Shown here piece after piece: positions 1 to 64,000 of a stretch of 64,000 nucleotides of DNA. Position 1 is the stretch's first letter. Each line of letters begins with the position of its first letter. A program made the position numbers and the translations under genes. The notes below the pieces were generated by a model. That model ran no database searches, had not been told where the DNA came from, and was given only the letters and a program-made list of their open reading frames with translations. The DNA is taken from assembly GCA_001604135.1 (NCBI GenBank), contig LVAT01000006.1, positions 1 to 64,000 of the forward strand. Direction: 5' to 3'. The DNA comes from Clostridiales bacterium Firm_14. Its GTDB lineage: Bacteria; Bacillota; Clostridia; Saccharofermentanales; Saccharofermentanaceae.

Positions 1-95
1 AAAGGTTACCTTTGAATCCAAGCACAATAATATACATACTTATTTCAACTTTCAACCGCGGTAATGTCGCAGATTGAATGAAAAATAAGGTATAT

Positions 96-126
96 TTGTC
101 TTTTATTTTAAAAAATCGTTTATAAT
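96..126 (+). promoter_or_regulatory. Putative sigma-A promoter of the HAD phosphatase gene
   Basis: TTGTCT at 96-101 and TATAAT at 121-126 with a 19-base spacer, 25 bases ahead of the start codon at 151. The spacer is slightly long. The first 95 bases of the window hold no gene I can support. Confidence 0.45.
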
Positions 127-150
127 TTTTCCCGGAGATATAAAAGACCT

Positions 151-987
151 ATGGAAAGAAAATACAAAGCACTGCTTGCCGCGGATATGGATTTTACGCT
201 CCTTGCCCCCGGCAAGGACATTCCGGAAGGAAATAAGGAGGCCATCAGGGCCTTAAGGGATTCTTCTGTGGCATTCACGATCGCCACGGGAAGGTCATCC
301 TTCCTGGTCGGCAAATTTGCCGAAGACCTGGGCATCGACGTTCCGATAATGACGAGCAACGGAGGTTCGCTTTTCGACGCCTCGGCAAGAAAGCAGTTCG
401 CCTCAGTGGATTTCGAAGAAGCCAAGATCAAGGAACTCTTAAGATTCCTGATGACAAGGTCTGCTGACGCTACCCTCTATTCAGACGAGGGCATCTTCTT
501 TACGCCCGCTTCCACCAGAAGGGGCTTTGTCAATTCATATAACGAGGGCCTTGCTCCCGAGAAGCAGTCCCCCATGATCGAGATCGGCATGGATTTTATC
601 GAAAAGGACAACCTGCCGAAGTTCAACAAGATACTGCTGATAAGCGCGGACGAGGAGATCACGGGCGCGTTATCCTCCGACCCGGAACTTGAGGTCATAT
701 CCTCTGCCCCCAATCTTTTCGACGTTATGAGAAGCGGCGTATCCAAGGGCAACGCGCTCCTGAGCCTTGCTGATTATCTGGGTATCCCCGCTGATAATAC
801 TTTCGCGATAGGAGACAGTGACAACGACATCTCCATGATCGAGTCCGCAAAATACGGCATCGCCATGGGCAACGCCACGGGAGGCGTTAAGGCTGCCGCT
901 TCATATATCACTGCAAATTATGACAGCCTCGGCTTCGCCAAGGCTGTCCATGAATACGTTATTCCGTTGGTGAACTCTTTTAGTTAA
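151..987 (+). CDS. HAD-superfamily (Cof-type) phosphatase
   Basis: Predicted cytosolic Mg-dependent phosphatase of the Cof/YidA group, which hydrolyses small phosphorylated metabolites such as sugar phosphates; the substrate cannot be read from sequence. Motif I is near the N terminus (DMDFT, residues 13-17), with IATGRS as motif II, and the C-terminal motif IV is GDSDND followed by an AMGNA stretch. At 278 residues it has normal family length with the usual cap domain in the middle. The start at 151 follows a GGAG at 134-137, somewhat distant. It is convergent with the phosphoglucomutase gene and the two reading frames overlap by 8 bases at their 3' ends. Confidence 0.88.
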   Translation: MERKYKALLAADMDFTLLAPGKDIPEGNKEAIRALRDSSVAFTIATGRSSFLVGKFAEDLGIDVPIMTSNGGSLFDASARKQFASVDFEEAKIKELLRFLMTRSADATLYSDEGIFFTPASTRRGFVNSYNEGLAPEKQSPMIEIGMDFIEKDNLPKFNKILLISADEEITGALSSDPELEVISSAPNLFDVMRSGVSKGNALLSLADYLGIPADNTFAIGDSDNDISMIESAKYGIAMGNATGGVKAAASYITANYDSLGFAKAVHEYVIPLVNSFS

Positions 988-2767
988 GCTTCGACTTAAC
1001 ATAATCTTCCACCTGTCCCTTGATCGTCTCGAAGGACTTCTCTGCAGCCTCCTTGTCAGAATCGTAAACGCCCATGTAGATCTTGAGCTTGGGCTCTGTT
1101 CCTGAAGGTCTGGCGCATGCCCAGTCGATTCCCTTGTTGCCGCCGAGCTCATAGAGGAGAACGTTGGACTTGGGAAGCGTAATGTCAGATACCTTGACGC
1201 CGTCTTCAGTGAAGTCGTAACGCTTGGATTCCTTGTAGTCGCGTACAGCGGTAACAGTAGCTCCGCCTAAGAGGTTCTTTGCCTCAGCAAGGTTCTTGCA
1301 CTCGGAGAGTTCAGATCTAAGCTCTACCATGCACTTGCCGATCTTCTCAATTCCCTCTTTGCCTTCCAGAGTGCAGCTGATCGTCTGCTCGATGCCGTAG
1401 CCGTACTTCTCGTAGAGGTGGTCAAGTCTGTCTGCCAGCGTCTCGCCCTTCTCAAAAGAAGCAGCAGCCATGTTGCAGATGAGCATTGCCGCAACGACAG
1501 CATCCTTGTCACGTACATCGACGCCGGAGAGATAACCGTAGCTCTCTTCGAAGCCGAACTGGAAGTGCTTATTGCCGAACTCGTCGTCGAGCTTGATCCT
1601 CTCACCGATGAACTTGAAGCCTGTGAGTGTCTCCTGGAGCTCAACGCCATAGTAGTCGCAGATGCTCTTAACGAGCTTGGAAGATACGATCGTCGTAACT
1701 GCGAAGGAATTCTCAGGAAGTGTACCGAGCTGCTTCTTTGCATCGAGAATGTAATCCAGGAGCATGAGGCCCATCTGGTTTCCGGAGAAGCACTTATACT
1801 TAACTTCGCCGTTCTCTATTACCTTAGCAGCCGCGCCGATACGGTCGGAATCAGGGTCTGTACCGAATACGAGAGAAGCATCGGTCTTCTTTGCGAGCTC
1901 AATAGCCATTGAAAGAGCTTCAGGGTTCTCAGGGTTAGGAAGGCTTACCGTAGGGAAAGCTCCGTCAGGAAGCTCCTGCTCCTTTACGATGTGGATATTC
2001 TTAAAACCGACTGCTTCGAGGATCCTTCTCACGGGCTTGTTGCCTGCGCCGTGCAAAGGAGTATATACGATGCTCATGTCAGCCTGTCTGTCGATAGCCT
2101 TCTGGTCTACAACGAGCTTTGTGAGCATGTTTGTGAATGCCTCGTCGATCTCAGGTCCGAAGGAAGTAACAAGACCCTTTGCCTTAGCCTCCTCGAAGTC
2201 CATGAGCTTTACTGTTCTGATATCCGTAATGGCTTCAATGTTGGAAAGGACCGCATCAGCTGCTTCAGGCGGTACCTGTCCGCCGTCCTCACCGTAAACC
2301 TTGTATCCGTTATACTTGGACGGATTGTGGGAAGCCGTGATCATGACGCCTGCAAAGGCCTTGAAATATCTTACCGAGTAAGAAAGAACAGGAACCGGTC
2401 TTAACTCGTCTGAGAGCTTGCTGGGGATTCCGTTTGCAGCAAGTACCTGAGCCGTGATCTGAGCAAACTCGGGAGAGAAATGTCTGGAGTCATATGAAAT
2501 GACTACGCCTCTCTTTATTGCCTCTTCACCCTCGGAAAGGATGTATTTTGCAAGGCCTTCAGAAGCCTTTGCAACCGTATAGACGTTCATTCTGTTTGTT
2601 CCGGCACCGAGAACGCCTCTTAAGCCTGCAGTACCGAACTCGAGATCCCTGTAGAATCTGTCTTCGATCTCTTTTGTGTCATCCTTGATCGCGATGAGCT
2701 CATTTCTTGTGCCCTCATCGAAAAAAGGATCTGTTGACCATAACTCATAAGCTTTCATAAAATCCAT
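980..2767 (-). CDS. pgcA: Phosphoglucomutase / phosphosugar mutase
   Basis: Alpha-D-phosphohexomutase, predicted to interconvert glucose 1-phosphate and glucose 6-phosphate in the cytosol. The four family signatures are in order: the phosphoserine loop TASHNPSKYNGYK, the metal loop DPDSDR, the sugar-binding loop GFEESYGY, and the phosphate-binding loop RPSGTEPK near the C terminus. Its 595 residues match the long Bacillota PgcA type rather than ManB/GlmM. The start is preceded by GGGAGG. It lies 45 bases behind the YfhO-like gene on the same strand and may be cotranscribed. In this genome it would take the glucose 1-phosphate made by the two cellulose-oligomer phosphorylases at 34-40 kb; that link is inference. 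Confidence 0.93.
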   Translation of the reverse strand: MDFMKAYELWSTDPFFDEGTRNELIAIKDDTKEIEDRFYRDLEFGTAGLRGVLGAGTNRMNVYTVAKASEGLAKYILSEGEEAIKRGVVISYDSRHFSPEFAQITAQVLAANGIPSKLSDELRPVPVLSYSVRYFKAFAGVMITASHNPSKYNGYKVYGEDGGQVPPEAADAVLSNIEAITDIRTVKLMDFEEAKAKGLVTSFGPEIDEAFTNMLTKLVVDQKAIDRQADMSIVYTPLHGAGNKPVRRILEAVGFKNIHIVKEQELPDGAFPTVSLPNPENPEALSMAIELAKKTDASLVFGTDPDSDRIGAAAKVIENGEVKYKCFSGNQMGLMLLDYILDAKKQLGTLPENSFAVTTIVSSKLVKSICDYYGVELQETLTGFKFIGERIKLDDEFGNKHFQFGFEESYGYLSGVDVRDKDAVVAAMLICNMAAASFEKGETLADRLDHLYEKYGYGIEQTISCTLEGKEGIEKIGKCMVELRSELSECKNLAEAKNLLGGATVTAVRDYKESKRYDFTEDGVKVSDITLPKSNVLLYELGGNKGIDWACARPSGTEPKLKIYMGVYDSDKEAAEKSFETIKGQVEDYVKSKLN

Positions 2768-2812
2768 AATTCAAAACCTCCCAAGCACTGATTCACTATT
2801 AAGATACTAGTT

Positions 2813-5725
2813 TCAATTTTGTTTTTCTTTCATTTTCTGGCGGTTTTTGTCGATGATGACAAATGCTGCCAGGAGGACTATTCCGGCACAGCTTACAAGC
2901 GCGCCGCCCTTAAGTCCGGGAGCCGTAAACACGAGTTCGGCGGTGTGGTTGCCCGAAGGAACGTCAAATGCGATAAACGCATTCTGGTAGACCTTATGCT
3001 CAGCGGGAGCGCCGTCTATGAGCAGCTGCCAGCCATCTTCTGCAGGGATCGTCGTAATTACTGTCTCGTTGGGATCCATGTTTTTAACGCTGAACTTCGC
3101 ATAACCGTCAGAGACCAGGTCTGCACTTACCTTTGATCTGTCGACATTTGCGAACTGCTTTGAGAACGAAGCGCTGTCAAAGGTTGCAAATCTGACGTTA
3201 AGATATGACCATTTTGCCTCCTTGCAGAGTAAGGACACCTTAACTGTCTCGCCTTCTTCAAAGCTTCCTACTCTGAATATCTGCGAATAGTATGTGTTAG
3301 AAGAGAAGTTCGAGATCCTGATCCCGTTTACATAGATCTCGGTATAATCGAGGATCCTTCCGGAAACTATGGAGCCGTATATCTCATCCGAAGAAGGAGC
3401 CTTGAACTCATACTCGATCGCGATTGGAAGCTTCTCATTGGTTCTCTGCAGGGTCGTGATGTTGTCGTTAAGCTGGCTTTCCACAGTAGATTCCAGGCCG
3501 AGAGGGTCTTTCGCGCCATCAGAAGATTCCTTCTTCTCGTCCGATGTTCCCTTGTTAAGGAACTCTTCTCTCGTCATGTAATCGTTCATGTTGAATGCGA
3601 CGCCGTTAGTGATCTTGGGCTCGCCTATGATGCTCTCATCGATGCTGTTAAAGAAGTCTTCGGTGAAGGCATTGGGGAACAGCGAGCGGTACCACTCGTT
3701 CTGGAATGCGTAGTAGTTCTTCTCCTTAGAATCCTTTTCGAGCTTATAGTAATCGAAATCCATTGCTCCCTTATCAGCTGCAAATGCGAGAGGCAGCACG
3801 TCGTCATTGGCATAGAAATTAAGTCCGGAACCGTGCGAGTCTTTTCCGTCCAAACGGTAGAATGAGAGGTCTCTTCTCGTAGATACCGATCCGATCGAGA
3901 AGAAACTGTCTACGGACGGGCAGGCAAAAGTATGTCCGACCGCAAAGTAATTGTAATTCGTCTGCATTCCGAGCTGCTTCATGAAGCGCTGCATCTTCTT
4001 ATTCGAATTCGAATTGAAGAATGACAGGCCGTTGTAGTTGCCGTAGAAGGCCTGTCCCTCTTCACAATAGAACTTGGTCGTATACTCAGGGACCCTCTCG
4101 GTCTCTGCTCTGAAAGCACCTGTGCTGCTGCGTGATTTTGCATAATTGCCGAATTCCTGCTCAGCCAGGATCGAGTCGCTGTATTCCACAGCCGGGCCTC
4201 CGAACAGTGTCATGGATTCGATTCCGTTGCTTAACATCGGTCCTGCGAAGATCGATTCGAAAACAACGAACAATGACATGAGGGGTGCCAGGAGTTTTGG
4301 CATGTTCTTGAGCTGCTCGTGCCAGTTCTGAACTCCAAAGCCCATCAGGAACAGTCCGTAGACAGCCGCGAGGATCACATTGTAAAGGAGTGCCTCTGAC
4401 TGTCCCTTGATCTCGCCGAACGAGAAATCGATAAAGACAAAGAGATATATGGCGAGGACAGCCTTGATGATGTCTTTTCGCGCAAGTTCCTTAGCCTTGA
4501 AAAGGACCTTCATCGATATGATCAGGAACAGCGGCAGAAATACGAATGCATGTCTGTGCCAGAACCAGTTCGGATCGTCGAAGACCTGCCATGCCTTATC
4601 GATCGGATAGATCGCAGTCGAGAGGACTGCTCCGAGAACGCAGAAAGCATGGATCCTTCTCTCTCTTCCCTTAAATACCGGGCTGATGAAGTAGACAAGG
4701 AGCAGGAGCGTAACAAGAAGGCATATGAAAAGGAACGGATAATTGCTCGGCAATACTTCGGAGAAGTCCCTGGGTTCACCGAGGATCATCATGTGGATAA
4801 ATGTAAGCGGAGAATATGTAAGAGCTTCGCTGCCTCTGCTCGTAATGGTCTGGTCTGAGTTTCTGATCGTATCAAGTCCGACGGGCACCAGCATTACGGC
4901 TGTGATAAGTCCCGTAAAGCCTGCAGTGAGCGCATATCTTAAGCAGATGCCGAGAGCTTTCCTGATCTGCACCTTCTCTTCGAAAAGCCTGATGATCAGG
5001 TAAAGGAAGCATGCGATTCCCGCCATATATGCAATGTAGTAATTCGAAATAAACAGGACCAGAAGCGATATTACGAGGCCAAGATAATTCTGCTTCTTTA
5101 TAAACTTCTCGGTAAAGAAAAGGATCAGCGGCAGGAGCATATAGCCGTCGAGCCACATAATCTGGAAAATGAATGCCTGTGAATAGAGTGAGAATGCATA
5201 CATGATTCCCAAAAGGACAGGCCAGAGAGTCTTCTTGTCTTCAGTTCTCGCACCGAGGAACATTGACATGAAAGCCGCAGAAAGGCTGAGCTTAAGTGTG
5301 ACGATAGCAAGTACTGCAGCATCGATCTGTGATTCTGCGATAAACAGATAGATCAGGTTAAAAGGGCTTGCAAGATAATATCCGAATGTGCCGATAAAAT
5401 TCTTGCCGAGGCCGAGCTTAAACGAATACGAAATGTAAGAGATAAGATTCCCCTTCGGAGCATTTCCCATCTCGGTGATCTTGCTTCTTAAAAGTGCCAG
5501 GAAAGGAGCATACTGTGCCTTCAGATCGCTCTGCAGAAATGAATATTCTCCAAGCGGATATTTGTTGCATAAGAGCATTGCAACGAGATAAAGGACCAGG
5601 GTTATGGCAAAAGCATATAACGGGCGCAGATCCGGCTTTGATCCGTTTTTTGAAGAAGTCTTAAGTAAAGGTTTTTCTGCTGCCTTTTTTGAAGACTTGC
5701 CATCAAGACTTGAGAGCTCTTTCAT
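2813..5725 (-). CDS. YfhO-family polytopic membrane protein
   Basis: Large integral membrane protein (970 residues). A basic soluble N terminus of about 30 residues is followed by about a dozen hydrophobic helices over residues 30-490, a long extracytoplasmic region (about 500-930), and a last helix close to the C terminus ending in a basic tail. This layout, with DLKAQYAPF in the first outer loop, fits the YfhO family of GT-C-like proteins. In Bacillus, YfhO works with the glycosyltransferase CsbB to transfer polyprenyl-linked sugar onto wall polymers. A CsbB-like gene is divergent just upstream at 5933, supporting the same role here. The acceptor and the sugar are unknown. Confidence 0.8.
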   Translation of the reverse strand: MKELSSLDGKSSKKAAEKPLLKTSSKNGSKPDLRPLYAFAITLVLYLVAMLLCNKYPLGEYSFLQSDLKAQYAPFLALLRSKITEMGNAPKGNLISYISYSFKLGLGKNFIGTFGYYLASPFNLIYLFIAESQIDAAVLAIVTLKLSLSAAFMSMFLGARTEDKKTLWPVLLGIMYAFSLYSQAFIFQIMWLDGYMLLPLILFFTEKFIKKQNYLGLVISLLVLFISNYYIAYMAGIACFLYLIIRLFEEKVQIRKALGICLRYALTAGFTGLITAVMLVPVGLDTIRNSDQTITSRGSEALTYSPLTFIHMMILGEPRDFSEVLPSNYPFLFICLLVTLLLLVYFISPVFKGRERRIHAFCVLGAVLSTAIYPIDKAWQVFDDPNWFWHRHAFVFLPLFLIISMKVLFKAKELARKDIIKAVLAIYLFVFIDFSFGEIKGQSEALLYNVILAAVYGLFLMGFGVQNWHEQLKNMPKLLAPLMSLFVVFESIFAGPMLSNGIESMTLFGGPAVEYSDSILAEQEFGNYAKSRSSTGAFRAETERVPEYTTKFYCEEGQAFYGNYNGLSFFNSNSNKKMQRFMKQLGMQTNYNYFAVGHTFACPSVDSFFSIGSVSTRRDLSFYRLDGKDSHGSGLNFYANDDVLPLAFAADKGAMDFDYYKLEKDSKEKNYYAFQNEWYRSLFPNAFTEDFFNSIDESIIGEPKITNGVAFNMNDYMTREEFLNKGTSDEKKESSDGAKDPLGLESTVESQLNDNITTLQRTNEKLPIAIEYEFKAPSSDEIYGSIVSGRILDYTEIYVNGIRISNFSSNTYYSQIFRVGSFEEGETVKVSLLCKEAKWSYLNVRFATFDSASFSKQFANVDRSKVSADLVSDGYAKFSVKNMDPNETVITTIPAEDGWQLLIDGAPAEHKVYQNAFIAFDVPSGNHTAELVFTAPGLKGGALVSCAGIVLLAAFVIIDKNRQKMKEKQN

Positions 5726-5754
5726 TCTTGTTCCGCCCTTTCTTCGGCATTTTA

Positions 5755-5784
5755 TTGTCAGTTACAATATTTTTTGATTATAAT
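5755..5784 (+). promoter_or_regulatory. Putative promoter for the CsbB-like glycosyltransferase gene
   Basis: TTGTCA at 5755-5760 and TATAAT at 5779-5784 with an 18-base spacer. Transcription would start near 5791, giving a leader of about 140 bases that begins with the stem-loop at 5790-5862. Confidence 0.55.
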
Positions 5785-5789
5785 ACAAA

Positions 5790-5862
5790 CAAGATATTTA
5801 ATCTATTTGCGGCTGTGTCTCGCTACGCTCGCGCAATTGCCTTAAACAGATTAACTATCTTG
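5790..5862. repeat. Long imperfect inverted repeat in the yfhO / glycosyltransferase intergenic region
   Basis: Arms of 24 bases at 5790-5813 and 5839-5862 pair with only a few mismatches or G-U pairs around a 25-base loop rich in CGC/GCG. A further copy of the outer ten bases, in inverted orientation and perfect, is at 5871-5880. The element begins at the predicted transcription start of the gene at 5933. It could be a mobile miniature repeat, a leader control structure, or a terminator-like barrier between divergent genes; nothing here decides which. Confidence 0.6.
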
Positions 5863-5932
5863 CCCGGATAAAATATCTTGGTGAGTAAAGACAGCGCTTA
5901 AGTGTTGTCAAAACCAAAGGAGAATTGCAGTC

Positions 5933-6871
5933 GTGCTTATCAGCTTAATAGTTCCCTGCTATAACGAAGAAGGATCTTTGCCGATCCTCTATGAAGCACT
6001 TTGCGATGTCAGAAAATCGGATGCGTCTGACAGGAATTACGAATTCATTTTCGTAAACGACGGAAGCCGTGATAAGACTGCCGACATAATCAGAGAACTC
6101 GCAGCAAACGACAAGGGCGTTAAGTATATCTTCTTCTCCAGGAACTTCGGCAAGGAAGCCGCAATGTATGCCGGCATGGAGAAGGCAAAGGGCGATTATG
6201 TCGCCATCATGGATGCCGACATGCAGGATCCCCCGTCACTCATTCCGGAGATGATCAAGGACTTAGATTCCGGCGAATACGATATCGTGGCTGCAAGACG
6301 CGTTACCCGTAAGGGCGAACCAAAGATCAGAAGCTGGTTTGCAAGACGTTTCTACAGGCTCATCAACCGTATGTGTGACGTTGAGATCGCAGACGGTGCC
6401 AGAGACTTCAGGCTCATGAAGCGCGGAGTCGTTGATTCGATCTTAAGCCTTACCGAGCGCCAGAGATTCTCAAAAGGTATTTTCGCGTGGGTAGGCTTCA
6501 GGACAAAATGGGTAGAGCACGAGAATGTCGAGCGTGTTGCCGGCGAGACCAAGTGGAGCTTCTGGAAGCTTTTCAGATATGCAATAGACGGTATCGTGGC
6601 ATTTACGACAGCGCCCCTAAGGCTCGCTACATATACGGGTTTCTTCTTTGCGTTCGCAGGATTTGTTTATATGCTCTACTACTTCATTAGAGCAATAATC
6701 GAGCAGATCTGGGACCGCGTCGCAGGTTACCCTTCACTCCTCTGCTTCATCCTCTTCATCGGCGGACTGATCCTGATGGCACTCGGATTGATCGGTGAAT
6801 ACATCGGACGAATCTACATTGAGGCCAAGGCAAGGCCGATATACATAACATCTGAAGAATCCAAAGACTGA
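5933..6871 (+). CDS. Family 2 glycosyltransferase, CsbB/GtrB-like (polyprenyl-phosphate sugar transferase)
   Basis: Predicted membrane-anchored GT2 enzyme that moves a sugar from a nucleotide donor to undecaprenyl phosphate. The N-terminal 225 residues form the catalytic domain: VPCYNEEGSL at the start, NDGSRD for nucleotide binding, and DADMQDPP as the metal-binding DxD region. Two hydrophobic segments at about 230-255 and 270-300 are the usual C-terminal anchors of CsbB/GtrB/DPM1-like proteins. The start is GTG at 5933, 9-10 bases after AAAGGAG. At 312 residues it has standard length. It is divergent from the YfhO-like gene and followed by a strong bidirectional terminator. Confidence 0.88.
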   Translation: MLISLIVPCYNEEGSLPILYEALCDVRKSDASDRNYEFIFVNDGSRDKTADIIRELAANDKGVKYIFFSRNFGKEAAMYAGMEKAKGDYVAIMDADMQDPPSLIPEMIKDLDSGEYDIVAARRVTRKGEPKIRSWFARRFYRLINRMCDVEIADGARDFRLMKRGVVDSILSLTERQRFSKGIFAWVGFRTKWVEHENVERVAGETKWSFWKLFRYAIDGIVAFTTAPLRLATYTGFFFAFAGFVYMLYYFIRAIIEQIWDRVAGYPSLLCFILFIGGLILMALGLIGEYIGRIYIEAKARPIYITSEESKD

Positions 6872-6879
6872 TAAAATAA

Positions 6880-6903
6880 AAGGCTTCCCGACCGGGAAGC
6901 CTT
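6880..6903. terminator. Bidirectional rho-independent terminator
   Basis: Perfect 10-base-pair stem (6880-6889 with 6894-6903) around a GACC loop, with A-rich and T-rich flanks, placed between the convergent genes ending at 6871 and 6915. Confidence 0.9.
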
Positions 6904-6914
6904 ATTTAATATCT

Positions 6915-8537
6915 TTATCTCGCGAAGTATTTGTAGAAGAAACTGTCCTCATAGCCTTCGGCGAAGAACTGTTCCTGTATGACTTCGGCATACTCCGCCT
7001 GATTGATGTTTCCGAATGAACCGATGTTCTCTTCGGCACCGGGTTCACCTTCTATTATCGAACCGACGATGACAAAGAGGTTCAGGAGCGTCGTGAACAT
7101 CATGATGACTACAGTAAGCATTATCGCTGCAGGCTTAAGCCAGCCTTTCTTCGTCGTAGGCGTATTCTTCTGATCCATGATCTCGGCAACAACGCCTGAC
7201 AAACCGATGCACAGGAAGAACAGCGCAGGCATCGATCCTCTCATCGTAAAATCGTTCATCTCGGAGATCCTGTAGAACGGCAGTATGAGAAGCGTTGCAA
7301 CGGCAGCCCAGAACACGGGGTTGACCTTCTCTCGCTTATAAAGGATCACCGCGAAAGGAATAACTTCGATAAGAACGAATACGATATATGCGATGATGAA
7401 CTTCAGCGGGCTGTCAAAATACTGCCATGCGAAGCCCTTATAACTTACGGCATTGGAATTCGTCATGTAGTAGCTTCCGAATACCACAAGGATAAGAACG
7501 GCCGAAACGATGTTTACAGGGCTCAATGCATTGGTAATCGTTTTCGATACCTTTGAAGCCCTGTGCTTCTTTGAAAACAGCGTCGCAGCTACCATCGGCA
7601 GGATGCCGAATACCGCCCACGGCGAATATCCGAAGAGGATGCCGGACGTAAGGCCCAGGGAACGTGTGTTGTAAGACATCATGAGAAGGCAGACTACAAG
7701 GAAGCAAGGGATCATCTGGTTAAAGACGCTCGCCATCTCCCTGAAGTTGCTGACATAAGACATCGACGTAACGTATCCTTCGAACCAGCGCCAGCCGTCA
7801 TATTCCGTAAGCTCGTAGACCATGTTCGGAAGGGCATCAAGACCGGAGAAGAATACGAAGATGAACGGCACCCATGCCGTGAATCTCTTTATTACCGCGC
7901 TGGCACCCATGAGGGCCAGGAATATTCCGATGGAATTCCATATGAACAGGACAAAATTACCGACATTAAAGCCGAACATCTTTCCTGCGAGCGCTGCGGG
8001 CATCCAGTAGATGAAGTAATAGGAGAATGCCCTCTCGCCTGATGCCATCTTGAAGATCTCGATGACTTCGGGATTTGTCTGTGTCGAATAGTTATAGATG
8101 ACGGGCCACTCGTAATCGATGAGGTCCCTTAATATCGCGCGCCTGTATTCATGGTCCTGCAGAGAATAGATATACTCACCGACACCGGAGATATATGTGA
8201 TCAGGACCGCCGTTACGGCAAACCCGATGATATAAGACACCGGCACTTCGAAAGTGGTCTCAGGAGCAAAGAGCTTATGCCCGTCAGGATCATTCATGCA
8301 GTCGGATACGGAGTAGAGCAGTATCCCGCCGAAAATAAGTGTAAGAGGTATTCCTACAGCAAGCTTCAGATACCCCATGAAAAACATAAACAACGGGATC
8401 GTAAGGAACAGGACGATCGAAGTGTAAAGCCAGGGGTATGGTATCTTAACAGTTTTTACTTCTTTGGAAGACCTGTCCTTTGTCCTGACATTCTTCTTTG
8501 TCTTAGAAGCATCCCCTAATTGCTTTACTTCCTTCAT
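6915..8537 (-). CDS. Polytopic membrane protein, possible GT-C-type glycosyltransferase
   Basis: 540-residue protein with a basic soluble N terminus (about 35 residues) and about eleven hydrophobic segments spread to residue 490, then a short acidic C-terminal tail. I do not recognise a named family. The first large outer loop carries acidic residues near LRDLIDYEWPVIYN, resembling the loop-1 acidic motif of GT-C glycosyltransferases, and the gene is next to a YfhO/CsbB-like pair, so a role in lipid-linked sugar transfer is a reasonable guess. The start is preceded by GGAAAGG. It is the last gene of a run starting at the NfeD gene, 50 bases after the cyclophilin gene. Confidence 0.6.
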   Translation of the reverse strand: MKEVKQLGDASKTKKNVRTKDRSSKEVKTVKIPYPWLYTSIVLFLTIPLFMFFMGYLKLAVGIPLTLIFGGILLYSVSDCMNDPDGHKLFAPETTFEVPVSYIIGFAVTAVLITYISGVGEYIYSLQDHEYRRAILRDLIDYEWPVIYNYSTQTNPEVIEIFKMASGERAFSYYFIYWMPAALAGKMFGFNVGNFVLFIWNSIGIFLALMGASAVIKRFTAWVPFIFVFFSGLDALPNMVYELTEYDGWRWFEGYVTSMSYVSNFREMASVFNQMIPCFLVVCLLMMSYNTRSLGLTSGILFGYSPWAVFGILPMVAATLFSKKHRASKVSKTITNALSPVNIVSAVLILVVFGSYYMTNSNAVSYKGFAWQYFDSPLKFIIAYIVFVLIEVIPFAVILYKREKVNPVFWAAVATLLILPFYRISEMNDFTMRGSMPALFFLCIGLSGVVAEIMDQKNTPTTKKGWLKPAAIMLTVVIMMFTTLLNLFVIVGSIIEGEPGAEENIGSFGNINQAEYAEVIQEQFFAEGYEDSFFYKYFAR

Positions 8538-8587
8538 CAGCCTTTCCTTTTCTCCCGCTGTTTAAAAGTTGCTTTTTAAGTATCCGA

Positions 8588-9073
8588 TCAGAGCTGAACG
8601 GTCATGAATTCGATTACCTGATCCTCATAAGGTCTGTCGTTATAATCTGTCTTCGCAGAAGCGATCTTGTCAACAACCTCGATACCCTCGATAACCTTGC
8701 CGAAAGCAGCATACTGTCCGTCAAGATGAGGTGAATTCTCGTGCATGATGAAGAACTGTGAGCCTGCAGAGTCAGGATCGTAAGCACGAGCCATGGAAAG
8801 AACGCCTCTGGTGTGCTTTAAGTCATTTCTGAAGCCGTTAGCGGAGAACTCGCCCTTGATCGTATAGCCCGGGCCGCCCATGCCTGTTCCCTGAGGATCA
8901 CCGCCCTGGATCATGAATCCCGGGATGACTCTGTGGAAGATGAGGCCGTTATAAAAGCCCTTAGCTGCGAGGTCAATGAAGTTCTTAACCGTAATGGGTG
9001 CGATCTCAGGATAGAGCTCAGCCTTCATTACGCCGCCGTCCTTCATCTGGATCGTGATAATCGGATTTGCCAT
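8588..9073 (-). CDS. Cyclophilin-type peptidyl-prolyl cis-trans isomerase
   Basis: Catalyses proline cis-trans isomerization, aiding protein folding; predicted cytosolic because no signal peptide is present. The 161-residue protein is a single compact cyclophilin domain with [15 protein letters not shown] (catalytic Arg in FHRV), the GSQFFI stretch and [11 protein letters not shown]. The start at 9073 (MANPIIT) is chosen because a good ribosome site lies just upstream and the 20 extra upstream residues look non-conserved. It follows the nicotinate phosphoribosyltransferase gene by 14 bases and is likely in the same operon. Confidence 0.95.
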
Positions 9074-9087
9074 TTTTTGATTTCTCC

Positions 9088-10551
9088 TTATCTTCTTCTG
9101 TAAGATCTTAAGATGTCGTCCTTGATCTTCCAAAGCTTAGGTGACAGGTCGACATAATAGTTGTGGGGATTCTCGAATCTCTTAACGGAATCCCAGAGTG
9201 AATCGAGCTCTGTCGTGCAGTAAGCTCTGATCTCGCCGATCGTAGGCTTGTTATAAACGAGCTTTCCGTCCTTGAAGATCTGGACCATGAGCTCTCTGGT
9301 TCTGTAGTTCTCCAATACCTTGGACTTCCATGTATTGTCAGGATCGAAGATCTCATAAGGTTCGCCTGAAGGGATCTCTTCGTCTGCGACCATGACTACG
9401 TCAGCCAATGCCTTGCCCGTAGCGTTGTCGTAGAATCTTACGATCTTCTTTGAGCAGGGATTTGTGACCTTGCCGATAGAATCGGAGATCTTCATCTTCG
9501 GAATGATCGTGCCGTCGTCTGCTTCAACAGCAGAGATCTTGTAAACGCCGCCGAATACAGGCTCAGCCTTGGATGTGATAAGTCTCTCGCCTACACCGAA
9601 GGAATCGATGCATGCGCCCTGGCTTATGAGGTCTCTGATGAGGTACTCATCAAGAGCATTGGAAACTGTGATCTTACAATCTGTAAGGCCTGCCTCGTCG
9701 AGCATCTTTCGAGCGCTCTGAGTCATGTATGTGAGGTCGCCGGAGTCGATACGGATACCCTTAAGTCTCTTGCCCATGGGCTCCAAAACTTCCTTAGCGC
9801 ACTTGATCGCATTCGGAATACCTGAACGGAGAACGTCGTATGTATCTACGAGAAGGAGTGCTCCGTCAGGATATGCGAGTGAATATGCCTTGAATGCTTC
9901 GAACTCGTTGTCGAAAAGCATTACCCAGGAGTGAGCCATTGTGCCGGAGAGCGGGATGTTGAACTGCTGTCCGCAGATAGTGCAGGATGTTCCTGCTGCG
10001 CCTGCGATATAAGCTGCTCTCGCACCGAGAACAGAAGCGTCGAAGCCCTGTGCACGGCGTGCACCGAACTCCATTACGGGTCTGCCTTCAGCTGCTCTTA
10101 CGATCCTTGCCGTCTTTGTGGCGATAAGGGTCTGGTGGTTGATCGTACAGAGGAGCGCGGTCTCAAGGAGCTGAGCCTGAATGATAGGTCCTCTTACCTT
10201 AACGAGGGGCTCTTTGGGGAATACGACTGTTCCTTCCGGGATAGCCCAGACGTCACATGTGAATTCAAAACCTCTTAAGTAGCTGATGAACTCGTCGTTG
10301 AAGTGATAGTTATCCTTGAGGAAATCCAGGTCATCCTCTGAGAACTTGAGGCTCGAGAGATAGTCAATAACCTGCTCAAGACCTGCCATAACGGCATAAC
10401 CGCCGTTCTCGGGAATGTTTCTGAAGAACATGTCGAAATAAACGACCTTGTCCCTGTTTCCGCTGTTCAGATAACCGTTTGCCATGGTGAGCTCATAGAA
10501 GTCTGTGAGCATGCTCATGTTGGTTCTGTCATTCCACATACCGTAATCCAT
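9088..10551 (-). CDS. pncB: Nicotinate phosphoribosyltransferase
   Basis: First step of the Preiss-Handler NAD salvage route: nicotinate plus PRPP to nicotinate mononucleotide. The 487-residue protein matches the long Gram-positive PncB type: [13 protein letters not shown] at the N terminus, EFGARRAQG in the nicotinate/PRPP pocket, GTMAHSWVM with the autophosphorylated His region, and RIDSGDL in the phosphate-binding barrel. The start is ATG 10551; a TTG 15 bases upstream would overlap the GGAGG ribosome site. It sits between the SPFH protein gene (33 bases) and the cyclophilin gene (14 bases). Confidence 0.95.
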
Positions 10552-10584
10552 ACGATTTACCTCCAAAAGACTGTTAGTCTCAAA

Positions 10585-11499
10585 TTATGATTTTGCGATC
10601 TCTTTGATCGTAGTAGTAAGACCTGCTATGCCCTGAAGGTCTGAAGGGATGATGATCTTTGTAGATGCTCCCTGGCCGACCTTTTCGAGTGCTTCAAGGC
10701 CCTTGATGGCAATAAGTCCGTTATCAGCACCGACGTCCTTGACCATCTGGAGACCCTTTGCCGTAGCTTCCTGTACTGCGAGGATAGCCTGTGCCTGACC
10801 TTCAGCTTCCCTGATCGCTGCCTGCTTTTTAGCTTCAGCTCTTAAGATAGCTGCTTCCTTCTCACCCTCTGCGACTCTGATTGCAGATTCCTTCTCACCT
10901 TCTGCGATGAGGATCTTTTCTCTCTTCTCACGCTCAGCCTTCATCTGCTTCTCCATCGCTGCCTGAATTTCCTTAGGCGGGATGATGTTCTTAAGCTCAA
11001 CACGGTTAACCTTGATTCCCCAAGGGTCTGTAGCTTCATCAAGGATCTCTCTCATTCTTGTGTTGATGATGTCTCTTGATGTGAGTGTCTGGTCGAGTTC
11101 CAGGTCACCGATGATGTTACGGAGCGTTGTTGCGGAGAGATTCTCGATGGCAACGATAGGACGCTCGATTCCGTATGTATAGAGCTTAGGATCTACGATC
11201 TGATAGAAAAGGACCGTATCGATCTGCATTGTAACGTTATCCTTTGTGATAACTGCCTGAGGCGCGAAGTCTGCAACCTTTTCCTTCAATGAGATCTTCT
11301 TTGCAACACGGTCAATGAAAGGAACCTTCAAGTGGAAGCCCGTCTCCCATGTCGTCCTGTATGTGCCGAGACGCTCGATGATGAACGTTGTAGCCTGCGG
11401 AACGATCTTGATATTCGGTATGATGAGTACCAGGATAACGATGATTGCGATAGCTACTCCGATGATAGGTCCTGCTGATGCTGCGATGATAGGTAACAT
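10585..11499 (-). CDS. SPFH/Band 7 (stomatin/QmcA-type) membrane protein
   Basis: One N-terminal membrane segment (residues 7-27) followed by the SPFH domain (about 30-190), then a long charged coiled coil (about 185-245) built of repeated AEGEKE/AEAKKQ units, and an Ala/Gly-rich C terminus. Such proteins assemble into large membrane-bound cages or scaffolds in functional membrane microdomains. At 304 residues it has the usual length for the QmcA/stomatin-like type. The start is preceded by GGGGAGG. The gene directly upstream encodes an NfeD-like partner, the classic gene pair for this family. Confidence 0.92.
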   Translation of the reverse strand: MLPIIAASAGPIIGVAIAIIVILVLIIPNIKIVPQATTFIIERLGTYRTTWETGFHLKVPFIDRVAKKISLKEKVADFAPQAVITKDNVTMQIDTVLFYQIVDPKLYTYGIERPIVAIENLSATTLRNIIGDLELDQTLTSRDIINTRMREILDEATDPWGIKVNRVELKNIIPPKEIQAAMEKQMKAEREKREKILIAEGEKESAIRVAEGEKEAAILRAEAKKQAAIREAEGQAQAILAVQEATAKGLQMVKDVGADNGLIAIKGLEALEKVGQGASTKIIIPSDLQGIAGLTTTIKEIAKS

Positions 11500-11518
11500 T
11501 TTAATTTCCTCCCCTTTT

Positions 11519-11959
11519 TTATGAAGCGCGCCCGACTACGAGCTTAACGCCTTCAATTGCTTTTACTGTAACTTTGGTGCCCTCGCTGAAATCTTCCTCT
11601 GCCTTGGCACTCCAGATCTGTCCGTCGACCTTGACCTGACCCTTGCCGTTGACCGAATCGAATGGCACTATTACGACGCCTTCCCTTCCGATCAATCTGT
11701 CAGCATTGGTTTTCTGGACATTCTTCCTGCGAAGCGATTCAAGCTTCGGCTTGATCCAGATCATGCAGAGAGTAAAACATACTATGGACACCAGCGCCAT
11801 CACGATGATCTGAGATACGACAGATGCGCCGCAAAGGTCCATGATCATTGCAACAATGGCGCCTACGGCAAACCAGAGTGTCGCAAGACCCGTGGTCGCG
11901 ATCTCAATGATGAGCATGATGATCGCAATAATGAGCCATATTATCCACCAACTGATCAT
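11519..11959 (-). CDS. NfeD-family membrane protein
   Basis: Short NfeD protein (146 residues): two to three hydrophobic helices in residues 1-75 (WWIIWLIIAIIMLIIEIATTG, then AVGAIVAMIMDLCG and the following segment), a basic linker, and a C-terminal beta-rich OB-fold domain (about 85-146) starting IGREGVV. These proteins pair with SPFH proteins, and the SPFH gene follows 19 bases downstream. It has no ClpP-like serine protease domain, so it is the short form. AGGATTAG precedes the start. It appears to be the first gene of an NfeD-SPFH-pncB-cyclophilin-membrane protein run. Confidence 0.9.
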   Translation of the reverse strand: MISWWIIWLIIAIIMLIIEIATTGLATLWFAVGAIVAMIMDLCGASVVSQIIVMALVSIVCFTLCMIWIKPKLESLRRKNVQKTNADRLIGREGVVIVPFDSVNGKGQVKVDGQIWSAKAEEDFSEGTKVTVKAIEGVKLVVGRAS

Positions 11960-11984
11960 TTCTCTAATCCTCCCTATTCAAATT

Positions 11985-12008
11985 AATGCGGGTATTCCGG
12001 CCCGCATT
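11985..12008. other. Stem-loop in the leader of the NfeD operon
   Basis: AATGCGGG at 11985-11992 pairs perfectly with CCCGCATT at 12001-12008 around an 8-base loop. It lies between the predicted promoter at 12015-12043 and the NfeD start, so it would be at the very 5' end of the message. It could equally help stop transcripts coming from truA. Confidence 0.5.
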
Positions 12009-12014
12009 TCAATA

Positions 12015-12043
12015 ATTATATCACCTTAGAAATCTTTTATTAA
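12015..12043 (-). promoter_or_regulatory. Putative promoter of the NfeD-SPFH-pncB operon
   Basis: On the minus strand TTAATA (12038-12043) and TATAAT (12015-12020) are separated by 17 bases. The -35 box is weak. The surrounding 12009-12177 interval contains no gene. Confidence 0.5.
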
Positions 12044-12177
12044 TATAAATCGGAGCGATTGTCGCGGGTATGCCTGTTCCCCTATGATCCGATCAGTTTA
12101 AAGTGCTCTTCGTTCACTTTTATAGAGAAGCCAAGAGCCTTGGCCAGTTTCGATAAAAGGCTTCGTTTTCAAAGCGT

Positions 12178-12930
12178 TCAGTCCGAATCGATAAACACTT
12201 CTTCCAAAGTAAGCCCTTTTGCGGGCAGTGTCTTACCTGCCTGTGACCTGTCGCCGCCCTCAATAATGGAAGCAACTTCAGAAGGCTCGATCTTGCCCTG
12301 GCCGACATATAAAAGCGTGCCTGCAATTATACGGACCATGTTGTAGAGAAATGCCTCGCCCGATACTTCGATCTCGATCTGACACGGATCTTCGCCAATT
12401 GCTTCGACCTTTACTCCGAAAAGCCTTCTTATGGTAGTCTTCTGCGATCCGCCCGTGGCGCAGAACGCAGCGAAGTCATGCTCGCCTGCAAAAAAAGAAG
12501 CTGCGGCCTGCATTTTCGCGATATCAGGCAGAACAGGACAGTAGTACGACGTCCTGTCGAGAAGAGGGCTTCTCGTCGGAGAAGAATAGATGCGGTAAAT
12601 GTATCTCTTGCCCTTGATGTCGAATCTCGCGGAGAAATCATCTGCAACGTAGAACGACTTTTTGACTGCCACGTCATCAGGCAGCAACGCATTCATCGCG
12701 AGGGGAAATTTATCTTCAGGAATAACAAACGGGACGTCCGCGTGACTTAAGTGGCATCTTGCATGCACACCTGCGTCAGTGCGGGAACACCCCGTAAGTC
12801 TGATCTTCGTCTTATATAAATCTTCTAACGCCTTTTCGAGGACGTCCTGAACAGCCCTGGCATTCTCCTGCGATTGGAATCCGGCAAAATCCGTGCCGTC
12901 AAACTCAGTGATGAAGGCTATTCTGGGCAT
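12178..12930 (-). CDS. truA: tRNA pseudouridine(38-40) synthase TruA
   Basis: Isomerises uridines 38-40 in the tRNA anticodon stem. The catalytic Asp motif GCSRTDAGVHA is present near residues 47-57, and the C-terminal half has the family's NMVRIIAG-type segment. At 250 residues it has normal length. The start codon is ten bases after the glucokinase stop, with a weak ribosome site, suggesting translational coupling. In many Bacillota truA directly follows ecfT; here a ROK kinase gene stands between them. Confidence 0.95.
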   Translation of the reverse strand: MPRIAFITEFDGTDFAGFQSQENARAVQDVLEKALEDLYKTKIRLTGCSRTDAGVHARCHLSHADVPFVIPEDKFPLAMNALLPDDVAVKKSFYVADDFSARFDIKGKRYIYRIYSSPTRSPLLDRTSYYCPVLPDIAKMQAAASFFAGEHDFAAFCATGGSQKTTIRRLFGVKVEAIGEDPCQIEIEVSGEAFLYNMVRIIAGTLLYVGQGKIEPSEVASIIEGGDRSQAGKTLPAKGLTLEEVFIDSD

Positions 12931-12939
12931 AGCGGTAGA

Positions 12940-13917
12940 TTACTTGCCGTTCTTGCCGTCGTCTACGCAGGACTTGCCCATCATGGCAGCGCCTACGATA
13001 CCAGCGTCGTTACCCATCTGGGCAAGAGCGATGCGGGTCTTCGGAACTCCGGGTCCGAAATAAGGACGGGACATTGTCTTCTCACGCATGGGGATGAGGA
13101 GCGGGTCGCCTTCGTTGCATACGCCGCCGCCTACGATGAGGACCTCAGGCATGAATGCGTTGATGGCATTTGCAAGACCGTCAGCAAGGTAATCGGTGTA
13201 GCTGTCTACAACCTTTGCTGCAACCTCGTCGCCCTGTTTCATTGCGACGAAAGCGATCTGGGCATTCCACTCACCGAAGTCTTCCTTAACCTTGTTGAGG
13301 AGAGAATCGGGATTCGCCTCTGCAGCTTCCCTTGTCATTCTTGCGAGAGCCGTTGCAGATGCATACTGCTCAAAGCAGCCCTTTCTGCCGCAGCCGCACT
13401 GAACGCCGCCGGATACGAGAACGGTGTGGCCGAACTCGGAACCAGCCTGGTTAAAGCCGGAGAAGATCCTGCCATTGGCGATGACGCCTGCACCGACGCC
13501 GGTTCCCAAAGTGATCGTGACGGAATCCTTTGCGCCCTTGCCTGCACCTGCAACTGCTTCAGCCATTGCTGCGCAGTTAGCGTCATTATCGATATAAACA
13601 GGGAGATCAACGACTTCCCTGATAAGCTTTCTCATGGGAGCTTTATTGAAAGGAAGGTTGCTTGAATAAACAAGAAGTCCTTCTTCGTTGTCAGGCGTTC
13701 CGGGAGAACCGATTCCAATGCACTCGATATCCTTGACTTCAAGACCTGCATCCTTGATGGCGTCAACAGCGAGCTTCCCCATATCGTGAATGATCTCTTC
13801 CATGGATCTCTCTGCTCTTGTCTTGATGGACAGCTTGTTAAGAAGCTTTCCTTCGCCGTCTACGATACCGGCTTTGATGTTCGTACCGCCTAAGTCGATT
13901 CCGCAATAATAACCCAT
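12940..13917 (-). CDS. glk: ROK-family glucokinase
   Basis: Predicted ATP-dependent sugar kinase, probably glucose to glucose 6-phosphate. An N-terminal phosphate loop GIDLGGTNIKAG and a second nucleotide loop ITLGTGVGAG are present, along with the ROK zinc-site pattern CGCGRKGCFEQYASA, which holds the HxCxCGxxGC-type cysteines. No HTH is present, so it is an enzyme and not a ROK repressor. The start at 13917 is chosen over a TTG at 13929 because AAAGG sits just upstream of the latter. It is 59 bases after ecfT. Together with the phosphorylases and phosphoglucomutase it would complete glucose use from cellodextrins. Confidence 0.9.
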   Translation of the reverse strand: MGYYCGIDLGGTNIKAGIVDGEGKLLNKLSIKTRAERSMEEIIHDMGKLAVDAIKDAGLEVKDIECIGIGSPGTPDNEEGLLVYSSNLPFNKAPMRKLIREVVDLPVYIDNDANCAAMAEAVAGAGKGAKDSVTITLGTGVGAGVIANGRIFSGFNQAGSEFGHTVLVSGGVQCGCGRKGCFEQYASATALARMTREAAEANPDSLLNKVKEDFGEWNAQIAFVAMKQGDEVAAKVVDSYTDYLADGLANAINAFMPEVLIVGGGVCNEGDPLLIPMREKTMSRPYFGPGVPKTRIALAQMGNDAGIVGAAMMGKSCVDDGKNGK

Positions 13918-13976
13918 TGAATATTCCAACCTTTCGCTATATTGTTAGCAACTTGCATTCTAACACAGCAAGAAAC

Positions 13977-14786
13977 TTATCTCAAAGACAAATCAATAAC
14001 GACAACAAGTACCGCTAAAAGCGTAAATAATATTCCGCAAAGCACATCTTTGAGTGTTATCTTAAGCGGATTTAATTTGGTCCTGCCCTTGCCGCCACGG
14101 TAGCACCTCGCATCCATTGCAACTGCGAGTTCATCGGCGCGCCTGAAGCTCGATACGAACAAGGGAATCAGGACAGTGATGTATCCCTTGACCTTGTTTA
14201 TGAATGATCCCGTATCATAATCTGCGCCTCTAGACTGCTGCGCCTTCATGATCTTCTGCGTTTCAGCTGCCAGAGTCGGGATGAATCTTAATGCAATGGA
14301 CATCATCATTGCCATCTCGTGAACCGGCACCCTTATGATCTGCAAGGGTGCGAAAAGCTTCTCAAGCGCATCACTCATCTTAAGCGGTGTTGTCGTCAGC
14401 GTAAGAAGGATGCTCGTCGATATGATGAGGAATATGAGCCTTATTGCCATTATCGCGGCGCGGCTCAAACCATAATCCGTTATCGTGAATATCTTCCATG
14501 AGAAGAGAACATACCCCTGCTTTATGGTGAAGATGTTTATGAGGAAGATGAATGCGGCAAGGGGGAGTATCGGCTTTACAGTTGCCCAGAGGATACCCGG
14601 CCTGATCTTTGCCATTATGAGCTGCAGGATGATTATTCCTGCCAGAACTCCGATAGAGACCGGTTCCTTGATGATGAAGATCGCGACAAGATAGACCGCA
14701 TAGAGGATCGTCTTTACTCTGGGATCCGTATCATGCAGGAATGAATGCGCAGGATAGTATCTGCCGAGGCTCACGTTATCAAGCAT
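13977..14786 (-). CDS. ecfT: ECF transporter transmembrane subunit EcfT
   Basis: Integral membrane coupling subunit of a group II energy-coupling-factor transporter, which serves interchangeable vitamin-binding S components. About five to six hydrophobic helices are visible. The coupling-helix motifs that touch the ATPases are recognisable: AQQSRGADYD (an ARG-type motif) and MDARCYRGG (the second ARG-type motif). The ATG at 14786 has AGGTG just upstream and overlaps the ATPase stop codon by 8 bases, indicating translational coupling. No S component is encoded in this window. Confidence 0.93.
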   Translation of the reverse strand: MLDNVSLGRYYPAHSFLHDTDPRVKTILYAVYLVAIFIIKEPVSIGVLAGIIILQLIMAKIRPGILWATVKPILPLAAFIFLINIFTIKQGYVLFSWKIFTITDYGLSRAAIMAIRLIFLIISTSILLTLTTTPLKMSDALEKLFAPLQIIRVPVHEMAMMMSIALRFIPTLAAETQKIMKAQQSRGADYDTGSFINKVKGYITVLIPLFVSSFRRADELAVAMDARCYRGGKGRTKLNPLKITLKDVLCGILFTLLAVLVVVIDLSLR

Positions 14787-16584
14787 TGTGATCACCTGCC
14801 TCGCATACCGCGGTAACTATTACCTTGGCTTCCTTCTCGGGATTGAAGTAGTTGCCCTTAAACTCTATGTCAGGATATATCTCGGCGAGTTCCGTCCTTA
14901 ATACTGCCGAGAACCTTGTGATTCTCGGGAGCTGGACCTTAAGTTCGTCTGCTCTCTTTTTTACAAACAGCTCAGCGGGCATTCCGACAGCCTTGATCTT
15001 ACCATTATCAATAAGGCAGATCCTGTCGCAGTTGACCGCTGCCTCGTCCATGTTGTGGGATACGAGAATGATCGTTGTTCCGCTGTCTCTAAGTCCCTTA
15101 ATGATCGCGAACATCTCCTGTCTGCCCTTAGGATCAAGGCCAGATGCAGGTTCATCCAAAACAAGGATGCCCGGCCTCATTACAAGGACGCCTGCCATAG
15201 CAGCGCGCCTCTTCTGGCCGCCTGACAGCTCGAAAGGAGAAGAATTCAGTTCTCTTTCCGTGAGTCCGACTTTATTTGCGGCATCAAGGATCAGAGTCTT
15301 CTGCTCTTCCTTTGAGACGTTCATCTTCTTAAGGCCGTACGCAATGTCTTTATATACGGTCTCTTCGAAAAGCTGGTATTCGGGATATTGGAAAACAAGA
15401 CCGACATTCTGTCTGATCTTCATTGTGTCTTTTTTATTCTTGCAGGACAGGTCACCGTCTTTTGTATGGATGATGACATCTCCTTCAACAGGCCTGATTA
15501 TTGCATTCATGTGTGATATGAGCGTTGTCTTGCCGCAGCCGCTCTCACCTACGATGCCAAGCACTTCACCTCTTCTGATATCGAGGTTTATGTCATCTAT
15601 GGCTTTGGTATCTCCGCCGCCGTATGTATAAGAAAGCCCCTTTACCGACATGATTATGTCGCTCTCATCGACAGGTTTCTTTTCTGCCACGACATTTTCC
15701 GGCATGGTAAGACCGGGCTTGGTGAGCATCTTAACGAGGCTTGCTATGAGAGTCTCATTGCTCTTTAAGTCTTCTTTCGAAAGGGTGCTGCCCGTAAGCT
15801 TTGCTATCTCAAAAGCGAAGTTGAACTTAACGGGTCTCTTAAGGCCGTATTTCCAGAGGTCATCTGACATGAAGATCTCTTCAGGAGCTCCCTCTAATGC
15901 CACCTTTCCCTTATGGACGATTACGATCTTGTCGCACCTTAATGCTTCGGTCATGTCATGGGTTATCGTGATGAGGGTAAGGCCCTTTTCGACTCTCATC
16001 TGCTCGACGAGTGTAAGGAAATCGTCCCTGCTCGAAGGATCCAACATTGCAGTCGCTTCATCAAGGATCAGGATATCCGGCTTCATCGCAAGAGCGCCTG
16101 CTATCGCTAGCTTCTGCTTCTGGCCGCCGGACAGGGCCATAGTCTCTTTATGTCTGTACTCAAAAAGTCCGACATCTTTGAGCGCCTGGTCTACGCGCTC
16201 TCTTAATTCAGGATTGGGGATTCCCAGATTCTCGGGGCCGAAAGCCACGTCTTCTTCGATCATGGTTCCGACTATCTGGTTATCGGGGTTCTGGAATACG
16301 CAGCAGCAGTGCTCTCTTATCTGCCAGAAAAGGTCATCGTCTGATGCATCCTTTCCGAAGATAACGACTTTTCCGCTGTCGGGAACTTCCAGAATGTCTA
16401 TTATCTTTGCAAGAGTGGATTTGCCCGAACCGTTGCTTCCTAATATTGCAGTATAAGAACCTTTCTCGATAGTGACGGAAATACCGTCAAGGGCAAGCCT
16501 TGGCGCCTTTCCCGAAGTCTCATCATCGATGTCGTATGAGAAACTTACATTCTTTATCTCTATCCTGTTCTCGTTTTCCGGCAA
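14779..16584 (-). CDS. ecfA: Fused double ATPase of the ECF transporter (EcfA1-EcfA2)
   Basis: One 601-residue polypeptide with two complete ABC ATPase domains. Domain 1 (about 5-250) has Walker A GSNGSGKST, an LSGGQ signature (LSGGQKQKLAIAG) and Walker B LILDEATAMLD. Domain 2 (about 310-560) has Walker A GESGCGKTT, signature LSGGQKRRAAMAG and Walker B LVLDEPASGLD. Domain 1 resembles EcfA1 and domain 2 EcfA2. Normally these are separate genes of about 280 residues each; the linker here is residues 260-310. The start is TTG at 16584, 7 bases after AGGAG. The gene follows rplQ, in the standard position of the ecf module. Confidence 0.93.
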   Translation of the reverse strand: MPENENRIEIKNVSFSYDIDDETSGKAPRLALDGISVTIEKGSYTAILGSNGSGKSTLAKIIDILEVPDSGKVVIFGKDASDDDLFWQIREHCCCVFQNPDNQIVGTMIEEDVAFGPENLGIPNPELRERVDQALKDVGLFEYRHKETMALSGGQKQKLAIAGALAMKPDILILDEATAMLDPSSRDDFLTLVEQMRVEKGLTLITITHDMTEALRCDKIVIVHKGKVALEGAPEEIFMSDDLWKYGLKRPVKFNFAFEIAKLTGSTLSKEDLKSNETLIASLVKMLTKPGLTMPENVVAEKKPVDESDIIMSVKGLSYTYGGGDTKAIDDINLDIRRGEVLGIVGESGCGKTTLISHMNAIIRPVEGDVIIHTKDGDLSCKNKKDTMKIRQNVGLVFQYPEYQLFEETVYKDIAYGLKKMNVSKEEQKTLILDAANKVGLTERELNSSPFELSGGQKRRAAMAGVLVMRPGILVLDEPASGLDPKGRQEMFAIIKGLRDSGTTIILVSHNMDEAAVNCDRICLIDNGKIKAVGMPAELFVKKRADELKVQLPRITRFSAVLRTELAEIYPDIEFKGNYFNPEKEAKVIVTAVCEAGDHNA

Positions 16585-16629
16585 TTCAGATCTCCTGCTG
16601 TTTGGTTTTGTAGCAACATTTTAAAGACA

Positions 16630-16657
16630 ACGGGGAAAGATGTAAACCTTTCCCCGT
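16630..16657 (-). terminator. Terminator at the end of the alpha operon
   Basis: A 10-base-pair perfect stem (16630-16639 with 16648-16657) between the rplQ stop and the ecfA start. On the minus strand it is followed by TGTCTTTAA, a modest U-tract, so it may be leaky into ecfA. Confidence 0.65.
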
Positions 16658-16699
16658 GACTGATTGACAATTAATTTTATCGGTTTTGTTTGTGTAATA

Positions 16700-17221
16700 T
16701 TACACGAACTCCAAGATAGCCATCTCAGCACCGTCACCACGTCTTGCGCCCAAACGGATGATTCTTGTGTAACCACCGTTTCTGCCGGCATACTTAGGTG
16801 CGATATCATCAAAGATCTTGTTAACAGGATTGATGATGTTGCCCTCTGAATCGTGGCTCTTGTTAACCCACTTGATCATGGCTTTTCTTGCAGCGAGACG
16901 GGAAGCGTTGTCAACCTGAACTGTCTTTGTCTTAACTTCACGGTCAACTACTTCGTACTTCTTGCCGGCCTTGGATGTCTTTGTCTTTAAGACCTTCTTA
17001 CCCTTGCCGTCGAGCTTAGCAGCGGAAACTGTGATTTCCTTTGTTGTGTAGTTGTCCTGCTCCTTAACTGCAGAAGATACAAGCTTCTCAACGATAGCAC
17101 TGATCTCCTTGGCACGGGCAACTGTTGTCTCAAGCTTACCGTTTATAATCAATGTTGTGACCTGATTCTTCAGAATTGCAGCACGCTGATCTGAAGCACG
17201 GCCGAATTTTCTGTTAGGCAT
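16700..17221 (-). CDS. rplQ: 50S ribosomal protein L17
   Basis: Large-subunit protein, last gene of the alpha operon. N-terminal [10 protein letters not shown] and the C-terminal [18 protein letters not shown] and [11 protein letters not shown] blocks are diagnostic. At 173 residues it is clearly longer than the usual 110-130: residues about 55-105 form a Lys/Thr/Val-rich insertion between the two conserved halves, at the point where other L17 proteins are short. The reading frame is intact. It follows rpoA by 20 bases. Confidence 0.95.
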
Positions 17222-17241
17222 TTATATATCCTCCAATAACC

Positions 17242-18192
17242 TTAATCTTCTGCTTCTCTCAAGTGCAGACCCATGTCTTCAAGCTTCTCGATGATCTCTT
17301 CGAGGGACTTCTTACCAAGGTTTCTGACCTTGATCATCTCGTCCATGGAACGAGCTACGAGATCACCAACTGTGTTGATCTGCGCTCTCTTGAGACAGTT
17401 GTATGTACGTACTGAGAAATCCATATCCTCAATTACACCGGAAAGCTTTGAATCGTGCTCGCCGCTCTCTTCGATGTTCTTGAAGCTCGGAGCTGAATCC
17501 GTATCAGCGAGAGCTGTGAAGAACTTGAGGTGCTCGATCAGGCAATTAGCTGCTGAGGAAAGAGCCTCATCAACATCAATTGTTCCGTCTGTCCAAACCT
17601 CGAGTGTAAGGCTGTCATAGTCTGTTCTTGCGCCTACACGTGTGTTCTCAACCTTATAGTTAGCCTTCTTAACAGGTGTGAAGATGGAATCGATCGGGAT
17701 TACACCGATAACCTGCTTAGCGGGCTTATTCTGCTCTGCTGTGTTGTATCCTCTGCCCTTGCTGAGTGTGAACTCCATGAATACGTCGTCGCTGCCGTTG
17801 AGGTGTGCGATAACGTGATCAGGATTCATGATCTCTACTTCGGGTCCGTGAACGATATCGCCAGCTGTGAGCTCGCCGGTTCTGCCCTTAGCGACGCTGA
17901 TGCTTACGATGTTGGACTCGTTGTGGAGCTTTGCACGGATACCCTTGATATTAAGGATAACTTCCGTCATATCCTCGATAATACCCGGAACAGTGGAGAA
18001 CTCATGCTTAATCTTTTCGATCTTGATAGATGTTACTGCCGCGCCGGAAAGTGAAGAAAGGAGAACTCTGCGGAGTGAGTTTCCGAGAGTTGTACCGAAT
18101 CCACGCTCGAGCGGGGCGATGGTATATTTGCCGTAGGACTTATCCTCGTTGGTCTCAACGCACTTAACGGTCGGCTGGCTGATTTCCATCAT
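17242..18192 (-). CDS. rpoA: RNA polymerase alpha subunit
   Basis: Scaffold subunit of RNA polymerase. The N-terminal dimerization domain includes LERGFGTTLGNSLRRVLLSS, and the C-terminal domain contains the DNA- and activator-binding helix-hairpin-helix (LKRAQINTVGDLV, VRNLGKKSLEEI). At 316 residues it has normal length. AGGAGG precedes the start. It is in the canonical order rpsD-rpoA-rplQ. Confidence 0.98.
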   Translation of the reverse strand: MMEISQPTVKCVETNEDKSYGKYTIAPLERGFGTTLGNSLRRVLLSSLSGAAVTSIKIEKIKHEFSTVPGIIEDMTEVILNIKGIRAKLHNESNIVSISVAKGRTGELTAGDIVHGPEVEIMNPDHVIAHLNGSDDVFMEFTLSKGRGYNTAEQNKPAKQVIGVIPIDSIFTPVKKANYKVENTRVGARTDYDSLTLEVWTDGTIDVDEALSSAANCLIEHLKFFTALADTDSAPSFKNIEESGEHDSKLSGVIEDMDFSVRTYNCLKRAQINTVGDLVARSMDEMIKVRNLGKKSLEEIIEKLEDMGLHLREAED

Positions 18193-18238
18193 GTTTGTTC
18201 CTCCTAGATTATTTCAAAATCTTGCGATCCGGATGTTA

Positions 18239-18838
18239 TTACTTAGAATACAACTCGACGATTGCAACTTCGTTTACAGGTACTTCGATCTGATCTCTTG
18301 TAGGCATTGCAAGGATCTTGCCGCAGAGCTTATCGTTGTCTGCTTCAACCCATGCAGGTGTTGCTCTTGAACCTGTTACTTCGATGATGTCCTTGAATCT
18401 CTGAGAAGACTTAGCGCCTTCCTTGATCTCAATTGCATCGCCAACCTTTACCGCATAAGAAGGGATATTAACGATCTTGCCGTTAACCTTAACTCCTCTG
18501 TGGCTTACGATCTGTCTTGCTTCGTCTCTTGTACGAGCAAAACCCATTCTGAATAAAACGTTATCAAGTCTTGTCTCAAGAAGGATCATGAGGTTTTCAC
18601 CGGTTGTACCATACTTGAGCTTCTGAGCCTTCTCATAGTAATTTCTGAAAGGCTTCTCGAGAACGCCGTAAATAAACTTTGCCTTCTGCTTTTCCTTAAG
18701 CTGCATGCCGTACTCGCTGATCTTGCGAGGTCTGGATGCACCATGCTTTTTAGATTCTTTCTTCTCTACTCCCAAGAAAGCAGGCTCAATACCGAGGGCT
18801 CTGCACTTCTTAAGGACAGGTGTCATATCTCTAGCCAT
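18239..18838 (-). CDS. rpsD: 30S ribosomal protein S4
   Basis: Primary 16S rRNA-binding protein of the small subunit. An N-terminal domain with few cysteines is followed by the S4 RNA-binding domain from LETRLDNVLFRMGFA to VSHRGVKVNGKIVNIPSY. At 199 residues it has normal length. In other bacteria S4 is the translational repressor of its operon; a structured interval between rpmJ and rpsM could be a target, but that is untested inference. Confidence 0.97.
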   Translation of the reverse strand: MARDMTPVLKKCRALGIEPAFLGVEKKESKKHGASRPRKISEYGMQLKEKQKAKFIYGVLEKPFRNYYEKAQKLKYGTTGENLMILLETRLDNVLFRMGFARTRDEARQIVSHRGVKVNGKIVNIPSYAVKVGDAIEIKEGAKSSQRFKDIIEVTGSRATPAWVEADNDKLCGKILAMPTRDQIEVPVNEVAIVELYSK

Positions 18839-18883
18839 TGCTATATTCCTCTTTTCTATACTAAGTATTCTGCCGTGAGAAGA

Positions 18884-19273
18884 TTAAACTCTTCTTCTCT
18901 TAGGAGGGCGGCATCCGTTGTGCGGAACCGGTGTTACGTCCTTGATCATTGTGACTCTGAGGCCTGCTGTCTCAAGGGCTCTTACTGCGGACTCACGTCC
19001 GGATCCGGGTCCCTTAACATAAACATCAACAGTCTTCATGCCATGATCGCAAGCTGCCTTAGCAGCCTTCTCGGAAGCAACCTGAGCTGCATAGCTCGTG
19101 CCCTTACGTGAACCCTTGGCGTCCATACCTGCAGAAGCCCAGGAAATTGTATTTCCCTGCTTGTCGGTAATTGTAATGATTGTATTGTTGAATGTAGCAT
19201 GAATATGAGCCTGACCGTCTACGACGTTCTTACGCTCACTTCTTCTGGGTCTTAAGCTTTTCTTCTGTGCCAT
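18884..19273 (-). CDS. rpsK: 30S ribosomal protein S11
   Basis: Small-subunit platform protein. Diagnostic blocks are [15 protein letters not shown], the central [20 protein letters not shown], and the C-terminal [17 protein letters not shown] tail. At 129 residues it has normal length. It lies between rpsM and rpsD in the standard order. Confidence 0.98.
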
Positions 19274-19289
19274 TTTGACTCACCTCACC

Positions 19290-19658
19290 TTACTTCTTCT
19301 TACCAGCAACTGTATGCTTAGGTCCCTTACGGGTACGTGCATTAGTCTTTGTGCGCTGGCCTCTTACAGGGAGTCCCAGTCTGTGGCGACGTCCGCGAAG
19401 GCAACCGATATCAGAAAGTCTCTTGATGTTAGACTGTACTTCTCTCTTAAGGTCACCCTCAACCTTGTAATTGTTTTCGATCTGGTCACGGATCTTCGCA
19501 ACCTCATCCTCTGTCAAATCCTTGACACGTGTATCGGGATTGATGCCTGTCTGGGCAATAATCTCGTCTGCACTTGTTCTTCCGATTCCGTAAATGTACG
19601 TAAGAGCGATTTCAATTCTCTTATCATTCGGTAAATCTACGCCGGCTATACGAGCCAT
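19290..19658 (-). CDS. rpsM: 30S ribosomal protein S13
   Basis: Small-subunit head protein contacting the A-site finger and tRNA. N-terminal [20 protein letters not shown], central [17 protein letters not shown] and a basic C-terminal tail are typical. At 122 residues it has normal length. A GGAGGTACA site precedes the start. Confidence 0.98.
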
Positions 19659-19879
19659 TTAATGTACCTCCGTATTGGATAAAGTGGTATTAATCTCTAT
19701 TTGACACACGTAAGTCAAGGAACTCCGGGTTAGGGAGCAGCCGCCCTCTCGGTAACGGTGAGTAAATATGATTACTTCTTTTATTAATAGATACTGGTGC
19801 GGGAAGGAGCTTTTATCCCGCGGCTCTCGTTATCATTCGGCAGGGCTAATTCTGCACATACGAAAGCCCGTCAAATGTC
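19659..19879 (-). promoter_or_regulatory. Structured rpmJ-rpsM intergenic region
   Basis: A 221-base gap inside an otherwise tight ribosomal operon. It holds at least three stem-loops: GGGCT/AGCCC (19844-19848 with 19865-19869), GCGGGA/TCCCGC (19800-19805 with 19817-19822), and TTGAC/GTCAA (19702-19706 with 19715-19719). No open reading frame of note is present. It is a candidate autoregulatory leader or internal promoter region; I did not recognise a known ribosomal-leader family. Confidence 0.4.
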
Positions 19880-19993
19880 TTAACCCTGTCTCTGCTTATG
19901 CTTAGGGTCGGAACAAATGACCATAACTTTGCCGTTTCTGCGAATGATCTTGCACTTTTCGCACATCGGCTTTACTGACGGTCGTACTTTCAT
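19880..19993 (-). CDS. rpmJ: 50S ribosomal protein L36
   Basis: 37-residue large-subunit protein. It begins [17 protein letters not shown] and ends with the conserved [11 protein letters not shown], so the four zinc ligands (Cys, Cys, Cys, His) of the canonical zinc-binding form are present. A ribosome site with AGGAGGTAC lies just upstream of the ATG at 19993. It is the first gene after the alpha-operon promoter. Confidence 0.96.
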
Positions 19994-20061
19994 ATTAGTA
20001 CCTCCTGTTGCTGTTATTTTTCCACAACAAATACAGGCGCCTTTTGAGCGCATGCTGAACT

Positions 20062-20089
20062 ATTATAGCAGAATCTATTTGGTTTTCAA
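20062..20089 (-). promoter_or_regulatory. Promoter of the alpha operon (rpmJ to rplQ)
   Basis: Minus-strand TTGAAA (20084-20089) and a perfect TATAAT (20062-20067) with a 16-base spacer, placed just after the infA terminator and about 70 bases before rpmJ. Confidence 0.75.
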
Positions 20090-20103
20090 CTGAAAATTTT
20101 AAA

Positions 20104-20127
20104 GCACCCCGAAAAAATTCAGGGTGC
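20104..20127 (-). terminator. Terminator after infA
   Basis: GCACCC (20104-20109) pairs with GGGTGC (20122-20127); inner GAA/TTC pairs extend the stem across one mismatch. On the minus strand it is followed by TTTAAAATTTT. It separates the secY-adk-map-infA run from the alpha operon. Confidence 0.7.
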
Positions 20128-20149
20128 CTGAAACTTGCTGAAATAAGGC

Positions 20150-20383
20150 TTAAGCCTTGGGCTTCTTCTCGCCTCTCCAGGTAATTCTGCCTCTGGAAAG
20201 ATCGTATGGCGAGATCTCCATTGTTACTTTGTCGCCCGGAAGAATCTTGATGTAATTCTGTCTAAGCTTTCCTGACAAATGAGCAAGAACAATGTGTCCG
20301 CTGTCGAGCTTTACCTTGAACATTGCGTTAGGCAATGCTTCATCAACTACTCCCAGTACTTCAATAACATCTTCCTTCGCCAT
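20150..20383 (-). CDS. infA: Translation initiation factor IF-1
   Basis: Small OB-fold protein that occupies the ribosomal A site during initiation. [13 protein letters not shown] at the start and [24 protein letters not shown] near the end are typical. At 77 residues it is about five longer than usual, with a basic KKPKA tail. Its ATG overlaps the map stop codon by one base (TAATG), indicating translational coupling. Confidence 0.97.
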
Positions 20384-21153
20384 TAAAAACCCTCCTCATA
20401 GTCATAGGTTGTTAAATACGGACCCTCATCCGTTATTAATATCGTATTTTCATAGTGGCTGGCAGGCTTACCGTCCTGTGTGACTATCGTCCACCTGTCA
20501 TCCAGCAGCTCGATCTCACGTGTACCCAATGTTATCATCGGTTCGATGCAGATTGCCATACCCTTTTTGAGTTTATAGCCGTGGCCCGGTCTTCCGTAGT
20601 TGGGAACATCAGGATCCTGGTGCATCGTTGTTCCGATTCCGTGGCCTGTGAGTTCTCTTACTACTCCGTAGCCGAAACCTTCGCAGTATTCCTGGATCGC
20701 ATGTCCGATATCGCCTGTTCTCATGCCGACCTTGGCATATTCCAGGCCGATCCAGAAGGACTTCTCGGTGCGCTCAACGAGATCTTTTACTTCAGGTGCG
20801 ACCTCGCCGACCATGTAGGTCCTGCATGCGTCTGACTGATAGCCGTCAAGTATCGCTCCGACATCGACTGAAATGATGTCGCCCTCTTCGAGTATCCTTG
20901 TTTTCCTGGGGATTCCGTGAACGACTTCGTCATTAACGGAAGCGCAGATCGTTCCGGGGAACGGCGGCTGGCCGTAATTAAGGAATGAAGGGATCGCGTC
21001 ATAGCTTCTGATGATGTCATAGCAGAGCTTGTCCACATCGTGCGTGGAAACGCCTGGCTTGATCTCATCGCGGCATGCCTTGAACACATGCTGCAGGATC
21101 TTTCCTGCGGCCTTCATCTTTTCGAATTCTTCGTTGGTAAGGATCTCAACCAT
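20383..21153 (-). CDS. map: Methionine aminopeptidase, type I
   Basis: Removes N-terminal methionine from nascent proteins; dinuclear metal enzyme. Metal ligands are visible in order: Asp in [18 protein letters not shown], His in [14 protein letters not shown], Glu in [11 protein letters not shown] and the late Glu in the HYENTILI region. It lacks an N-terminal SH3-binding zinc extension, so it is type Ia, at 256 residues. It lies between adk and infA in the standard order. Confidence 0.97.
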
Positions 21154-21172
21154 TTATATACCTAGTTTCTAA

Positions 21173-21826
21173 TTAAAGTCCGAGTTTCTTAAGTCCTGCT
21201 TCAATGGACTCGATGCAGGTCTTTGAATCGACATTGTTGTTGCCCTCAACGATGATTCCTCTCTCGTTGTAGAAATCGATGAGGGGCTGTGTGTTTACTC
21301 TGTATGTCTCAAGTCTCTTGGAAACTGTCTCCGGATTGTCATCAGATCTCTGGATGACCTTTCCGCCGCATACATCGCAGACGCCCTCTACCTTAGTGGG
21401 CATGTACTTAACATTGAAGCTTGCTCCGCACTTCTCGCAGACACGTCTTGTCGTAACTCTGTCCATGATGATCTCGTCATCACACTTTACATAGACAACT
21501 GCGTCGATCTTGGAGCCCTTTGCTGCGAGCATCTTGTCGAGTGCCTCAGCCTGAGCGATATTTCTCGGGAAGCCGTCAAGGATATAACCCTTCTCACAGT
21601 CGGGGTTGTTAAGACGGTCTTCTACCATTCTGATAGTTACGTCATCAGGAACAAGAGCTCCCTTATCAATGTATGACTTAGCTTCGATCCCAAGGGGAGT
21701 ATTCTCCTTGATGTTATATCTGAACAGATCGCCTGTGGAGATATGTGCGAGGGAATAATTCTCTCTTAAAACTGTTGCTGATGTTCCCTTTCCGGAACCG
21801 GGTGCACCTAAAATGATCAGATTCAT
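21173..21826 (-). CDS. adk: Adenylate kinase with zinc-type lid
   Basis: Converts ATP plus AMP to two ADP. G-loop GAPGSGKGT is at residues 7-15 and the AMP-binding stretch HISTGDLFR follows. The lid carries CEKCG and CDVCG, the four-Cys zinc site common in Gram-positive enzymes. At 217 residues it has normal length. ATG 21826, preceded by GGGAGG, is chosen over a start 31 codons upstream that would run into secY. It follows secY by 13 bases. Confidence 0.97.
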   Translation of the reverse strand: MNLIILGAPGSGKGTSATVLRENYSLAHISTGDLFRYNIKENTPLGIEAKSYIDKGALVPDDVTIRMVEDRLNNPDCEKGYILDGFPRNIAQAEALDKMLAAKGSKIDAVVYVKCDDEIIMDRVTTRRVCEKCGASFNVKYMPTKVEGVCDVCGGKVIQRSDDNPETVSKRLETYRVNTQPLIDFYNERGIIVEGNNNVDSKTCIESIEAGLKKLGL

Positions 21827-21839
21827 AAAACTGCCTCCC

Positions 21840-23156
21840 TTACTTTTTGTTGTAGTTCTTGCTGCGCTTCTTGTCTTTGCCGGCCTGCTTGAGCTTATCT
21901 GCTTCGACCTTAAGAGCATTGTCGAGAAGTGTCTTGATCTCGATGAATCCGCCTGCTACAAGAACAAGACCGATTCCTGCGAAAGCAATGCTGCTAAGTC
22001 CGGGAATGAAGCTTAATGCGAGCGGGATGACGCAGACGAGAATGAGATAAGCACAGTCTGCGCTGTTGAGGTTGCTATATACAGACATCATGTACATTGA
22101 TGTTGGCTTGCCGGGTTTGATTCCCTGGATATATCCGCCGTTCTGCTTGATCTGGTTGGAAATATCATAAGGATTGAACTGCATCAATGCGAAAACATAA
22201 GCGAAGAATACCAGGAAGATGATGAAGAAAGGAATGAACGTTACGCTTGTGGGAGCGTTCTTTGCCCATGATAACCAGGGGCTCTCGGAATCTGTTGCAA
22301 CCATCGTGATGATGGAAGGGATAAGCATGCAGACCGTCATTGCATAGATGACGGGTGTGATGCCTGCCTGTGCTACCTTGAGCGGGATAACCTGGTTCTG
22401 CATTCCGTACTGCTTCATGCCGACTGTTCTCTTAGAGAAGATGATCCTGAGCTTCTTCTCACCCATGTTGACGAGGAGAGCAATGAGGAGCATGCCGATG
22501 GCAAGAAGGATTCCCATGATCATGTAAACGAGTGCCCATACGATTCCGAGTTCATATGCTTCGAAATAAGGCATCAGCAGATCGTGGGGGATATTATGGA
22601 TAATGCCGGCAAGGATGATGAGCGTAAGACCGTTGCCGATTCCCTTTGTGTTAAGGAGCTCAACGCACCATCCGCAGAAAGCGCTGCCTACGGCAACTGT
22701 TACTCCGCAGAGTACGATGGCAACCCAGAAATTGATGTTGGGCATAACCGTGTCCTTCATTGCGAGGCAATAAAGAGCAGCGAAAACGCCTGAACCGATA
22801 AGAGAAGCGATTCTCGTGTATTTTGTGATCTTCTTTGTTCCTTCTCCGCCTGCCTGAGCGAGATCTCTGAGCCTCGGAACAGCGAGCGTTACGATCTGCA
22901 TGATGATGGAAGCTACGAGGAACGGGAAAATACCAAGGCTTACGATCGAGCCGTTTGTAAGAGCTCCGCATGAGAGGATGTCGATTACTGTGCCTGTGCT
23001 GCCCCAATCGCCGATCCTTGCTGTAGCTGCAGCATGACTAAGGCCGGGAATCGGGATGATTGTAAGAAGACAAAGAATGGAAATGATCAGGAAGGTAAAG
23101 AGTATCTTCTTCCTTATCTCCGGGTTCTTCCAGCTTTCGCGCAATGTATCTTCCAT
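21840..23156 (-). CDS. secY: Protein translocase subunit SecY
   Basis: Central channel of the Sec translocon, in the cytoplasmic membrane. Ten hydrophobic helices are visible over 438 residues; the N terminus has the cytosolic ESWKNPEIRKKILFT stretch, then IPIPG at the start of the first loop, and helix 10 is followed by a basic Lys-rich tail. ATG 23156 with AGGAG 11 bases upstream is chosen over a start 17 codons earlier. Unusually, secY is not preceded by rplO and the rest of the spc operon but by alr, and it has its own predicted promoter. Confidence 0.97.
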   Translation of the reverse strand: MEDTLRESWKNPEIRKKILFTFLIISILCLLTIIPIPGLSHAAATARIGDWGSTGTVIDILSCGALTNGSIVSLGIFPFLVASIIMQIVTLAVPRLRDLAQAGGEGTKKITKYTRIASLIGSGVFAALYCLAMKDTVMPNINFWVAIVLCGVTVAVGSAFCGWCVELLNTKGIGNGLTLIILAGIIHNIPHDLLMPYFEAYELGIVWALVYMIMGILLAIGMLLIALLVNMGEKKLRIIFSKRTVGMKQYGMQNQVIPLKVAQAGITPVIYAMTVCMLIPSIITMVATDSESPWLSWAKNAPTSVTFIPFFIIFLVFFAYVFALMQFNPYDISNQIKQNGGYIQGIKPGKPTSMYMMSVYSNLNSADCAYLILVCVIPLALSFIPGLSSIAFAGIGLVLVAGGFIEIKTLLDNALKVEADKLKQAGKDKKRSKNYNKK

Positions 23157-23195
23157 TAATGGGCATTCTCCTTGGTATAAAAATAAAGCGTATGT

Positions 23196-23224
23196 ATTAT
23201 AGCGCATATCTGCGCTTTTTTCAC
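23196..23224 (-). promoter_or_regulatory. Putative secY promoter
   Basis: Minus-strand TATAAT at 23196-23201, with GTGAAA at 23219-23224 as a weak -35 box and a 17-base spacer. The spacer contains a GCGC...GCGC inverted repeat. Confidence 0.5.
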
Positions 23225-23256
23225 CGAGTATCTTTTAAATAATATAGGAGAAAAAA

Positions 23257-24405
23257 TCAGCCTCCGACATAGAGTCTTCTGACTCTTTTGCCAACATCAC
23301 AGGTGATCTCGTAGTTGATCGTGCCCAGAGCATCAGCCAGCTCGTCTGCAGACCTGGCGCTTCCGAAGACAGTGACTCTGTCTCCTACCTTAGGCCTTAC
23401 TTCGAGATCCGTCGTGTCGACCATGCACATATCCATGCAGATATTTCCGATAATGGGGCACTTCTTTCCGCCTATTACGAGCTCAAATCCGTTCGAGAGC
23501 CTCCTGGAGAGGCCGTCTGCGTATCCGATGCCAACTGTGGTTACTTCCGTGGGACGCGCTGCTTCAAAATGCCTTCCGTAGCTTACGGTCGCACCTTCAG
23601 GTATGGTCTTAACATGGATCACCTTGGCATACCAGTTCATTACGGGCTTAAGGTTTATATCAGTAACGGGCTTGGGGCATCCGGGCGGCATGAGGCCGTA
23701 GAGGATTATTCCTGCCCTTACGAGATCAAGGTGCATTTCGGGGAATCTTAAGATACCTGCGCTGTTGCAGATATGTCTCTTTGCAAAGTGAATGCCTCTT
23801 TTCCCGAGTTCTTCTATCTGGTTCATGAACAGCCTGAACTGTTCTCTCGTATAATCGTCATCATCGGTATCGGCAACTGCGAAATGCGAGAACACGCCAT
23901 AGGGTTCGATACCCGGCAAAGTGCATGCCTTAACGATCTCTTCGGTCTCGGTTCCGTCAGTCTTAAAGCCGATCCTTCCCATTCCGGTATCGAGCTTTAT
24001 GTGGATCTTGCATGTCTTGCCCTGCGAAAGAGCTTCGTCAGACAATGCTTTCGCGATCTCATATGAATAGACAGACTGCTCCACGTCGTACTTAACGGCA
24101 TCCCTGAATCTGACGGGATCGGTAAAGCCCAAAGTCATCATGGGAACGTCGATCCCGTGCTTTCTGAGCTCGACTGCCTCGTCGATGGTGGCAAGGCATA
24201 ATCCTGCCGCGCCTGAATCGATAAGGGTCTTTGCGATCTCGATCGCGCCGTGTCCGTATGCATCGGCTTTGACAACAGCCAGGATGCCTGCGCCGTCAGT
24301 CGTCGCCTTCTTTATCTCCTCGAAGTTATGCTTCAGGGCATCAAGATCGATCTCAACGCATGAACGGTCGTAATTACTGTTAAAGCCTAATGTATTCTCA
24401 GTCAT
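23257..24405 (-). CDS. alr: Alanine racemase
   Basis: PLP enzyme producing D-alanine for peptidoglycan. The PLP-binding Lys is in AVVKADAYGHG, and the catalytic Tyr of the second half is in TVSYGRHF; AGIILYGLMPPG is also typical. At 382 residues it has normal length. The start is ATG 24405 with GGGGATG upstream; it overlaps the end of the preceding hydrate dehydratase gene by 8 bases, so the two are translationally coupled. Last gene of a run starting at about 27924. Confidence 0.96.
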   Translation of the reverse strand: MTENTLGFNSNYDRSCVEIDLDALKHNFEEIKKATTDGAGILAVVKADAYGHGAIEIAKTLIDSGAAGLCLATIDEAVELRKHGIDVPMMTLGFTDPVRFRDAVKYDVEQSVYSYEIAKALSDEALSQGKTCKIHIKLDTGMGRIGFKTDGTETEEIVKACTLPGIEPYGVFSHFAVADTDDDDYTREQFRLFMNQIEELGKRGIHFAKRHICNSAGILRFPEMHLDLVRAGIILYGLMPPGCPKPVTDINLKPVMNWYAKVIHVKTIPEGATVSYGRHFEAARPTEVTTVGIGYADGLSRRLSNGFELVIGGKKCPIIGNICMDMCMVDTTDLEVRPKVGDRVTVFGSARSADELADALGTINYEITCDVGKRVRRLYVGG

Positions 24406-25291
24406 CTGCACATCCCCATCCGGCATCAACATATGCGCCGGGAAAGTAAACTATAAGATCTGACGGAAGCATTGCTCTCGTTCCGACTTCTTTAGCCGCT
24501 GCCTCTCCTGCTCTGGAGTGAATGAAAACGGCTGAACATGCTGCCTTGTAAGGCTCCATTCCCTGAGCCAGGAATCCGGTAATAAGTCCTGCAAGAACAT
24601 CGCCCGAACCGCCCTTTGCAAGTCCGCTGTTGGAAGCGTCATTTACAAAAAGCTTTCCGTCAGGTGTCGCGATCAAGGTCTTTGCGCTCTTAAGAACGGT
24701 CACGCAGTTGTTATCTGCTGCAAAACTTATAGCGAGCTCTTCAGCCTTTCCGGCTGCGTCGGACTTTGGAAGCCTTAAAAGTCTTGCAAACTCACCGATG
24801 TGGGGAGTTATTACGGCAGGAACCTTCCTTGCCTTAAGGCATTCAGCGATCCTTCCCCATGCATCGCACTTTGATACGAGCGCACCGGCGTCAAGGACGA
24901 CGTTGTCCGCTTTTTCGAGGAAACGGCAGATAAGATATTCCAGATCCCTATATTCCTGCGGGATCCCGGATCCGATAAGGACTGCCGAAGAACTCTTGGA
25001 AAGCTCTGCAGCCTTTCTTAAGAGATCAGCTGTCTCTTCAGGTCTTAACGAGAGGAGCGCGCAGGGTTCTGCTGACCTGATTGCGTCCAGTGTCTTTTCT
25101 TCGGAGAATACCCTGACAAGGCCTGCGCCCGATCTTAATGCGGCGCCTGCTGCCATAACTGCAGCACCGGTCATGTATTCTGAGCCTGCGCAGATCAGCG
25201 CAGTTCCGAAAGTGTTCTTATGTCCGTCATCAGGCCTTTGGGGTTCAAATCCTGATATCAGTTCTTTGCTAAGGTAAACAGTATCAGCCAT
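24398..25291 (-). CDS. nnrD: ADP-dependent NAD(P)H-hydrate dehydratase
   Basis: Repairs hydrated NAD(P)H using ADP (or ATP). It is the YjeF C-terminal, ribokinase-like domain alone, without the NnrE epimerase half. The ATP/ADP-binding anion hole [11 protein letters not shown] is near residues 222-232 and VLDAGAL is typical of the fold. At 297 residues it has normal length. It overlaps metA by 8 bases upstream and alr by 8 bases downstream, forming a tight operon. In many Gram-positive bacteria nnrD is next to alr, supporting the call. Confidence 0.93.
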
Positions 25292-26258
25292 TTTTCTCCA
25301 AGTCTCTGTTTGGCTCCAGATCTTCGTTGCGGATCGACCTGATCGAGCTGATGTCGAACGGAGTCTCCTGATATACGTAATAGTTGAGCCAGTTTGTGTA
25401 CATTAAAGTCGCGGAAGATCTCCATCTGAGGAGAGGTCCCTTAGCAGGATCGTTATCGATGTAATAGTTCTTCGGAACATCGACATCGCCTAAGCCTGCC
25501 GCCATGTCTCTCTTATATTCCCTGTCCAGAGTGTCCTTGTCGTACTCGGAGTGGCCTGTGATGAAGAACTGTCTTCCGTGAAGGTCTGATATCGCATAGA
25601 TACCGCATTCTTCGGATTCGGAGAGGATCCTCAGATCAGATCTCTTCTCTACATCCTCGCGTCTTACTTCCGTATAACGCGAATGAGGAACATAGAAGAT
25701 ATCGTCAAAGCCTCTGAAGAGCTTAACGGGCCTTGACCACGTCATGGAGTGCTCGAAAACGCCGAAGACCTTCTTGTCCAATACGATCTTAGGAATGCCG
25801 TAATGGTAATAAAGGCCTGCGAAAGCGCCCCAGCAAAGGTGGAGCGTCGAATATACATGAGTCTTGCTCCATTCCATGATCTCAACGAGCTCAGGCCAGT
25901 AATCGACCTCTTCAAAAGGGAGCTTCTCGATGGGAGCACCGGTAATGATCATTCCGTCGAAGAATTCCTCTTTGATCTCATCGAAAGTCTTGTAGAACTT
26001 AAGAAGATGTTCAACAGGGGTGTTCTTTGACTGGTGTGTCTTTGTAAACAGCAACTCGACATCTACCTGGATGGGTGAATTGGACAGAGCTCTGAGGAGC
26101 TGTGTCTCAGTCGTGGATTTGTCGGGCATGAGATTGAGGATAAGGATCCTGATAGGTCTTATATCCTGGGACAGGGCCCTGTTCTCCTCCATAACGAATA
26201 TTCTTTCCTGTTCAAGGATGTGCCTTGCCGGAAGATTGTCTGCTATTCTGATAGGCAT
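25284..26258 (-). CDS. metAA: Homoserine O-acetyltransferase (MetA family)
   Basis: Activates homoserine for methionine synthesis. It is the MetA (class I amidotransferase-like) type, with catalytic Cys142 in [10 protein letters not shown] and the N terminus [11 protein letters not shown]. Residue 111, in ITGAPIE, is Glu. From published work on Bacillus cereus and E. coli MetA, Glu at this site goes with acetyl-CoA and Gly with succinyl-CoA, so acetylation is predicted. At 324 residues it is slightly longer than the E. coli protein (about 309). It overlaps nnrD by 8 bases. Confidence 0.93.
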
Positions 26259-26285
26259 TTTCTGCCTCCTTATCTTTATCGAAAT

Positions 26286-27296
26286 TTAGGATCCGATGAA
26301 TTCGTTCAGTATGGATTCAGCCGGAACCTGGTCGGGACTTATTACCGGGATCTTTCCCAGATGTCCCATCAGTTTATTTGCCTTTACAAGTGCCGAGGAG
26401 AGGTCTGCAAAGGGCTTGCCCGAAGGTGACTTCTCCATGAATACGGAAGGTTCGATGGATCCCTTAAGGGCCTTATCGAGCGCTTCGCTGATATCTCCCA
26501 TTGCCATGGGTGCGACTATTAAGCTCTCATAAGCGAGGAACGAATTAACGTGATAGTCGGCACTTGTAAGATATTCTTCGTAATATTTTTCTTCGGACTT
26601 CTGGATCATAGGCCAGTAATCGATCGTCGCCAGAGCATGTGCGCTTCTGTGACGGTAGTCCCTGATTATTCTCCTTAAGAGTCTTATCTCATTGCTGTCC
26701 ATCAGCTTGGAATCGCAGTAAACATTGCCGTAGGGCATGATGAATACCTTGGAGCACTTATCGGAAGGACATTCGCCGGAGATCCTGGGAGATAGTCCGT
26801 GGAGACCTTCCACGACCAGAACGCCGTCATCGCCGAGGCAGATCGCACTTGAAGGATCTCCTTCCATCTGCTTTCTTACGTTGAAATCAAAGAACGGAGG
26901 AATGACTGTCTCTCCGTTTAAGAGCGCGTTGATATCCCTCTGGATCCTCTCGACATCCAATGCATCGATGGTCTCAAAGTCAGGTCTGCCGTCCTTGTCG
27001 CACTTTACTTCCTTGATGTTGTAGTAATCATCAAGGGATAAGTGAACGGCCTTTCTGCCCCTCTTATTGATCGTATTGGAAAGCCTTAAAGTGAACGTGG
27101 TCTTTCCGGATGAGGTAGGGCCTGAAACGAATATCGCTCTCTTATTAGTGTCGGAACAGATCTCGTCACAGATGGAGTCGATCCTGCCGACAAAACTCTT
27201 CTCGGATTCTTCGATGAAGCGCGGAAGCCTGACGGCACCGAGGGATTCCTCGAGCTCTTCAACCGTTATGTCTATTCTGTCTCTAAGCTCTGCCAT
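26286..27296 (-). CDS. Uridine kinase-like nucleoside kinase
   Basis: P-loop kinase of the uridine kinase/phosphoribulokinase superfamily. Walker A is GPTSSGKTTF (about residues 59-68), SLDDYY is the acidic substrate site, and LVVEGLHGL is the Walker B-like strand. The segment RLLRRIIRDYRHR...WP...EEKYY matches the nucleoside kinases that in Clostridia are often fused behind a threonyl-tRNA-synthetase-like N-terminal half; here the N-terminal extension is only about 50 residues. The substrate is unproven. The gene is 27 bases before metA, likely the same operon. Confidence 0.82.
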   Translation of the reverse strand: MAELRDRIDITVEELEESLGAVRLPRFIEESEKSFVGRIDSICDEICSDTNKRAIFVSGPTSSGKTTFTLRLSNTINKRGRKAVHLSLDDYYNIKEVKCDKDGRPDFETIDALDVERIQRDINALLNGETVIPPFFDFNVRKQMEGDPSSAICLGDDGVLVVEGLHGLSPRISGECPSDKCSKVFIMPYGNVYCDSKLMDSNEIRLLRRIIRDYRHRSAHALATIDYWPMIQKSEEKYYEEYLTSADYHVNSFLAYESLIVAPMAMGDISEALDKALKGSIEPSVFMEKSPSGKPFADLSSALVKANKLMGHLGKIPVISPDQVPAESILNEFIGS

Positions 27297-27315
27297 ATAG
27301 CCTCCTTAAAGCTCC

Positions 27316-27924
27316 TTATTTTCGCTGAGGGAAAAACCTCTTGATGATGAGCATATTTACGACCCAGTCCCAGGCTAACTGTACCAACTTAACAGCCAGG
27401 AAAATAAGGCTGGGGATCAAGATAAATGCCAGGGCGAAAAGCAATACCGTTCCTACAACGTGGACGCCGCCGGCGAGTACGCCTACGACCGTTGAGAAAG
27501 AGCCTGCCGTTGCCGCGAATTTCTCTGTATATTTCTCAAGCGTGAGATTGAGATAACTGATAAGGTAGTCCTGCAGGTCGTCAACTCTTACGCTCAGTCT
27601 GGGAAGGAGCAGGCTTACTGTATAGCTGATGATCAGATAAGACTTAAAGATCTTCACCAATATAATCATTATCTTGCCCCACCAGGGCATTCGGTAATAC
27701 CTGAAGCAGATCAAAGGATTTGCAAGAAAGAGCAGTACGAAAACGGCAATGTGGATAGGTCCTATAGTGCCGAATCCCAAAAGTCCTCTCTCAAGAATGT
27801 AGATGTAGAGGATTATCGCATCAACAAAAAGCCCATACAGAATGAACAAACCGAAATGCTTACGGTTCTCATAATCCGTATCACTCCATAATCTACCAAG
27901 TAACAATCCTTCCAGATAATCCAA
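27316..27924 (-). CDS. Integral membrane protein of unknown function
   Basis: 202 residues with about four hydrophobic segments (roughly 25-45, 52-70, 80-105 and 145-185). The long segment near the C terminus is rich in Gly/Val/Leu, and the tail ends in basic residues. No family recognised. It is 19 bases upstream of the kinase gene and first in the kinase-metA-nnrD-alr run. A small hairpin (CCCGA 27952-27956 with TCGGG 27966-27970) lies in its upstream region. Confidence 0.65.
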   Translation of the reverse strand: MDYLEGLLLGRLWSDTDYENRKHFGLFILYGLFVDAIILYIYILERGLLGFGTIGPIHIAVFVLLFLANPLICFRYYRMPWWGKIMIILVKIFKSYLIISYTVSLLLPRLSVRVDDLQDYLISYLNLTLEKYTEKFAATAGSFSTVVGVLAGGVHVVGTVLLFALAFILIPSLIFLAVKLVQLAWDWVVNMLIIKRFFPQRK

Positions 27925-28025
27925 AACAAAGACTCCTTCGTTCTACGCATTCCCGAATCCGAGACTCGGGCAATCTAATGAATTTTATCACATCTGAGCA
28001 AATGCGACTATATAAATAATAAAAA

Positions 28026-28042
28026 GCAGGCCCCATGCCTGC
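28026..28042 (-). terminator. Terminator after the beta-propeller / unknown gene pair
   Basis: GCAGGC (28026-28031) pairs with GCCTGC (28037-28042) around a 5-base loop; on the minus strand it is followed by TTTTTATTATT. It ends the 30389 to 28074 unit. Confidence 0.85.
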
Positions 28043-28073
28043 CCTCCAAACGTCGAAATACACCTAATTTGCT

Positions 28074-28484
28074 TTATCTTAACAGGAAGCTGCAGCCTGT
28101 CGTCTGCTCGATCAAGGTCTTAAGATTTTTCCACTTCTTCGGGAAATGCTGCTCAGCGCCCGCTGTCATCTTAGTCTTGTCATTGAATTCGACCTTGATG
28201 CTCCATTCACCCGGGACCACGGTCTTATCGCCGAACTCGTCTGTCATTCCCATCTCATAGCCCTTCATCCACTCGAGCATGCCTGATTCGGGAAGTTTCT
28301 CCTTGATGAGAGCCATTTTGTCGTCACTAATGGATCTGGTGAAATTATTATTCCACATGTAATTGTCGCGCCAGGAGATCACTTTGCGTCCAAAATCATA
28401 CTTCACCGCATAACCCTCGTTTGCAAAGGTCCTTATCTCGACCTCTAAAACCGCTATGGATCCGTATGCTTTTGTGTAGTCCAT
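28074..28484 (-). CDS. Hypothetical protein
   Basis: 136-residue soluble protein without signal peptide or hydrophobic helix. It is rich in Lys, Met and aromatic residues, with a WRDNYMWNNNF stretch near residues 38-48 and two Trp residues in the C-terminal half. No family recognised. AAGGAG five to six bases before the ATG supports translation, and it is only 9 bases behind the beta-propeller gene, so the two are probably cotranscribed and end at the same terminator. Confidence 0.6.
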   Translation of the reverse strand: MDYTKAYGSIAVLEVEIRTFANEGYAVKYDFGRKVISWRDNYMWNNNFTRSISDDKMALIKEKLPESGMLEWMKGYEMGMTDEFGDKTVVPGEWSIKVEFNDKTKMTAGAEQHFPKKWKNLKTLIEQTTGCSFLLR

Positions 28485-28493
28485 TATTGCTCC

Positions 28494-30389
28494 TTACTCA
28501 ACCGCAATTCCGAAAACGCTTCCGGACGTTGTTCCTACGACAAGCATACCTTCATAAATGATCGGTGAAGCTTCGATACTTACGCCTGAAGAAGTCTGAT
28601 CCTGCTTGCCCAGATTCTTCTTGGTCTGTATGTATGTAATTCTCTTACCGTCTTCTGCGTTGATCATGTGGATCTGTCCGATCGAGTCGCAGATGATGAT
28701 GTATGCGTGCCCCTCCTGATCGTAGAAATCAACAGGTGAGCTGTACGAATAGATGTTCATATTATATTCCCAAACCTTGACACCTAAATCCTTGTCATAT
28801 GCAACAAGTTTATTGCCGCTTGCAAGGCCGCTTGTCATACTAAAGGAGAATATTACGAGATTTGAGATCTTTCCTTTGCCGATAATGGGGTTGCCGAAGC
28901 ATCCGCCGCTCTGGTCGTTATCGGAAGATTCGCCGTTGAATGTATGGCAAGGCTCGGAATTCTGCCAGCCGCCGTCCTGTTGGCTGATGCCGCCGGTAAG
29001 GCCGTTGACCTTGTAGATATAAGCTGCACCGCTTTGTTCGCCTGTGCCGCTCTGGTTATCGACTTCCGTGCCTATATAGATATACGGGATTCCGTTCTCT
29101 TCGTTTATTACGGGTGTAACGTCGGAATCATCTCCCAATACTCTTGTCCATACCATCTTAAAAGTATTGAGATCGAGGCAGCAGAGATTCTGTGTATTGT
29201 CCACGAAGTATCCGTAGTTGCCGTATACCGCAATGGAACTCTCCACACCCATCTTCGCGCTTACGTTGTCATTGAACATGTACTTATAACCCGTAACTAC
29301 AGGCGACATTGAGACCGTTCCGGCAGCTGCGTTGTAATTCGTGTTAAGGTCAAATGTATAGATGTAACCGTTCTCGCAGGGCCAGATAAGAGTATCCGTA
29401 GCGCCGTCGATAATAGGTGATGAGTCGAAAGCATTCCAGTTGGATCTGTAAGCGCCGTCATCAGAACCGTCATACATGTAGAGCAATGAACCGTCGAGGA
29501 GCGAATATACGTAAAGACCGAAATTCGTTCCGCCGTTGTTATCCGTCTGTCCGACATAAATGATGGGATAGCCTCTCGGATCGAGGGAAGGCGTTCCCTT
29601 GATGGACGCGCCGACATTGATCGGCTCTCTTGTCTTCTCACCGTTTAAGATGTTAAAGAAATATATCTTGCCGTCCAAAGCTGCGATTATGACTTCCCTT
29701 AATACCTGCTGGTTCTTGGCGGTATCGTTGAGATTCATGTGTGCGCGTACTTCCAAAGGCCACTCAGCAACCAGGGGCTGGCCCGTCCACCTTACGCCGG
29801 ACCATTCGAAGTTCTGGGTAGAAGCAAGCTTTTTGCCGATACCGCTGAACTCCCATCTCTGTGTCAGCGCGCCTCTGTAGATATTCGTATAACCGAAGGA
29901 TGCGCAGTTTCTGAAGTTATTGCCTCTGTATGTGAATATGCCGGGGATGGAACCGTAGAAAACAGGGTCAGGCATATAGATGGGCTTCTCTCTTACAAAG
30001 TCGCCTTCCACGAACTGTCTGTTTCTCATTACTGTCTGGCTGATGCCTCTTGCAGCAGGATCAGCTCCCTTATCTATTGCAAGCTCGGCGTTGATCCTTA
30101 CGGCTGCGAGACCCGGATAAAGGATCGGGTTCTGGTAAGGTTCGATCGGAGGAATCGGCGTAGGGGTTGGAGATGCGATCGATATGTAACCGGACTGGTC
30201 AGAGGTATCGATGTTGGCGAGAGTCTCCTTGGTAGTGATCTTCTTAAAGTAGACAGCGGCAAGAACGCCGGTCAGGCATACAAAGAGAAGAGTGATCACG
30301 ACTACCAGAGTCATGGTGCCTTCATTAGGGTCTCTCGACGGTCTGTAATAACTATTATCAGGCTCGATGTATTGGTCACCGCGCTTCAT
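28494..30389 (-). CDS. Membrane-anchored PQQ-type beta-propeller protein
   Basis: A cytosolic N terminus of about 25 residues is followed by one transmembrane helix (about 27-50, TLVVVITLLFVCLTGVLAAV), a Pro/Thr linker (SPTPTPIPPIEP) and about 530 extracellular residues. The latter contain repeated strands of the PQQ-enzyme/YxWD type, such as IIAALDGKIYFFNI, IWPCENGYIYTFDL, LCCLDLNTFKMVW and LVAYDKDLGVKVWEYN, predicting a beta-propeller. No catalytic residues recognised; a scaffold or binding role is likely. The start at 30389 is preceded by GAGGGG. It has a good promoter at 30431-30459. Confidence 0.75.
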   Translation of the reverse strand: MKRGDQYIEPDNSYYRPSRDPNEGTMTLVVVITLLFVCLTGVLAAVYFKKITTKETLANIDTSDQSGYISIASPTPTPIPPIEPYQNPILYPGLAAVRINAELAIDKGADPAARGISQTVMRNRQFVEGDFVREKPIYMPDPVFYGSIPGIFTYRGNNFRNCASFGYTNIYRGALTQRWEFSGIGKKLASTQNFEWSGVRWTGQPLVAEWPLEVRAHMNLNDTAKNQQVLREVIIAALDGKIYFFNILNGEKTREPINVGASIKGTPSLDPRGYPIIYVGQTDNNGGTNFGLYVYSLLDGSLLYMYDGSDDGAYRSNWNAFDSSPIIDGATDTLIWPCENGYIYTFDLNTNYNAAAGTVSMSPVVTGYKYMFNDNVSAKMGVESSIAVYGNYGYFVDNTQNLCCLDLNTFKMVWTRVLGDDSDVTPVINEENGIPYIYIGTEVDNQSGTGEQSGAAYIYKVNGLTGGISQQDGGWQNSEPCHTFNGESSDNDQSGGCFGNPIIGKGKISNLVIFSFSMTSGLASGNKLVAYDKDLGVKVWEYNMNIYSYSSPVDFYDQEGHAYIIICDSIGQIHMINAEDGKRITYIQTKKNLGKQDQTSSGVSIEASPIIYEGMLVVGTTSGSVFGIAVE

Positions 30390-30430
30390 AATACCCCTCA
30401 CATTGTTCCTTTCTGAAAGAGTTAACGCCT

Positions 30431-30467
30431 ATTGTAACACGGCTGTAATTTATTCTCAAACTTTGAG
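30431..30467 (-). promoter_or_regulatory. Promoter with overlapping palindrome ahead of the beta-propeller gene
   Basis: Minus-strand TTGAGA (30454-30459) and TACAAT (30431-30436) with an ideal 17-base spacer. The 13-base perfect palindrome CTCAAACTTTGAG at 30455-30467 covers the -35 box, as an operator would. Confidence 0.6.
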
Positions 30468-30518
30468 CGTCAAACAACCGCTGAACGCTTTATAAAATAA
30501 GGACTTTTTGACATTTCG

Positions 30519-31376
30519 TCACAGGCTGTTTGCGAATTCCGCTATCTTATCAAGGCGGTGTCTCATGCCGGATTTTCCTATAGGCGGGTCCATCATCGCA
30601 CCGAGTTCAGCGAGCGATGCGCCGGGGTTTTCCATATGCGCTTTTGCAGCTTCTCGGAGCTCCGGAGCGAGCTTGTTTGCGAGCCCTGATGCCATGACTT
30701 TGGCGATCAACTCGTTTCTCTGGGCCGCTGCCTCAGCCTGCCTTTTGGAGTTGCCCTCATCACAGTTTACGGTCCTTGTGACCTTACTGTTTACGTCCTT
30801 CTGCGCGCGGACATTCTCGAATTCCATCATTGCAGAAGGACTTCCGATATAACTTAAGAAGTCGGAAACATCGTCCCCGTTTTTAAAATACAGACTGTAG
30901 GAATCTTTTCTCTGAGCCCTTACATGTTTTATCGAAAGGACATCCAGCGCTGCCGATATGAGCGTCGCATTCTCAGCTTCCTTCACCACGAATTCAATGC
31001 GGTAGCCGTTTTTAGGATCTGAACAGTATCCGCATCCCCAGAAGGCGCCTCTTAAGAATCTTCTCGCGTCCTCTACCGTCAGCGTGCCGCCCGCAAATCC
31101 CGACAAAAGCTCTTCGCAGCGCTCCCAGAGATTAGATGAATATATATTTTTTAAAATAATCTTCCCTTTTGAATATGAGCATTCGATGTTCTCGGCCTCG
31201 AAAAGCCTGACTGTCAGTTCCGCGAGCCTTTCAGGTATCCTTATGACCTTGGCTGACCCCCTGACGCTGCTCTGGCTTAAGAACAGGCCGCATAACGCAG
31301 TCTGCCTCTGGACTGGCTTTTTAACGGCATTTGTCGCCGTCTCGAGCTTTACTTTGACAGAAAAACTGTCGTCCAT
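30519..31376 (-). CDS. whiA: DNA-binding protein WhiA
   Basis: Regulator with an N-terminal degenerate LAGLIDADG homing-endonuclease-like region and a C-terminal helix-turn-helix (ASLAELGAMMDPPIGKSGMRHRLDKI). In other Gram-positive bacteria it affects cell division and, in actinomycetes, sporulation; the role here is not known. FLRGAFWGCGYCSDP and the HTH are typical. At 285 residues it is slightly short for the family. Its start overlaps the rapZ stop by one base. The yvcK gene usually found between rapZ and whiA is absent. Confidence 0.92.
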   Translation of the reverse strand: MDDSFSVKVKLETATNAVKKPVQRQTALCGLFLSQSSVRGSAKVIRIPERLAELTVRLFEAENIECSYSKGKIILKNIYSSNLWERCEELLSGFAGGTLTVEDARRFLRGAFWGCGYCSDPKNGYRIEFVVKEAENATLISAALDVLSIKHVRAQRKDSYSLYFKNGDDVSDFLSYIGSPSAMMEFENVRAQKDVNSKVTRTVNCDEGNSKRQAEAAAQRNELIAKVMASGLANKLAPELREAAKAHMENPGASLAELGAMMDPPIGKSGMRHRLDKIAEFANSL

Positions 31377-32281
31377 CAGTCTTCTTCCGCCTTCTTGGTA
31401 TATCTGTGAGGTTCCTTATCGATATCCCTGTGGGAGATTATGCATTTGATGCCACGCTCGCCCAGCATTTTCGAGATCGTCTCAGTGCAGTAAACGGATC
31501 TGTGTCTTCCGCCTGTGCATCCGATGCCGATATGGACGCTGCCCTTTCCCTCTTTCTCATAGAAAGGAATTACGAATCTTAAGAGCTCAGATGTCATATA
31601 GTTGAATTCAGCCGTCTCGGGAAAGCCTTCCAGATAAGTTGCGACCGCTTCATCTTTACCCGTAAGGTTCCTCATCTGCGGGAAATAGAACGGGTTAGGA
31701 AGGAATCTTACGTCGAACACATAATCGCAGTCTACCGGAAGTCCGTACTTAAATCCGAATGATTCTACGACAACGAGAATGCTCTGGCTGTCTGCGCTCT
31801 TTATGATCTCTCCGATCGCATTGCAGAGTTCGGAGTCTGTCATGAATGAAGTATCTACTACGACAGTCGCTATCTCTCTAATGTCTTCAAGCATCTTGCG
31901 CTCTTCGGCAAGTGCCTCGGTAAGGGAACCCTTCTTTGTTGCAAGAGGGTGCTTTCTTCTTGTCTGCTGATATCTGCTGATAAGGACCTGGTCTGATGCC
32001 TCAAGGAAAATGACCTTATAAGGGCATCCCACCTCTTCATCGATGAGGGCCAATGCCTCGTCAAAGCCGTCCAGATATTCCTGGGATCTTATGTCAACGA
32101 CAAAAGCGAGCTTCGGCGTCGAGAAACCCTCGCCGTTCCTGCCTCTGAAGAAGCTCTTTACAAGGTCCGGCAAAACATAGGGCGGGACATTGTCCATGCA
32201 GAAATATCCGCAGTCTTCCAAATACCTGACAGCGGCACTCTTTCCTGCACCGCTCATTCCAGTCAGAAATAACAGTTCCAT
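31376..32281 (-). CDS. rapZ: RapZ/YvcJ-family nucleotide-binding protein
   Basis: P-loop protein with Walker A GMSGAGKSAA (residues 8-17) and the C-terminal RapZ signature GIGCTGGRHRSVY, which binds small-molecule or RNA ligands in studied members. In E. coli it guides decay of a small RNA controlling glucosamine-6-phosphate synthesis; in Bacillus the ortholog YvcJ has a less clear role. At 301 residues it has normal length. It follows murB by 2 bases and overlaps whiA. Confidence 0.95.
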   Translation of the reverse strand: MELLFLTGMSGAGKSAAVRYLEDCGYFCMDNVPPYVLPDLVKSFFRGRNGEGFSTPKLAFVVDIRSQEYLDGFDEALALIDEEVGCPYKVIFLEASDQVLISRYQQTRRKHPLATKKGSLTEALAEERKMLEDIREIATVVVDTSFMTDSELCNAIGEIIKSADSQSILVVVESFGFKYGLPVDCDYVFDVRFLPNPFYFPQMRNLTGKDEAVATYLEGFPETAEFNYMTSELLRFVIPFYEKEGKGSVHIGIGCTGGRHRSVYCTETISKMLGERGIKCIISHRDIDKEPHRYTKKAEED

Positions 32282-32283
32282 CT

Positions 32284-33201
32284 TTAGCCTCCGAAGTTAC
32301 CTACCAGTCTCACTTCTTTTTCAAGTCTGACACCTGAATTCTCGAATACTTTTTCCACCACATAATCTATAAGTCTCATGACATCGGAGGCGCTGGCTGT
32401 GCCTCCGTTATTAACAACAAATCCCGCATGCTTCGGAGATACCTGCGCGCCTGAATCATCAAGGGCAAATCCCTTAAGGCCGGCATCTTCAATCAGCTTT
32501 GCGGCAAAATAACCTTCGGGTCTCTTGAACGTGGAGCCTGCAGAAGGAACATCCAGAGGCTGGCTGGCGGTCCTCCTCTTGCGGAGATCGTCTACAAGCG
32601 CCGTTATCTCTTCCTTGCTGCCCTTAGGAAGAACGGCCTCAAAGCCTAATATGACTGCAGTCTTTCCTTCGCGGGCTAGCTTTTCAAAAAGGCTGGTCCT
32701 GTAACCGAAATTGCATTCGCTGCCATCGATAATTCTGACAGCTTCTCCATCCCAATATGTGACTTTCGTAACGAAATCTTTAGTCTCTCCGCCGTACGCG
32801 CCGGCATTCATGAAAACAGCGCCGCCGCATGAACCGGGGATGCCGCATGCGAACTCGGCTCCAGTAAGCGATAATTCCGTGCAGTAATTTCCGAATCTGG
32901 CAAATGGCAGGCCTGCACCGCAGGTTATCCTTACCCTGCCGTCTTCAAGCTGTTCAGAAGTAATCCCGCTCATGTTCTTGCCGATCCTTATTACAAGGCC
33001 GTCAAAACCTTCGTCGGAGATAAGGCAGTTGGAACCGTTGCCCAGGACGAATACGTCCCAGTTCATTTCTCCTGCCAGTCTGAATAATCTTGCGACTTCA
33101 TCACCTGTCGCCGGCTCAGCGAAAAACTTTGCCGGGCCGCCGCATCTGAATGTTGAATATCCCGCAAGCGGGACGTTTTCCAATATGTCGATATCAGCCA
33201 T
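32284..33201 (-). CDS. murB: UDP-N-acetylenolpyruvoylglucosamine reductase
   Basis: FAD enzyme making UDP-MurNAc for peptidoglycan. FAD-binding stretches FVLGNGSNCLISDEG and CGIPGSCGGAVFMNAGAYGGE are present. The catalytic Ser is probably in SAGSTFKRPEG, which with the short C-terminal part marks a type II MurB. The start at ATG 33201 gives 305 residues; an earlier in-frame start would run 93 bases into hprK. It overlaps the hprK stop by 8 bases. Confidence 0.95.
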   Translation of the reverse strand: MADIDILENVPLAGYSTFRCGGPAKFFAEPATGDEVARLFRLAGEMNWDVFVLGNGSNCLISDEGFDGLVIRIGKNMSGITSEQLEDGRVRITCGAGLPFARFGNYCTELSLTGAEFACGIPGSCGGAVFMNAGAYGGETKDFVTKVTYWDGEAVRIIDGSECNFGYRTSLFEKLAREGKTAVILGFEAVLPKGSKEEITALVDDLRKRRTASQPLDVPSAGSTFKRPEGYFAAKLIEDAGLKGFALDDSGAQVSPKHAGFVVNNGGTASASDVMRLIDYVVEKVFENSGVRLEKEVRLVGNFGG

Positions 33202-34126
33202 CCAAAGACTTTCCGGGGAATACTCTGGATACGAGATCCTGAGCAGCGTTATAACCCATCTTCTTGACTCTGTAGTTGATCGCAGCAGCCTCAACGATGA
33301 TCGCGAGGTTACGTCCGGGTCCTACGGGGATGGTGACTGAAGGAACCTTGATGCCGAGGATGTCCGTGGTCTCCTCCGTAAGGCCTAATCTGTCGTATGT
33401 CTTCTTCTCATCCCAGAGTTCCAGATTGATAACGAAATCGATGTTCTCCTGCTGCTTAACGGCAGATACACCGTAAAGTTCCTTAACGTCTAAGATACCG
33501 ATGCCGCGGATCTCGATAAGATGCTTGATAACGTCGGGAGCTCTTCCCAGAAGCGTTGTCTCAGACACTTTGCGGATCTCGATCTGGTCGTCGGCAATGA
33601 GTCTGTGACCTCTCTTTACGATCTCGAGAGCAGTCTCTGATTTACCTACGCCGGACTCACCTAAGATGAGGATACCTTCACCGTTTACCTCGACGAGAAC
33701 GCCGTGCATCGAAACACGCGGAGCAAGCTCCATCTTAAGGTATTTGACGAGCTCTGACGAGAAATCAGATGTGGCCTGTGATGTCCTTAATACCGGAGTC
33801 TGATACTTTCTTGCAGCATCTAAGATCTCCTTGTGGACCTTGTGGTCACGGGTAACGATAAGAGCAGGAATGTTCTTTTCGAACAGCGCGGAAACAGACT
33901 TGGCCCTCTCTTCGGGAGAGAGGTTGTCCAAGTATGCATGCTCCATGTTACCGATCATCTGGATTCTGTCAGGACCAAAATGATCGTAGTATCCGGCGAG
34001 CTGCAGGCCGGGTCTGGTGACGTCGGCTACGCAGATCCTTCTGGATTCAATATCGCCTGAATCGTAAACGACCTCTAAGTTATAGGCTTTTACGATCTCT
34101 GATAAAAAGACGCTCGAGAAAGGCAT
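33194..34126 (-). CDS. hprK: HPr kinase/phosphorylase
   Basis: Bifunctional sensor that phosphorylates or dephosphorylates HPr on Ser46 and so sets carbon catabolite repression in Gram-positive bacteria. Walker A GESGVGKSETALE is near residues 154-166, and the family signature IRGIGILDVKELYG follows. At 310 residues it has normal length. It lies 31 bases behind the cellodextrin phosphorylase gene and overlaps murB, so a cellodextrin-driven transcript may include hprK; that is inference. Confidence 0.96.
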   Translation of the reverse strand: MPFSSVFLSEIVKAYNLEVVYDSGDIESRRICVADVTRPGLQLAGYYDHFGPDRIQMIGNMEHAYLDNLSPEERAKSVSALFEKNIPALIVTRDHKVHKEILDAARKYQTPVLRTSQATSDFSSELVKYLKMELAPRVSMHGVLVEVNGEGILILGESGVGKSETALEIVKRGHRLIADDQIEIRKVSETTLLGRAPDVIKHLIEIRGIGILDVKELYGVSAVKQQENIDFVINLELWDEKKTYDRLGLTEETTDILGIKVPSVTIPVGPGRNLAIIVEAAAINYRVKKMGYNAAQDLVSRVFPGKSLDG

Positions 34127-34157
34127 TTCCCCATTACCTCCGGTTAATATCCTGTGA

Positions 34158-37145
34158 TCAGAAAGAGATCTCTACGCTGTGTGTCAGGCCGTCGGTCAGA
34201 ACAGGGAGCAATGTTCCCTCTACTGCCGCACCGTCCAATGTGACCTTGATACCGTCCTGAGCACGGATGAAGCCCTCAGGCTTTGTGATGTGGATATCAT
34301 AAGTCGTTCCGCAGGAAGAGACCTTAACGTCAAGTCTTCTGTCGGTCTGTCTGAGGATAGGCTCTACTCTTAAGCCCTCGCTCGTAAACTCAACGCCGAA
34401 GCACTGGAAGAGTGAGAGAAGGAGCCATGTTGAAGTACCGGAAAGTGTAGGTCCGATATTCTCGCCCGTCTGGCTGTTGTTGTACTGTGTGCACCATCTG
34501 GGGTTGCCGCATGTAACGAAGGGTGACTTCATCGTGTTGAACGGTAAGATCTTGTCGATGATCCAATAAGCCGTATCAGCAAGTCTGGAAGCTAACGCCT
34601 CGTTCTTAACCGTCTTTGCTGCGCCGAGCATAGCAGAGCATGCCATCATGTTTGCGTGCTTGAATACGCCGCCGTTCTCACGGTCGCCCGGATAGTAGAG
34701 CGCTACGTCGATCTTCGGAGCGATCCTCGGATAATCAACCGTAGAGCAGAGTCTGAAGCCGTAAGGTGTCTTCAGATATTTATCAAGTGAATCGAGCATC
34801 GTGCTGATCTCATCCTCTGAAGCAACACCGGCCAGGAGTGACCAGGAGAAGCTGTTGAGGAAGTATGTGCCGGGATGGCCCTCTTCTACTGCGAGGCCGT
34901 CGCCCTTTGCACCGAGATAAGAGATGTCGGTCCTGTCTTTTCTGTTGAAGAGCACTCTGCAATAGAAGTCATCCTTCCAGCAGTACTCACGAAGGTTAGC
35001 TGCGAGCTTGTCAGAGAGCTGCTTCATGTCGTCAGCAGCGGGATCTCCGATCTTTCTGAACATCGTCTCAGCAGCGTCCAATGCAACCTTAAGAAGGAAG
35101 CCGTTCATGACGGATTCGGAGAATTCGGAATCGTAAGGAACTTCGCCGTAAGCCTTTCCTGCCGCAGCGAGCTGCTCCTTATATTCAGCTACCTTATCCT
35201 TGCCGGAGATACAGTCAGGATCGACTCTCAAGCAGTCATTCCAGTCAGCACGGTCGATAAGCGGGATGCCGTGCTTACCTAAAGAGATCCTGCCGCTGTA
35301 CATGAGGATCGCCTTGATCGTATCCTTGAGCTTTCTCTTAACGCCTGCATCTGTCTTCTTTTCCTTGGTGCCAGCCATTACGAACTCCTCTTCGAGGAAT
35401 GCATAATCGTCTGTAAGGCCAAGATATCTGTCTAATGCCTGCAAGAGCCAGAGGCCGTCATCTGACCACCAGCCGGGCTCTTTTCCGATCCAGTAGAAGT
35501 TGTGGTTTGTGTAACCGTCTTCGTAAACGTTTTCGATCCAACCTGCGAGCATCTTCTTAACGAATTCAGTATTGCCCATGCCTGCGAAATAGTACATGGA
35601 AGCGAAGATGTCCTGGATCTCTCTGAAGCCGATCTCTCTATAACCCTTCTGTGTCCAGTCAAGAGATCTGGATACGAATGTCTGATAGAAGACCTGGAAA
35701 GGAAGGTTGTTGTTTACATAAGCTTCGAAGTCCTGATCATCGTGCTCGATCTTCATGTAGCCCGCATACTTGCCTGTGAAGTCGATAACGTCCTGGAGGT
35801 CCTTTGCAAGGTTTGCAGGGTCCTTGATGTAGTTTGCTACTGCCTCTGCTTCTTCAGCAGGTGTCTTATCGACTACAAAGTTCTCGTTTACGCAGTCGGA
35901 AGAAAGGCATGTGATGTTATCAACACGGACAGCGCCGTTTGCCTTGACCGTGAAAGGTGTGGATGTGGCAAAGAATCCCGGACCCTTTCTCGAAGGTCTG
36001 GATGCGAGAGGATAAATGAATTCAGGGTTAGCAAGGCTTCCTGAACCGACGAAATCCGCATATCTTACGCTGTACTGATCAGGGAAGAAATCTCCGTCGT
36101 CAGCGTGTACCACTGTCTCGTTGAATCTGATGTCGCCCTTTGTCCACTTGGGGTTCGGGTCTGCGCTTACAGCACGGATGTCGTTATTCTCATCGAAGAA
36201 TACCTGTGACTCGCCGACAACTGTAGTGAAGATGACGTCCTCTGAAAGGGCGTGTGTCTGCTTTGTGCCGAACATACCTGTGCAGACGACTCTTAAGTCC
36301 TTGTCCTCGGATGTCGTGTTCTCAATGTCGATCAGCTGTGCTTCGCAGGCTACGGGAAGACCCTTTCTCTGGGGAACGATGAAGATGGTTCTCTTGATCT
36401 TGAGACCGCACTCGAGTTCATAGGAGATGATCGTCCTGTTCTGCGAATGTGTCGTACGTACTGTCTTAAGGCCTTCTGCGATCGCGTCGCCTGACCAGAA
36501 GATCTTCTTGCCGTTCTCAATAAGATAGAACTGTCTGTTTGCAGGGAAACCGTTCTCCTCAGGGAGATAGTCCCATCTGGTTGCGAGAACCTGTGTGTCG
36601 GCATGTGATCTGAATGAACCGCCGCCCAGGCTGTCTACCGTGCTCTTAGGTGTTGACTGCAACGGGAAGTCGAAGTCGATACGGTTACCGATGAGCATGT
36701 TTGTATAGTAGTGAGGTCCGGGTGAAGGCGTGGAAGGATCGAAAGTGAGCTCGCCGTTCGTAGCAAGCTTTCCGCCCCATGTATCCGTACTCTTGATGAG
36801 CTCTGCGCATCTGCCCAGAGCTGCTTCGTCAAGCTTTGCTTCAGCGAGGTTTCCGTCCTTCTCGGTGAATGCTCTGAAATCGTCTTCGTTTCTTACGATA
36901 AGGATGCTGTATCCTTCGTTGATAAGGCTTGTAAACTGCTCGAAAATAACATCGTCCGAAGCTAAGATGTTTACTGCCATGCTGTCGAACTTAAGACCGG
37001 AAATACCGATAACGACAGGATTCTTGCCAAAACGGACATACTGGGCTGAGACGCCTCCTGCCACGATAGTATCACCGAACTTGTCCAATAAAAGTTCTTT
37101 TGCGGGAAGTCTTTCTCCTCTTGCCTTTTCACCAATGTAACCCAT
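34158..37145 (-). CDS. Cellodextrin phosphorylase (GH94)
   Basis: Predicted cytosolic enzyme that phosphorolyses longer cello-oligosaccharides to glucose 1-phosphate plus a shortened chain. The 995-residue length and blocks such as GPHYYTNMLIGNRIDF, GSFRSHADTQVLATR, NGFPANRQFYL and GYREIGFREIQD closely match the Clostridium thermocellum-type cellodextrin phosphorylase, as judged from memory rather than alignment. The general-acid Asp of GH94 is expected in DRADWNDCLRVD; the sugar- and phosphate-binding GENIGPTLSGT stretch is near the C terminus. The start follows GGAGG. No signal peptide, as expected for an intracellular enzyme. A laminaribiose or other beta-glucan specificity cannot be ruled out. 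Confidence 0.88.
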   Translation of the reverse strand: MGYIGEKARGERLPAKELLLDKFGDTIVAGGVSAQYVRFGKNPVVIGISGLKFDSMAVNILASDDVIFEQFTSLINEGYSILIVRNEDDFRAFTEKDGNLAEAKLDEAALGRCAELIKSTDTWGGKLATNGELTFDPSTPSPGPHYYTNMLIGNRIDFDFPLQSTPKSTVDSLGGGSFRSHADTQVLATRWDYLPEENGFPANRQFYLIENGKKIFWSGDAIAEGLKTVRTTHSQNRTIISYELECGLKIKRTIFIVPQRKGLPVACEAQLIDIENTTSEDKDLRVVCTGMFGTKQTHALSEDVIFTTVVGESQVFFDENNDIRAVSADPNPKWTKGDIRFNETVVHADDGDFFPDQYSVRYADFVGSGSLANPEFIYPLASRPSRKGPGFFATSTPFTVKANGAVRVDNITCLSSDCVNENFVVDKTPAEEAEAVANYIKDPANLAKDLQDVIDFTGKYAGYMKIEHDDQDFEAYVNNNLPFQVFYQTFVSRSLDWTQKGYREIGFREIQDIFASMYYFAGMGNTEFVKKMLAGWIENVYEDGYTNHNFYWIGKEPGWWSDDGLWLLQALDRYLGLTDDYAFLEEEFVMAGTKEKKTDAGVKRKLKDTIKAILMYSGRISLGKHGIPLIDRADWNDCLRVDPDCISGKDKVAEYKEQLAAAGKAYGEVPYDSEFSESVMNGFLLKVALDAAETMFRKIGDPAADDMKQLSDKLAANLREYCWKDDFYCRVLFNRKDRTDISYLGAKGDGLAVEEGHPGTYFLNSFSWSLLAGVASEDEISTMLDSLDKYLKTPYGFRLCSTVDYPRIAPKIDVALYYPGDRENGGVFKHANMMACSAMLGAAKTVKNEALASRLADTAYWIIDKILPFNTMKSPFVTCGNPRWCTQYNNSQTGENIGPTLSGTSTWLLLSLFQCFGVEFTSEGLRVEPILRQTDRRLDVKVSSCGTTYDIHITKPEGFIRAQDGIKVTLDGAAVEGTLLPVLTDGLTHSVEISF

Positions 37146-37189
37146 GCGGATCCTCCACGAGAATATAATGTTTTTTTGTTTCTATTTTC

Positions 37190-37229
37190 AGCAAGGAACC
37201 CCACGGTCAAATAACCACGGGGTCTTGCT
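37190..37229 (-). terminator. Stem-loop between cellobiose and cellodextrin phosphorylase genes
   Basis: Arms 37190-37202 and 37219-37229 pair (AGCAAG with CTTGCT, ACCCC with GGGGT, two bulged bases). The U-tract on the minus strand is poor, so it may only partly terminate or may protect mRNA ends within the unit. Confidence 0.45.
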
Positions 37230-37265
37230 TAATCTGACATAAATTTACCGACTCAAAAATCGATA

Positions 37266-39755
37266 TTAGCCAAGCACTACCTCGACCTTATGTGTCTTGC
37301 CGTCGCCTGCTACAGGAACGATGCAGCCGTCAACTGCAGCGCCGTCTACCGTGAGTGACTTAACGCCCTTGTTAACGTGATCAGGATTCTTGATAGTGAT
37401 CTCATATGTATCACCTCTGAACTGACGTGTAGCCGTAAATCCGTCCCAAGCTGCAGGGATGGAAGGATCGACTCTAAGGCCGTCGAACTCAGGCTTAACG
37501 CCCAGGATGTACTGGGAGATAGCAACCATGTTCCAAGCTGCCGTACCTGTGAGCCAGGAGTTCTTGCCCTGACCGAAGTTCTTGGCATCCTTACCGCCGA
37601 TCATCTGGCCGTAAACATAAGGTTCTGTCTTATGGATATCAGATGTCTCTTCTGTGAATGCAGGAGCGATCTTTGAATAGTACTCGAAAGCCTTGTCTCC
37701 TCTGCCGGCATAAGCCTCTGCGCAGATAATCCATGCATTGTTGTGTGTGAAGATACCTGCGTTCTCCTTGTATCCGCCCGGATATGTGGAGATCTCACCG
37801 TACTGGATGTAGTACTTAGTGAATGCAGGGTTGTTGAGAACCAAGCCGAACTCGCAGTTGAGATACTTGTCGATGGAGTTCAGTGTCTTGATGTCAGCGC
37901 CGACATCCTTACCGATCTCAGACATGACTGCGAAGCCCTGGGGCTCGATGAAGATCTTACCCTCTTCGCATTCCTTGGAACCCATCTTCTCTCCGTTAGC
38001 GTCATAAGCTCTGATGAACCAGTCGCCGTCGAAAGCGGATTCCATTGTATTCTTCTTCATCTTGTCGATCTCAGCCTGAGCCTTGGCAGCCTCATCAGCC
38101 TTGCCAAGGTGCTCTAAGATACCGACATAAGCAGGACCTGTGTATGTGAAGAGAGCTGCAACGAATGCGGACTCTGCAACCTTTGAATAGCCGCCCTCTG
38201 CCTTGAACTTAGGGTTGGTGTATGTCTGGAAAGACTCACCGGGTGTGTCGGAGAAGCATGAGAGGTTGATACAGTCATTCCAGTCTGCACGCATTGCGAG
38301 AGGAAGTCCGTGAGGTCCCAAATTGTTAACGATGTGATAGAAGGAAACGTCCAAGTGCTCGAGCATTGTGTGCTTTCCGTCCGGATCGTCATCGAAAGGA
38401 ACGTTGGCATCGAGGATACCCCAGTCGCCTGTCTCCTTGATATAAGCTGCAACAGAAAGGATCATCCAGAGCGGGTCATCGGAGAAGTCGCCACCGATAT
38501 CTGCATTGCCCTTCTTTGTGAGAGGCTGGTACTGGTGATAGCATCCGCCGTCAGAAAGCTGTGTGGAAGCGATGTCGATGAGTCTTTCTCTTGCACGCTC
38601 AGGGATCTGGTGTACAAATCCCAGGATATCCTGGTTGGAATCTCTGAAGCCCATGCCTCTGCCGATTCCGGATTCGAAGTAGGAAGCAGAACGTGAAAGG
38701 TTGAATGTAACCATGCACTGATACTGGTTCCAGATGTTGACCATGCGGTTGACCTTGTCATCAGGTGTGTCGACCTTAAAGATCGAGAGGAGGTTGTCCC
38801 AGGTTGTGCGGAGTTCTTCAAGACCTGCAGCAACCTTCTCAGGTGTGTTGTACTTGTCGATCATGGCATAAGCCTTCTCCTTGTTGAGGACCCATGTCTC
38901 TCTTGTAAGGAGGTTAGCAGGCTTCTCAGCTGCGAACTTCTTGTCCTGAGGATTCTCAGCATAGCCTAAGATGTAGATCAATGTCTTGGATTCGCCGGGT
39001 GCCAAAGTAACCTTCTTATAATGAGAAGCTACAGGTGACCAGCCGTCTGCAAAAGAGTTTGCGGGCTTGTCTGCCTTAACTGTCTCCGGGTTGTCCCAGC
39101 CGTTATAGATGCTTCCGAGGAATGAGTCGCGGTCTGTATCATAGCCGTCGATCTCGTCATTTACTGTGTAGAATGCGTAGTGATTACGTCTGTCCCTGTA
39201 CTCTGTTACATGATAGATTGTAGAACCTTCGATCTCAACACGGCCTGTGGAGAAGTTTCTCTGGAAGTTTGTGCAGTCATCCTGAGCATCCCAGAGACAC
39301 CATTCAGCGATCGAGAAAATGGAGAAGCTCTTTGCTTCTGAGCCTTCGTTTGTAAGTACTACCTGCTGAACTTCACCGTCGTAGTTCTGGGGAACGAAGA
39401 ATGTAACTTCAGCCTTAAGGCCGTTCTTCTTACCCTTGATGATGGTGTAGCCCATACCGTGGCGGCACTCATATTCGTCGAGTTCGGTCTTTACCGGAGA
39501 CCAGCCGGGATTCCAGATCGTGCCGTTGTCGTTGATGTAGAAATAACGGCCGCCCATATCCAAAGGTACGTTGTTGTAACGGTAACGTGTGATTCTTCTG
39601 AGTCTCGCGTCCATGTAGAAGCTGTAGCCGCCTGCAGTGTTTGAGATCAATGAGAAGAATCCCTGATTTCCCAGGTAATTGATCCAGGGATAAGGTGTTC
39701 TTGGAGTGTTAATGACGTATTCTTTTCTTAAGTCATCGAAATGCCCGAATTTCAT
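37266..39755 (-). CDS. Cellobiose phosphorylase (GH94)
   Basis: Predicted to split cellobiose with phosphate into glucose 1-phosphate and glucose. [15 protein letters not shown] at the start, [33 protein letters not shown] and the [11 protein letters not shown] stretch with the likely catalytic Asp are typical of clostridial cellobiose phosphorylases. At 829 residues it has family length (a little over 800). The ATG at 39755, with GGAGG 10 bases upstream, is chosen over an in-frame start 14 codons earlier. It lies 120 bases upstream of the cellodextrin phosphorylase gene, and the two would act in series. Confidence 0.92.
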
Positions 39756-39924
39756 GTTAGTTTGCCTCCGCATTTTTATTAATAAAGACCTAACCATTTT
39801 ACACTATCCAAAATGCGTTTTAAACAAAACAAATATAAACATTCTATGTCTTATGTCATATTTATGTGGGAGATTTATAACCCTCCTTCCCGCTTGGTTT
39901 TGGGTATGCAGCGGACCTGGATCC

Positions 39925-40045
39925 GCAAGGCTTCAGATCGTACCTTTTTCGCCCTCAAAAGAGTACGATCTGCCCCTTTGCTCCTTGCAAGACCTCCAAT
40001 CGTACGTTTCAGGACGCGAAAAGAGCACGATTTAAGGCCTTGCAA
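39925..40045. repeat. Two tandem degenerate hairpin repeats
   Basis: Copies start at 39925 and 39987 (62-base period), each beginning GCAAG. Copy 1 has a perfect 10-base-pair stem (39934-39943 with 39963-39972). Copy 2 has an 8-base-pair stem with one mismatch (39998-40005 with 40025-40032). Both loops are exactly 19 bases and end AAAAGA, and TTGCAAGACCT/AGGCCTTGCAA (39986-39996, 40035-40045) encloses copy 2. The 39756-40157 gap (about 400 bases) holds this element, the terminator at 40101-40130 and no gene. Confidence 0.65.
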
Positions 40046-40100
40046 TTTTCAGCCGTCAGCTCCCCTCATCGCTTCGCCGGAGGAAGCCGCTTCAAAGAAA

Positions 40101-40130
40101 AAGGCGGTGCCGCAGAAGCAGCACCGCCTT
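40101..40130 (-). terminator. Terminator after the solute-binding protein gene
   Basis: Perfect 10-base-pair stem AAGGCGGTGC/GCACCGCCTT (40101-40110 with 40121-40130), followed on the minus strand by TTTCTTT. Confidence 0.88.
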
Positions 40131-40157
40131 ATAGATCTAATATCGATTGCCGTAAGC

Positions 40158-41564
40158 CTACTCCAAGACTCCGTCCTCTTTGAGCTGCTTTTCGAACGCC
40201 TCCTTGGCATCCTTCACAGTCTTGAACGAGCCTTCGGCATAGGTTCCGACAACGGCCTTATAGGTCTTGTTGAAATCATCCTCGCCCGTGACCACATAAG
40301 ACGCATCGGCATTCTTGGCAGCGTTAAGAAGCACCGGATAAGGGTTCTGCCCGCCGAGCCATTCATACGCGAACTTGTCGTCAGAAGCCGCAGCGGTAAT
40401 GAGCTTGATGTTGTTGACAAACTCACCGTTTCCGAGCATGTCCTTCTGGTTCTCCTCATTGATGCAGATGGCTCTTATGATGTCACCGGAAGTTGCCTTC
40501 TTGTCGCAGTACTTGGATGCCATTACCCATGTTCCGCCGCTGTAGTAATCAACGGGAGCTGTCGTAAGGCCCCAGTCACCGGAAGTGGGATTTACGGTCG
40601 TTCCCTCGCCCGGATTAAGCGCCAGCTGATATTTCGCGAACTGCAGAGAACCCCAGTAAGAGACGACTGACATGTCGGACATCTTTGCCGTCCAGGGCTT
40701 TGACCACTGCTCTGCCTTGAAAGTGAGATTATCGGAATAGAGGGTCTTCGCATATTCGAAGAAATCTTCAACCGTAGGATCGTAATTGATCTTTCCGTCC
40801 ATGATCCACTTGCCGCCCTTGGTGCTGACATAAGGCTCGAAAACTTCCGTAAAGCCGCCGAAGAGTTTGACCTTGCCGCCTGAAGCGGAATCTACCTTTC
40901 TGGCTGATTCCATTACCTTGTCCCATGTCGCGAAAGATGCAGCAAGCTCATTGGGATCAGATGTTCCCAGATACTGCTCGGCAACCGTTCTCTCATAAAA
41001 AACGCCGCAAGGTGTTGCCTTCCAGGAGAGACCCTTGATGACGTTGTCGTCATCGCTTGCGAACCTCAGCGTGTAGTTAAACATATTCTTGCACTCGGCA
41101 TAATCGATACCGAGATCGTTTACGGCGATCGTGTTGTCTGAAGCCAAGTATTTTCTGGCATAAGCGGCATCACAGGTGAAGATGTCAGGAGCGTTGTTGC
41201 CGTCTGAGAGAACGGCATCGAGCTTCTCCTGATATCCGTTATTGTTGTTGGATACCTCGACCAGATCGTATTCTTCGGAAGTGAGTCCGACATACTTTTC
41301 GACAAGTCCGATGAACTCCGAATTGTGTGCATAGATCGTGATCTTGCCGTCGTCCTTATCGGTGACGTCGGCTACCGTCAGCTCCTTGAAGCCTTCGAGA
41401 TCAGGCGGTACATCCGTCGGCGTGGGAGCAGCTGTCGTGCTCGCAGTGGTCGTCTCAGTAACGGATTCGGAACCATCGGATACTATGGTGGAATTGCAGG
41501 AAGCAACGGCACCTGCCGTAATAACCGACGCAAGCAACAAAGCTGTCAGTCTGTTTCTTTTCAT
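40158..41564 (-). CDS. Extracellular solute-binding lipoprotein, sugar ABC type (family 1)
   Basis: Surface lipoprotein predicted to bind a sugar. Residues 1-23 form the signal peptide with lipobox AVASC, then a Ser/Thr/Pro linker (about 24-50), then a family 1 binding domain: APDIFTCDAAYARKYLA, YYSGGTWVMASKY and a C-terminal YAEGSFKTVKDAKEAFEKQL helix. Start ATG 41564 is preferred over ATG 41570 because of the spacing to AGAGAGG. It is 468 residues. No permease or ATPase genes are nearby, so it must use a transporter encoded elsewhere. Its position beside cellobiose phosphorylase suggests cellodextrin binding; that is inference. Confidence 0.82.
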   Translation of the reverse strand: MKRNRLTALLLASVITAGAVASCNSTIVSDGSESVTETTTASTTAAPTPTDVPPDLEGFKELTVADVTDKDDGKITIYAHNSEFIGLVEKYVGLTSEEYDLVEVSNNNNGYQEKLDAVLSDGNNAPDIFTCDAAYARKYLASDNTIAVNDLGIDYAECKNMFNYTLRFASDDDNVIKGLSWKATPCGVFYERTVAEQYLGTSDPNELAASFATWDKVMESARKVDSASGGKVKLFGGFTEVFEPYVSTKGGKWIMDGKINYDPTVEDFFEYAKTLYSDNLTFKAEQWSKPWTAKMSDMSVVSYWGSLQFAKYQLALNPGEGTTVNPTSGDWGLTTAPVDYYSGGTWVMASKYCDKKATSGDIIRAICINEENQKDMLGNGEFVNNIKLITAAASDDKFAYEWLGGQNPYPVLLNAAKNADASYVVTGEDDFNKTYKAVVGTYAEGSFKTVKDAKEAFEKQLKEDGVLE

Positions 41565-41620
41565 CCCCATATCCTCTCTTAATATTTTTTGATTTTTACA
41601 TTGAAGCATTTTATAACACA

Positions 41621-41651
41621 ATGCACGGAACTTCAATCTCGTTCCGTGCAT
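41621..41651 (-). terminator. Stem-loop, probable terminator of the Thr-rich lipoprotein gene
   Basis: Perfect 11-base-pair stem ATGCACGGAAC/GTTCCGTGCAT (41621-41631 with 41641-41651). The following minus-strand sequence TGTGTTATAAAAT is only moderately U-rich and also contains a possible -10 box for the solute-binding protein gene. Confidence 0.6.
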
Positions 41652-41688
41652 ATGTTCAATGGATTTAAGATGTTTTTATGCAATGTGT

Positions 41689-42726
41689 TTATGCGATATA
41701 GAGTGATGTTCCGTAACGGTTAAGAAAACCCGCATAAGCATTCATGTCGATAACAGTGCTGTAGACCTGTCCGCCGGCTACGCCGTAGAGTGTTGCAAAC
41801 GAGTTCCTTGCATTATCTGTCGTGGAAGGTCCGGGTGCGAGGTAGATAGCATCAAAATCATCAGCTTCGGGCGTTGCCGGAGTCTGCGCTGCCGTTGTTT
41901 CCGTTGTCTCGGCAGCAGCAGCTGAAGCCTCAGTCTCTGCTGGCTTGGGCTGGATCTTAAGAGAGTTGGCAAGGCCTGCTCTCAAAGCGCTCTCCAAGCC
42001 CTTCGGATCCTTGCATGTGCTGTTGAATGTAATGTACTGGCCAGAGAGCATGTCAAAGCTTGCAAAGTCAACGACCGTAGTCTTTTCAGCTTCACCGCCT
42101 GATACCTCATAGACCATGAGGACGGACAGCGCACGTCCGTTTGTCGTGTACTGGAAATCAACGAGAACATTATAAGGAGCCTCGATGGAGCGCTTAAGGT
42201 CGTATTCTGCCTTAGCCTTGGAATATACCCTGTTGTATGCGCCGGCAGCCTCATTGTAGAAGCCGTCGATGATCAGGTTTACTGACTTCATGACAGTCTC
42301 GTTGGTTGCCTTTGTTACGACAAATCTGGTGCCTTCGAACTTAGCCAGAAGGATCTCTGTGCCGTCAGCAAAAGAGCTCTCGGAGAACGCCTCTGAGGAT
42401 ACTGTGAAAGTATCGTTAAGATCGATGTCCGTAACATTCGAGAAATCAACACGCTGAGGGAGCGGCGTCGGAGAAGGCGTTGCGGAAACAGTCGGAACTG
42501 CCTCTGTTGTCTCCTCTGTAACAGTTGTTGTAGTAAGCTCTGTCGGAGCCTCTGTCGTCTCACTGACAGTTGCTTCCGTCTCACTCTCGGTCACAAAAGC
42601 GTTGCCGAGCTCAGAAATTCCTTCCCCCAATTTGTCGGTATTGATCGAGCAGGCAGCAAGGAATGTTGTTGCCATGCCGGCAGAGATCAACAAAGCAACG
42701 AGCTTATTTCCTTCGATTCTCATCAT
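41689..42726 (-). CDS. Thr-rich lipoprotein of unknown function
   Basis: 345-residue predicted lipoprotein. The signal peptide ends in a lipobox LAAC (Cys about residue 26). A low-complexity linker dominated by Thr, Glu and Pro covers about residues 45-90. A folded domain (about 93-260) follows, then a second Ala/Thr/Glu-rich stretch (about 262-290) and a short C-terminal piece ending YGTSLYIA. No enzyme motif or named family recognised. GGAGG nine bases before the ATG supports the start. It sits between the CbiG-like gene and the solute-binding protein gene. Confidence 0.7.
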   Translation of the reverse strand: MMRIEGNKLVALLISAGMATTFLAACSINTDKLGEGISELGNAFVTESETEATVSETTEAPTELTTTTVTEETTEAVPTVSATPSPTPLPQRVDFSNVTDIDLNDTFTVSSEAFSESSFADGTEILLAKFEGTRFVVTKATNETVMKSVNLIIDGFYNEAAGAYNRVYSKAKAEYDLKRSIEAPYNVLVDFQYTTNGRALSVLMVYEVSGGEAEKTTVVDFASFDMLSGQYITFNSTCKDPKGLESALRAGLANSLKIQPKPAETEASAAAAETTETTAAQTPATPEADDFDAIYLAPGPSTTDNARNSFATLYGVAGGQVYSTVIDMNAYAGFLNRYGTSLYIA

Positions 42727-42834
42727 TTCTTCTTACCTCCAAACCTTATTCAAATCTAATATAGTTAAGTCGTTAATAACTTTTCCGCGCGGCATAAGGC
42801 CGCATATAACCATTATATCGTACTTTTCTCTTAA

Positions 42835-43902
42835 TTAAGGCAAAAGGATGCTGCTCCTGCTTACTGCCACGGAAAATACCAGGCCCTGCGCAGAAGACGA
42901 TCTTCTGATGAGGATGGTGCCTTCCTGGCTTCCGAGAAGCGCCAGAGCCGTCGCCTGGTCATTCTTCTTTTCCGGCGAGAAGGTCATCTCCATGGGGATC
43001 TTTGTTTTCGAGATCTTATCGGATTCAAAGGATACGACCTCTGAACCGAGCTCTTCGGCAATGCCCGTTATGATCTCGCTCTCCCTTGCAGAATATGCGG
43101 CAGCGACCTTTGCAACCGCGAGCGGATTAAGCAGGTGATTCATGAGCGATTTCCTGATCGCGGGACGGCAGTAACCGGGATCGGTCTTTGTCTTGATCTC
43201 CATGCCGAGGCTTAAGATCTTCGGAACGAGAATGAGATTATTCTTGTCCTCCTCATCGCCCAGATATGTGCATGTTATGAATACCGCAGACTCGGAGATC
43301 CCCCTCTTTGCAGCCTTATACTGCTTGATGAAATCCTCTCTCAGATCGTAGGGGTATGTGTGGAGCGAATAGGTCATGGGATCGATGACGGGATCAGCGA
43401 AAACGATGGGAAGATCCGTATAGATATCGACCTTCTCACCTGACCTGATCTTCTCATTTACCTTGGCGAAAACCTCTTCATCGTTGACTGCCATGCCGTA
43501 ACGCGAGACGAGGTTTGTAAGGTCGCCCGTGATTCCCGCCTTGCCCTCAAAGCTTGAAAAACAGAACGAACCGAGTGACTTTACGATGGCGGCATAGACA
43601 TCATCACAGCCCTTGTCGTAAGGCTTGTTGCCGCGTCTTAAGATCGCTGCATATCTGCCTTCGGGAGATACCGCGATCACGGGAAGGCCGCGCATCTTAT
43701 CCGTGGCAGTCTCCTCCATTGCCTTAATGGCAGCTTCCAGGGGAAGGATCATTACGACGGCGCAGTTGATCTCGCCCTGTGATACGACAAAGCTTCCGGT
43801 CAGGAGCTCAGTGCCGGAAACATATCTGCCTCCGATATCGTCTATAAGCTTCTTTCCTGTCTCCAGCGCTTTGGGAGATTTGCCGTAACAGATGATGTAC
43901 AT
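42835..43902 (-). CDS. CbiG-like protein (cobalt-precorrin 5A hydrolase family)
   Basis: 355 residues. The N-terminal third has the CbiG pattern of a small-molecule-binding domain with GLPVIAVSPEGRYAAILRRG, corresponding to the usual VVVLDEEGRFVI...GH region. The C-terminal part (about 235-355) resembles the CbiG_C domain: an AVAKVAAAYSARESEIITGIAEELGSEVVSFESD stretch shown here only by its ends AVAKVAAAY and EELGSEVV, then a final block SQEGTILIRRSSSAQGLVF. CbiG opens the precorrin ring in anaerobic B12 synthesis, yet no cobalamin gene is nearby. It may be a diverged paralog with another function. The assignment is by recognised pattern, not alignment. Confidence 0.6.
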   Translation of the reverse strand: MYIICYGKSPKALETGKKLIDDIGGRYVSGTELLTGSFVVSQGEINCAVVMILPLEAAIKAMEETATDKMRGLPVIAVSPEGRYAAILRRGNKPYDKGCDDVYAAIVKSLGSFCFSSFEGKAGITGDLTNLVSRYGMAVNDEEVFAKVNEKIRSGEKVDIYTDLPIVFADPVIDPMTYSLHTYPYDLREDFIKQYKAAKRGISESAVFITCTYLGDEEDKNNLILVPKILSLGMEIKTKTDPGYCRPAIRKSLMNHLLNPLAVAKVAAAYSARESEIITGIAEELGSEVVSFESDKISKTKIPMEMTFSPEKKNDQATALALLGSQEGTILIRRSSSAQGLVFSVAVSRSSILLP

Positions 43903-44006
43903 ACGCTTTCAGTCCGCCTTTTACTCAGGATTTCTGATATAACATTAACACTCTTATTGGGATTTTTATTGCTACAATTAGTGAAATTAGTGTGGAGGAA
44001 ATATTA

Positions 44007-44978
44007 ATGAAGATAGTGATCCTTGACGGCTCGGCAGCCAATCCGGGCGACATTACCTGGGGAGCTCTGGAAAACTTAGGCGAAGTCATTGCTTACGACA
44101 TAACGTCCAAAGACCAGCTTATAGAGAGAATGCAGGGCGCGGAATGCGCTATCACAAACAAAACCGTCTTCGACAGGGAAGCTTTCGAAAAGCTCCCTGA
44201 TCTCAAATACATCGGCGTCCTCGCGACCGGCTACAACGTGGTCGACTTAGAGGCCGCAAGAGAGCACGGTGTCATAGTCACGAATGTCCCTGAATATGCG
44301 ACTTTCGCGACAGCCCAGATGACCATGGCTCTCCTTCTGGAACTTACAAACCTCGTAGGGCTTCACACAGCTTCCGTAATGGACGGCGAATGGTGCAAGT
44401 GCCCTCAGTTCTGCTATTTCAAGTCGCCCCTGACCGAGCTTGCCGGCAAGACCCTTCACATAATCGGCCTTGGCAAGATCGGCCAAAGAGTAGCCCAGAT
44501 GGCATCTTCCTTCGGCATGTATGTAACGGCTACTCCGCACAAAAAATCCCTCATCGGAAATCTGGCAGAGATCGGCACCTGCACGGTAAGATGCGTGGAG
44601 CTTGAAGACGGCATAAAGAATGCTGATGTAGTATCCCTCCACTGCCCCTTAACAGATGATACAAGAGAGATCATCAATGAGAATTCCCTGAAGCTTTTTA
44701 AGCGCGGAAGCATCCTTATCAACTGCGCAAGAGGCCCCGTCGTAAATGAGGCGGCAGTCCGCAAAGCATTGGACAGCGGGCTTTTGGGCGGTTACGGGTG
44801 CGATGTCGTATGCGTCGAACCGATGCTTCCCGATAACCCTCTTCTCGGTGCTCCCAACTGCGTGATCACTCCCCACATCGCATGGACTCCTGTAGAGACC
44901 AGGATCCGCCTGATCGACATGGCCGCCGGGAACCTCAAGGCATTCCTGTCTGGGAAGCCGATCAATCAAGTAAATTAA
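44007..44978 (+). CDS. D-2-hydroxyacid dehydrogenase (glycerate dehydrogenase-like)
   Basis: NAD(P)-dependent reductase of 2-keto acids; hydroxypyruvate/glycerate is the most likely substrate by overall similarity. The Rossmann motif is GLGKIGQRVAQMASSFG, catalytic Arg is in INCARGPVV, catalytic Glu follows in the CVEPML region, and catalytic His is in ITPHIAWTP. At 323 residues it has normal length. ATG 44007 with GGAGGAA 6-7 bases upstream is chosen over an in-frame start overlapping that site. It is transcribed alone, divergent from the CbiG-like gene. Confidence 0.92.
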   Translation: MKIVILDGSAANPGDITWGALENLGEVIAYDITSKDQLIERMQGAECAITNKTVFDREAFEKLPDLKYIGVLATGYNVVDLEAAREHGVIVTNVPEYATFATAQMTMALLLELTNLVGLHTASVMDGEWCKCPQFCYFKSPLTELAGKTLHIIGLGKIGQRVAQMASSFGMYVTATPHKKSLIGNLAEIGTCTVRCVELEDGIKNADVVSLHCPLTDDTREIINENSLKLFKRGSILINCARGPVVNEAAVRKALDSGLLGGYGCDVVCVEPMLPDNPLLGAPNCVITPHIAWTPVETRIRLIDMAAGNLKAFLSGKPINQVN

Positions 44979-45033
44979 AGATTTTTAAGTCAGGTATTCC
45001 AAAAATTCCAGAGTTCGAGTTGCTGAAGAATAC

Positions 45034-45121
45034 TGTGACTTTTCGAAAAACCGGAGTCACAAACCAATAAAATATTCCCTATAACACGCCGAGGGCTTCC
45101 CGTTAAATCGGAAAGCCCTCG
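45034..45121 (+). terminator. Two stem-loops after the dehydrogenase gene
   Basis: TGTGACT/AGTCACA (45034-45040 with 45055-45061) and a stronger 13-base stem with one mismatch (45090-45102 with 45109-45121) lie in the gap between convergent genes. Neither has a long U-tract. The rest of the 44979-45243 gap shows no gene. Confidence 0.5.
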
Positions 45122-45243
45122 ACATGGAATAAGGGATAGATTAAGAAAATTGTCGTAATTAATTGTTCCGGATGCAGATTCGTAAATATGTATCCAGCCA
45201 AATTTTAACAAGCCGAGTGTCTTTGGTCAAATCATTTTTTATA

Positions 45244-45876
45244 CTATTTTCTTGATGTTTTCAGTTGAATTGCAAAACCGGCTGCGCAAAATGCCACAAG
45301 TACCAGCGTGCGTATCAACGTATAGCTCATTGCAATGTCCTCACCAAGCACTCTCTGCTCGAGAATTCCGGTGTATTCTCCTGATGAGACGGAAGACCAG
45401 ATAATGGGCGCGAGCACCGCGGATATTACCTTTGCGCCGACATAAGACGTGAATAGGCTGATCGTCCATTTCTGGGCATAGTAGACGATTACTCCGATTA
45501 TGGCACCGACTACCAGACCGACTCCGTAGGTCATAAGGAACCTCAGGCCGGTGTTTTGGACCTTCAAGAAAAGGAAGCTGAAATCTTCGTAGAACCAGAA
45601 GGCGCAGACGATCGTGGTTATGGCGATCAGGGCCTTCATGTAAAGCGTGAACGCGAGGATCGCAAGACCTATCGTAAACAGGAGAAGGACGACCGTTTTG
45701 CCGACCATGTTCCAGGACAGACCCATATTGTTCGTCATGCTGATAATGAGTCTTCCGAGGATGAATCCTGCGACTCCTCCGGCGATGCCGAGGCTTAATC
45801 TGAACAGCTTGTAGCCTTCGAAACACATGAGCGCTCCGGCCAGAACAGCTATTACCGTAACCACAATATTAGTCAA
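45244..45876 (-). CDS. Polytopic membrane protein, DUF4203/TM198-like
   Basis: 210 residues with about six to seven hydrophobic helices and almost no soluble part. The N-terminal pattern FEGYKLFRLSLGIAGGVAGF, with Gly-rich small-residue helices, resembles the DUF4203 (TM7S3/TM198) fold. Function unknown. Its ATG overlaps the end of the dus gene by 8 bases, so it is translationally coupled to dus. Confidence 0.7.
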   Translation of the reverse strand: MTNIVVTVIAVLAGALMCFEGYKLFRLSLGIAGGVAGFILGRLIISMTNNMGLSWNMVGKTVVLLLFTIGLAILAFTLYMKALIAITTIVCAFWFYEDFSFLFLKVQNTGLRFLMTYGVGLVVGAIIGVIVYYAQKWTISLFTSYVGAKVISAVLAPIIWSSVSSGEYTGILEQRVLGEDIAMSYTLIRTLVLVAFCAAGFAIQLKTSRK

Positions 45877-46870
45877 TTCCCAATATCTCCTTCACTTCGT
45901 CCGCCTTGTTGCAGCTGCAGAGCTTGACCTTGATCTGTGCAGATCCCGGAAGCCCCTTGATGTAAAAAGGCATCACGCTTCTAAATTCCCTTACCGCAAC
46001 GTCTTCAGGAAGATATTTAAGTCTTCCTTCGAGTTCGCGCATAAGCATGAGCTTTCTGTCTTGGACGCCCGGAAGATCAGGAATGTCACGTCCTGACAGT
46101 CCGGCTGTCACCTGCTCAAAGATCCAGGGGTTGCCTCTTGCCGCCCTGCCGATCATGATGCCGTCACATCCGGTATCTTCGATGATCTTTTTGGCGGACT
46201 TTACATCCGTTATGTCGCCGTTCGCAAAGAACGGGATGTTATAGCCCCTTACGGCTTCACGCATTACGGCAATTGCCTCATTTGAGCTCTCGCCGTGATA
46301 CATCTGGATCCTGGTCCTTCCATGGACACAGATCATATCACAACCTGCGTCTGCCAGGGCTTTCGCAAATTCCGGTTTCCCCTTGTCTTCGGAATTGTAT
46401 CCGATTCGGGTTTTCACAGTCACGGGAACATTGAGGCAAAGCTCAGCTATTTTCTTTTTGCATGCCGAGACGATCGCTGCGGCCCTCTTCGGATCCTCCA
46501 TCAGGGCGCTTCCGGAGCCTGTTTTTACGACCTTCGGAACTGGACATCCCATATTTATGTCGATGATGGAGACTTCTTTCAGGACAGGCGTCGAGAGTAT
46601 GGTCTCTATGGCAGCTTCGAAATCCTCAGGCTCGCTTCCGAAGAGCTGGATTGCGGTGATCTTCTCTTCCTCAGGGGCGATCCTCATATAGCGCAGGCTC
46701 TTGTCTATGCCGTTATAGCGGATTGATCTCGCGCTTACGAGTTCAGTCGGGCTGTACGCCGCGCCCATCTCGTTGCATATGATCCTGAACGGCAGGCTCG
46801 AAAAGCCCGCCATTGGCGAAAGGCATATCGGGTTTTCTATATTTATGTTACCGATCTTGACCGATTTCAT
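45869..46870 (-). CDS. dus: tRNA-dihydrouridine synthase
   Basis: FMN- and NADPH-dependent reduction of specific uridines in tRNA. The TIM-barrel starts ICLSPMAGFSSLPFR, the catalytic Cys is in MGCPVPKVVKTGSGSALM, and FMN-phosphate binding is near GIMIGRAARGNPWIF. At 333 residues it fits the DusB-like group. It is divergent from the CobW operon across a 110-base gap and coupled to the membrane protein gene downstream. Confidence 0.95.
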   Translation of the reverse strand: MKSVKIGNINIENPICLSPMAGFSSLPFRIICNEMGAAYSPTELVSARSIRYNGIDKSLRYMRIAPEEEKITAIQLFGSEPEDFEAAIETILSTPVLKEVSIIDINMGCPVPKVVKTGSGSALMEDPKRAAAIVSACKKKIAELCLNVPVTVKTRIGYNSEDKGKPEFAKALADAGCDMICVHGRTRIQMYHGESSNEAIAVMREAVRGYNIPFFANGDITDVKSAKKIIEDTGCDGIMIGRAARGNPWIFEQVTAGLSGRDIPDLPGVQDRKLMLMRELEGRLKYLPEDVAVREFRSVMPFYIKGLPGSAQIKVKLCSCNKADEVKEILGID

Positions 46871-46884
46871 TAAAACTCCTAATT

Positions 46885-46914
46885 TTGAGAATTACCGATA
46901 ATTGATTTTATACT
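46885..46914 (+). promoter_or_regulatory. Putative promoter of the CobW-trk operon with embedded palindrome
   Basis: TTGAGA (46885-46890) and TATACT (46909-46914), 18-base spacer. The palindrome AATTA-ccga-TAATT (46890-46903) lies inside the spacer, a typical operator position. Its AT-rich character would fit a Zur/Fur-type repressor, but it does not match a consensus well. Confidence 0.45.
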
Positions 46915-46980
46915 TTTTCTTGCTTGAAATAATAACAAATCAGGGACAAAATATTATCTGTTAAATGAGGTGCACTATTT

Positions 46981-47931
46981 ATGGATGATTGTCTTGTATA
47001 TTTTTTCACCGGATTCCTGGACAGCGGAAAAACTTCCGTTATCTGCTCCTGGATCGGCGGCGAGAACTTTAAGAACCGCAAGGTTGTCGTAATCAACACC
47101 GAAGAAGGTGAAGAGGAATATAAGCAGGAGAACTACGAGGGCGCTTCCCCCGTTATCATCAACTGCGACACTGACGATGTTGACAAGGAAATGACCTTTG
47201 ACATCGAGAAGAAGTACAAGCCCGGTGTCGTTTTCATCGAATGGAACGGTTCCGTGTCACCTGCCGAGTTTTTCGAGAAGGTCGACGTACCTGAGCGCTG
47301 GGCACTTGCTGCAGCAGTAGTCGTTATCGACGCTTCCACATACGGCAATTATTTCAAGAACATGCAGACATTGTTCGCCGACTATTTCAGATACGGCGAT
47401 ACGGTCATATTCAACAGGGTAGACGAAGAGAACGATAATCTTCCTAAGCTCAGAGGCTCAGTCAAGGCAGTCAACCCCGGCATGAGCATCAATTTCCTCG
47501 GTGAGGACAACAAGATCATCAGGATCGAAGACCACCTCCCCTTTGACCTTAACCAGAACCCTTGCCACATCGCAGCAGAGGACTTCGGCCTGTTCTACAC
47601 GGATGCCATGGATAACATGAACCGCTATAACGGCAAGAGGATCAGCCTCATCGGACAGGCTGTCATTTTAAGGGAATTCAACGGCCGCGCATTCGTCCTT
47701 CAGAGACAGGCATATACGTGCTGTGCTGCCGACATCCAGATGATGGGCGTTCTCTGTTTCTACGAATTCAAGTCCAACTTCCCTGCCGGCCAGTGGCTTA
47801 AGGTTACAGGCCAGGTCAGGTATTTCGAGGACGACGACGGACAGGGCGGCAAAGTCAACGTACCTTGCCTTACCGTTGAGGATTACGCAATAACGAGCAA
47901 GCCCGACAACGAAGTTATTTATTTCAACTGA
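46981..47931 (+). CDS. CobW/COG0523-type GTPase fused to a DUF1980 (YcgQ-like) domain
   Basis: The N-terminal 190 residues form a CobW-type GTPase with P-loop TGFLDSGKTS and a G4-like NRVD. The GCxCC metal motif that normally follows switch I is missing. The C-terminal part (about 215-316) matches the DUF1980/TIGR03943 (YcgQ) pattern: YNGKRISLIGQAVI, then FVLQRQAYTCCAADIQMMGV with the paired Cys, then an OB-like WLKVTGQVRYF. In Bacillus, YcgQ works with the permease YcgR and is linked to zinc-type CobW proteins, so a metal-related role is likely. GAGGTG precedes the ATG. It is first in a unit with a second CobW gene and trkAH. Confidence 0.8.
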   Translation: MDDCLVYFFTGFLDSGKTSVICSWIGGENFKNRKVVVINTEEGEEEYKQENYEGASPVIINCDTDDVDKEMTFDIEKKYKPGVVFIEWNGSVSPAEFFEKVDVPERWALAAAVVVIDASTYGNYFKNMQTLFADYFRYGDTVIFNRVDEENDNLPKLRGSVKAVNPGMSINFLGEDNKIIRIEDHLPFDLNQNPCHIAAEDFGLFYTDAMDNMNRYNGKRISLIGQAVILREFNGRAFVLQRQAYTCCAADIQMMGVLCFYEFKSNFPAGQWLKVTGQVRYFEDDDGQGGKVNVPCLTVEDYAITSKPDNEVIYFN

Positions 47932-47953
47932 CAAATAGAAAAGAGGCATTTTC

Positions 47954-49057
47954 ATGACAAAAGTAGACATCTTCTCAGGATTTCTGGGAGCAGGCAAGAC
48001 AACACTGATCAAGAAGCTTATTGCTGACGGATACAACGGCCAGAAACTCGTGCTCATCGAGAACGAGTTCGGTCAGATCGGCATCGACGGCGGCTTCCTT
48101 AAGGAGTCCGGCATCAACATCACCGAGATGAATTCCGGATGCATCTGCTGCAGCCTCGTAGGCGACTTCGGCACAGCTTTGAAGGACGTAATCGAACAGT
48201 TTGCTCCCGACAGGATCCTCATCGAACCTTCCGGCGTAGGCAAGCTCTCAGACGTAGTTGCCGCAGTTAAGCGCGTTGAAGGAACGGATATCTGCGGAAC
48301 GGTTACGGTTATCGACGCTTCCAAGTGCCGCATTTATCTCAAGAACTTCAAGGAATTCTACGAGAACCAGATCAAGTACGCAGGAACGATCATCTTAAGC
48401 CGTACAGGCAACATTGCACAGGATAAGCTCGATCAGGCAATCGCTCTCATCCGTGAGATCAATGACCACTCACAGATCATCACCACACCCTGGGATGACC
48501 TCTCCGGAGTACAGATCCTCAAGGCTATCGAAGAGCCCCTCACTGCAGCTGATATGGCAGCAGCGCTCCTCGAAGCAGAGCAGCATGAATTAGAGCACGC
48601 ACACCATCACCACGAGCATGGTGAGGACTGCGAGTGCGAAGAATGCAAGCATCATCACCATGATCACGACGACGATGACGATGATGACGACGAGCACGAG
48701 CACCATCATCACCACCACGACCATGACGATGATGATCACGATGAGCATGAACATCACCATCACCATCATGATCACCACGCAGACGAAGTCTTCGATTCCA
48801 TCGGATTCGAGACATCAAAGAAGTTCACTAAGGCTCAGATCGAAGATGCCCTCAAGGCATTGGATGATACAGAAAAGTACGGCATGATCCTCCGTTCAAA
48901 GGGTATCGTTGCCGGCGAAGACGGATCATGGATCCATTTCGACTTCGTACCTGAAGAGGTCGAGGTCAGAACAGGCGCTTCAGACGTAACAGGCAAGATC
49001 GTCGTTATCGGTGCTGAAGTTAAGAAAGACGCAGTCAAAGAGTTATTCGGGATTTAA
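47954..49057 (+). CDS. CobW/COG0523-family metal chaperone GTPase with His/Asp-rich tract
   Basis: Predicted GTP-dependent metallochaperone (zinc, cobalt or nickel). P-loop GFLGAGKTT is at residues 8-16, the metal motif GCICC is near 64-68, and EPSGVG is the Walker B-side loop. Residues about 211-275 form a tract of roughly 30 His with many Asp/Glu and a CECEEC cluster; this is a metal-storage or buffering segment. The C-terminal CobW_C domain (about 278-367) ends with WIHFDFVPEEVEVR. At 367 residues the length is explained by the insert. It is 22 bases behind the fused GTPase and 5 bases before trkA. Confidence 0.9.
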   Translation: MTKVDIFSGFLGAGKTTLIKKLIADGYNGQKLVLIENEFGQIGIDGGFLKESGINITEMNSGCICCSLVGDFGTALKDVIEQFAPDRILIEPSGVGKLSDVVAAVKRVEGTDICGTVTVIDASKCRIYLKNFKEFYENQIKYAGTIILSRTGNIAQDKLDQAIALIREINDHSQIITTPWDDLSGVQILKAIEEPLTAADMAAALLEAEQHELEHAHHHHEHGEDCECEECKHHHHDHDDDDDDDDEHEHHHHHHDHDDDDHDEHEHHHHHHDHHADEVFDSIGFETSKKFTKAQIEDALKALDDTEKYGMILRSKGIVAGEDGSWIHFDFVPEEVEVRTGASDVTGKIVVIGAEVKKDAVKELFGI

Positions 49058-49062
49058 AGCTT

Positions 49063-50439
49063 ATGAGTAAAAGAGGATTGAAGATCATCGTAGTAGGCGC
49101 CGGCAAAGTCGGTGATACGCTTGTAAACAGACTCGCTGAAGAAGGCCACGATCTTGTCATCATCGATAAGAACGTTAACCGCCTGACTGAGCTTGCAAAC
49201 CTGTGCGACTGCATGGGCATCATCGGCAACGGTGCAAGCCACGGAGTACTTGAGGAAGCAGGTGTCGCATCAGCTGACCTCTTCATTTCCGTTACGGAAT
49301 CTGACGAGCTGAACCTCCTCTGCTGCACGATCGCCAAGCAGTTCAACAAGAATCTTGCAACGATCGCGCGTGTAAGAAATCCTGACTACGGCAAGGAGAT
49401 CCCTTACTTAAGATCCAAGTTAAGTCTTGAGATGATCATCAATCCGGAATACGAAGCAGCTGTCGAAGCTGCCCGCATTCTCTTTCTCCCTGCGGCTCTT
49501 TCGATCAACTCTTTCGCGCACGGAAGCGCAGAGATCGTTAAGATCAAGATCCCTGATGGCAACGTTCTTGACGGCAAGACAGTTGCTTATCTGGGAAGCA
49601 ATATCACCAACAACATCCTTATCGTCGGCGTCGAAAGAGGCGATGAGGTAACCATCCCTAACGGTGCATTCGAGCTCTCTGCAGGCGACATCATCTCATT
49701 CGTTGCCACCAGAAAAGAATGCTATTCGTTCCTTAAGTCCATCGGCTTTAAGACAAACTCCGTAAGGAGCACGATCATGATCGGCGGCGGAAAGTCCGCA
49801 TTCTATCTTGCCGACCAGCTGATCAAGACCGGTATCGACGTAAAGATCATCGAGAAGGATGCAAAGCGCTGCGATGAATTAAGCGAGCTCCTTCCTAAGG
49901 CTACCATCATCAACGGTGATGGTATCAATGAAGCTCTCCTCGAAGAGACAGGCATCAGGGATGTCGACTCCGTTGTCGCAATGACAGGTATCGATGAAGA
50001 GAACATCATGCTCTCACTGTTCGCAAGACAGATCTCAAGGGGCATCAAGTCCGTAACGAAGATCAACAAGATCAGCTTCACGGACGTTATCAACCGCTTA
50101 GACTTAGGCAGTGTTATCTATCCCAAGCAGATAACGGCTGAAGCCATCATCACATATGCACGTGCCAAGCAGGCATCGATCGGAAGCAACGTCGAAGTCA
50201 TGTATCACCTTTTCGATGAGAGAGCAGAAGCGATCGAATTCAAGGTAATGGAAAAATCCAATGCCACCGACAAACTTCTTAAGGATATGAAGCTCAAGCC
50301 CAATACGCTTCTTGCATTCATCAACCGCTCAGGCAAGATCATTATCCCTTCCGGTAATGACTCAATTGAGGTTGGCGACAGCGTAATGATCGTTACAAAG
50401 AATAAAGGCTTTACCGCTTTGACGGATATCTTAAGATGA
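49063..50439 (+). CDS. trkA: Trk potassium uptake regulator TrkA
   Basis: Cytosolic NAD(H)-binding regulator of TrkH. Two RCK_N Rossmann domains are visible (VVGAGKVGDTLVNRLAEEGH near the N terminus and MIGGGKSAFYLADQL in the second half), each followed by an RCK_C domain, giving the duplicated 458-residue form. It is 5 bases behind the His-rich CobW gene and overlaps the trkH start by 4 bases (ATGA). Confidence 0.95.
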   Translation: MSKRGLKIIVVGAGKVGDTLVNRLAEEGHDLVIIDKNVNRLTELANLCDCMGIIGNGASHGVLEEAGVASADLFISVTESDELNLLCCTIAKQFNKNLATIARVRNPDYGKEIPYLRSKLSLEMIINPEYEAAVEAARILFLPAALSINSFAHGSAEIVKIKIPDGNVLDGKTVAYLGSNITNNILIVGVERGDEVTIPNGAFELSAGDIISFVATRKECYSFLKSIGFKTNSVRSTIMIGGGKSAFYLADQLIKTGIDVKIIEKDAKRCDELSELLPKATIINGDGINEALLEETGIRDVDSVVAMTGIDEENIMLSLFARQISRGIKSVTKINKISFTDVINRLDLGSVIYPKQITAEAIITYARAKQASIGSNVEVMYHLFDERAEAIEFKVMEKSNATDKLLKDMKLKPNTLLAFINRSGKIIIPSGNDSIEVGDSVMIVTKNKGFTALTDILR

Positions 50440-51905
50440 ACATAAAAATGCTCATTTACATCCTGGGCAAGGTCCTTCTCATCGAAGGTATCCTTATGGT
50501 CTTGCCCATAGTATGCGGTATCTGCTACGGAGAATGGTCTTTCCTTAGCTTTTATGTGGCATGCTCTGTCGCATATATAATCGCAGGCTACCTGATCTCG
50601 TTTAAGAAGCCGAAGAACATGACCGTCTTTATCAAGGACGGCTGTGTTGCAACTGCTCTTTCCTGGGTAGTCTTAAGTATCGGCGGATGCATCCCTTTCA
50701 TTCTGACCGGCGAGATCCCTTCATTCACGGATGCAATGTTCGAGACAGCTTCAGGTTTCTCCACGACAGGTGCGAGCATCCTGACAAATGTTGAAGCGAT
50801 GTCCCACACATCCCTCCTGTGGCGTTCACTGACCCACTGGATCGGCGGCATGGGCGTTCTCGTATTCCTTCTGGCAGTCGTCCCCATGACGGGCGGCTCC
50901 AACATGAACTTAATGCGTGCAGAGAGCCCCGGTCCTACAGTCGGCAAGATCGTTCCGAAGGTAAGATCCACTGCAAAGATGCTCTACCTTATCTATCTGG
51001 CAATGACAGTAACCGAGATCATTGTTCTCACCATCTGCGGCATGCCTTTCTTCGACAGTGTATGCTCCGCATTCGGAACAGCAGGTACGGGCGGCTTCGG
51101 CGTAAGAAATGACAGCTTTGCTTCTTATGCTCCGCACATTCAGGTGATCGTAGCAGTGTTCATGATCCTGTTCGGCATGAACTTCAACTTCTACTACTAT
51201 TTCACCACCAAACAGATAAATAAGGCATTTAAGATGAGCGAGATCAAGGTATATCTTGCCGTTATCGCCATAGTCACAGCCATCATCTGCTTCTCCGTAA
51301 GAGGTCTTTACGGCAGCTTCGGCGAATCATTAAGGCACTCTTTCTTCCAGGTGGCTACCATCATTACGACGACCGGTTTTGCCACAACGGATTTTGACCT
51401 CTGGCCTTCTGTTGCCAAGTTCCTGCTCTTGGGTCTCATGATCCTCGGTGCATGTGCAAGCTCTACCGGCGGCGGTATCAAGGTTGCAAGATTCCAGATC
51501 ATGTTCAAGTCCGTAAAAAGAGAGATCCAGTCTTATATCCACCCCAAGACAGTCAAGAAGATCCACGTTGACGGCAAGACCGTTGACAGCGAAGTCATTC
51601 ATTCCGTTGCACTTTATTTCTTCATCTACCTGATCATCTTCGCAATATCGATGTTCATCGTATCTTTCGAAGGACATGATCTCGTTACGATCTTCTCTTC
51701 TGTCGCAGCAACGTTCAATAACATCGGACCTGGTCTCTCACTCGTAGGTCCTACACAGAATTACAGTTTTTTCTCTGATGTCTCGAAATGGGTATTCATC
51801 TTCGACATGATAGCGGGAAGATTGGAGCTCATGCCGCTCATCGTATTCCTTACTCCTACGACTTATAAGGGAATAATAAAAAAGCCCCGCAAGGCGCAGA
51901 GCTGA
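50436..51905 (+). CDS. trkH: Trk-type potassium transporter membrane subunit
   Basis: Cytoplasmic membrane K+ channel-like transporter. Four pore repeats with the TGxS/G-type filter segments are visible: SGFSTTGASI, FGTAGTGGFG, TTTGFATTDF and TFNNIGPGLS. About ten to eleven hydrophobic helices cover 489 residues. The start overlaps trkA by 4 bases, so the two are translationally coupled. It ends convergent with the DEAD-box helicase gene. Confidence 0.95.
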   Translation: MNIKMLIYILGKVLLIEGILMVLPIVCGICYGEWSFLSFYVACSVAYIIAGYLISFKKPKNMTVFIKDGCVATALSWVVLSIGGCIPFILTGEIPSFTDAMFETASGFSTTGASILTNVEAMSHTSLLWRSLTHWIGGMGVLVFLLAVVPMTGGSNMNLMRAESPGPTVGKIVPKVRSTAKMLYLIYLAMTVTEIIVLTICGMPFFDSVCSAFGTAGTGGFGVRNDSFASYAPHIQVIVAVFMILFGMNFNFYYYFTTKQINKAFKMSEIKVYLAVIAIVTAIICFSVRGLYGSFGESLRHSFFQVATIITTTGFATTDFDLWPSVAKFLLLGLMILGACASSTGGGIKVARFQIMFKSVKREIQSYIHPKTVKKIHVDGKTVDSEVIHSVALYFFIYLIIFAISMFIVSFEGHDLVTIFSSVAATFNNIGPGLSLVGPTQNYSFFSDVSKWVFIFDMIAGRLELMPLIVFLTPTTYKGIIKKPRKAQS

Positions 51906-51933
51906 TTTCCAAAAAAGTTCGGATTTAAAACCG

Positions 51934-53052
51934 TCAGATCTCGTAAGGCTTGGGATCTGTCTTGGTATACCTGATTATCTCTTCCATTCTGGGACGGTCA
52001 AGATATGCGACGAGAGAGAACGCCTTGCCTGACTTTCCGGCACGCGCGGTACGTCCGATCCTGTGCAGGTAGAGTTCATTTTCCTTAGGAATGTCGTAGT
52101 TGAATATCGCTTCGATGTCATCAACGTCAATACCTCTTGCAACAACGTCGGTTGCAACGAGAACGTCGAACTTGTCTGCCCTGTACTGGTCCATTACCTT
52201 ATTTCTGGTACCCTGGCCGATATCTCCGTGAAGGACTCTTGCTGATACGCCTGCGTGAGTGAGCATCTCGCCGACCTTCGAAGTCGTGGATTTGGTATTG
52301 CAGAAGACTATCGTCTTCCTTAAGTCTTCCTTTGCCATGATCCTGATGATCGCCTGAAGCTTATCCTTTTCGGGACACTCGACAACATACTGCTCAATGT
52401 CAGGATGGTCTTCAGCCTTAGGCATTACATCGATCTCAGCCGCATCTGACATGAATTCCCATGTGATGTTCTGGATTTCTCTTGGCATAGTGGCAGAGAA
52501 TAAAGCGATCTGCTTGTCCTTCGGAGTCAGCGCCATTACTCTCCTGATATCATTAATAAAGCCCATCTTCAGCATCTCGTCTGCTTCGTCGAGAACCAGA
52601 GTATAGATCTGTGAGATATCTACAAGCTTTCTTCCGACCATGTCGATAAGGCGGCCCGGAGTTGCTACGACGATCTGGGGATTTTTCTGGATCCTTTCAG
52701 TCTGGAGGCGCATGCTCTGGCCTCCGATAAGGGCTGTGACCTTAAATCCCTTGATGTATTTTGCAAGGCTCTTGAGCTCTGTCGAGATCTGCAGGGCAAG
52801 CTCTCTTGTCGGGCAGAGAATAAGCGCCTGTATGAACTTCGAATCCATATTAAGATACTCTAAGATCGGGATCCCGAAGGCAAACGTCTTACCCGTTCCG
52901 GTAGGCGCTTTGGCAATGACGCTTATGTTGTCCATCATGAGGGGGATGGCCTTCTGCTGAATGGTCGTGGGCCTTTTAACGCCCATCTTCTTCAACGAGT
53001 CCATTACCTCAGGTGACAGGTCCAGATCTGCAAATGTTATCTCTTTACTCAT
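51934..53052 (-). CDS. DEAD-box RNA helicase
   Basis: ATP-dependent RNA helicase core. Q motif with TTIQQKAIP, motif I APTGTGKTFAFG, motif II LDEADEM, motif III FSATMP and motif VI HRIGRTARAG are all present. At 372 residues it has only the two RecA domains and no C-terminal RNA-binding extension, unlike CsdA or DbpA. The start is taken at ATG 53052; an ATG 12 bases upstream is also possible, and the ribosome site is weak for both. The gene is monocistronic and divergent from the deoB-deoC fusion. Confidence 0.92.
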   Translation of the reverse strand: MSKEITFADLDLSPEVMDSLKKMGVKRPTTIQQKAIPLMMDNISVIAKAPTGTGKTFAFGIPILEYLNMDSKFIQALILCPTRELALQISTELKSLAKYIKGFKVTALIGGQSMRLQTERIQKNPQIVVATPGRLIDMVGRKLVDISQIYTLVLDEADEMLKMGFINDIRRVMALTPKDKQIALFSATMPREIQNITWEFMSDAAEIDVMPKAEDHPDIEQYVVECPEKDKLQAIIRIMAKEDLRKTIVFCNTKSTTSKVGEMLTHAGVSARVLHGDIGQGTRNKVMDQYRADKFDVLVATDVVARGIDVDDIEAIFNYDIPKENELYLHRIGRTARAGKSGKAFSLVAYLDRPRMEEIIRYTKTDPKPYEI

Positions 53053-53154
53053 AATTCCACTCATTTCTATATATCCCGCCAACTATATCACAGATATACT
53101 CATAATGGTATTATTGCTTAAGTAATATATAAACAGTATTTAAGGAGTCCCTTT

Positions 53155-54990
53155 ATGGCTAAACGCATATTTTTGATAGTTTTGGACAGCTTCGGGATCG
53201 GCGGAGCACCTGATGCCGCAAGATTCGGAGACGAGGGCAGCAACACGCTTGCTGCGGTTCTCTCATATTCTAACGACGCTTTCCCTAACCTCGCGAAAAT
53301 GGGACTCCTCGCAATAGACGGAGAAAACGATCCCAGGATCACAGCATATAAAAATGCCCAGGAATCAATCCCCTCCCCCATCGGTTCATACGCGAGGGTC
53401 CGTGAGGTATCGGCAGGCAAGGATTCCACGATCGGTCACTGGGAAATAGCAGGGATCATTTCCGACAAGGCCCAGCCCACTTATCCGGAGGGCTTTCCCG
53501 AAGACGTCATGAGAGCCCTCGAAAAGGCTACGGGCAAAGAATTCCTCTGCAACAAGCCTTACAGCGGCACTGATGTCATCAGGGATTACGGCGAAGAACA
53601 CATGAAGACCGGCAAGCTGATCATCTATACGTCGGCTGACAGCGTTCTCCAGATCGCAGCTCACGAAGAAGTAGTCTCTCTCGAAGAACTCTACGCTGTA
53701 TGCCAAAAGGCGCGCGAGGTCATGTGCGGAGATCACGCTGTGGGAAGAGTCATTGCAAGACCCTTCGTCGGCGAACCCGGCAACTTCACAAGAACCGCTA
53801 ACCGCCATGATTTCTCTCTTGCCGCACCGTCCTCCACTATGCTCGACCTCTTAAAGAGCGAAGGCTATGACGTAATATCCATCGGCAAGATCTATGACCT
53901 GTTCGCAGGAAGAGGCCTTACGGAATCCAATCCCACAAAGGGCAATACAGACGGCATAAACAAGACCATAGAGATGATGGACCGCGATTTTTCAGGTCTC
54001 TGCTTTACGAATCTTGTCGACTTCGACATGAAGTACGGCCACAGAAACGATATCGAAGGCTACGCAACAGCCATGCACGAGTTCGACGATGCCCTCGGCA
54101 CGATATTAAAGAAGCTCAGAGAGGACGATCTTCTCATCATAACTGCTGACCACGGCTGCGATCCGTCAACTGCTTCCACCGACCATTCCAGAGAATGCAT
54201 TCCGCTCCTTATCTACGGCGCTGGTTACCGCATTTCCTGCAACATGGGCGAACTTACGGGCTTTAACAATATAGCAGGCATCATTCTTTCGAGCCTCATG
54301 TCAGAAAACTATAAGCATGACTTCGCGCCGGAAGCAAACACAAATAAGCCTGATCCCGAGAACATCATGAGCTATGTCGACCTTACAAACCTTAAGACAG
54401 TGGCTACAACTGATGACATCAGAGATCTCATCGAGAGAGCCGCTTCCCTTAAGACGGCATCTGTCTGCATCCCGCCCTGCTATGTTAAGGACGCAGTACG
54501 ATTCTCAAAGGGAAGAGTCGCCGTATGCACGGTCATAGGTTTCCCAAACGGCTATTCGACAACCGGCTCTAAAATATATGAAGCAAAAGAAGCATGTGAC
54601 AACGGAGCATCCGAGATCGACATGGTCATTAACATCGGTTTTGTAAAGGCCGGCAGATATGACGAAGTCTACGAAGAGATCAAGCTCATAGCCGAAGCAG
54701 TCCACTCAAAGGGTGCCCTCCTTAAGGTTATCATTGAGACATGCGACCTCACTGAGGACGAGAAGATCCGCCTCTGCAGGATCGTAAGCGATGCGAAGGC
54801 AGATTTCATCAAGACATCCACAGGCTTTGGCAGTGCCGGAGCAAAGGTTGAAGACATCGTTCTCATGAAGAACAACGTAGATCCGGAAGTCAGGATCAAG
54901 GCCGCAGGCGGCATCAGGACTGAAGAAGCCGCAAAAGAAATGATCGCCAACGGTGCCGACAGGATTGGCGCATCCAGACTCGGCAACTGA
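53155..54990 (+). CDS. Phosphopentomutase-deoxyribose-phosphate aldolase fusion (DeoB-DeoC)
   Basis: One 611-residue frame holds two consecutive enzymes of deoxynucleoside breakdown. Residues 1-395 are DeoB: LIVLDSFGIGGAPDA, the catalytic Thr in GKDSTIGHWE, and late metal ligands in TADHGCDPST and TDHSRE. Residues about 400-611 are DeoC: EIDMVINIG with the acid-base Asp, the Schiff-base Lys in DFIKTSTGFG, and the second Lys in RIKAAGGIR. All key residues of both are present and there is no stop or frameshift at the joint, so both halves should be active. Together they take (deoxy)ribose 1-phosphate to glyceraldehyde 3-phosphate and acetaldehyde. AAGGAG precedes the ATG. Confidence 0.95.
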   Translation: MAKRIFLIVLDSFGIGGAPDAARFGDEGSNTLAAVLSYSNDAFPNLAKMGLLAIDGENDPRITAYKNAQESIPSPIGSYARVREVSAGKDSTIGHWEIAGIISDKAQPTYPEGFPEDVMRALEKATGKEFLCNKPYSGTDVIRDYGEEHMKTGKLIIYTSADSVLQIAAHEEVVSLEELYAVCQKAREVMCGDHAVGRVIARPFVGEPGNFTRTANRHDFSLAAPSSTMLDLLKSEGYDVISIGKIYDLFAGRGLTESNPTKGNTDGINKTIEMMDRDFSGLCFTNLVDFDMKYGHRNDIEGYATAMHEFDDALGTILKKLREDDLLIITADHGCDPSTASTDHSRECIPLLIYGAGYRISCNMGELTGFNNIAGIILSSLMSENYKHDFAPEANTNKPDPENIMSYVDLTNLKTVATTDDIRDLIERAASLKTASVCIPPCYVKDAVRFSKGRVAVCTVIGFPNGYSTTGSKIYEAKEACDNGASEIDMVINIGFVKAGRYDEVYEEIKLIAEAVHSKGALLKVIIETCDLTEDEKIRLCRIVSDAKADFIKTSTGFGSAGAKVEDIVLMKNNVDPEVRIKAAGGIRTEEAAKEMIANGADRIGASRLGN

Positions 54991-55109
54991 GCAAAACAAA
55001 TTTTTGTTCGTTTTTGGCTAAACAGTCGTTTTAGTCCCATTATTCGAACTTAAACCGTGATATAGTACCTCCAAGAAAGAACATTTGAACTTTTTTGGAG
55101 GAATTACTT

Positions 55110-55391
55110 ATGTCACCACTCGATATGCTTATCTTCTTTTTCTTCATCCTCGTAACTATTAAGGCAGCAACATCCTGCATCGATTATTGGAAAGATGTCG
55201 ATGATGAGATCAGGGAAGCTTCCGCTCCCTCCAAGGCTCCCGTCAGAGCTTCACTCTCCAGAACAGTCAGAACCGGAGTTCCCTCTTCTGTCCGTGTAAC
55301 TCCCATTAAGCGCGTAAACAGACCGGCAGCCATAACTGCCCATGCATATAGTAATGATCAGGTCCATCTTAAGGATAAGGGTGCCGCATAA
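55110..55391 (+). CDS. Small single-pass membrane protein, unknown function
   Basis: 93 residues: one N-terminal hydrophobic helix (about 3-22, including LIFFFFILV), then an acidic stretch DVDDEIRE and a basic, Ser/Pro/Val-rich tail likely to be disordered. GGAGG nine bases before the ATG supports translation. No family recognised. It stands alone between the deoB-deoC fusion and a convergent diguanylate cyclase gene. Confidence 0.6.
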   Translation: MSPLDMLIFFFFILVTIKAATSCIDYWKDVDDEIREASAPSKAPVRASLSRTVRTGVPSSVRVTPIKRVNRPAAITAHAYSNDQVHLKDKGAA

Positions 55392-55445
55392 CCGACCAAA
55401 GACAGCATACCCAAAATCCGTTTTTTTTCTCCGTAAGGGAATAGT

Positions 55446-55515
55446 CCGGCCTTGCTTAACCCAAACCGTTCTTCCGTACCACACCAAAAAGCAAGGCCGG
55501 GATATCTCCCGGCCT
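55446..55515 (-). terminator. Terminator of the diguanylate cyclase gene with an overlapping alternative stem
   Basis: AGGCCGGGA/TCCCGGCCT (55494-55502 with 55507-55515) is a strong stem followed on the minus strand by TGCTTTTTGG. Its 3' part on that strand can alternatively pair with 55446-55457 (CCGGCCTTGCTT against 55490-55501), so the two foldings exclude each other. Confidence 0.75.
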
Positions 55516-55540
55516 CACATTAATTCATTGTTGATCCAGA

Positions 55541-56479
55541 TCAGAACGATACCTTGTTCTTTCCTTCTCTCTTGGACTTATTGAGCTTTCTTTCAGCTCT
55601 GGAGAGGAGGTCGGACAGATCGGGTTCGGTATTATCGAACATTGCAAGGCCCGCAGAGATGGTCACGCCTTCTCTCTTTCCGTCAAGAATAACAGGCTCT
55701 CCAGCGACGTTTTCAACGAGCTTTTTAGCCATGCCGACTGCCGTGATCTTCTCAGTATCGAGAAGGACGATTGCGAACTCGTCTCCGCCCGTACGGAAGC
55801 ATGTGTCTTCCGTTCTGACATTAGCCATGCACTGCTCAGCGATGCTTCTTAAGACGATATCACCGTTCTGCTGGCCGTGCTGGTCATTAACGTGAGTCAT
55901 GTCATCAACATCGATTACGAGGAGCGCGAATGTGCTTCCGTCAGATCTCTTCTCATAGAGGCTTGCATACTTTTCGAGAGTCTCATAGAAATAGCGTCTG
56001 TTGTAAAGGCCGCTTAAGTCATCTACTCTGGCAAGGAGTTCCATCTTGTGGTAGGAACGCTCGAGCTCAAGCTCAAGCTTCTTCATCTCCGTGATGTCTC
56101 TGCTGATGCCCCATGTTCCGACGATCTCGTTATTCTTGTCGTACAGCGGATACTTGCATGCGCTGTAGTACTTAACAGTATCTTCATCAAGTGGGAGAGC
56201 TTCTTCGATATTCAGGACGGGTTTTCCGGTCCTCATGATCTCCAGCTCAAGTTTTCTGGCCTTATCGGCAAACTCTTCAGGGAAGAAATCCCTGTCAGTC
56301 TTACCGATGAGCGCATTAGGATCATCGAAGCCGAACTGCTTCGCATGCATCGCGTTATTCCAAATGAATCTTGAATCCTTATCCTTGAAATAAATGGTAT
56401 CCTTACCGTCTCTTCGTATCGTATCGATTACGAGTTTGTCATTGATCTGCATATCTGTCCAAAAGTTTGAATCTGCCAT
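55541..56479 (-). CDS. PAS-GGDEF diguanylate cyclase
   Basis: Predicted c-di-GMP synthase. Residues about 15-140 form a PAS sensor domain (DTIYFKDKDSRFIWNN start, GTWGISRDITEMK end), then a short coiled linker, then a GGDEF domain (about 155-312). The active site is intact (RTGGDEFAIVL) and an RxxD inhibitory site (RTED) lies five residues before GGDEF, so product inhibition is expected. No membrane segment is visible; cytosolic. It follows the saccharopine-dehydrogenase-like gene by 36 bases. Confidence 0.93.
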   Translation of the reverse strand: MADSNFWTDMQINDKLVIDTIRRDGKDTIYFKDKDSRFIWNNAMHAKQFGFDDPNALIGKTDRDFFPEEFADKARKLELEIMRTGKPVLNIEEALPLDEDTVKYYSACKYPLYDKNNEIVGTWGISRDITEMKKLELELERSYHKMELLARVDDLSGLYNRRYFYETLEKYASLYEKRSDGSTFALLVIDVDDMTHVNDQHGQQNGDIVLRSIAEQCMANVRTEDTCFRTGGDEFAIVLLDTEKITAVGMAKKLVENVAGEPVILDGKREGVTISAGLAMFDNTEPDLSDLLSRAERKLNKSKREGKNKVSF

Positions 56480-56515
56480 TTATTTCTCCTGATGTTCTGA
56501 TTTTTTTAAGCGCTG

Positions 56516-57787
56516 TCAGAAGCGCTTACCTTCGCCTTCTTTGATTTCAATTCCTTCCATCACAAAGGCTTCATAATATGAGTTGCAGTCGAATGCCGCA
56601 GGTGTGAATACGCCGGGCTTCTTCCACTTGTCTTTGCACATGAGCTTGACTCCTGCGATAAGCGCAGAACCCTTCATATACTCGAAAGCATTATTATAGT
56701 TCTTCTCATAGCACTCGTCATTATCACCCTTGATGATATAAGACTTGGTGATCTCCTTATCATCCCTCTTGCTCTGGCCGGTGATATAGATCTCGAAAGA
56801 TGCCATGCCCTTTGCCTTATCTTCCTCATCCTGCTCGAGCTCGATGTCTGCCTGCTTGGGAAGCATAGCAGCGATAAGATCGATAGGAGCTACCTCGACA
56901 TTATTGACCTTGACCGGAACGTTGGACAAAAGTCCCATTTCCTTCAGGAAGTCGATCTTCTTCTGGGGAGGTACATGCTCCTTGGGCGGCTTTTTGCCAA
57001 GCTTGAAATATCTAACGCTGATCGCATCAGGGAACTCCTTAAGGAGATCCGTGAGCATGGGGCTGGAAGATAAGTAAACCTTCGTGCCGCCTTCAGACTT
57101 AGCCTCGATGGAAAGAGGATCTGCCTCAACGACCTTGCCTTTATCGACATAGAAGACCTTCTTATCGTTGGTCGCATTCTTGATCGGAATAAGCGGCGGC
57201 TTGATGTCCTCCGAATAAAGATTTGTATCGATATCCTTCTTTTTGCCCTTGACGGTCTCTTTCTGCTCGCCTGATACGGATACGATATCGATGCTGTCGA
57301 TCTTCTTAAAGTGATAGAGACCGGCATGCCTTATGATCGTGTTTGCAACGCCCGGAACAAGTCCCACGCCGCAGACAGCCGTATTGCAGTTGTTCTGGAA
57401 AGCACTGAACTTCTCGAACTGCTTCGAAAGAAGCGAGATGGGTGACGGGAAATCCGGCACACCGAAAAGCGAGCTGTCGATATAATCAGCCTTCGCCTTA
57501 ATGGCGAGATCCATAGCCGAGAGCGAGAGCTCCGGCGGCAAAAGATTAACGACCATATCGGGCGCAAAGATCCTTACCATCATCATGGCGGCCTCGACAT
57601 TGTTCATGTCGATTCCTGCGGTAGTTACTCTGACACCCATACTTAAAGCGAGCTCTCTGAGCTCGTCACAGTCTTCCTTCTTACGTGAAGCAAGACAGAT
57701 ACCTGAAACATAGGATTGATATTTGCAAAGTTCAATGAGCAAACGCTTGGTCAACTCATTGCAACCGAGAATCAGTATCCTCTTCAT
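56516..57787 (-). CDS. Saccharopine dehydrogenase-family protein
   Basis: Rossmann-fold oxidoreductase, 423 residues. The N terminus MKRILILGCNELTKRLLIEL is a GxGxxG variant (GCNELT), ADYIDSSLFG follows at the end of the nucleotide domain, and GVGLVPGVANTI is the conserved stretch where the catalytic domain begins. This layout fits the saccharopine dehydrogenase / carboxynorspermidine dehydrogenase group, but the substrate cannot be decided. A carboxynorspermidine (polyamine) role is one option; no partner decarboxylase gene is nearby. Start at 57787 with GGGGGATGATC upstream. Confidence 0.75.
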   Translation of the reverse strand: MKRILILGCNELTKRLLIELCKYQSYVSGICLASRKKEDCDELRELALSMGVRVTTAGIDMNNVEAAMMMVRIFAPDMVVNLLPPELSLSAMDLAIKAKADYIDSSLFGVPDFPSPISLLSKQFEKFSAFQNNCNTAVCGVGLVPGVANTIIRHAGLYHFKKIDSIDIVSVSGEQKETVKGKKKDIDTNLYSEDIKPPLIPIKNATNDKKVFYVDKGKVVEADPLSIEAKSEGGTKVYLSSSPMLTDLLKEFPDAISVRYFKLGKKPPKEHVPPQKKIDFLKEMGLLSNVPVKVNNVEVAPIDLIAAMLPKQADIELEQDEEDKAKGMASFEIYITGQSKRDDKEITKSYIIKGDNDECYEKNYNNAFEYMKGSALIAGVKLMCKDKWKKPGVFTPAAFDCNSYYEAFVMEGIEIKEGEGKRF

Positions 57788-57953
57788 AAGATCATCCCCC
57801 AACGACCTTTCCCAAAATCTGAAATTATTATATTTAAAAAAATACTAATGAGCAAAGGAAAGAATACACAAATTTTAGGGCTTTTGTGCATATACCTTGC
57901 AACCTTTCATAGCGTAAGATACCGATATCCAAACTATAACAAAGGAGATTGTT

Positions 57954-58784
57954 ATGAAGACACTTAACAAAATCGCAGCAGCTTTCCTTTCTGCAGCTCT
58001 TTTGATCGGAATGACATCTTGCGGCGCAGCTAAGAAGAACCTCAAGATCCTTGACACAGCTTATGCAGTAGAAGACTACGCTATGGCTATCAGCAAGGAT
58101 AATGAACCTCTTAAGGCAGCTATCGACCAGGCACTCAAGGAACTTACAGATGACGGTACAATTCCTTCCATCATCGAGAAGTACATTCCTTCCGGTAAGA
58201 CAGTAGAGAAGAAGGAATCCGTAAAGGGCGAATATCCTGATTTCTCAACCATTCAGGAAGGCAAGCTCATCATGGCTACAAACGCTTACTTCCAGCCTTA
58301 TGAGTATCACGAAGGTGATGCTATCGTAGGTATCGACCCTGAGATCGCTAAGGCAGTAGCTGACAAGCTCGGTCTTGAGCTCGTTATCGAGGACGTTGAG
58401 TTCGATTCCATCATCGCAGGCGTTCAGGCAGGCAAGTACGATATCGGATGCGCAGGCATGACAGTTACAGAAGACAGACTTAAGTCCGTTAACTTCTCCA
58501 CACCTTACGCTACAGGTGTTCAGTCCGTAATCGTTGTTGAAGGTTCTGAGATCACAGACGTTGATAAGCTTCTTGCAGGAAACTACAAGGTTGGCGTTCA
58601 GACAGGTACAACAGGCGACATCTACATGTCCTCTTCTGTTGAAGACGGCGGTGTAGGCGAAGACAGAGTTGAGCGTTTCGCAAAGGGTAACGATGCAGTT
58701 ATCGCACTCCAGTCAGGCAAGATCGATGCAGTTGTTATCGACAATGAGCCTGCTAAGGCATTCGTTGCAGCAGCAAACAAGTAA
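57954..58784 (+). CDS. Amino-acid ABC transporter solute-binding lipoprotein, apparently circularly permuted
   Basis: A signal peptide with lipobox MTSC (Cys23) anchors this 276-residue protein. Residues about 30-78 (LKILDTAYAVEDYAMAI to IPSIIEKYI) are the segment that in ordinary family 3 binding proteins forms the C terminus. A Lys/Glu linker follows (79-100), then the normal N-terminal start KLIMATNAYFQPYEY (104 on), the ligand loop DIGCAGMTVTEDR, and the chain stops at VIDNEPAKAFVAAANK, exactly where LKILDT would normally continue. So the last piece has moved to the front. Permease and ATPase genes follow. AAGGAG precedes the ATG. Confidence 0.9.
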   Translation: MKTLNKIAAAFLSAALLIGMTSCGAAKKNLKILDTAYAVEDYAMAISKDNEPLKAAIDQALKELTDDGTIPSIIEKYIPSGKTVEKKESVKGEYPDFSTIQEGKLIMATNAYFQPYEYHEGDAIVGIDPEIAKAVADKLGLELVIEDVEFDSIIAGVQAGKYDIGCAGMTVTEDRLKSVNFSTPYATGVQSVIVVEGSEITDVDKLLAGNYKVGVQTGTTGDIYMSSSVEDGGVGEDRVERFAKGNDAVIALQSGKIDAVVIDNEPAKAFVAAANK

Positions 58785-58819
58785 TCACGATTACTGATCT
58801 TTCGTAAGAAAACGATTTA

Positions 58820-58854
58820 AAAGAGCGGAAATATGGTCTGTATTTCCGCTCTTT
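58820..58854 (+). terminator. Terminator between binding-protein and permease genes
   Basis: A perfect 14-base-pair stem (58820-58833 with 58841-58854) around a 7-base loop, with its 3' arm ending CTCTTT followed by CATTATTT. It probably lets the binding protein be made in excess over the permease. Confidence 0.85.
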
Positions 58855-58916
58855 CATTATTTATAATTGAAGTTACTTTTTTAAGGGTCGACACTTAAAA
58901 ATTCGAGGAACATCAA

Positions 58917-59783
58917 ATGAGCGGAAAAAAGACTAATAAATCCAAGATCAGAAATACGCTTATCGTGACCGGCGTGATCGCAGTGGCAGCTCTTGCAGCA
59001 TATATTTTGCTGTTTATGCCCATGAACAACGTCCCTTCATGGATCAGCAATATCCGTGATGCGTTCTATGCAAGCGCATTTTATTCAGATTTCGAAAACA
59101 ATTTCATAACAGATAACCGCTATACCTATCTACTCAAAGGTCTTGGCGTCACATTTGAAGTTACATTTTTCGCCGTACTTTTGGGTATCGTATTGGGAGT
59201 CATCGTTGCTCTCGTAAGATCATCTTATGACACTTTGAAAGAAGAGCTCAGGGGCTTTGGCAAAGGCATCCTTTATTTTTTCTATAAGCTCTGCGGTGTT
59301 TATCTTACGGTCATCAGAGGTACCCCTGTAGTCGTCCAGCTCATGATCATCTATTTCGTTATCTTCGCTTCATCCAACAACAAGGTCATGGTTGCCGTTC
59401 TTGCATTCGGTATCAACTCCGGTGCTTACGTTGCCGAGATCATCCGTGGCGGCATCATGAGTATCGACAAGGGCCAGTTCGAAGCAGGCCGTTCACTTGG
59501 TTTCGGTTATGTAAGGACAATGGCCTTCATCATCATTCCCCAGGCTTTTAAGACCGTTCTTCCCGCACTCGCAAACGAATTCATCGTTCTCATCAAAGAG
59601 ACTTCAGTATCAGGTTATGTCGGACTTCAGGAGCTGACAAAAGGCGGCGACATCATAAGGTCCAGAACCTATTCCGCGTTCATGCCGCTTATTGCTGTTG
59701 CGGTCATCTATCTCGTGATCGTCATGTTCTTCAGCTGGCTTGTATCGTTGCTCGAAAGGAGGCTCAAGAACAGTGAGCGCTGA
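58917..59783 (+). CDS. Amino-acid ABC transporter permease
   Basis: HisM/GlnP-type inner membrane subunit. A first hydrophobic helix (about 15-37) is followed by an extra loop of roughly 40 residues and then the family core (about 65-285) with [14 protein letters not shown], the EAA loop [24 protein letters not shown] that contacts the ATPase (shown by EAGRSLG and IIIPQAFK), and [14 protein letters not shown]. At 288 residues it is longer than usual at the N terminus. GAGG precedes the ATG. It overlaps the ATPase start by 11 bases. Confidence 0.94.
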
Positions 59784-60522
59784 TAATAACGTAATCATAT
59801 CCGTAAAGGATCTCAAAAAACACTATAACGACGGAGAGGTTAAAGCCTTGGACGGTGTTACCACCGATATCAAGAAAGGCGAAGTAGTCGTAGTCATCGG
59901 TCCTTCCGGTTCCGGAAAATCGACTTTCTTAAGGTCTCTTAATCTGCTCGAGCGCCCTACAGGCGGCACCATTACATTCGACGGCAACGACATCATGTCG
60001 CCTGCTACCGACATCAATAAGCTCAGACAGAAGATGGGAATGGTATTCCAGCACTTCAACCTCTTCCCTCACTTGACGATCTTAAGGAACATGACCATTG
60101 CTCCGATGAAGCTTCATGGTCTGTCCAAGGAAGAAGCAGAGAAAAAGGCTCTGGCGCTTCTCGAGAGAGTAGGTCTTGCCGACCGTGCAAACGCTTATCC
60201 TTCACAGCTCTCAGGCGGTCAGAAGCAGAGAATAGCAATCGTAAGGGCACTTGCGATGGATCCTGAAGTAATGCTCTTTGACGAGCCTACCAGTGCTTTG
60301 GATCCTGAGATGGTCGGAGAAGTTCTTGAGGTTATGAAGAACCTCGCAAAAGCCGGCATGACGATGGTCTGTGTAACACACGAGATGGGCTTCGCAAGAG
60401 AAGTCGGCACTCGCGTAGTATTTATGGACTGTGGTAGAATCATTGAAGAGAACACACCTGAACAGATCTTCACAAATCCTCAGAATGAGAGACTTCAGGC
60501 GTTCTTGCAAAAGGTTTTATAA
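59773..60522 (+). CDS. Amino-acid ABC transporter ATP-binding protein
   Basis: GlnQ/HisP-type ATPase. Walker [11 protein letters not shown] loop [12 protein letters not shown], signature [15 protein letters not shown], Walker [15 protein letters not shown] and H loop CVTHEMGFA are all present. The start is GTG at 59773, ten bases after AGGAGG, giving 249 residues; an earlier ATG at 59740 lies within the permease gene with no ribosome site. It completes a binding protein-permease-ATPase system. Confidence 0.96.
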
Positions 60523-60540
60523 AAACAGGAGGGGTAGATT

Positions 60541-61287
60541 ATGTATTGTGAATCATGTGGTTCTTTTATTCCTGACGGTCAGTCATTCTGTTCTAACTGC
60601 GGCACACCCGTAAGCGCTCCGGCAGCTCAGCCTGCTCCCGCTCCGGCTCCTGTGGCAGCAGCGCCAGTAGTTGCGGCTGCGCCCGCACCCGCACCCGCAC
60701 CTGCTCCGGCTCCTGCAGCACAGCCTGTTCAGCCTGTATATCAGCAGCCTCAGGCTCAGCCCGTACAGCCGGTATATCAGCCTGTTTACCAGCAGGCACA
60801 GTCCGTTCAGCCCGTATACCAGCCTGTTTATCAGCCTGCCTATCAGCAAGCCTCTGCAACTAATGCGAAGCGTGCCAATGGCGCTGCTACGGCAGCACTC
60901 GTATTCGGTATCATCGCGTTCGTTCTGTTCTGGATTCCGTTTTTCAATATCTTTACGACCGGAATCCTTGGACTTCTCGGATTGATTTTTTCCATCGTAG
61001 GACTTGCTAAAAAGAACGCAGGTGGCAAAGCTAAGGCCGTCGTAGGTCTCGTATTGACCATTCTCGCCATCGCCGCTACTGTCGGTTATTACGGATTGGT
61101 CTGGCAGGCTATCGTTTCCGATCCTGAGCTCAGCGAGGAATGGGAAGAGATTTTCGAAGACGTCAATTCCACAGGCGAAGAAGATATAGATTCCAACACT
61201 TTCTACATTGACGGTGATTACCTGAAGACAGATAACGGTTACGTAACCGGTGTCCTTCACATCGACGGTTACAGAGTAGATTTCTGA
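60541..61287 (+). CDS. Zinc-ribbon / DUF4190-like membrane protein (paralog 1)
   Basis: An N-terminal zinc ribbon (CESCG and CSNCG, residues 3-21), a low-complexity Ala/Pro stretch (about 24-65), a repeated QPVYQ tract (about 65-103), then two hydrophobic segments (about 115-150 and 160-182) matching the DUF4190 pattern (NGAATAALVFGIIAF, GLIFSIVGLAKKNAGGKAKAVVGLVL), and a short acidic outer domain (about 190-248). Function unknown; such proteins are common in Gram-positive anaerobes. It follows the ATPase gene by 18 bases. A terminator separates it from its shorter paralog. Confidence 0.75.
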   Translation: MYCESCGSFIPDGQSFCSNCGTPVSAPAAQPAPAPAPVAAAPVVAAAPAPAPAPAPAPAAQPVQPVYQQPQAQPVQPVYQPVYQQAQSVQPVYQPVYQPAYQQASATNAKRANGAATAALVFGIIAFVLFWIPFFNIFTTGILGLLGLIFSIVGLAKKNAGGKAKAVVGLVLTILAIAATVGYYGLVWQAIVSDPELSEEWEEIFEDVNSTGEEDIDSNTFYIDGDYLKTDNGYVTGVLHIDGYRVDF

Positions 61288-61313
61288 ACTTAAACAACAA
61301 ATAAATTGATCGG

Positions 61314-61346
61314 ACTGCCCGCAAATCAATGCGGGCAGTGTTTTTG
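61314..61346 (+). terminator. Terminator after zinc-ribbon paralog 1
   Basis: Perfect 9-base-pair stem ACTGCCCGC/GCGGGCAGT (61314-61322 with 61331-61339), followed by GTTTTTG. Confidence 0.9.
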
Positions 61347-61395
61347 TATGGTACAATCTGCAATTGACAGACAATATTTAATTGGGGGTAGATTT

Positions 61396-61905
61396 ATGTT
61401 TTGCGAACAATGCGGTTCTCTTCTTCAGAATGGCGAGACTTTTTGCACTAATTGCGGCGCACCTGTATCCGCAGCCAATGCTGCGCCTTCTCCGGCTCCC
61501 GGACCTGCTCCCGCACCCGGACCTGTAGTTCAGCCGATAATCCAGACTCAGGCTCAGCCCGTTCAGCCTGTATATCAGCAGTCTCAGCCGGTTCAACCCA
61601 TTTACCAGCAGCCGGTCTATCAGCAGCCTGCATATCAGGCTGTGGTCATTACGCCTTTCGATCGTCCGAAGCCAAATGGTTTTGCAACTGCCGGCATGGT
61701 ATTAGGTATCGTTACCTGTGCGCTGTACTGGACTTCTATTTTCAATATGATCCCGGGAATTATGGCGATTATATTCTCGATCGTCGGAATTACAAAGAAG
61801 GATTGCGGCGGCAGAGGCAAGTGCATCGCAGGCTTCATTACCGCGGGCATCGGAATGGCGCTCGGTATCATTGCGCTGATAGCATATATTAATAACGACT
61901 ATTGA
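61396..61905 (+). CDS. Zinc-ribbon / DUF4190-like membrane protein (paralog 2)
   Basis: 169 residues with the same layout as the preceding gene: zinc ribbon CEQCG/CTNCG, an Ala/Pro stretch, a QPVYQ-type repeat tract, then a DUF4190-like pair of helices (NGFATAGMVLGIVTCA and IIFSIVGITKKDCGG). It stops right after the second helix, so it lacks the acidic outer domain of paralog 1. The start is ATG 61396 after GGGGGTAG. It is convergent with trmL across 15 bases. Confidence 0.72.
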   Translation: MFCEQCGSLLQNGETFCTNCGAPVSAANAAPSPAPGPAPAPGPVVQPIIQTQAQPVQPVYQQSQPVQPIYQQPVYQQPAYQAVVITPFDRPKPNGFATAGMVLGIVTCALYWTSIFNMIPGIMAIIFSIVGITKKDCGGRGKCIAGFITAGIGMALGIIALIAYINNDY

Positions 61906-61920
61906 TATCAGCTTATAAGC

Positions 61921-62493
61921 TTATTTGCGTTTTCTTCTAAGCGTCTCGTCGTAAGAATAATTCTCTTCAAGGAAATCCTCGCCCTTCTGTTCTTCAGTGA
62001 ACGAGAGGCCGGGATAGTTAAGCTGTCTTAATACTTCGTAGATAGCGACAGCTGCTGCGTTGGAGACATTAAGGCATCTGCAGTCGGCTGCCATGGGGAT
62101 CCTGAAGCACCTGTCGAGGTTGGCCCTTAAGATCTCGCCCGGAATGCCGGTGCTCTCCTTGCCGAAGATAAGGTAAATCTCAGATCCTTCAGAAGCTTTT
62201 TTGAAATCTATGTCAGAAGGCGGTACCTTCCCGTAACGGGTCATGAAGAAATACTCGCCGTCATTCTTGCTCACAAAGTCCTGCCATGAGTCGTAGAGAG
62301 TGTACTCTGCCCATGTGATGTGATTAGTGGATGCTCTCCTGAACTCTGGATTCTCGATGTCAAAACCGACAGGTCCTATGATGTGGAGTGTCGCTCCGGT
62401 AGCAACGCAGGTGCGCATGATGTTGCCGGTATTCTGCGGGATCTCCGGTTCAAATAAAACGACGTTTACTATGCTTTTACCTGATTTATTCAT
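61921..62493 (-). CDS. trmL: tRNA (cytidine/uridine-2'-O-)-methyltransferase TrmL family
   Basis: SPOUT-type methyltransferase for the wobble base 34 of leucine tRNAs. PEIPQNTGNIMRTC at the start, IFGKESTGIP in the knot, and IPMAADCRCLNVSNAAAV at the SAM site are typical. At 190 residues it is a little longer than the usual 155-165, with a basic C-terminal tail. ATG 62493 is chosen because GGAGAAG lies just upstream; a start seven codons earlier has no ribosome site. Confidence 0.93.
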   Translation of the reverse strand: MNKSGKSIVNVVLFEPEIPQNTGNIMRTCVATGATLHIIGPVGFDIENPEFRRASTNHITWAEYTLYDSWQDFVSKNDGEYFFMTRYGKVPPSDIDFKKASEGSEIYLIFGKESTGIPGEILRANLDRCFRIPMAADCRCLNVSNAAAVAIYEVLRQLNYPGLSFTEEQKGEDFLEENYSYDETLRRKRK

Positions 62494-62719
62494 GTTCTTC
62501 TCCACACGGGACATTCTTTATATAGACGGTCATACATCTGCCATGAAAAACCATGCCTCCAAATGGCTACAATAATAACCTCTGATCAACAGTCAATATA
62601 ATATTTATTGGAAAGGTGCTTTTCAAGGTTTGAAAATAAATATCAAAGTCTTTTAGCGTTATCAGGCACGAGACCCGACAATAGCCGGATTTTTGTCTAT
62701 CCGCGAATAGAAAAAACGG

Positions 62720-62740
62720 AATCCTTTATTCACAAGGATT
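62720..62740 (-). terminator. Terminator after the M50-like membrane protein gene
   Basis: AATCCTT (62720-62726) pairs with AAGGATT (62734-62740); on the minus strand CCGTTTTTTC follows. The 62494-62749 gap otherwise shows no gene. Confidence 0.8.
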
Positions 62741-62749
62741 TGAGCTCCT

Positions 62750-63793
62750 TTATAAGGCCTTCCCCGGAAAATTATCTATCGCGTGATTAAGCCTGTTGAT
62801 ACACTTTCTGCAGTATTCTCTCTCGACGGGAACAGAGAACTCTTCGATCTTCTCCAGAGCCTTTATCGCACAGGTTTTTGCGGTCTCCACGTTGCCGAAG
62901 CAGTTAAGTTCATAAAAGCCCTTAACGAACATCGCATTGGGTTCCGTATCCTTCGAAATGTCGTCAATTATCCTGTGATAGTATTCCTTGGCCTTGGAGG
63001 GAACGATGTTGTGGTAAGAGTAGTAATAGACCAGATCCATGCAGATGCCCAGGTTTATCTTGGTATCTATGCTGTTTGGTTTCAGCACGCTCTCGACATC
63101 GGCTACCGCTTCAGGCATCCTGTCAAAATAGTCATTGGCATCCAGATATTCGAAATACAGAAGAAAATACAGCATTCTCTCCGTGTCCCAGACCTTCTTG
63201 TAATTCATCTCTCTTATGGGCTTCAGATCCATCTGGTCGAAAGGAACGCCGGACCTCAGCATGCTTAAGCCTTCCTGCGCATATCCGGACAATGACTTAC
63301 TGGCATTGACCTTGGCCAGGACAGAGATGGTAGTGCAGAATTTTCCGATGATGAAGACAAGTGTCCATGCACCCAGGAGGAAGAATACCGACCCCAGGAA
63401 GTAAGAATAGACCTTGAATGTGGCGATCAGAAGACCTGTAAATATGCCTATTCCGGCAAGGAGCATAACGAGCGCGGACACGATCATATAGCCTTTCTCT
63501 CTGGCAATGAGTTTCTTGCTGTCAGTTTCTGCTTCGCGTTCGAGATCGAATGACGTCAAGACCTGCAAGCCAATTCCGGCTTTGTGCCCCCTTTTTTCCC
63601 ATTTGCCGTTTTTAAGCTTTGTATATTTGAGACCGAATATAAGGATATCCGTGACTTTCATTCCAAAAACTTTTGCAAAGGCTAATTGGAAAAGTCCTTG
63701 AACAAATGTGGACAAGATAAGCCCTACGATAGCCATCACTAAGATAACAATCGGATTGTATGTAAGTTCTCCCAAATATCTTAAATACTGCAT
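62750..63793 (-). CDS. Membrane protein, M50-peptidase-like fold without active site, plus helical-repeat tail
   Basis: 347 residues. The first membrane helix (about 13-36) runs into GLFQLAFAKVFGMKVTDILIFG and a basic KYTKLKNGKWEKRGHK loop, resembling the start of site-2-protease-like M50 proteins in clostridia, but the expected HExxH is replaced by LFQLA. Two further hydrophobic segments lie at about 100-125 and 128-155. Residues 170-347 are soluble and helical with repeated Tyr/Leu pairs, like tetratricopeptide repeats. Function unknown; the family link is my reading. AGAGGTAAAG precedes the ATG. Confidence 0.55.
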   Translation of the reverse strand: MQYLRYLGELTYNPIVILVMAIVGLILSTFVQGLFQLAFAKVFGMKVTDILIFGLKYTKLKNGKWEKRGHKAGIGLQVLTSFDLEREAETDSKKLIAREKGYMIVSALVMLLAGIGIFTGLLIATFKVYSYFLGSVFFLLGAWTLVFIIGKFCTTISVLAKVNASKSLSGYAQEGLSMLRSGVPFDQMDLKPIREMNYKKVWDTERMLYFLLYFEYLDANDYFDRMPEAVADVESVLKPNSIDTKINLGICMDLVYYYSYHNIVPSKAKEYYHRIIDDISKDTEPNAMFVKGFYELNCFGNVETAKTCAIKALEKIEEFSVPVEREYCRKCINRLNHAIDNFPGKAL

Positions 63794-63914
63794 CTTTACC
63801 TCTGGTTAACACGTTTCCGGGTATTTATGTTGAATATAATAGCATTTTAATTGGGAGCAAGTAAAACACTTCGCCGCATAGTATAATGAGCCAAATCAAT
63901 AACGGCGGTTTCCT

Positions 63915-64000
63915 ATGACAAGCACTAAGAAATTCTGGACATTAAGATATATCATCATCAACGCGACATACTTTGCCGTTTATAGCGGGATTCATGCTTA
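63915..64000 (+). CDS. Start of a major-facilitator-like transporter gene (cut by window end)
   Basis: Only 28 codons are present. They begin MTSTKKFWTLRYIIINATYF and continue into a hydrophobic helix with SGIHA, the usual first helix of MFS_1 transporters in clostridia. There is no stop before the window edge. The ribosome site is weak. The identity rests on this short stretch only. Confidence 0.4.
   Translation, partial: MTSTKKFWTLRYIIINATYFAVYSGIHA

Follow-up and report, generated by a model that had tools for sequence, protein, structure and literature searches.

A circularly permuted family-3 solute-binding lipoprotein in a Clostridia genome and related re-orderings in its class

Does the gene at positions 57954-58784 encode a substrate-binding protein whose chain has been circularly permuted, and if so, how did the permutation arise and what does the protein do? 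In the window, the whole 64,000-nucleotide stretch of DNA analysed here, this plus-strand open reading frame (ORF) starts with ATG and encodes 276 amino acids with a lipobox cysteine at residue 23. Family-3 solute-binding proteins canonically run in the order N-M-C, where N opens lobe 1 and reaches into lobe 2, M completes lobe 2 and adds the second hinge strand with the bulk of the helix behind it, and C closes lobe 1. In the window protein, the last ~50 residues of the fold instead stand directly after the lipobox and the chain stops where they would normally follow, giving the order C-N-M rather than N-M-C. The lobes and hinge strands named below are those that we take the protein to share with family-3 structures.

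57954..58784, + strand: permuted family-3 solute-binding lipoprotein gene, order C-N-M, 276 amino acids (sequence, phmmer against PDB, ORF segment order)
57954..58022, + strand: signal peptide ending in the lipobox MTSC (Cys 23), residues 1-23 (sequence; resembles the signal of canonical sisters)
58038..58193, + strand: moved C segment, residues 29-80, final lobe 1 strands plus two helices (phmmer, C profile, predicted structure)
58194..58256, + strand: new linker, residues 81-101, from old C terminus to old N terminus (sequence comparison)
58257..58535, + strand: N segment, residues 102-194, initial portion of lobe 1, plus first hinge strand and beginning of lobe 2 (segment order, predicted structure)
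58569..58769, + strand: M segment, residues 206-272, remaining lobe 2, then second hinge strand (259-263) and the greater part of helix 264-274 (segment order, predicted structure)

Segment order of the window protein

The protein scored 118.3 bits against SBP_bac_3 (PF00497; gathering cut-off, 26.4), in two stretches, and this was the only Pfam family to pass its cut-off. When PDB chains were searched with phmmer, window residues 102-272 aligned to residues 9-176 of 4zv1 and residues 29-78 to residues 182-231, i.e. in swapped order, with the shorter piece being weak by itself (i-Evalue 0.018). With a profile of C derived from 13 canonical sequences, residues 24-101 scored 95 bits, whereas none of the 1,903 shuffles that scored at all (2,000 were made) exceeded 16 bits. 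The initial annotation had placed the moved segment at residues 30-78; its position behind the lipobox held up in both the phmmer and C-profile searches, while its bounds are now about 29-80. The two-piece match to 4zv1 likewise bears out the claim that the protein ends where this segment would normally follow. The new termini had also been located at the hinge, which proved incorrect for the C terminus: it lies one helix (264-274) beyond the hinge strand at 259-263, so this last helix is predicted to belong to lobe 1.

We also looked for second copies of the segment. No further C segment followed the start of N in any of 82 permuted ORFs, and none preceded N in the 167 canonical ORFs tested (of 168), using the C profile at 15 bits in both cases and with some ORFs repeating one gene. 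C-like sequence was also not found in the 400 bases 3' of the window stop codon. The absence of a second copy within or just beside the gene indicates that the segment was moved rather than duplicated, as the initial annotation had proposed, and we rejected the duplication reading.

Predicted secondary structure gave the same segment assignment. AlphaFold2 modelled the window protein with 15 permuted sequences at a pLDDT of 86.9 and a pTM of 0.79 (one of the five models was poor, with a mean pLDDT of 69.0), and a canonical sister with 15 canonical sequences at a pLDDT of 78.7 and a pTM of 0.66. Helices 51-66 and 69-77 of the permuted model corresponded in register to canonical helices 238-253 and 256-264 (plus 187), and strands 30-32 and 45-47 fell on canonical strands 217-221 and 232-234. 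The N-M helices were offset between the two models by 60 residues, with ends differing by ~1 residue. Some strands differed, strand 38-42 being called in the permuted model only and not in the canonical one. Structure prediction had been expected to supply the moved residues as the missing strand and helix of lobe 1, and the secondary structure of residues 29-78 is indeed in register with the canonical C segment, an agreement at the level of secondary structure only. Fold searches of the PDB (Foldseek, VIA-align) mainly aligned window residues 84-276, an outcome expected of sequential aligners that says little about the placement of residues 29-78.

Genus orthologues, selection and the permuted operon

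An orthologue search covered 59 genomes, 35 of them from the window genus, including the window's own. Of these 35, eight matched collinearly over the whole window protein, 25 carried an orthologue matching as N-M and then directly C, and two (G010 and G021) gave weak matches only. The canonical N-M-C orthologues were 64-83% identical to the window protein over N-M, with the nearest at 80-83%. A survey of segment order found C-N-M in 22 of 85 genomes of the genus (own included), each confirmed by ORF segment order. The window genome itself held only one further match, a canonical paralogue with 28% identity.

Across 16 permutants of the genus, dN/dS was 0.105 in the C segment and 0.098 in N+M, rising to 0.216 in the linker and 0.266 in the signal peptide; these are ratios of means from pairwise Nei-Gojobori estimates over the 120 non-independent pairs of 16 genes, of which 116 (C), 120 (N+M), 82 (linker) and 119 (signal) were used after dS values outside 0.05-2.5 were left out. 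The moved segment is therefore under purifying selection like the remainder of the protein.

These results bear on two alternative readings. The first is an artefact created when a metagenome-assembled genome (MAG) was assembled or binned, in favour of which 14 of 15 named C-N-M loci come from uncultured isolates or MAGs according to their record titles. However, the order recurs in the 22 genomes of the genus, including the named strain AB4001 (L059, whose title bears no MAG tag), as well as in single-contig genomes of other families (G375, G402, G522), and the permuted genes are under purifying selection. The same order in independent genomes refutes the artefact reading, which we consider to have almost no chance of being correct, and answers the concern raised in the initial annotation. 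It is also very improbable that the gene is a degenerate or chimeric one that is expressed without binding or transport, since dN/dS is about 0.1 in the structured parts, the ligand-contact residues and operon are kept, and no other close copy exists in the genome. All four lines of evidence, namely the sequence, the comparison with orthologues, selection and the secondary structure predicted, support a circular permutation of the window gene.

The surroundings of the gene are as follows.

56516..57802, - strand: saccharopine-dehydrogenase-like gene, divergent, a synteny marker (domain match, neighbour comparison)
58820..58854, + strand: terminator-like hairpin of 16 pairs between the binding-protein and permease genes (pattern match only)
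58917..59783, + strand: ABC permease (BPD_transp_1; Pfam match), kept beside permuted and canonical genes
59740..60522, + strand: ABC ATPase (ABC_tran; Pfam match), listed start TTG, with a true start that may lie downstream

The window protein thus has the lipobox and the adjoining permease and ATPase genes of an ABC-importer binding protein. Permease and ATPase genes lay downstream of the C-N-M gene in 22 of 22 genus permutants, and a saccharopine-dehydrogenase-like neighbour was near 19 of them; it was not seen in the stretch examined near the other three (G115, G117 and G126), nor in the 3 kb upstream of the named locus L062. All three neighbours were present at the closest canonical sisters (L011-L015). 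Because permuted and canonical genes share these neighbours, the permutation most likely happened in place. The hairpin at 58820-58854, a pattern match, may perhaps attenuate the downstream genes. Beyond the ATPase gene, adjacent reading frames at 60541-61287 and 61306-61905 encode zinc-ribbon proteins with proline/alanine/glutamine-rich linkers, apparently tandem paralogues.

The junctions offer some indication of the route. The canonical sister L012 reads signal-SC-(AAAQQTEAANSASFTTIES)-N-M-(KSND)-C-PAEG-stop and the window protein reads signal-SC-(GAAKK)-C-(PSGKTVEKKESVKGEYPDFSTIQE)-N-M-(AAANK)-stop. By eye, the start of the linker resembles the canonical tail (PAEG) and its end resembles the canonical lead-in (FTTIES), so that the linker ends would be what a tandem fusion trimmed on both sides leaves behind. 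The signal peptide and lead-in of the genus permutants match those of their canonical sisters. The gene may have been copied in tandem and in frame, after which the leading N-M stretch, the signal of the second copy and the trailing C stretch were lost. None of 335 classified ORFs was an intermediate in which a single N-M unit is flanked by C on either side, so this route is a guess. Separately, two canonical binding-protein genes stand side by side upstream of one permease at L080:2389-4250, possibly a tandem duplication of the kind able to feed a permutation.

Spread and origins of two permutations

The initial annotation had suggested a sequence search for other proteins with the same order, and such proteins proved to recur in the class. 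Surveys with the C-N-M profile covered 391 genomes of the class and 398 of the phylum, and those with an M-C-N profile covered 188 genomes of the order and 391 of the class; since few candidates per genome were scored, all counts are lower bounds. Among the loci examined, ORF segment order revealed C-N-M in at least 59 genomes (20 genera, 14 families of the class) and a different order, M-C-N, in at least 41 (23 genera, 13 families), with no genome carrying both. In the class sample of 391, at least 36 genomes had C-N-M and at least 23 had M-C-N by ORF order. In the phylum sample, the whole C-N-M profile was matched, among the matches listed, only by G000 and G271, both of the window class. 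Contiguous C-N matches were observed in three genomes of the phylum outside the class (G640, G656 and G837).

M-C-N is a second, different circular permutation, cut inside lobe 2. Its layout, exemplified by L033, comprises a lipobox, a stretch like DLKGKTIGVQSGTTGD, the hinge, C, a linker and N, ending near VVIRK; loci of this kind include L033, L034, L036-L042, L221-L233 and L239-L247. Permease and ATPase genes lay downstream of 84 of 88 C-N-M ORFs and 69 of 72 M-C-N ORFs. The exceptions were L154, L207, L149 and L242, which showed the permease only (0.5-1.3 kb of flank), and L167 and L330 (one genome, 1.3-1.5 kb of flank) and L331 (1.5 kb), which showed neither.

Some larger arrangements were also observed. 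By eye, M-C-N domains run C-terminally into an ABC permease at L223:1663-3246, L229:1708-3240 and L230:1858-3357 (499-527 amino acids). L052:950-4183 and L251:396-3575 encode proteins of 1,077 and 1,059 amino acids with several family-3 units, in the order N-M-C-N-M-C-N; in L052, which also matches the window permease close to its end, an M-C pair precedes by eye, and its array therefore seems to be in M-C-N phase.

To count origins, trees were built on re-ordered segments. In quick trees of 113 rows (identical rows dropped) and 160 rows (268 ORFs minus near-copies by shared 4-mers), the permutants of the genus and the canonical sisters nearest to them fell in one fork that these trees left unordered. 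In a careful tree of 63 hand-chosen rows of the 160, the four genus permutants included grouped together at 96/91 and were sister to canonical L011/L012 at 99/90, making a single origin within the genus likely but not certain. Counted on its starred branches, this tree has at least four changes for C-N-M and two for M-C-N. AU tests of groups that were named after the trees had been seen rejected one clade of all C-N-M proteins (p = 2.1e-24) and a clade of the genus with group 2 (p = 0.0003), and more weakly rejected groups 2 and 3 as one (p = 0.018). Group 2 as one clade (p = 0.0521) and a single M-C-N clade (p = 0.133) were not rejected, although the free tree splits both.

Linkers also differ between the C-N-M groups (PSGATVEKKDSVTSDYPEFTTIEA in L010, SGVEHDLTFQQDAEGKE in L099 and FGDGEPEPVESAELNPSKD in L194), while the C termini of 13 C-N-M proteins, drawn from all three groups, lie at one loop to within a few residues, after the helix following the second hinge strand. 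The AU rejections, the differing linkers and the shared end loop together indicate at least two, and probably three, separate origins of C-N-M with one preferred cut. The nearly identical cut points could instead reflect one old permuted ancestor of all C-N-M proteins, with the genus having obtained its copy through transfer accompanied by gene conversion and not through a fresh permutation, and trees from short, converted genes can mislead. We consider this unlikely, however, given the AU results for the all-C-N-M clade, for the genus with group 2 and, more weakly, for groups 2 and 3, the apparently unrelated linkers, and the match of the genus signal peptide and lead-in to those of canonical sisters. 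Separate origins are thus the reading that we retain.

Probable function and comparison with known systems

Residues G168, T170, R175 and D263, presumably the amino-acid contacts known from family structures (G-x-T...R and the D after the second hinge strand), were invariant in 15 permuted proteins (set A1), in keeping with membership of SBP_bac_3. We are highly confident that the window protein still works as the substrate-binding lipoprotein of an ABC importer for polar amino acids, its chain having been circularly permuted in place; the operon most likely imports a polar amino acid. The segment that closes lobe 1 in canonical proteins now lies between the lipobox and the old N terminus, with a linker of ~20 residues joining the old ends. 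The protein would keep the same two-lobed clamp fold, bind its amino acid between the lobes and hand it to the operon's permease, and its lipid anchor would sit on the C segment via a short tether rather than on the first strand of lobe 1.

Domain swapping occurs in family-3 proteins, e.g. in Thermotoga maritima ArgBP, and the moved segment might similarly swap into a neighbouring molecule of a dimer rather than pack on its own lobe. We think this distinctly unlikely, as a linker of ~20 residues should suffice for intramolecular closure and the AlphaFold2 monomer model is confident. The median distance from the lipobox cysteine to the first segment was 10 residues in C-N-M (lipobox found in 61 of 63 distinct proteins), 20 in N-M-C (142 of 147) and 18 in M-C-N (39 of 40), medians that are not adjusted for relatedness and are sensitive to the start points of the segment models. 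A tentative and, on balance, doubtful extension is that family-3 permutation recurs in Clostridia at two preferred loops (C-N-M at least twice and probably three times near the same loop, M-C-N once or twice) and is kept because the lipid tether is re-sited, and shortened in C-N-M, changing how the anchored protein meets its permease.

Both forms occur in the window genus and two permutations in its class, with separate events having hit almost the same loop; similar reshuffles recurring in gut and rumen Clostridia amount to a natural experiment on how far proteins tolerate re-wiring. Permutants that pair with canonical orthologues 80-83% identical over N-M in the same operon are valuable comparison material, allowing direct tests of how permutations arise, of hinge topology and of lipid tethering, and they are ready-made permuted scaffolds for biosensors. 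Collinear domain models see such proteins only as two broken pieces.

By both ancestry and profile the window protein belongs to the family-3 binding proteins, and we found no description of its topology. The permuted order was seen in none of the solved chains among the best 60 of 106 (window protein query), 284 (C-N-M profile) or 412 (M-C-N profile), the tandem 6h30 aside, and no NCBIfam match spanned it in five proteins. Type I chains were absent from the fold-search lists, which mainly align the N-M part, an absence that by itself would not settle the fold class. A literature search that reached few subscription papers returned no natural permuted family-3 binding protein, in agreement with the initial annotation, although the case is not a lone one but recurrent in its class; the only natural precedent found was TpMglB-2, of Type I.

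Among canonical relatives, AncQR (4zv1) is homologous over almost its full length once the window segments are re-ordered, and GlnH, ArtJ, ArgBP and AncQR (1wdn, 2pvu, 6svf, 4zv1) matched with Z scores of 14.8-15.6 over 165-172 aligned residues, mostly in N-M, but differ in having the N-M-C order. The tandem GlnPQ domains (6h30) form an array that contains the M-C-N phase across their junction; these are, however, two canonical domains in a single chain, with no permutation. TpMglB-2 (Tp0684) of Treponema pallidum is a Type Ic / Cluster Bc protein and, like the window protein, a naturally permuted, lipid-anchored ABC substrate-binding protein; it has relatives in Gram-positive gut bacteria and retains binding and conformational change, and its authors proposed a tethering idea for it (PMC4990184). 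On the topology described there for Cluster Bc, we rejected membership for the window protein on the grounds that only SBP_bac_3 passes in Pfam and that the canonical C end stands in front. TpMglB-2 has a Type I sugar-binding fold in which N-lobe strands moved C-terminally and a fourth hinge crossing was added (PMC4990184), whereas the window protein is of family 3 and the amino-acid type, with its C segment moved to the front.
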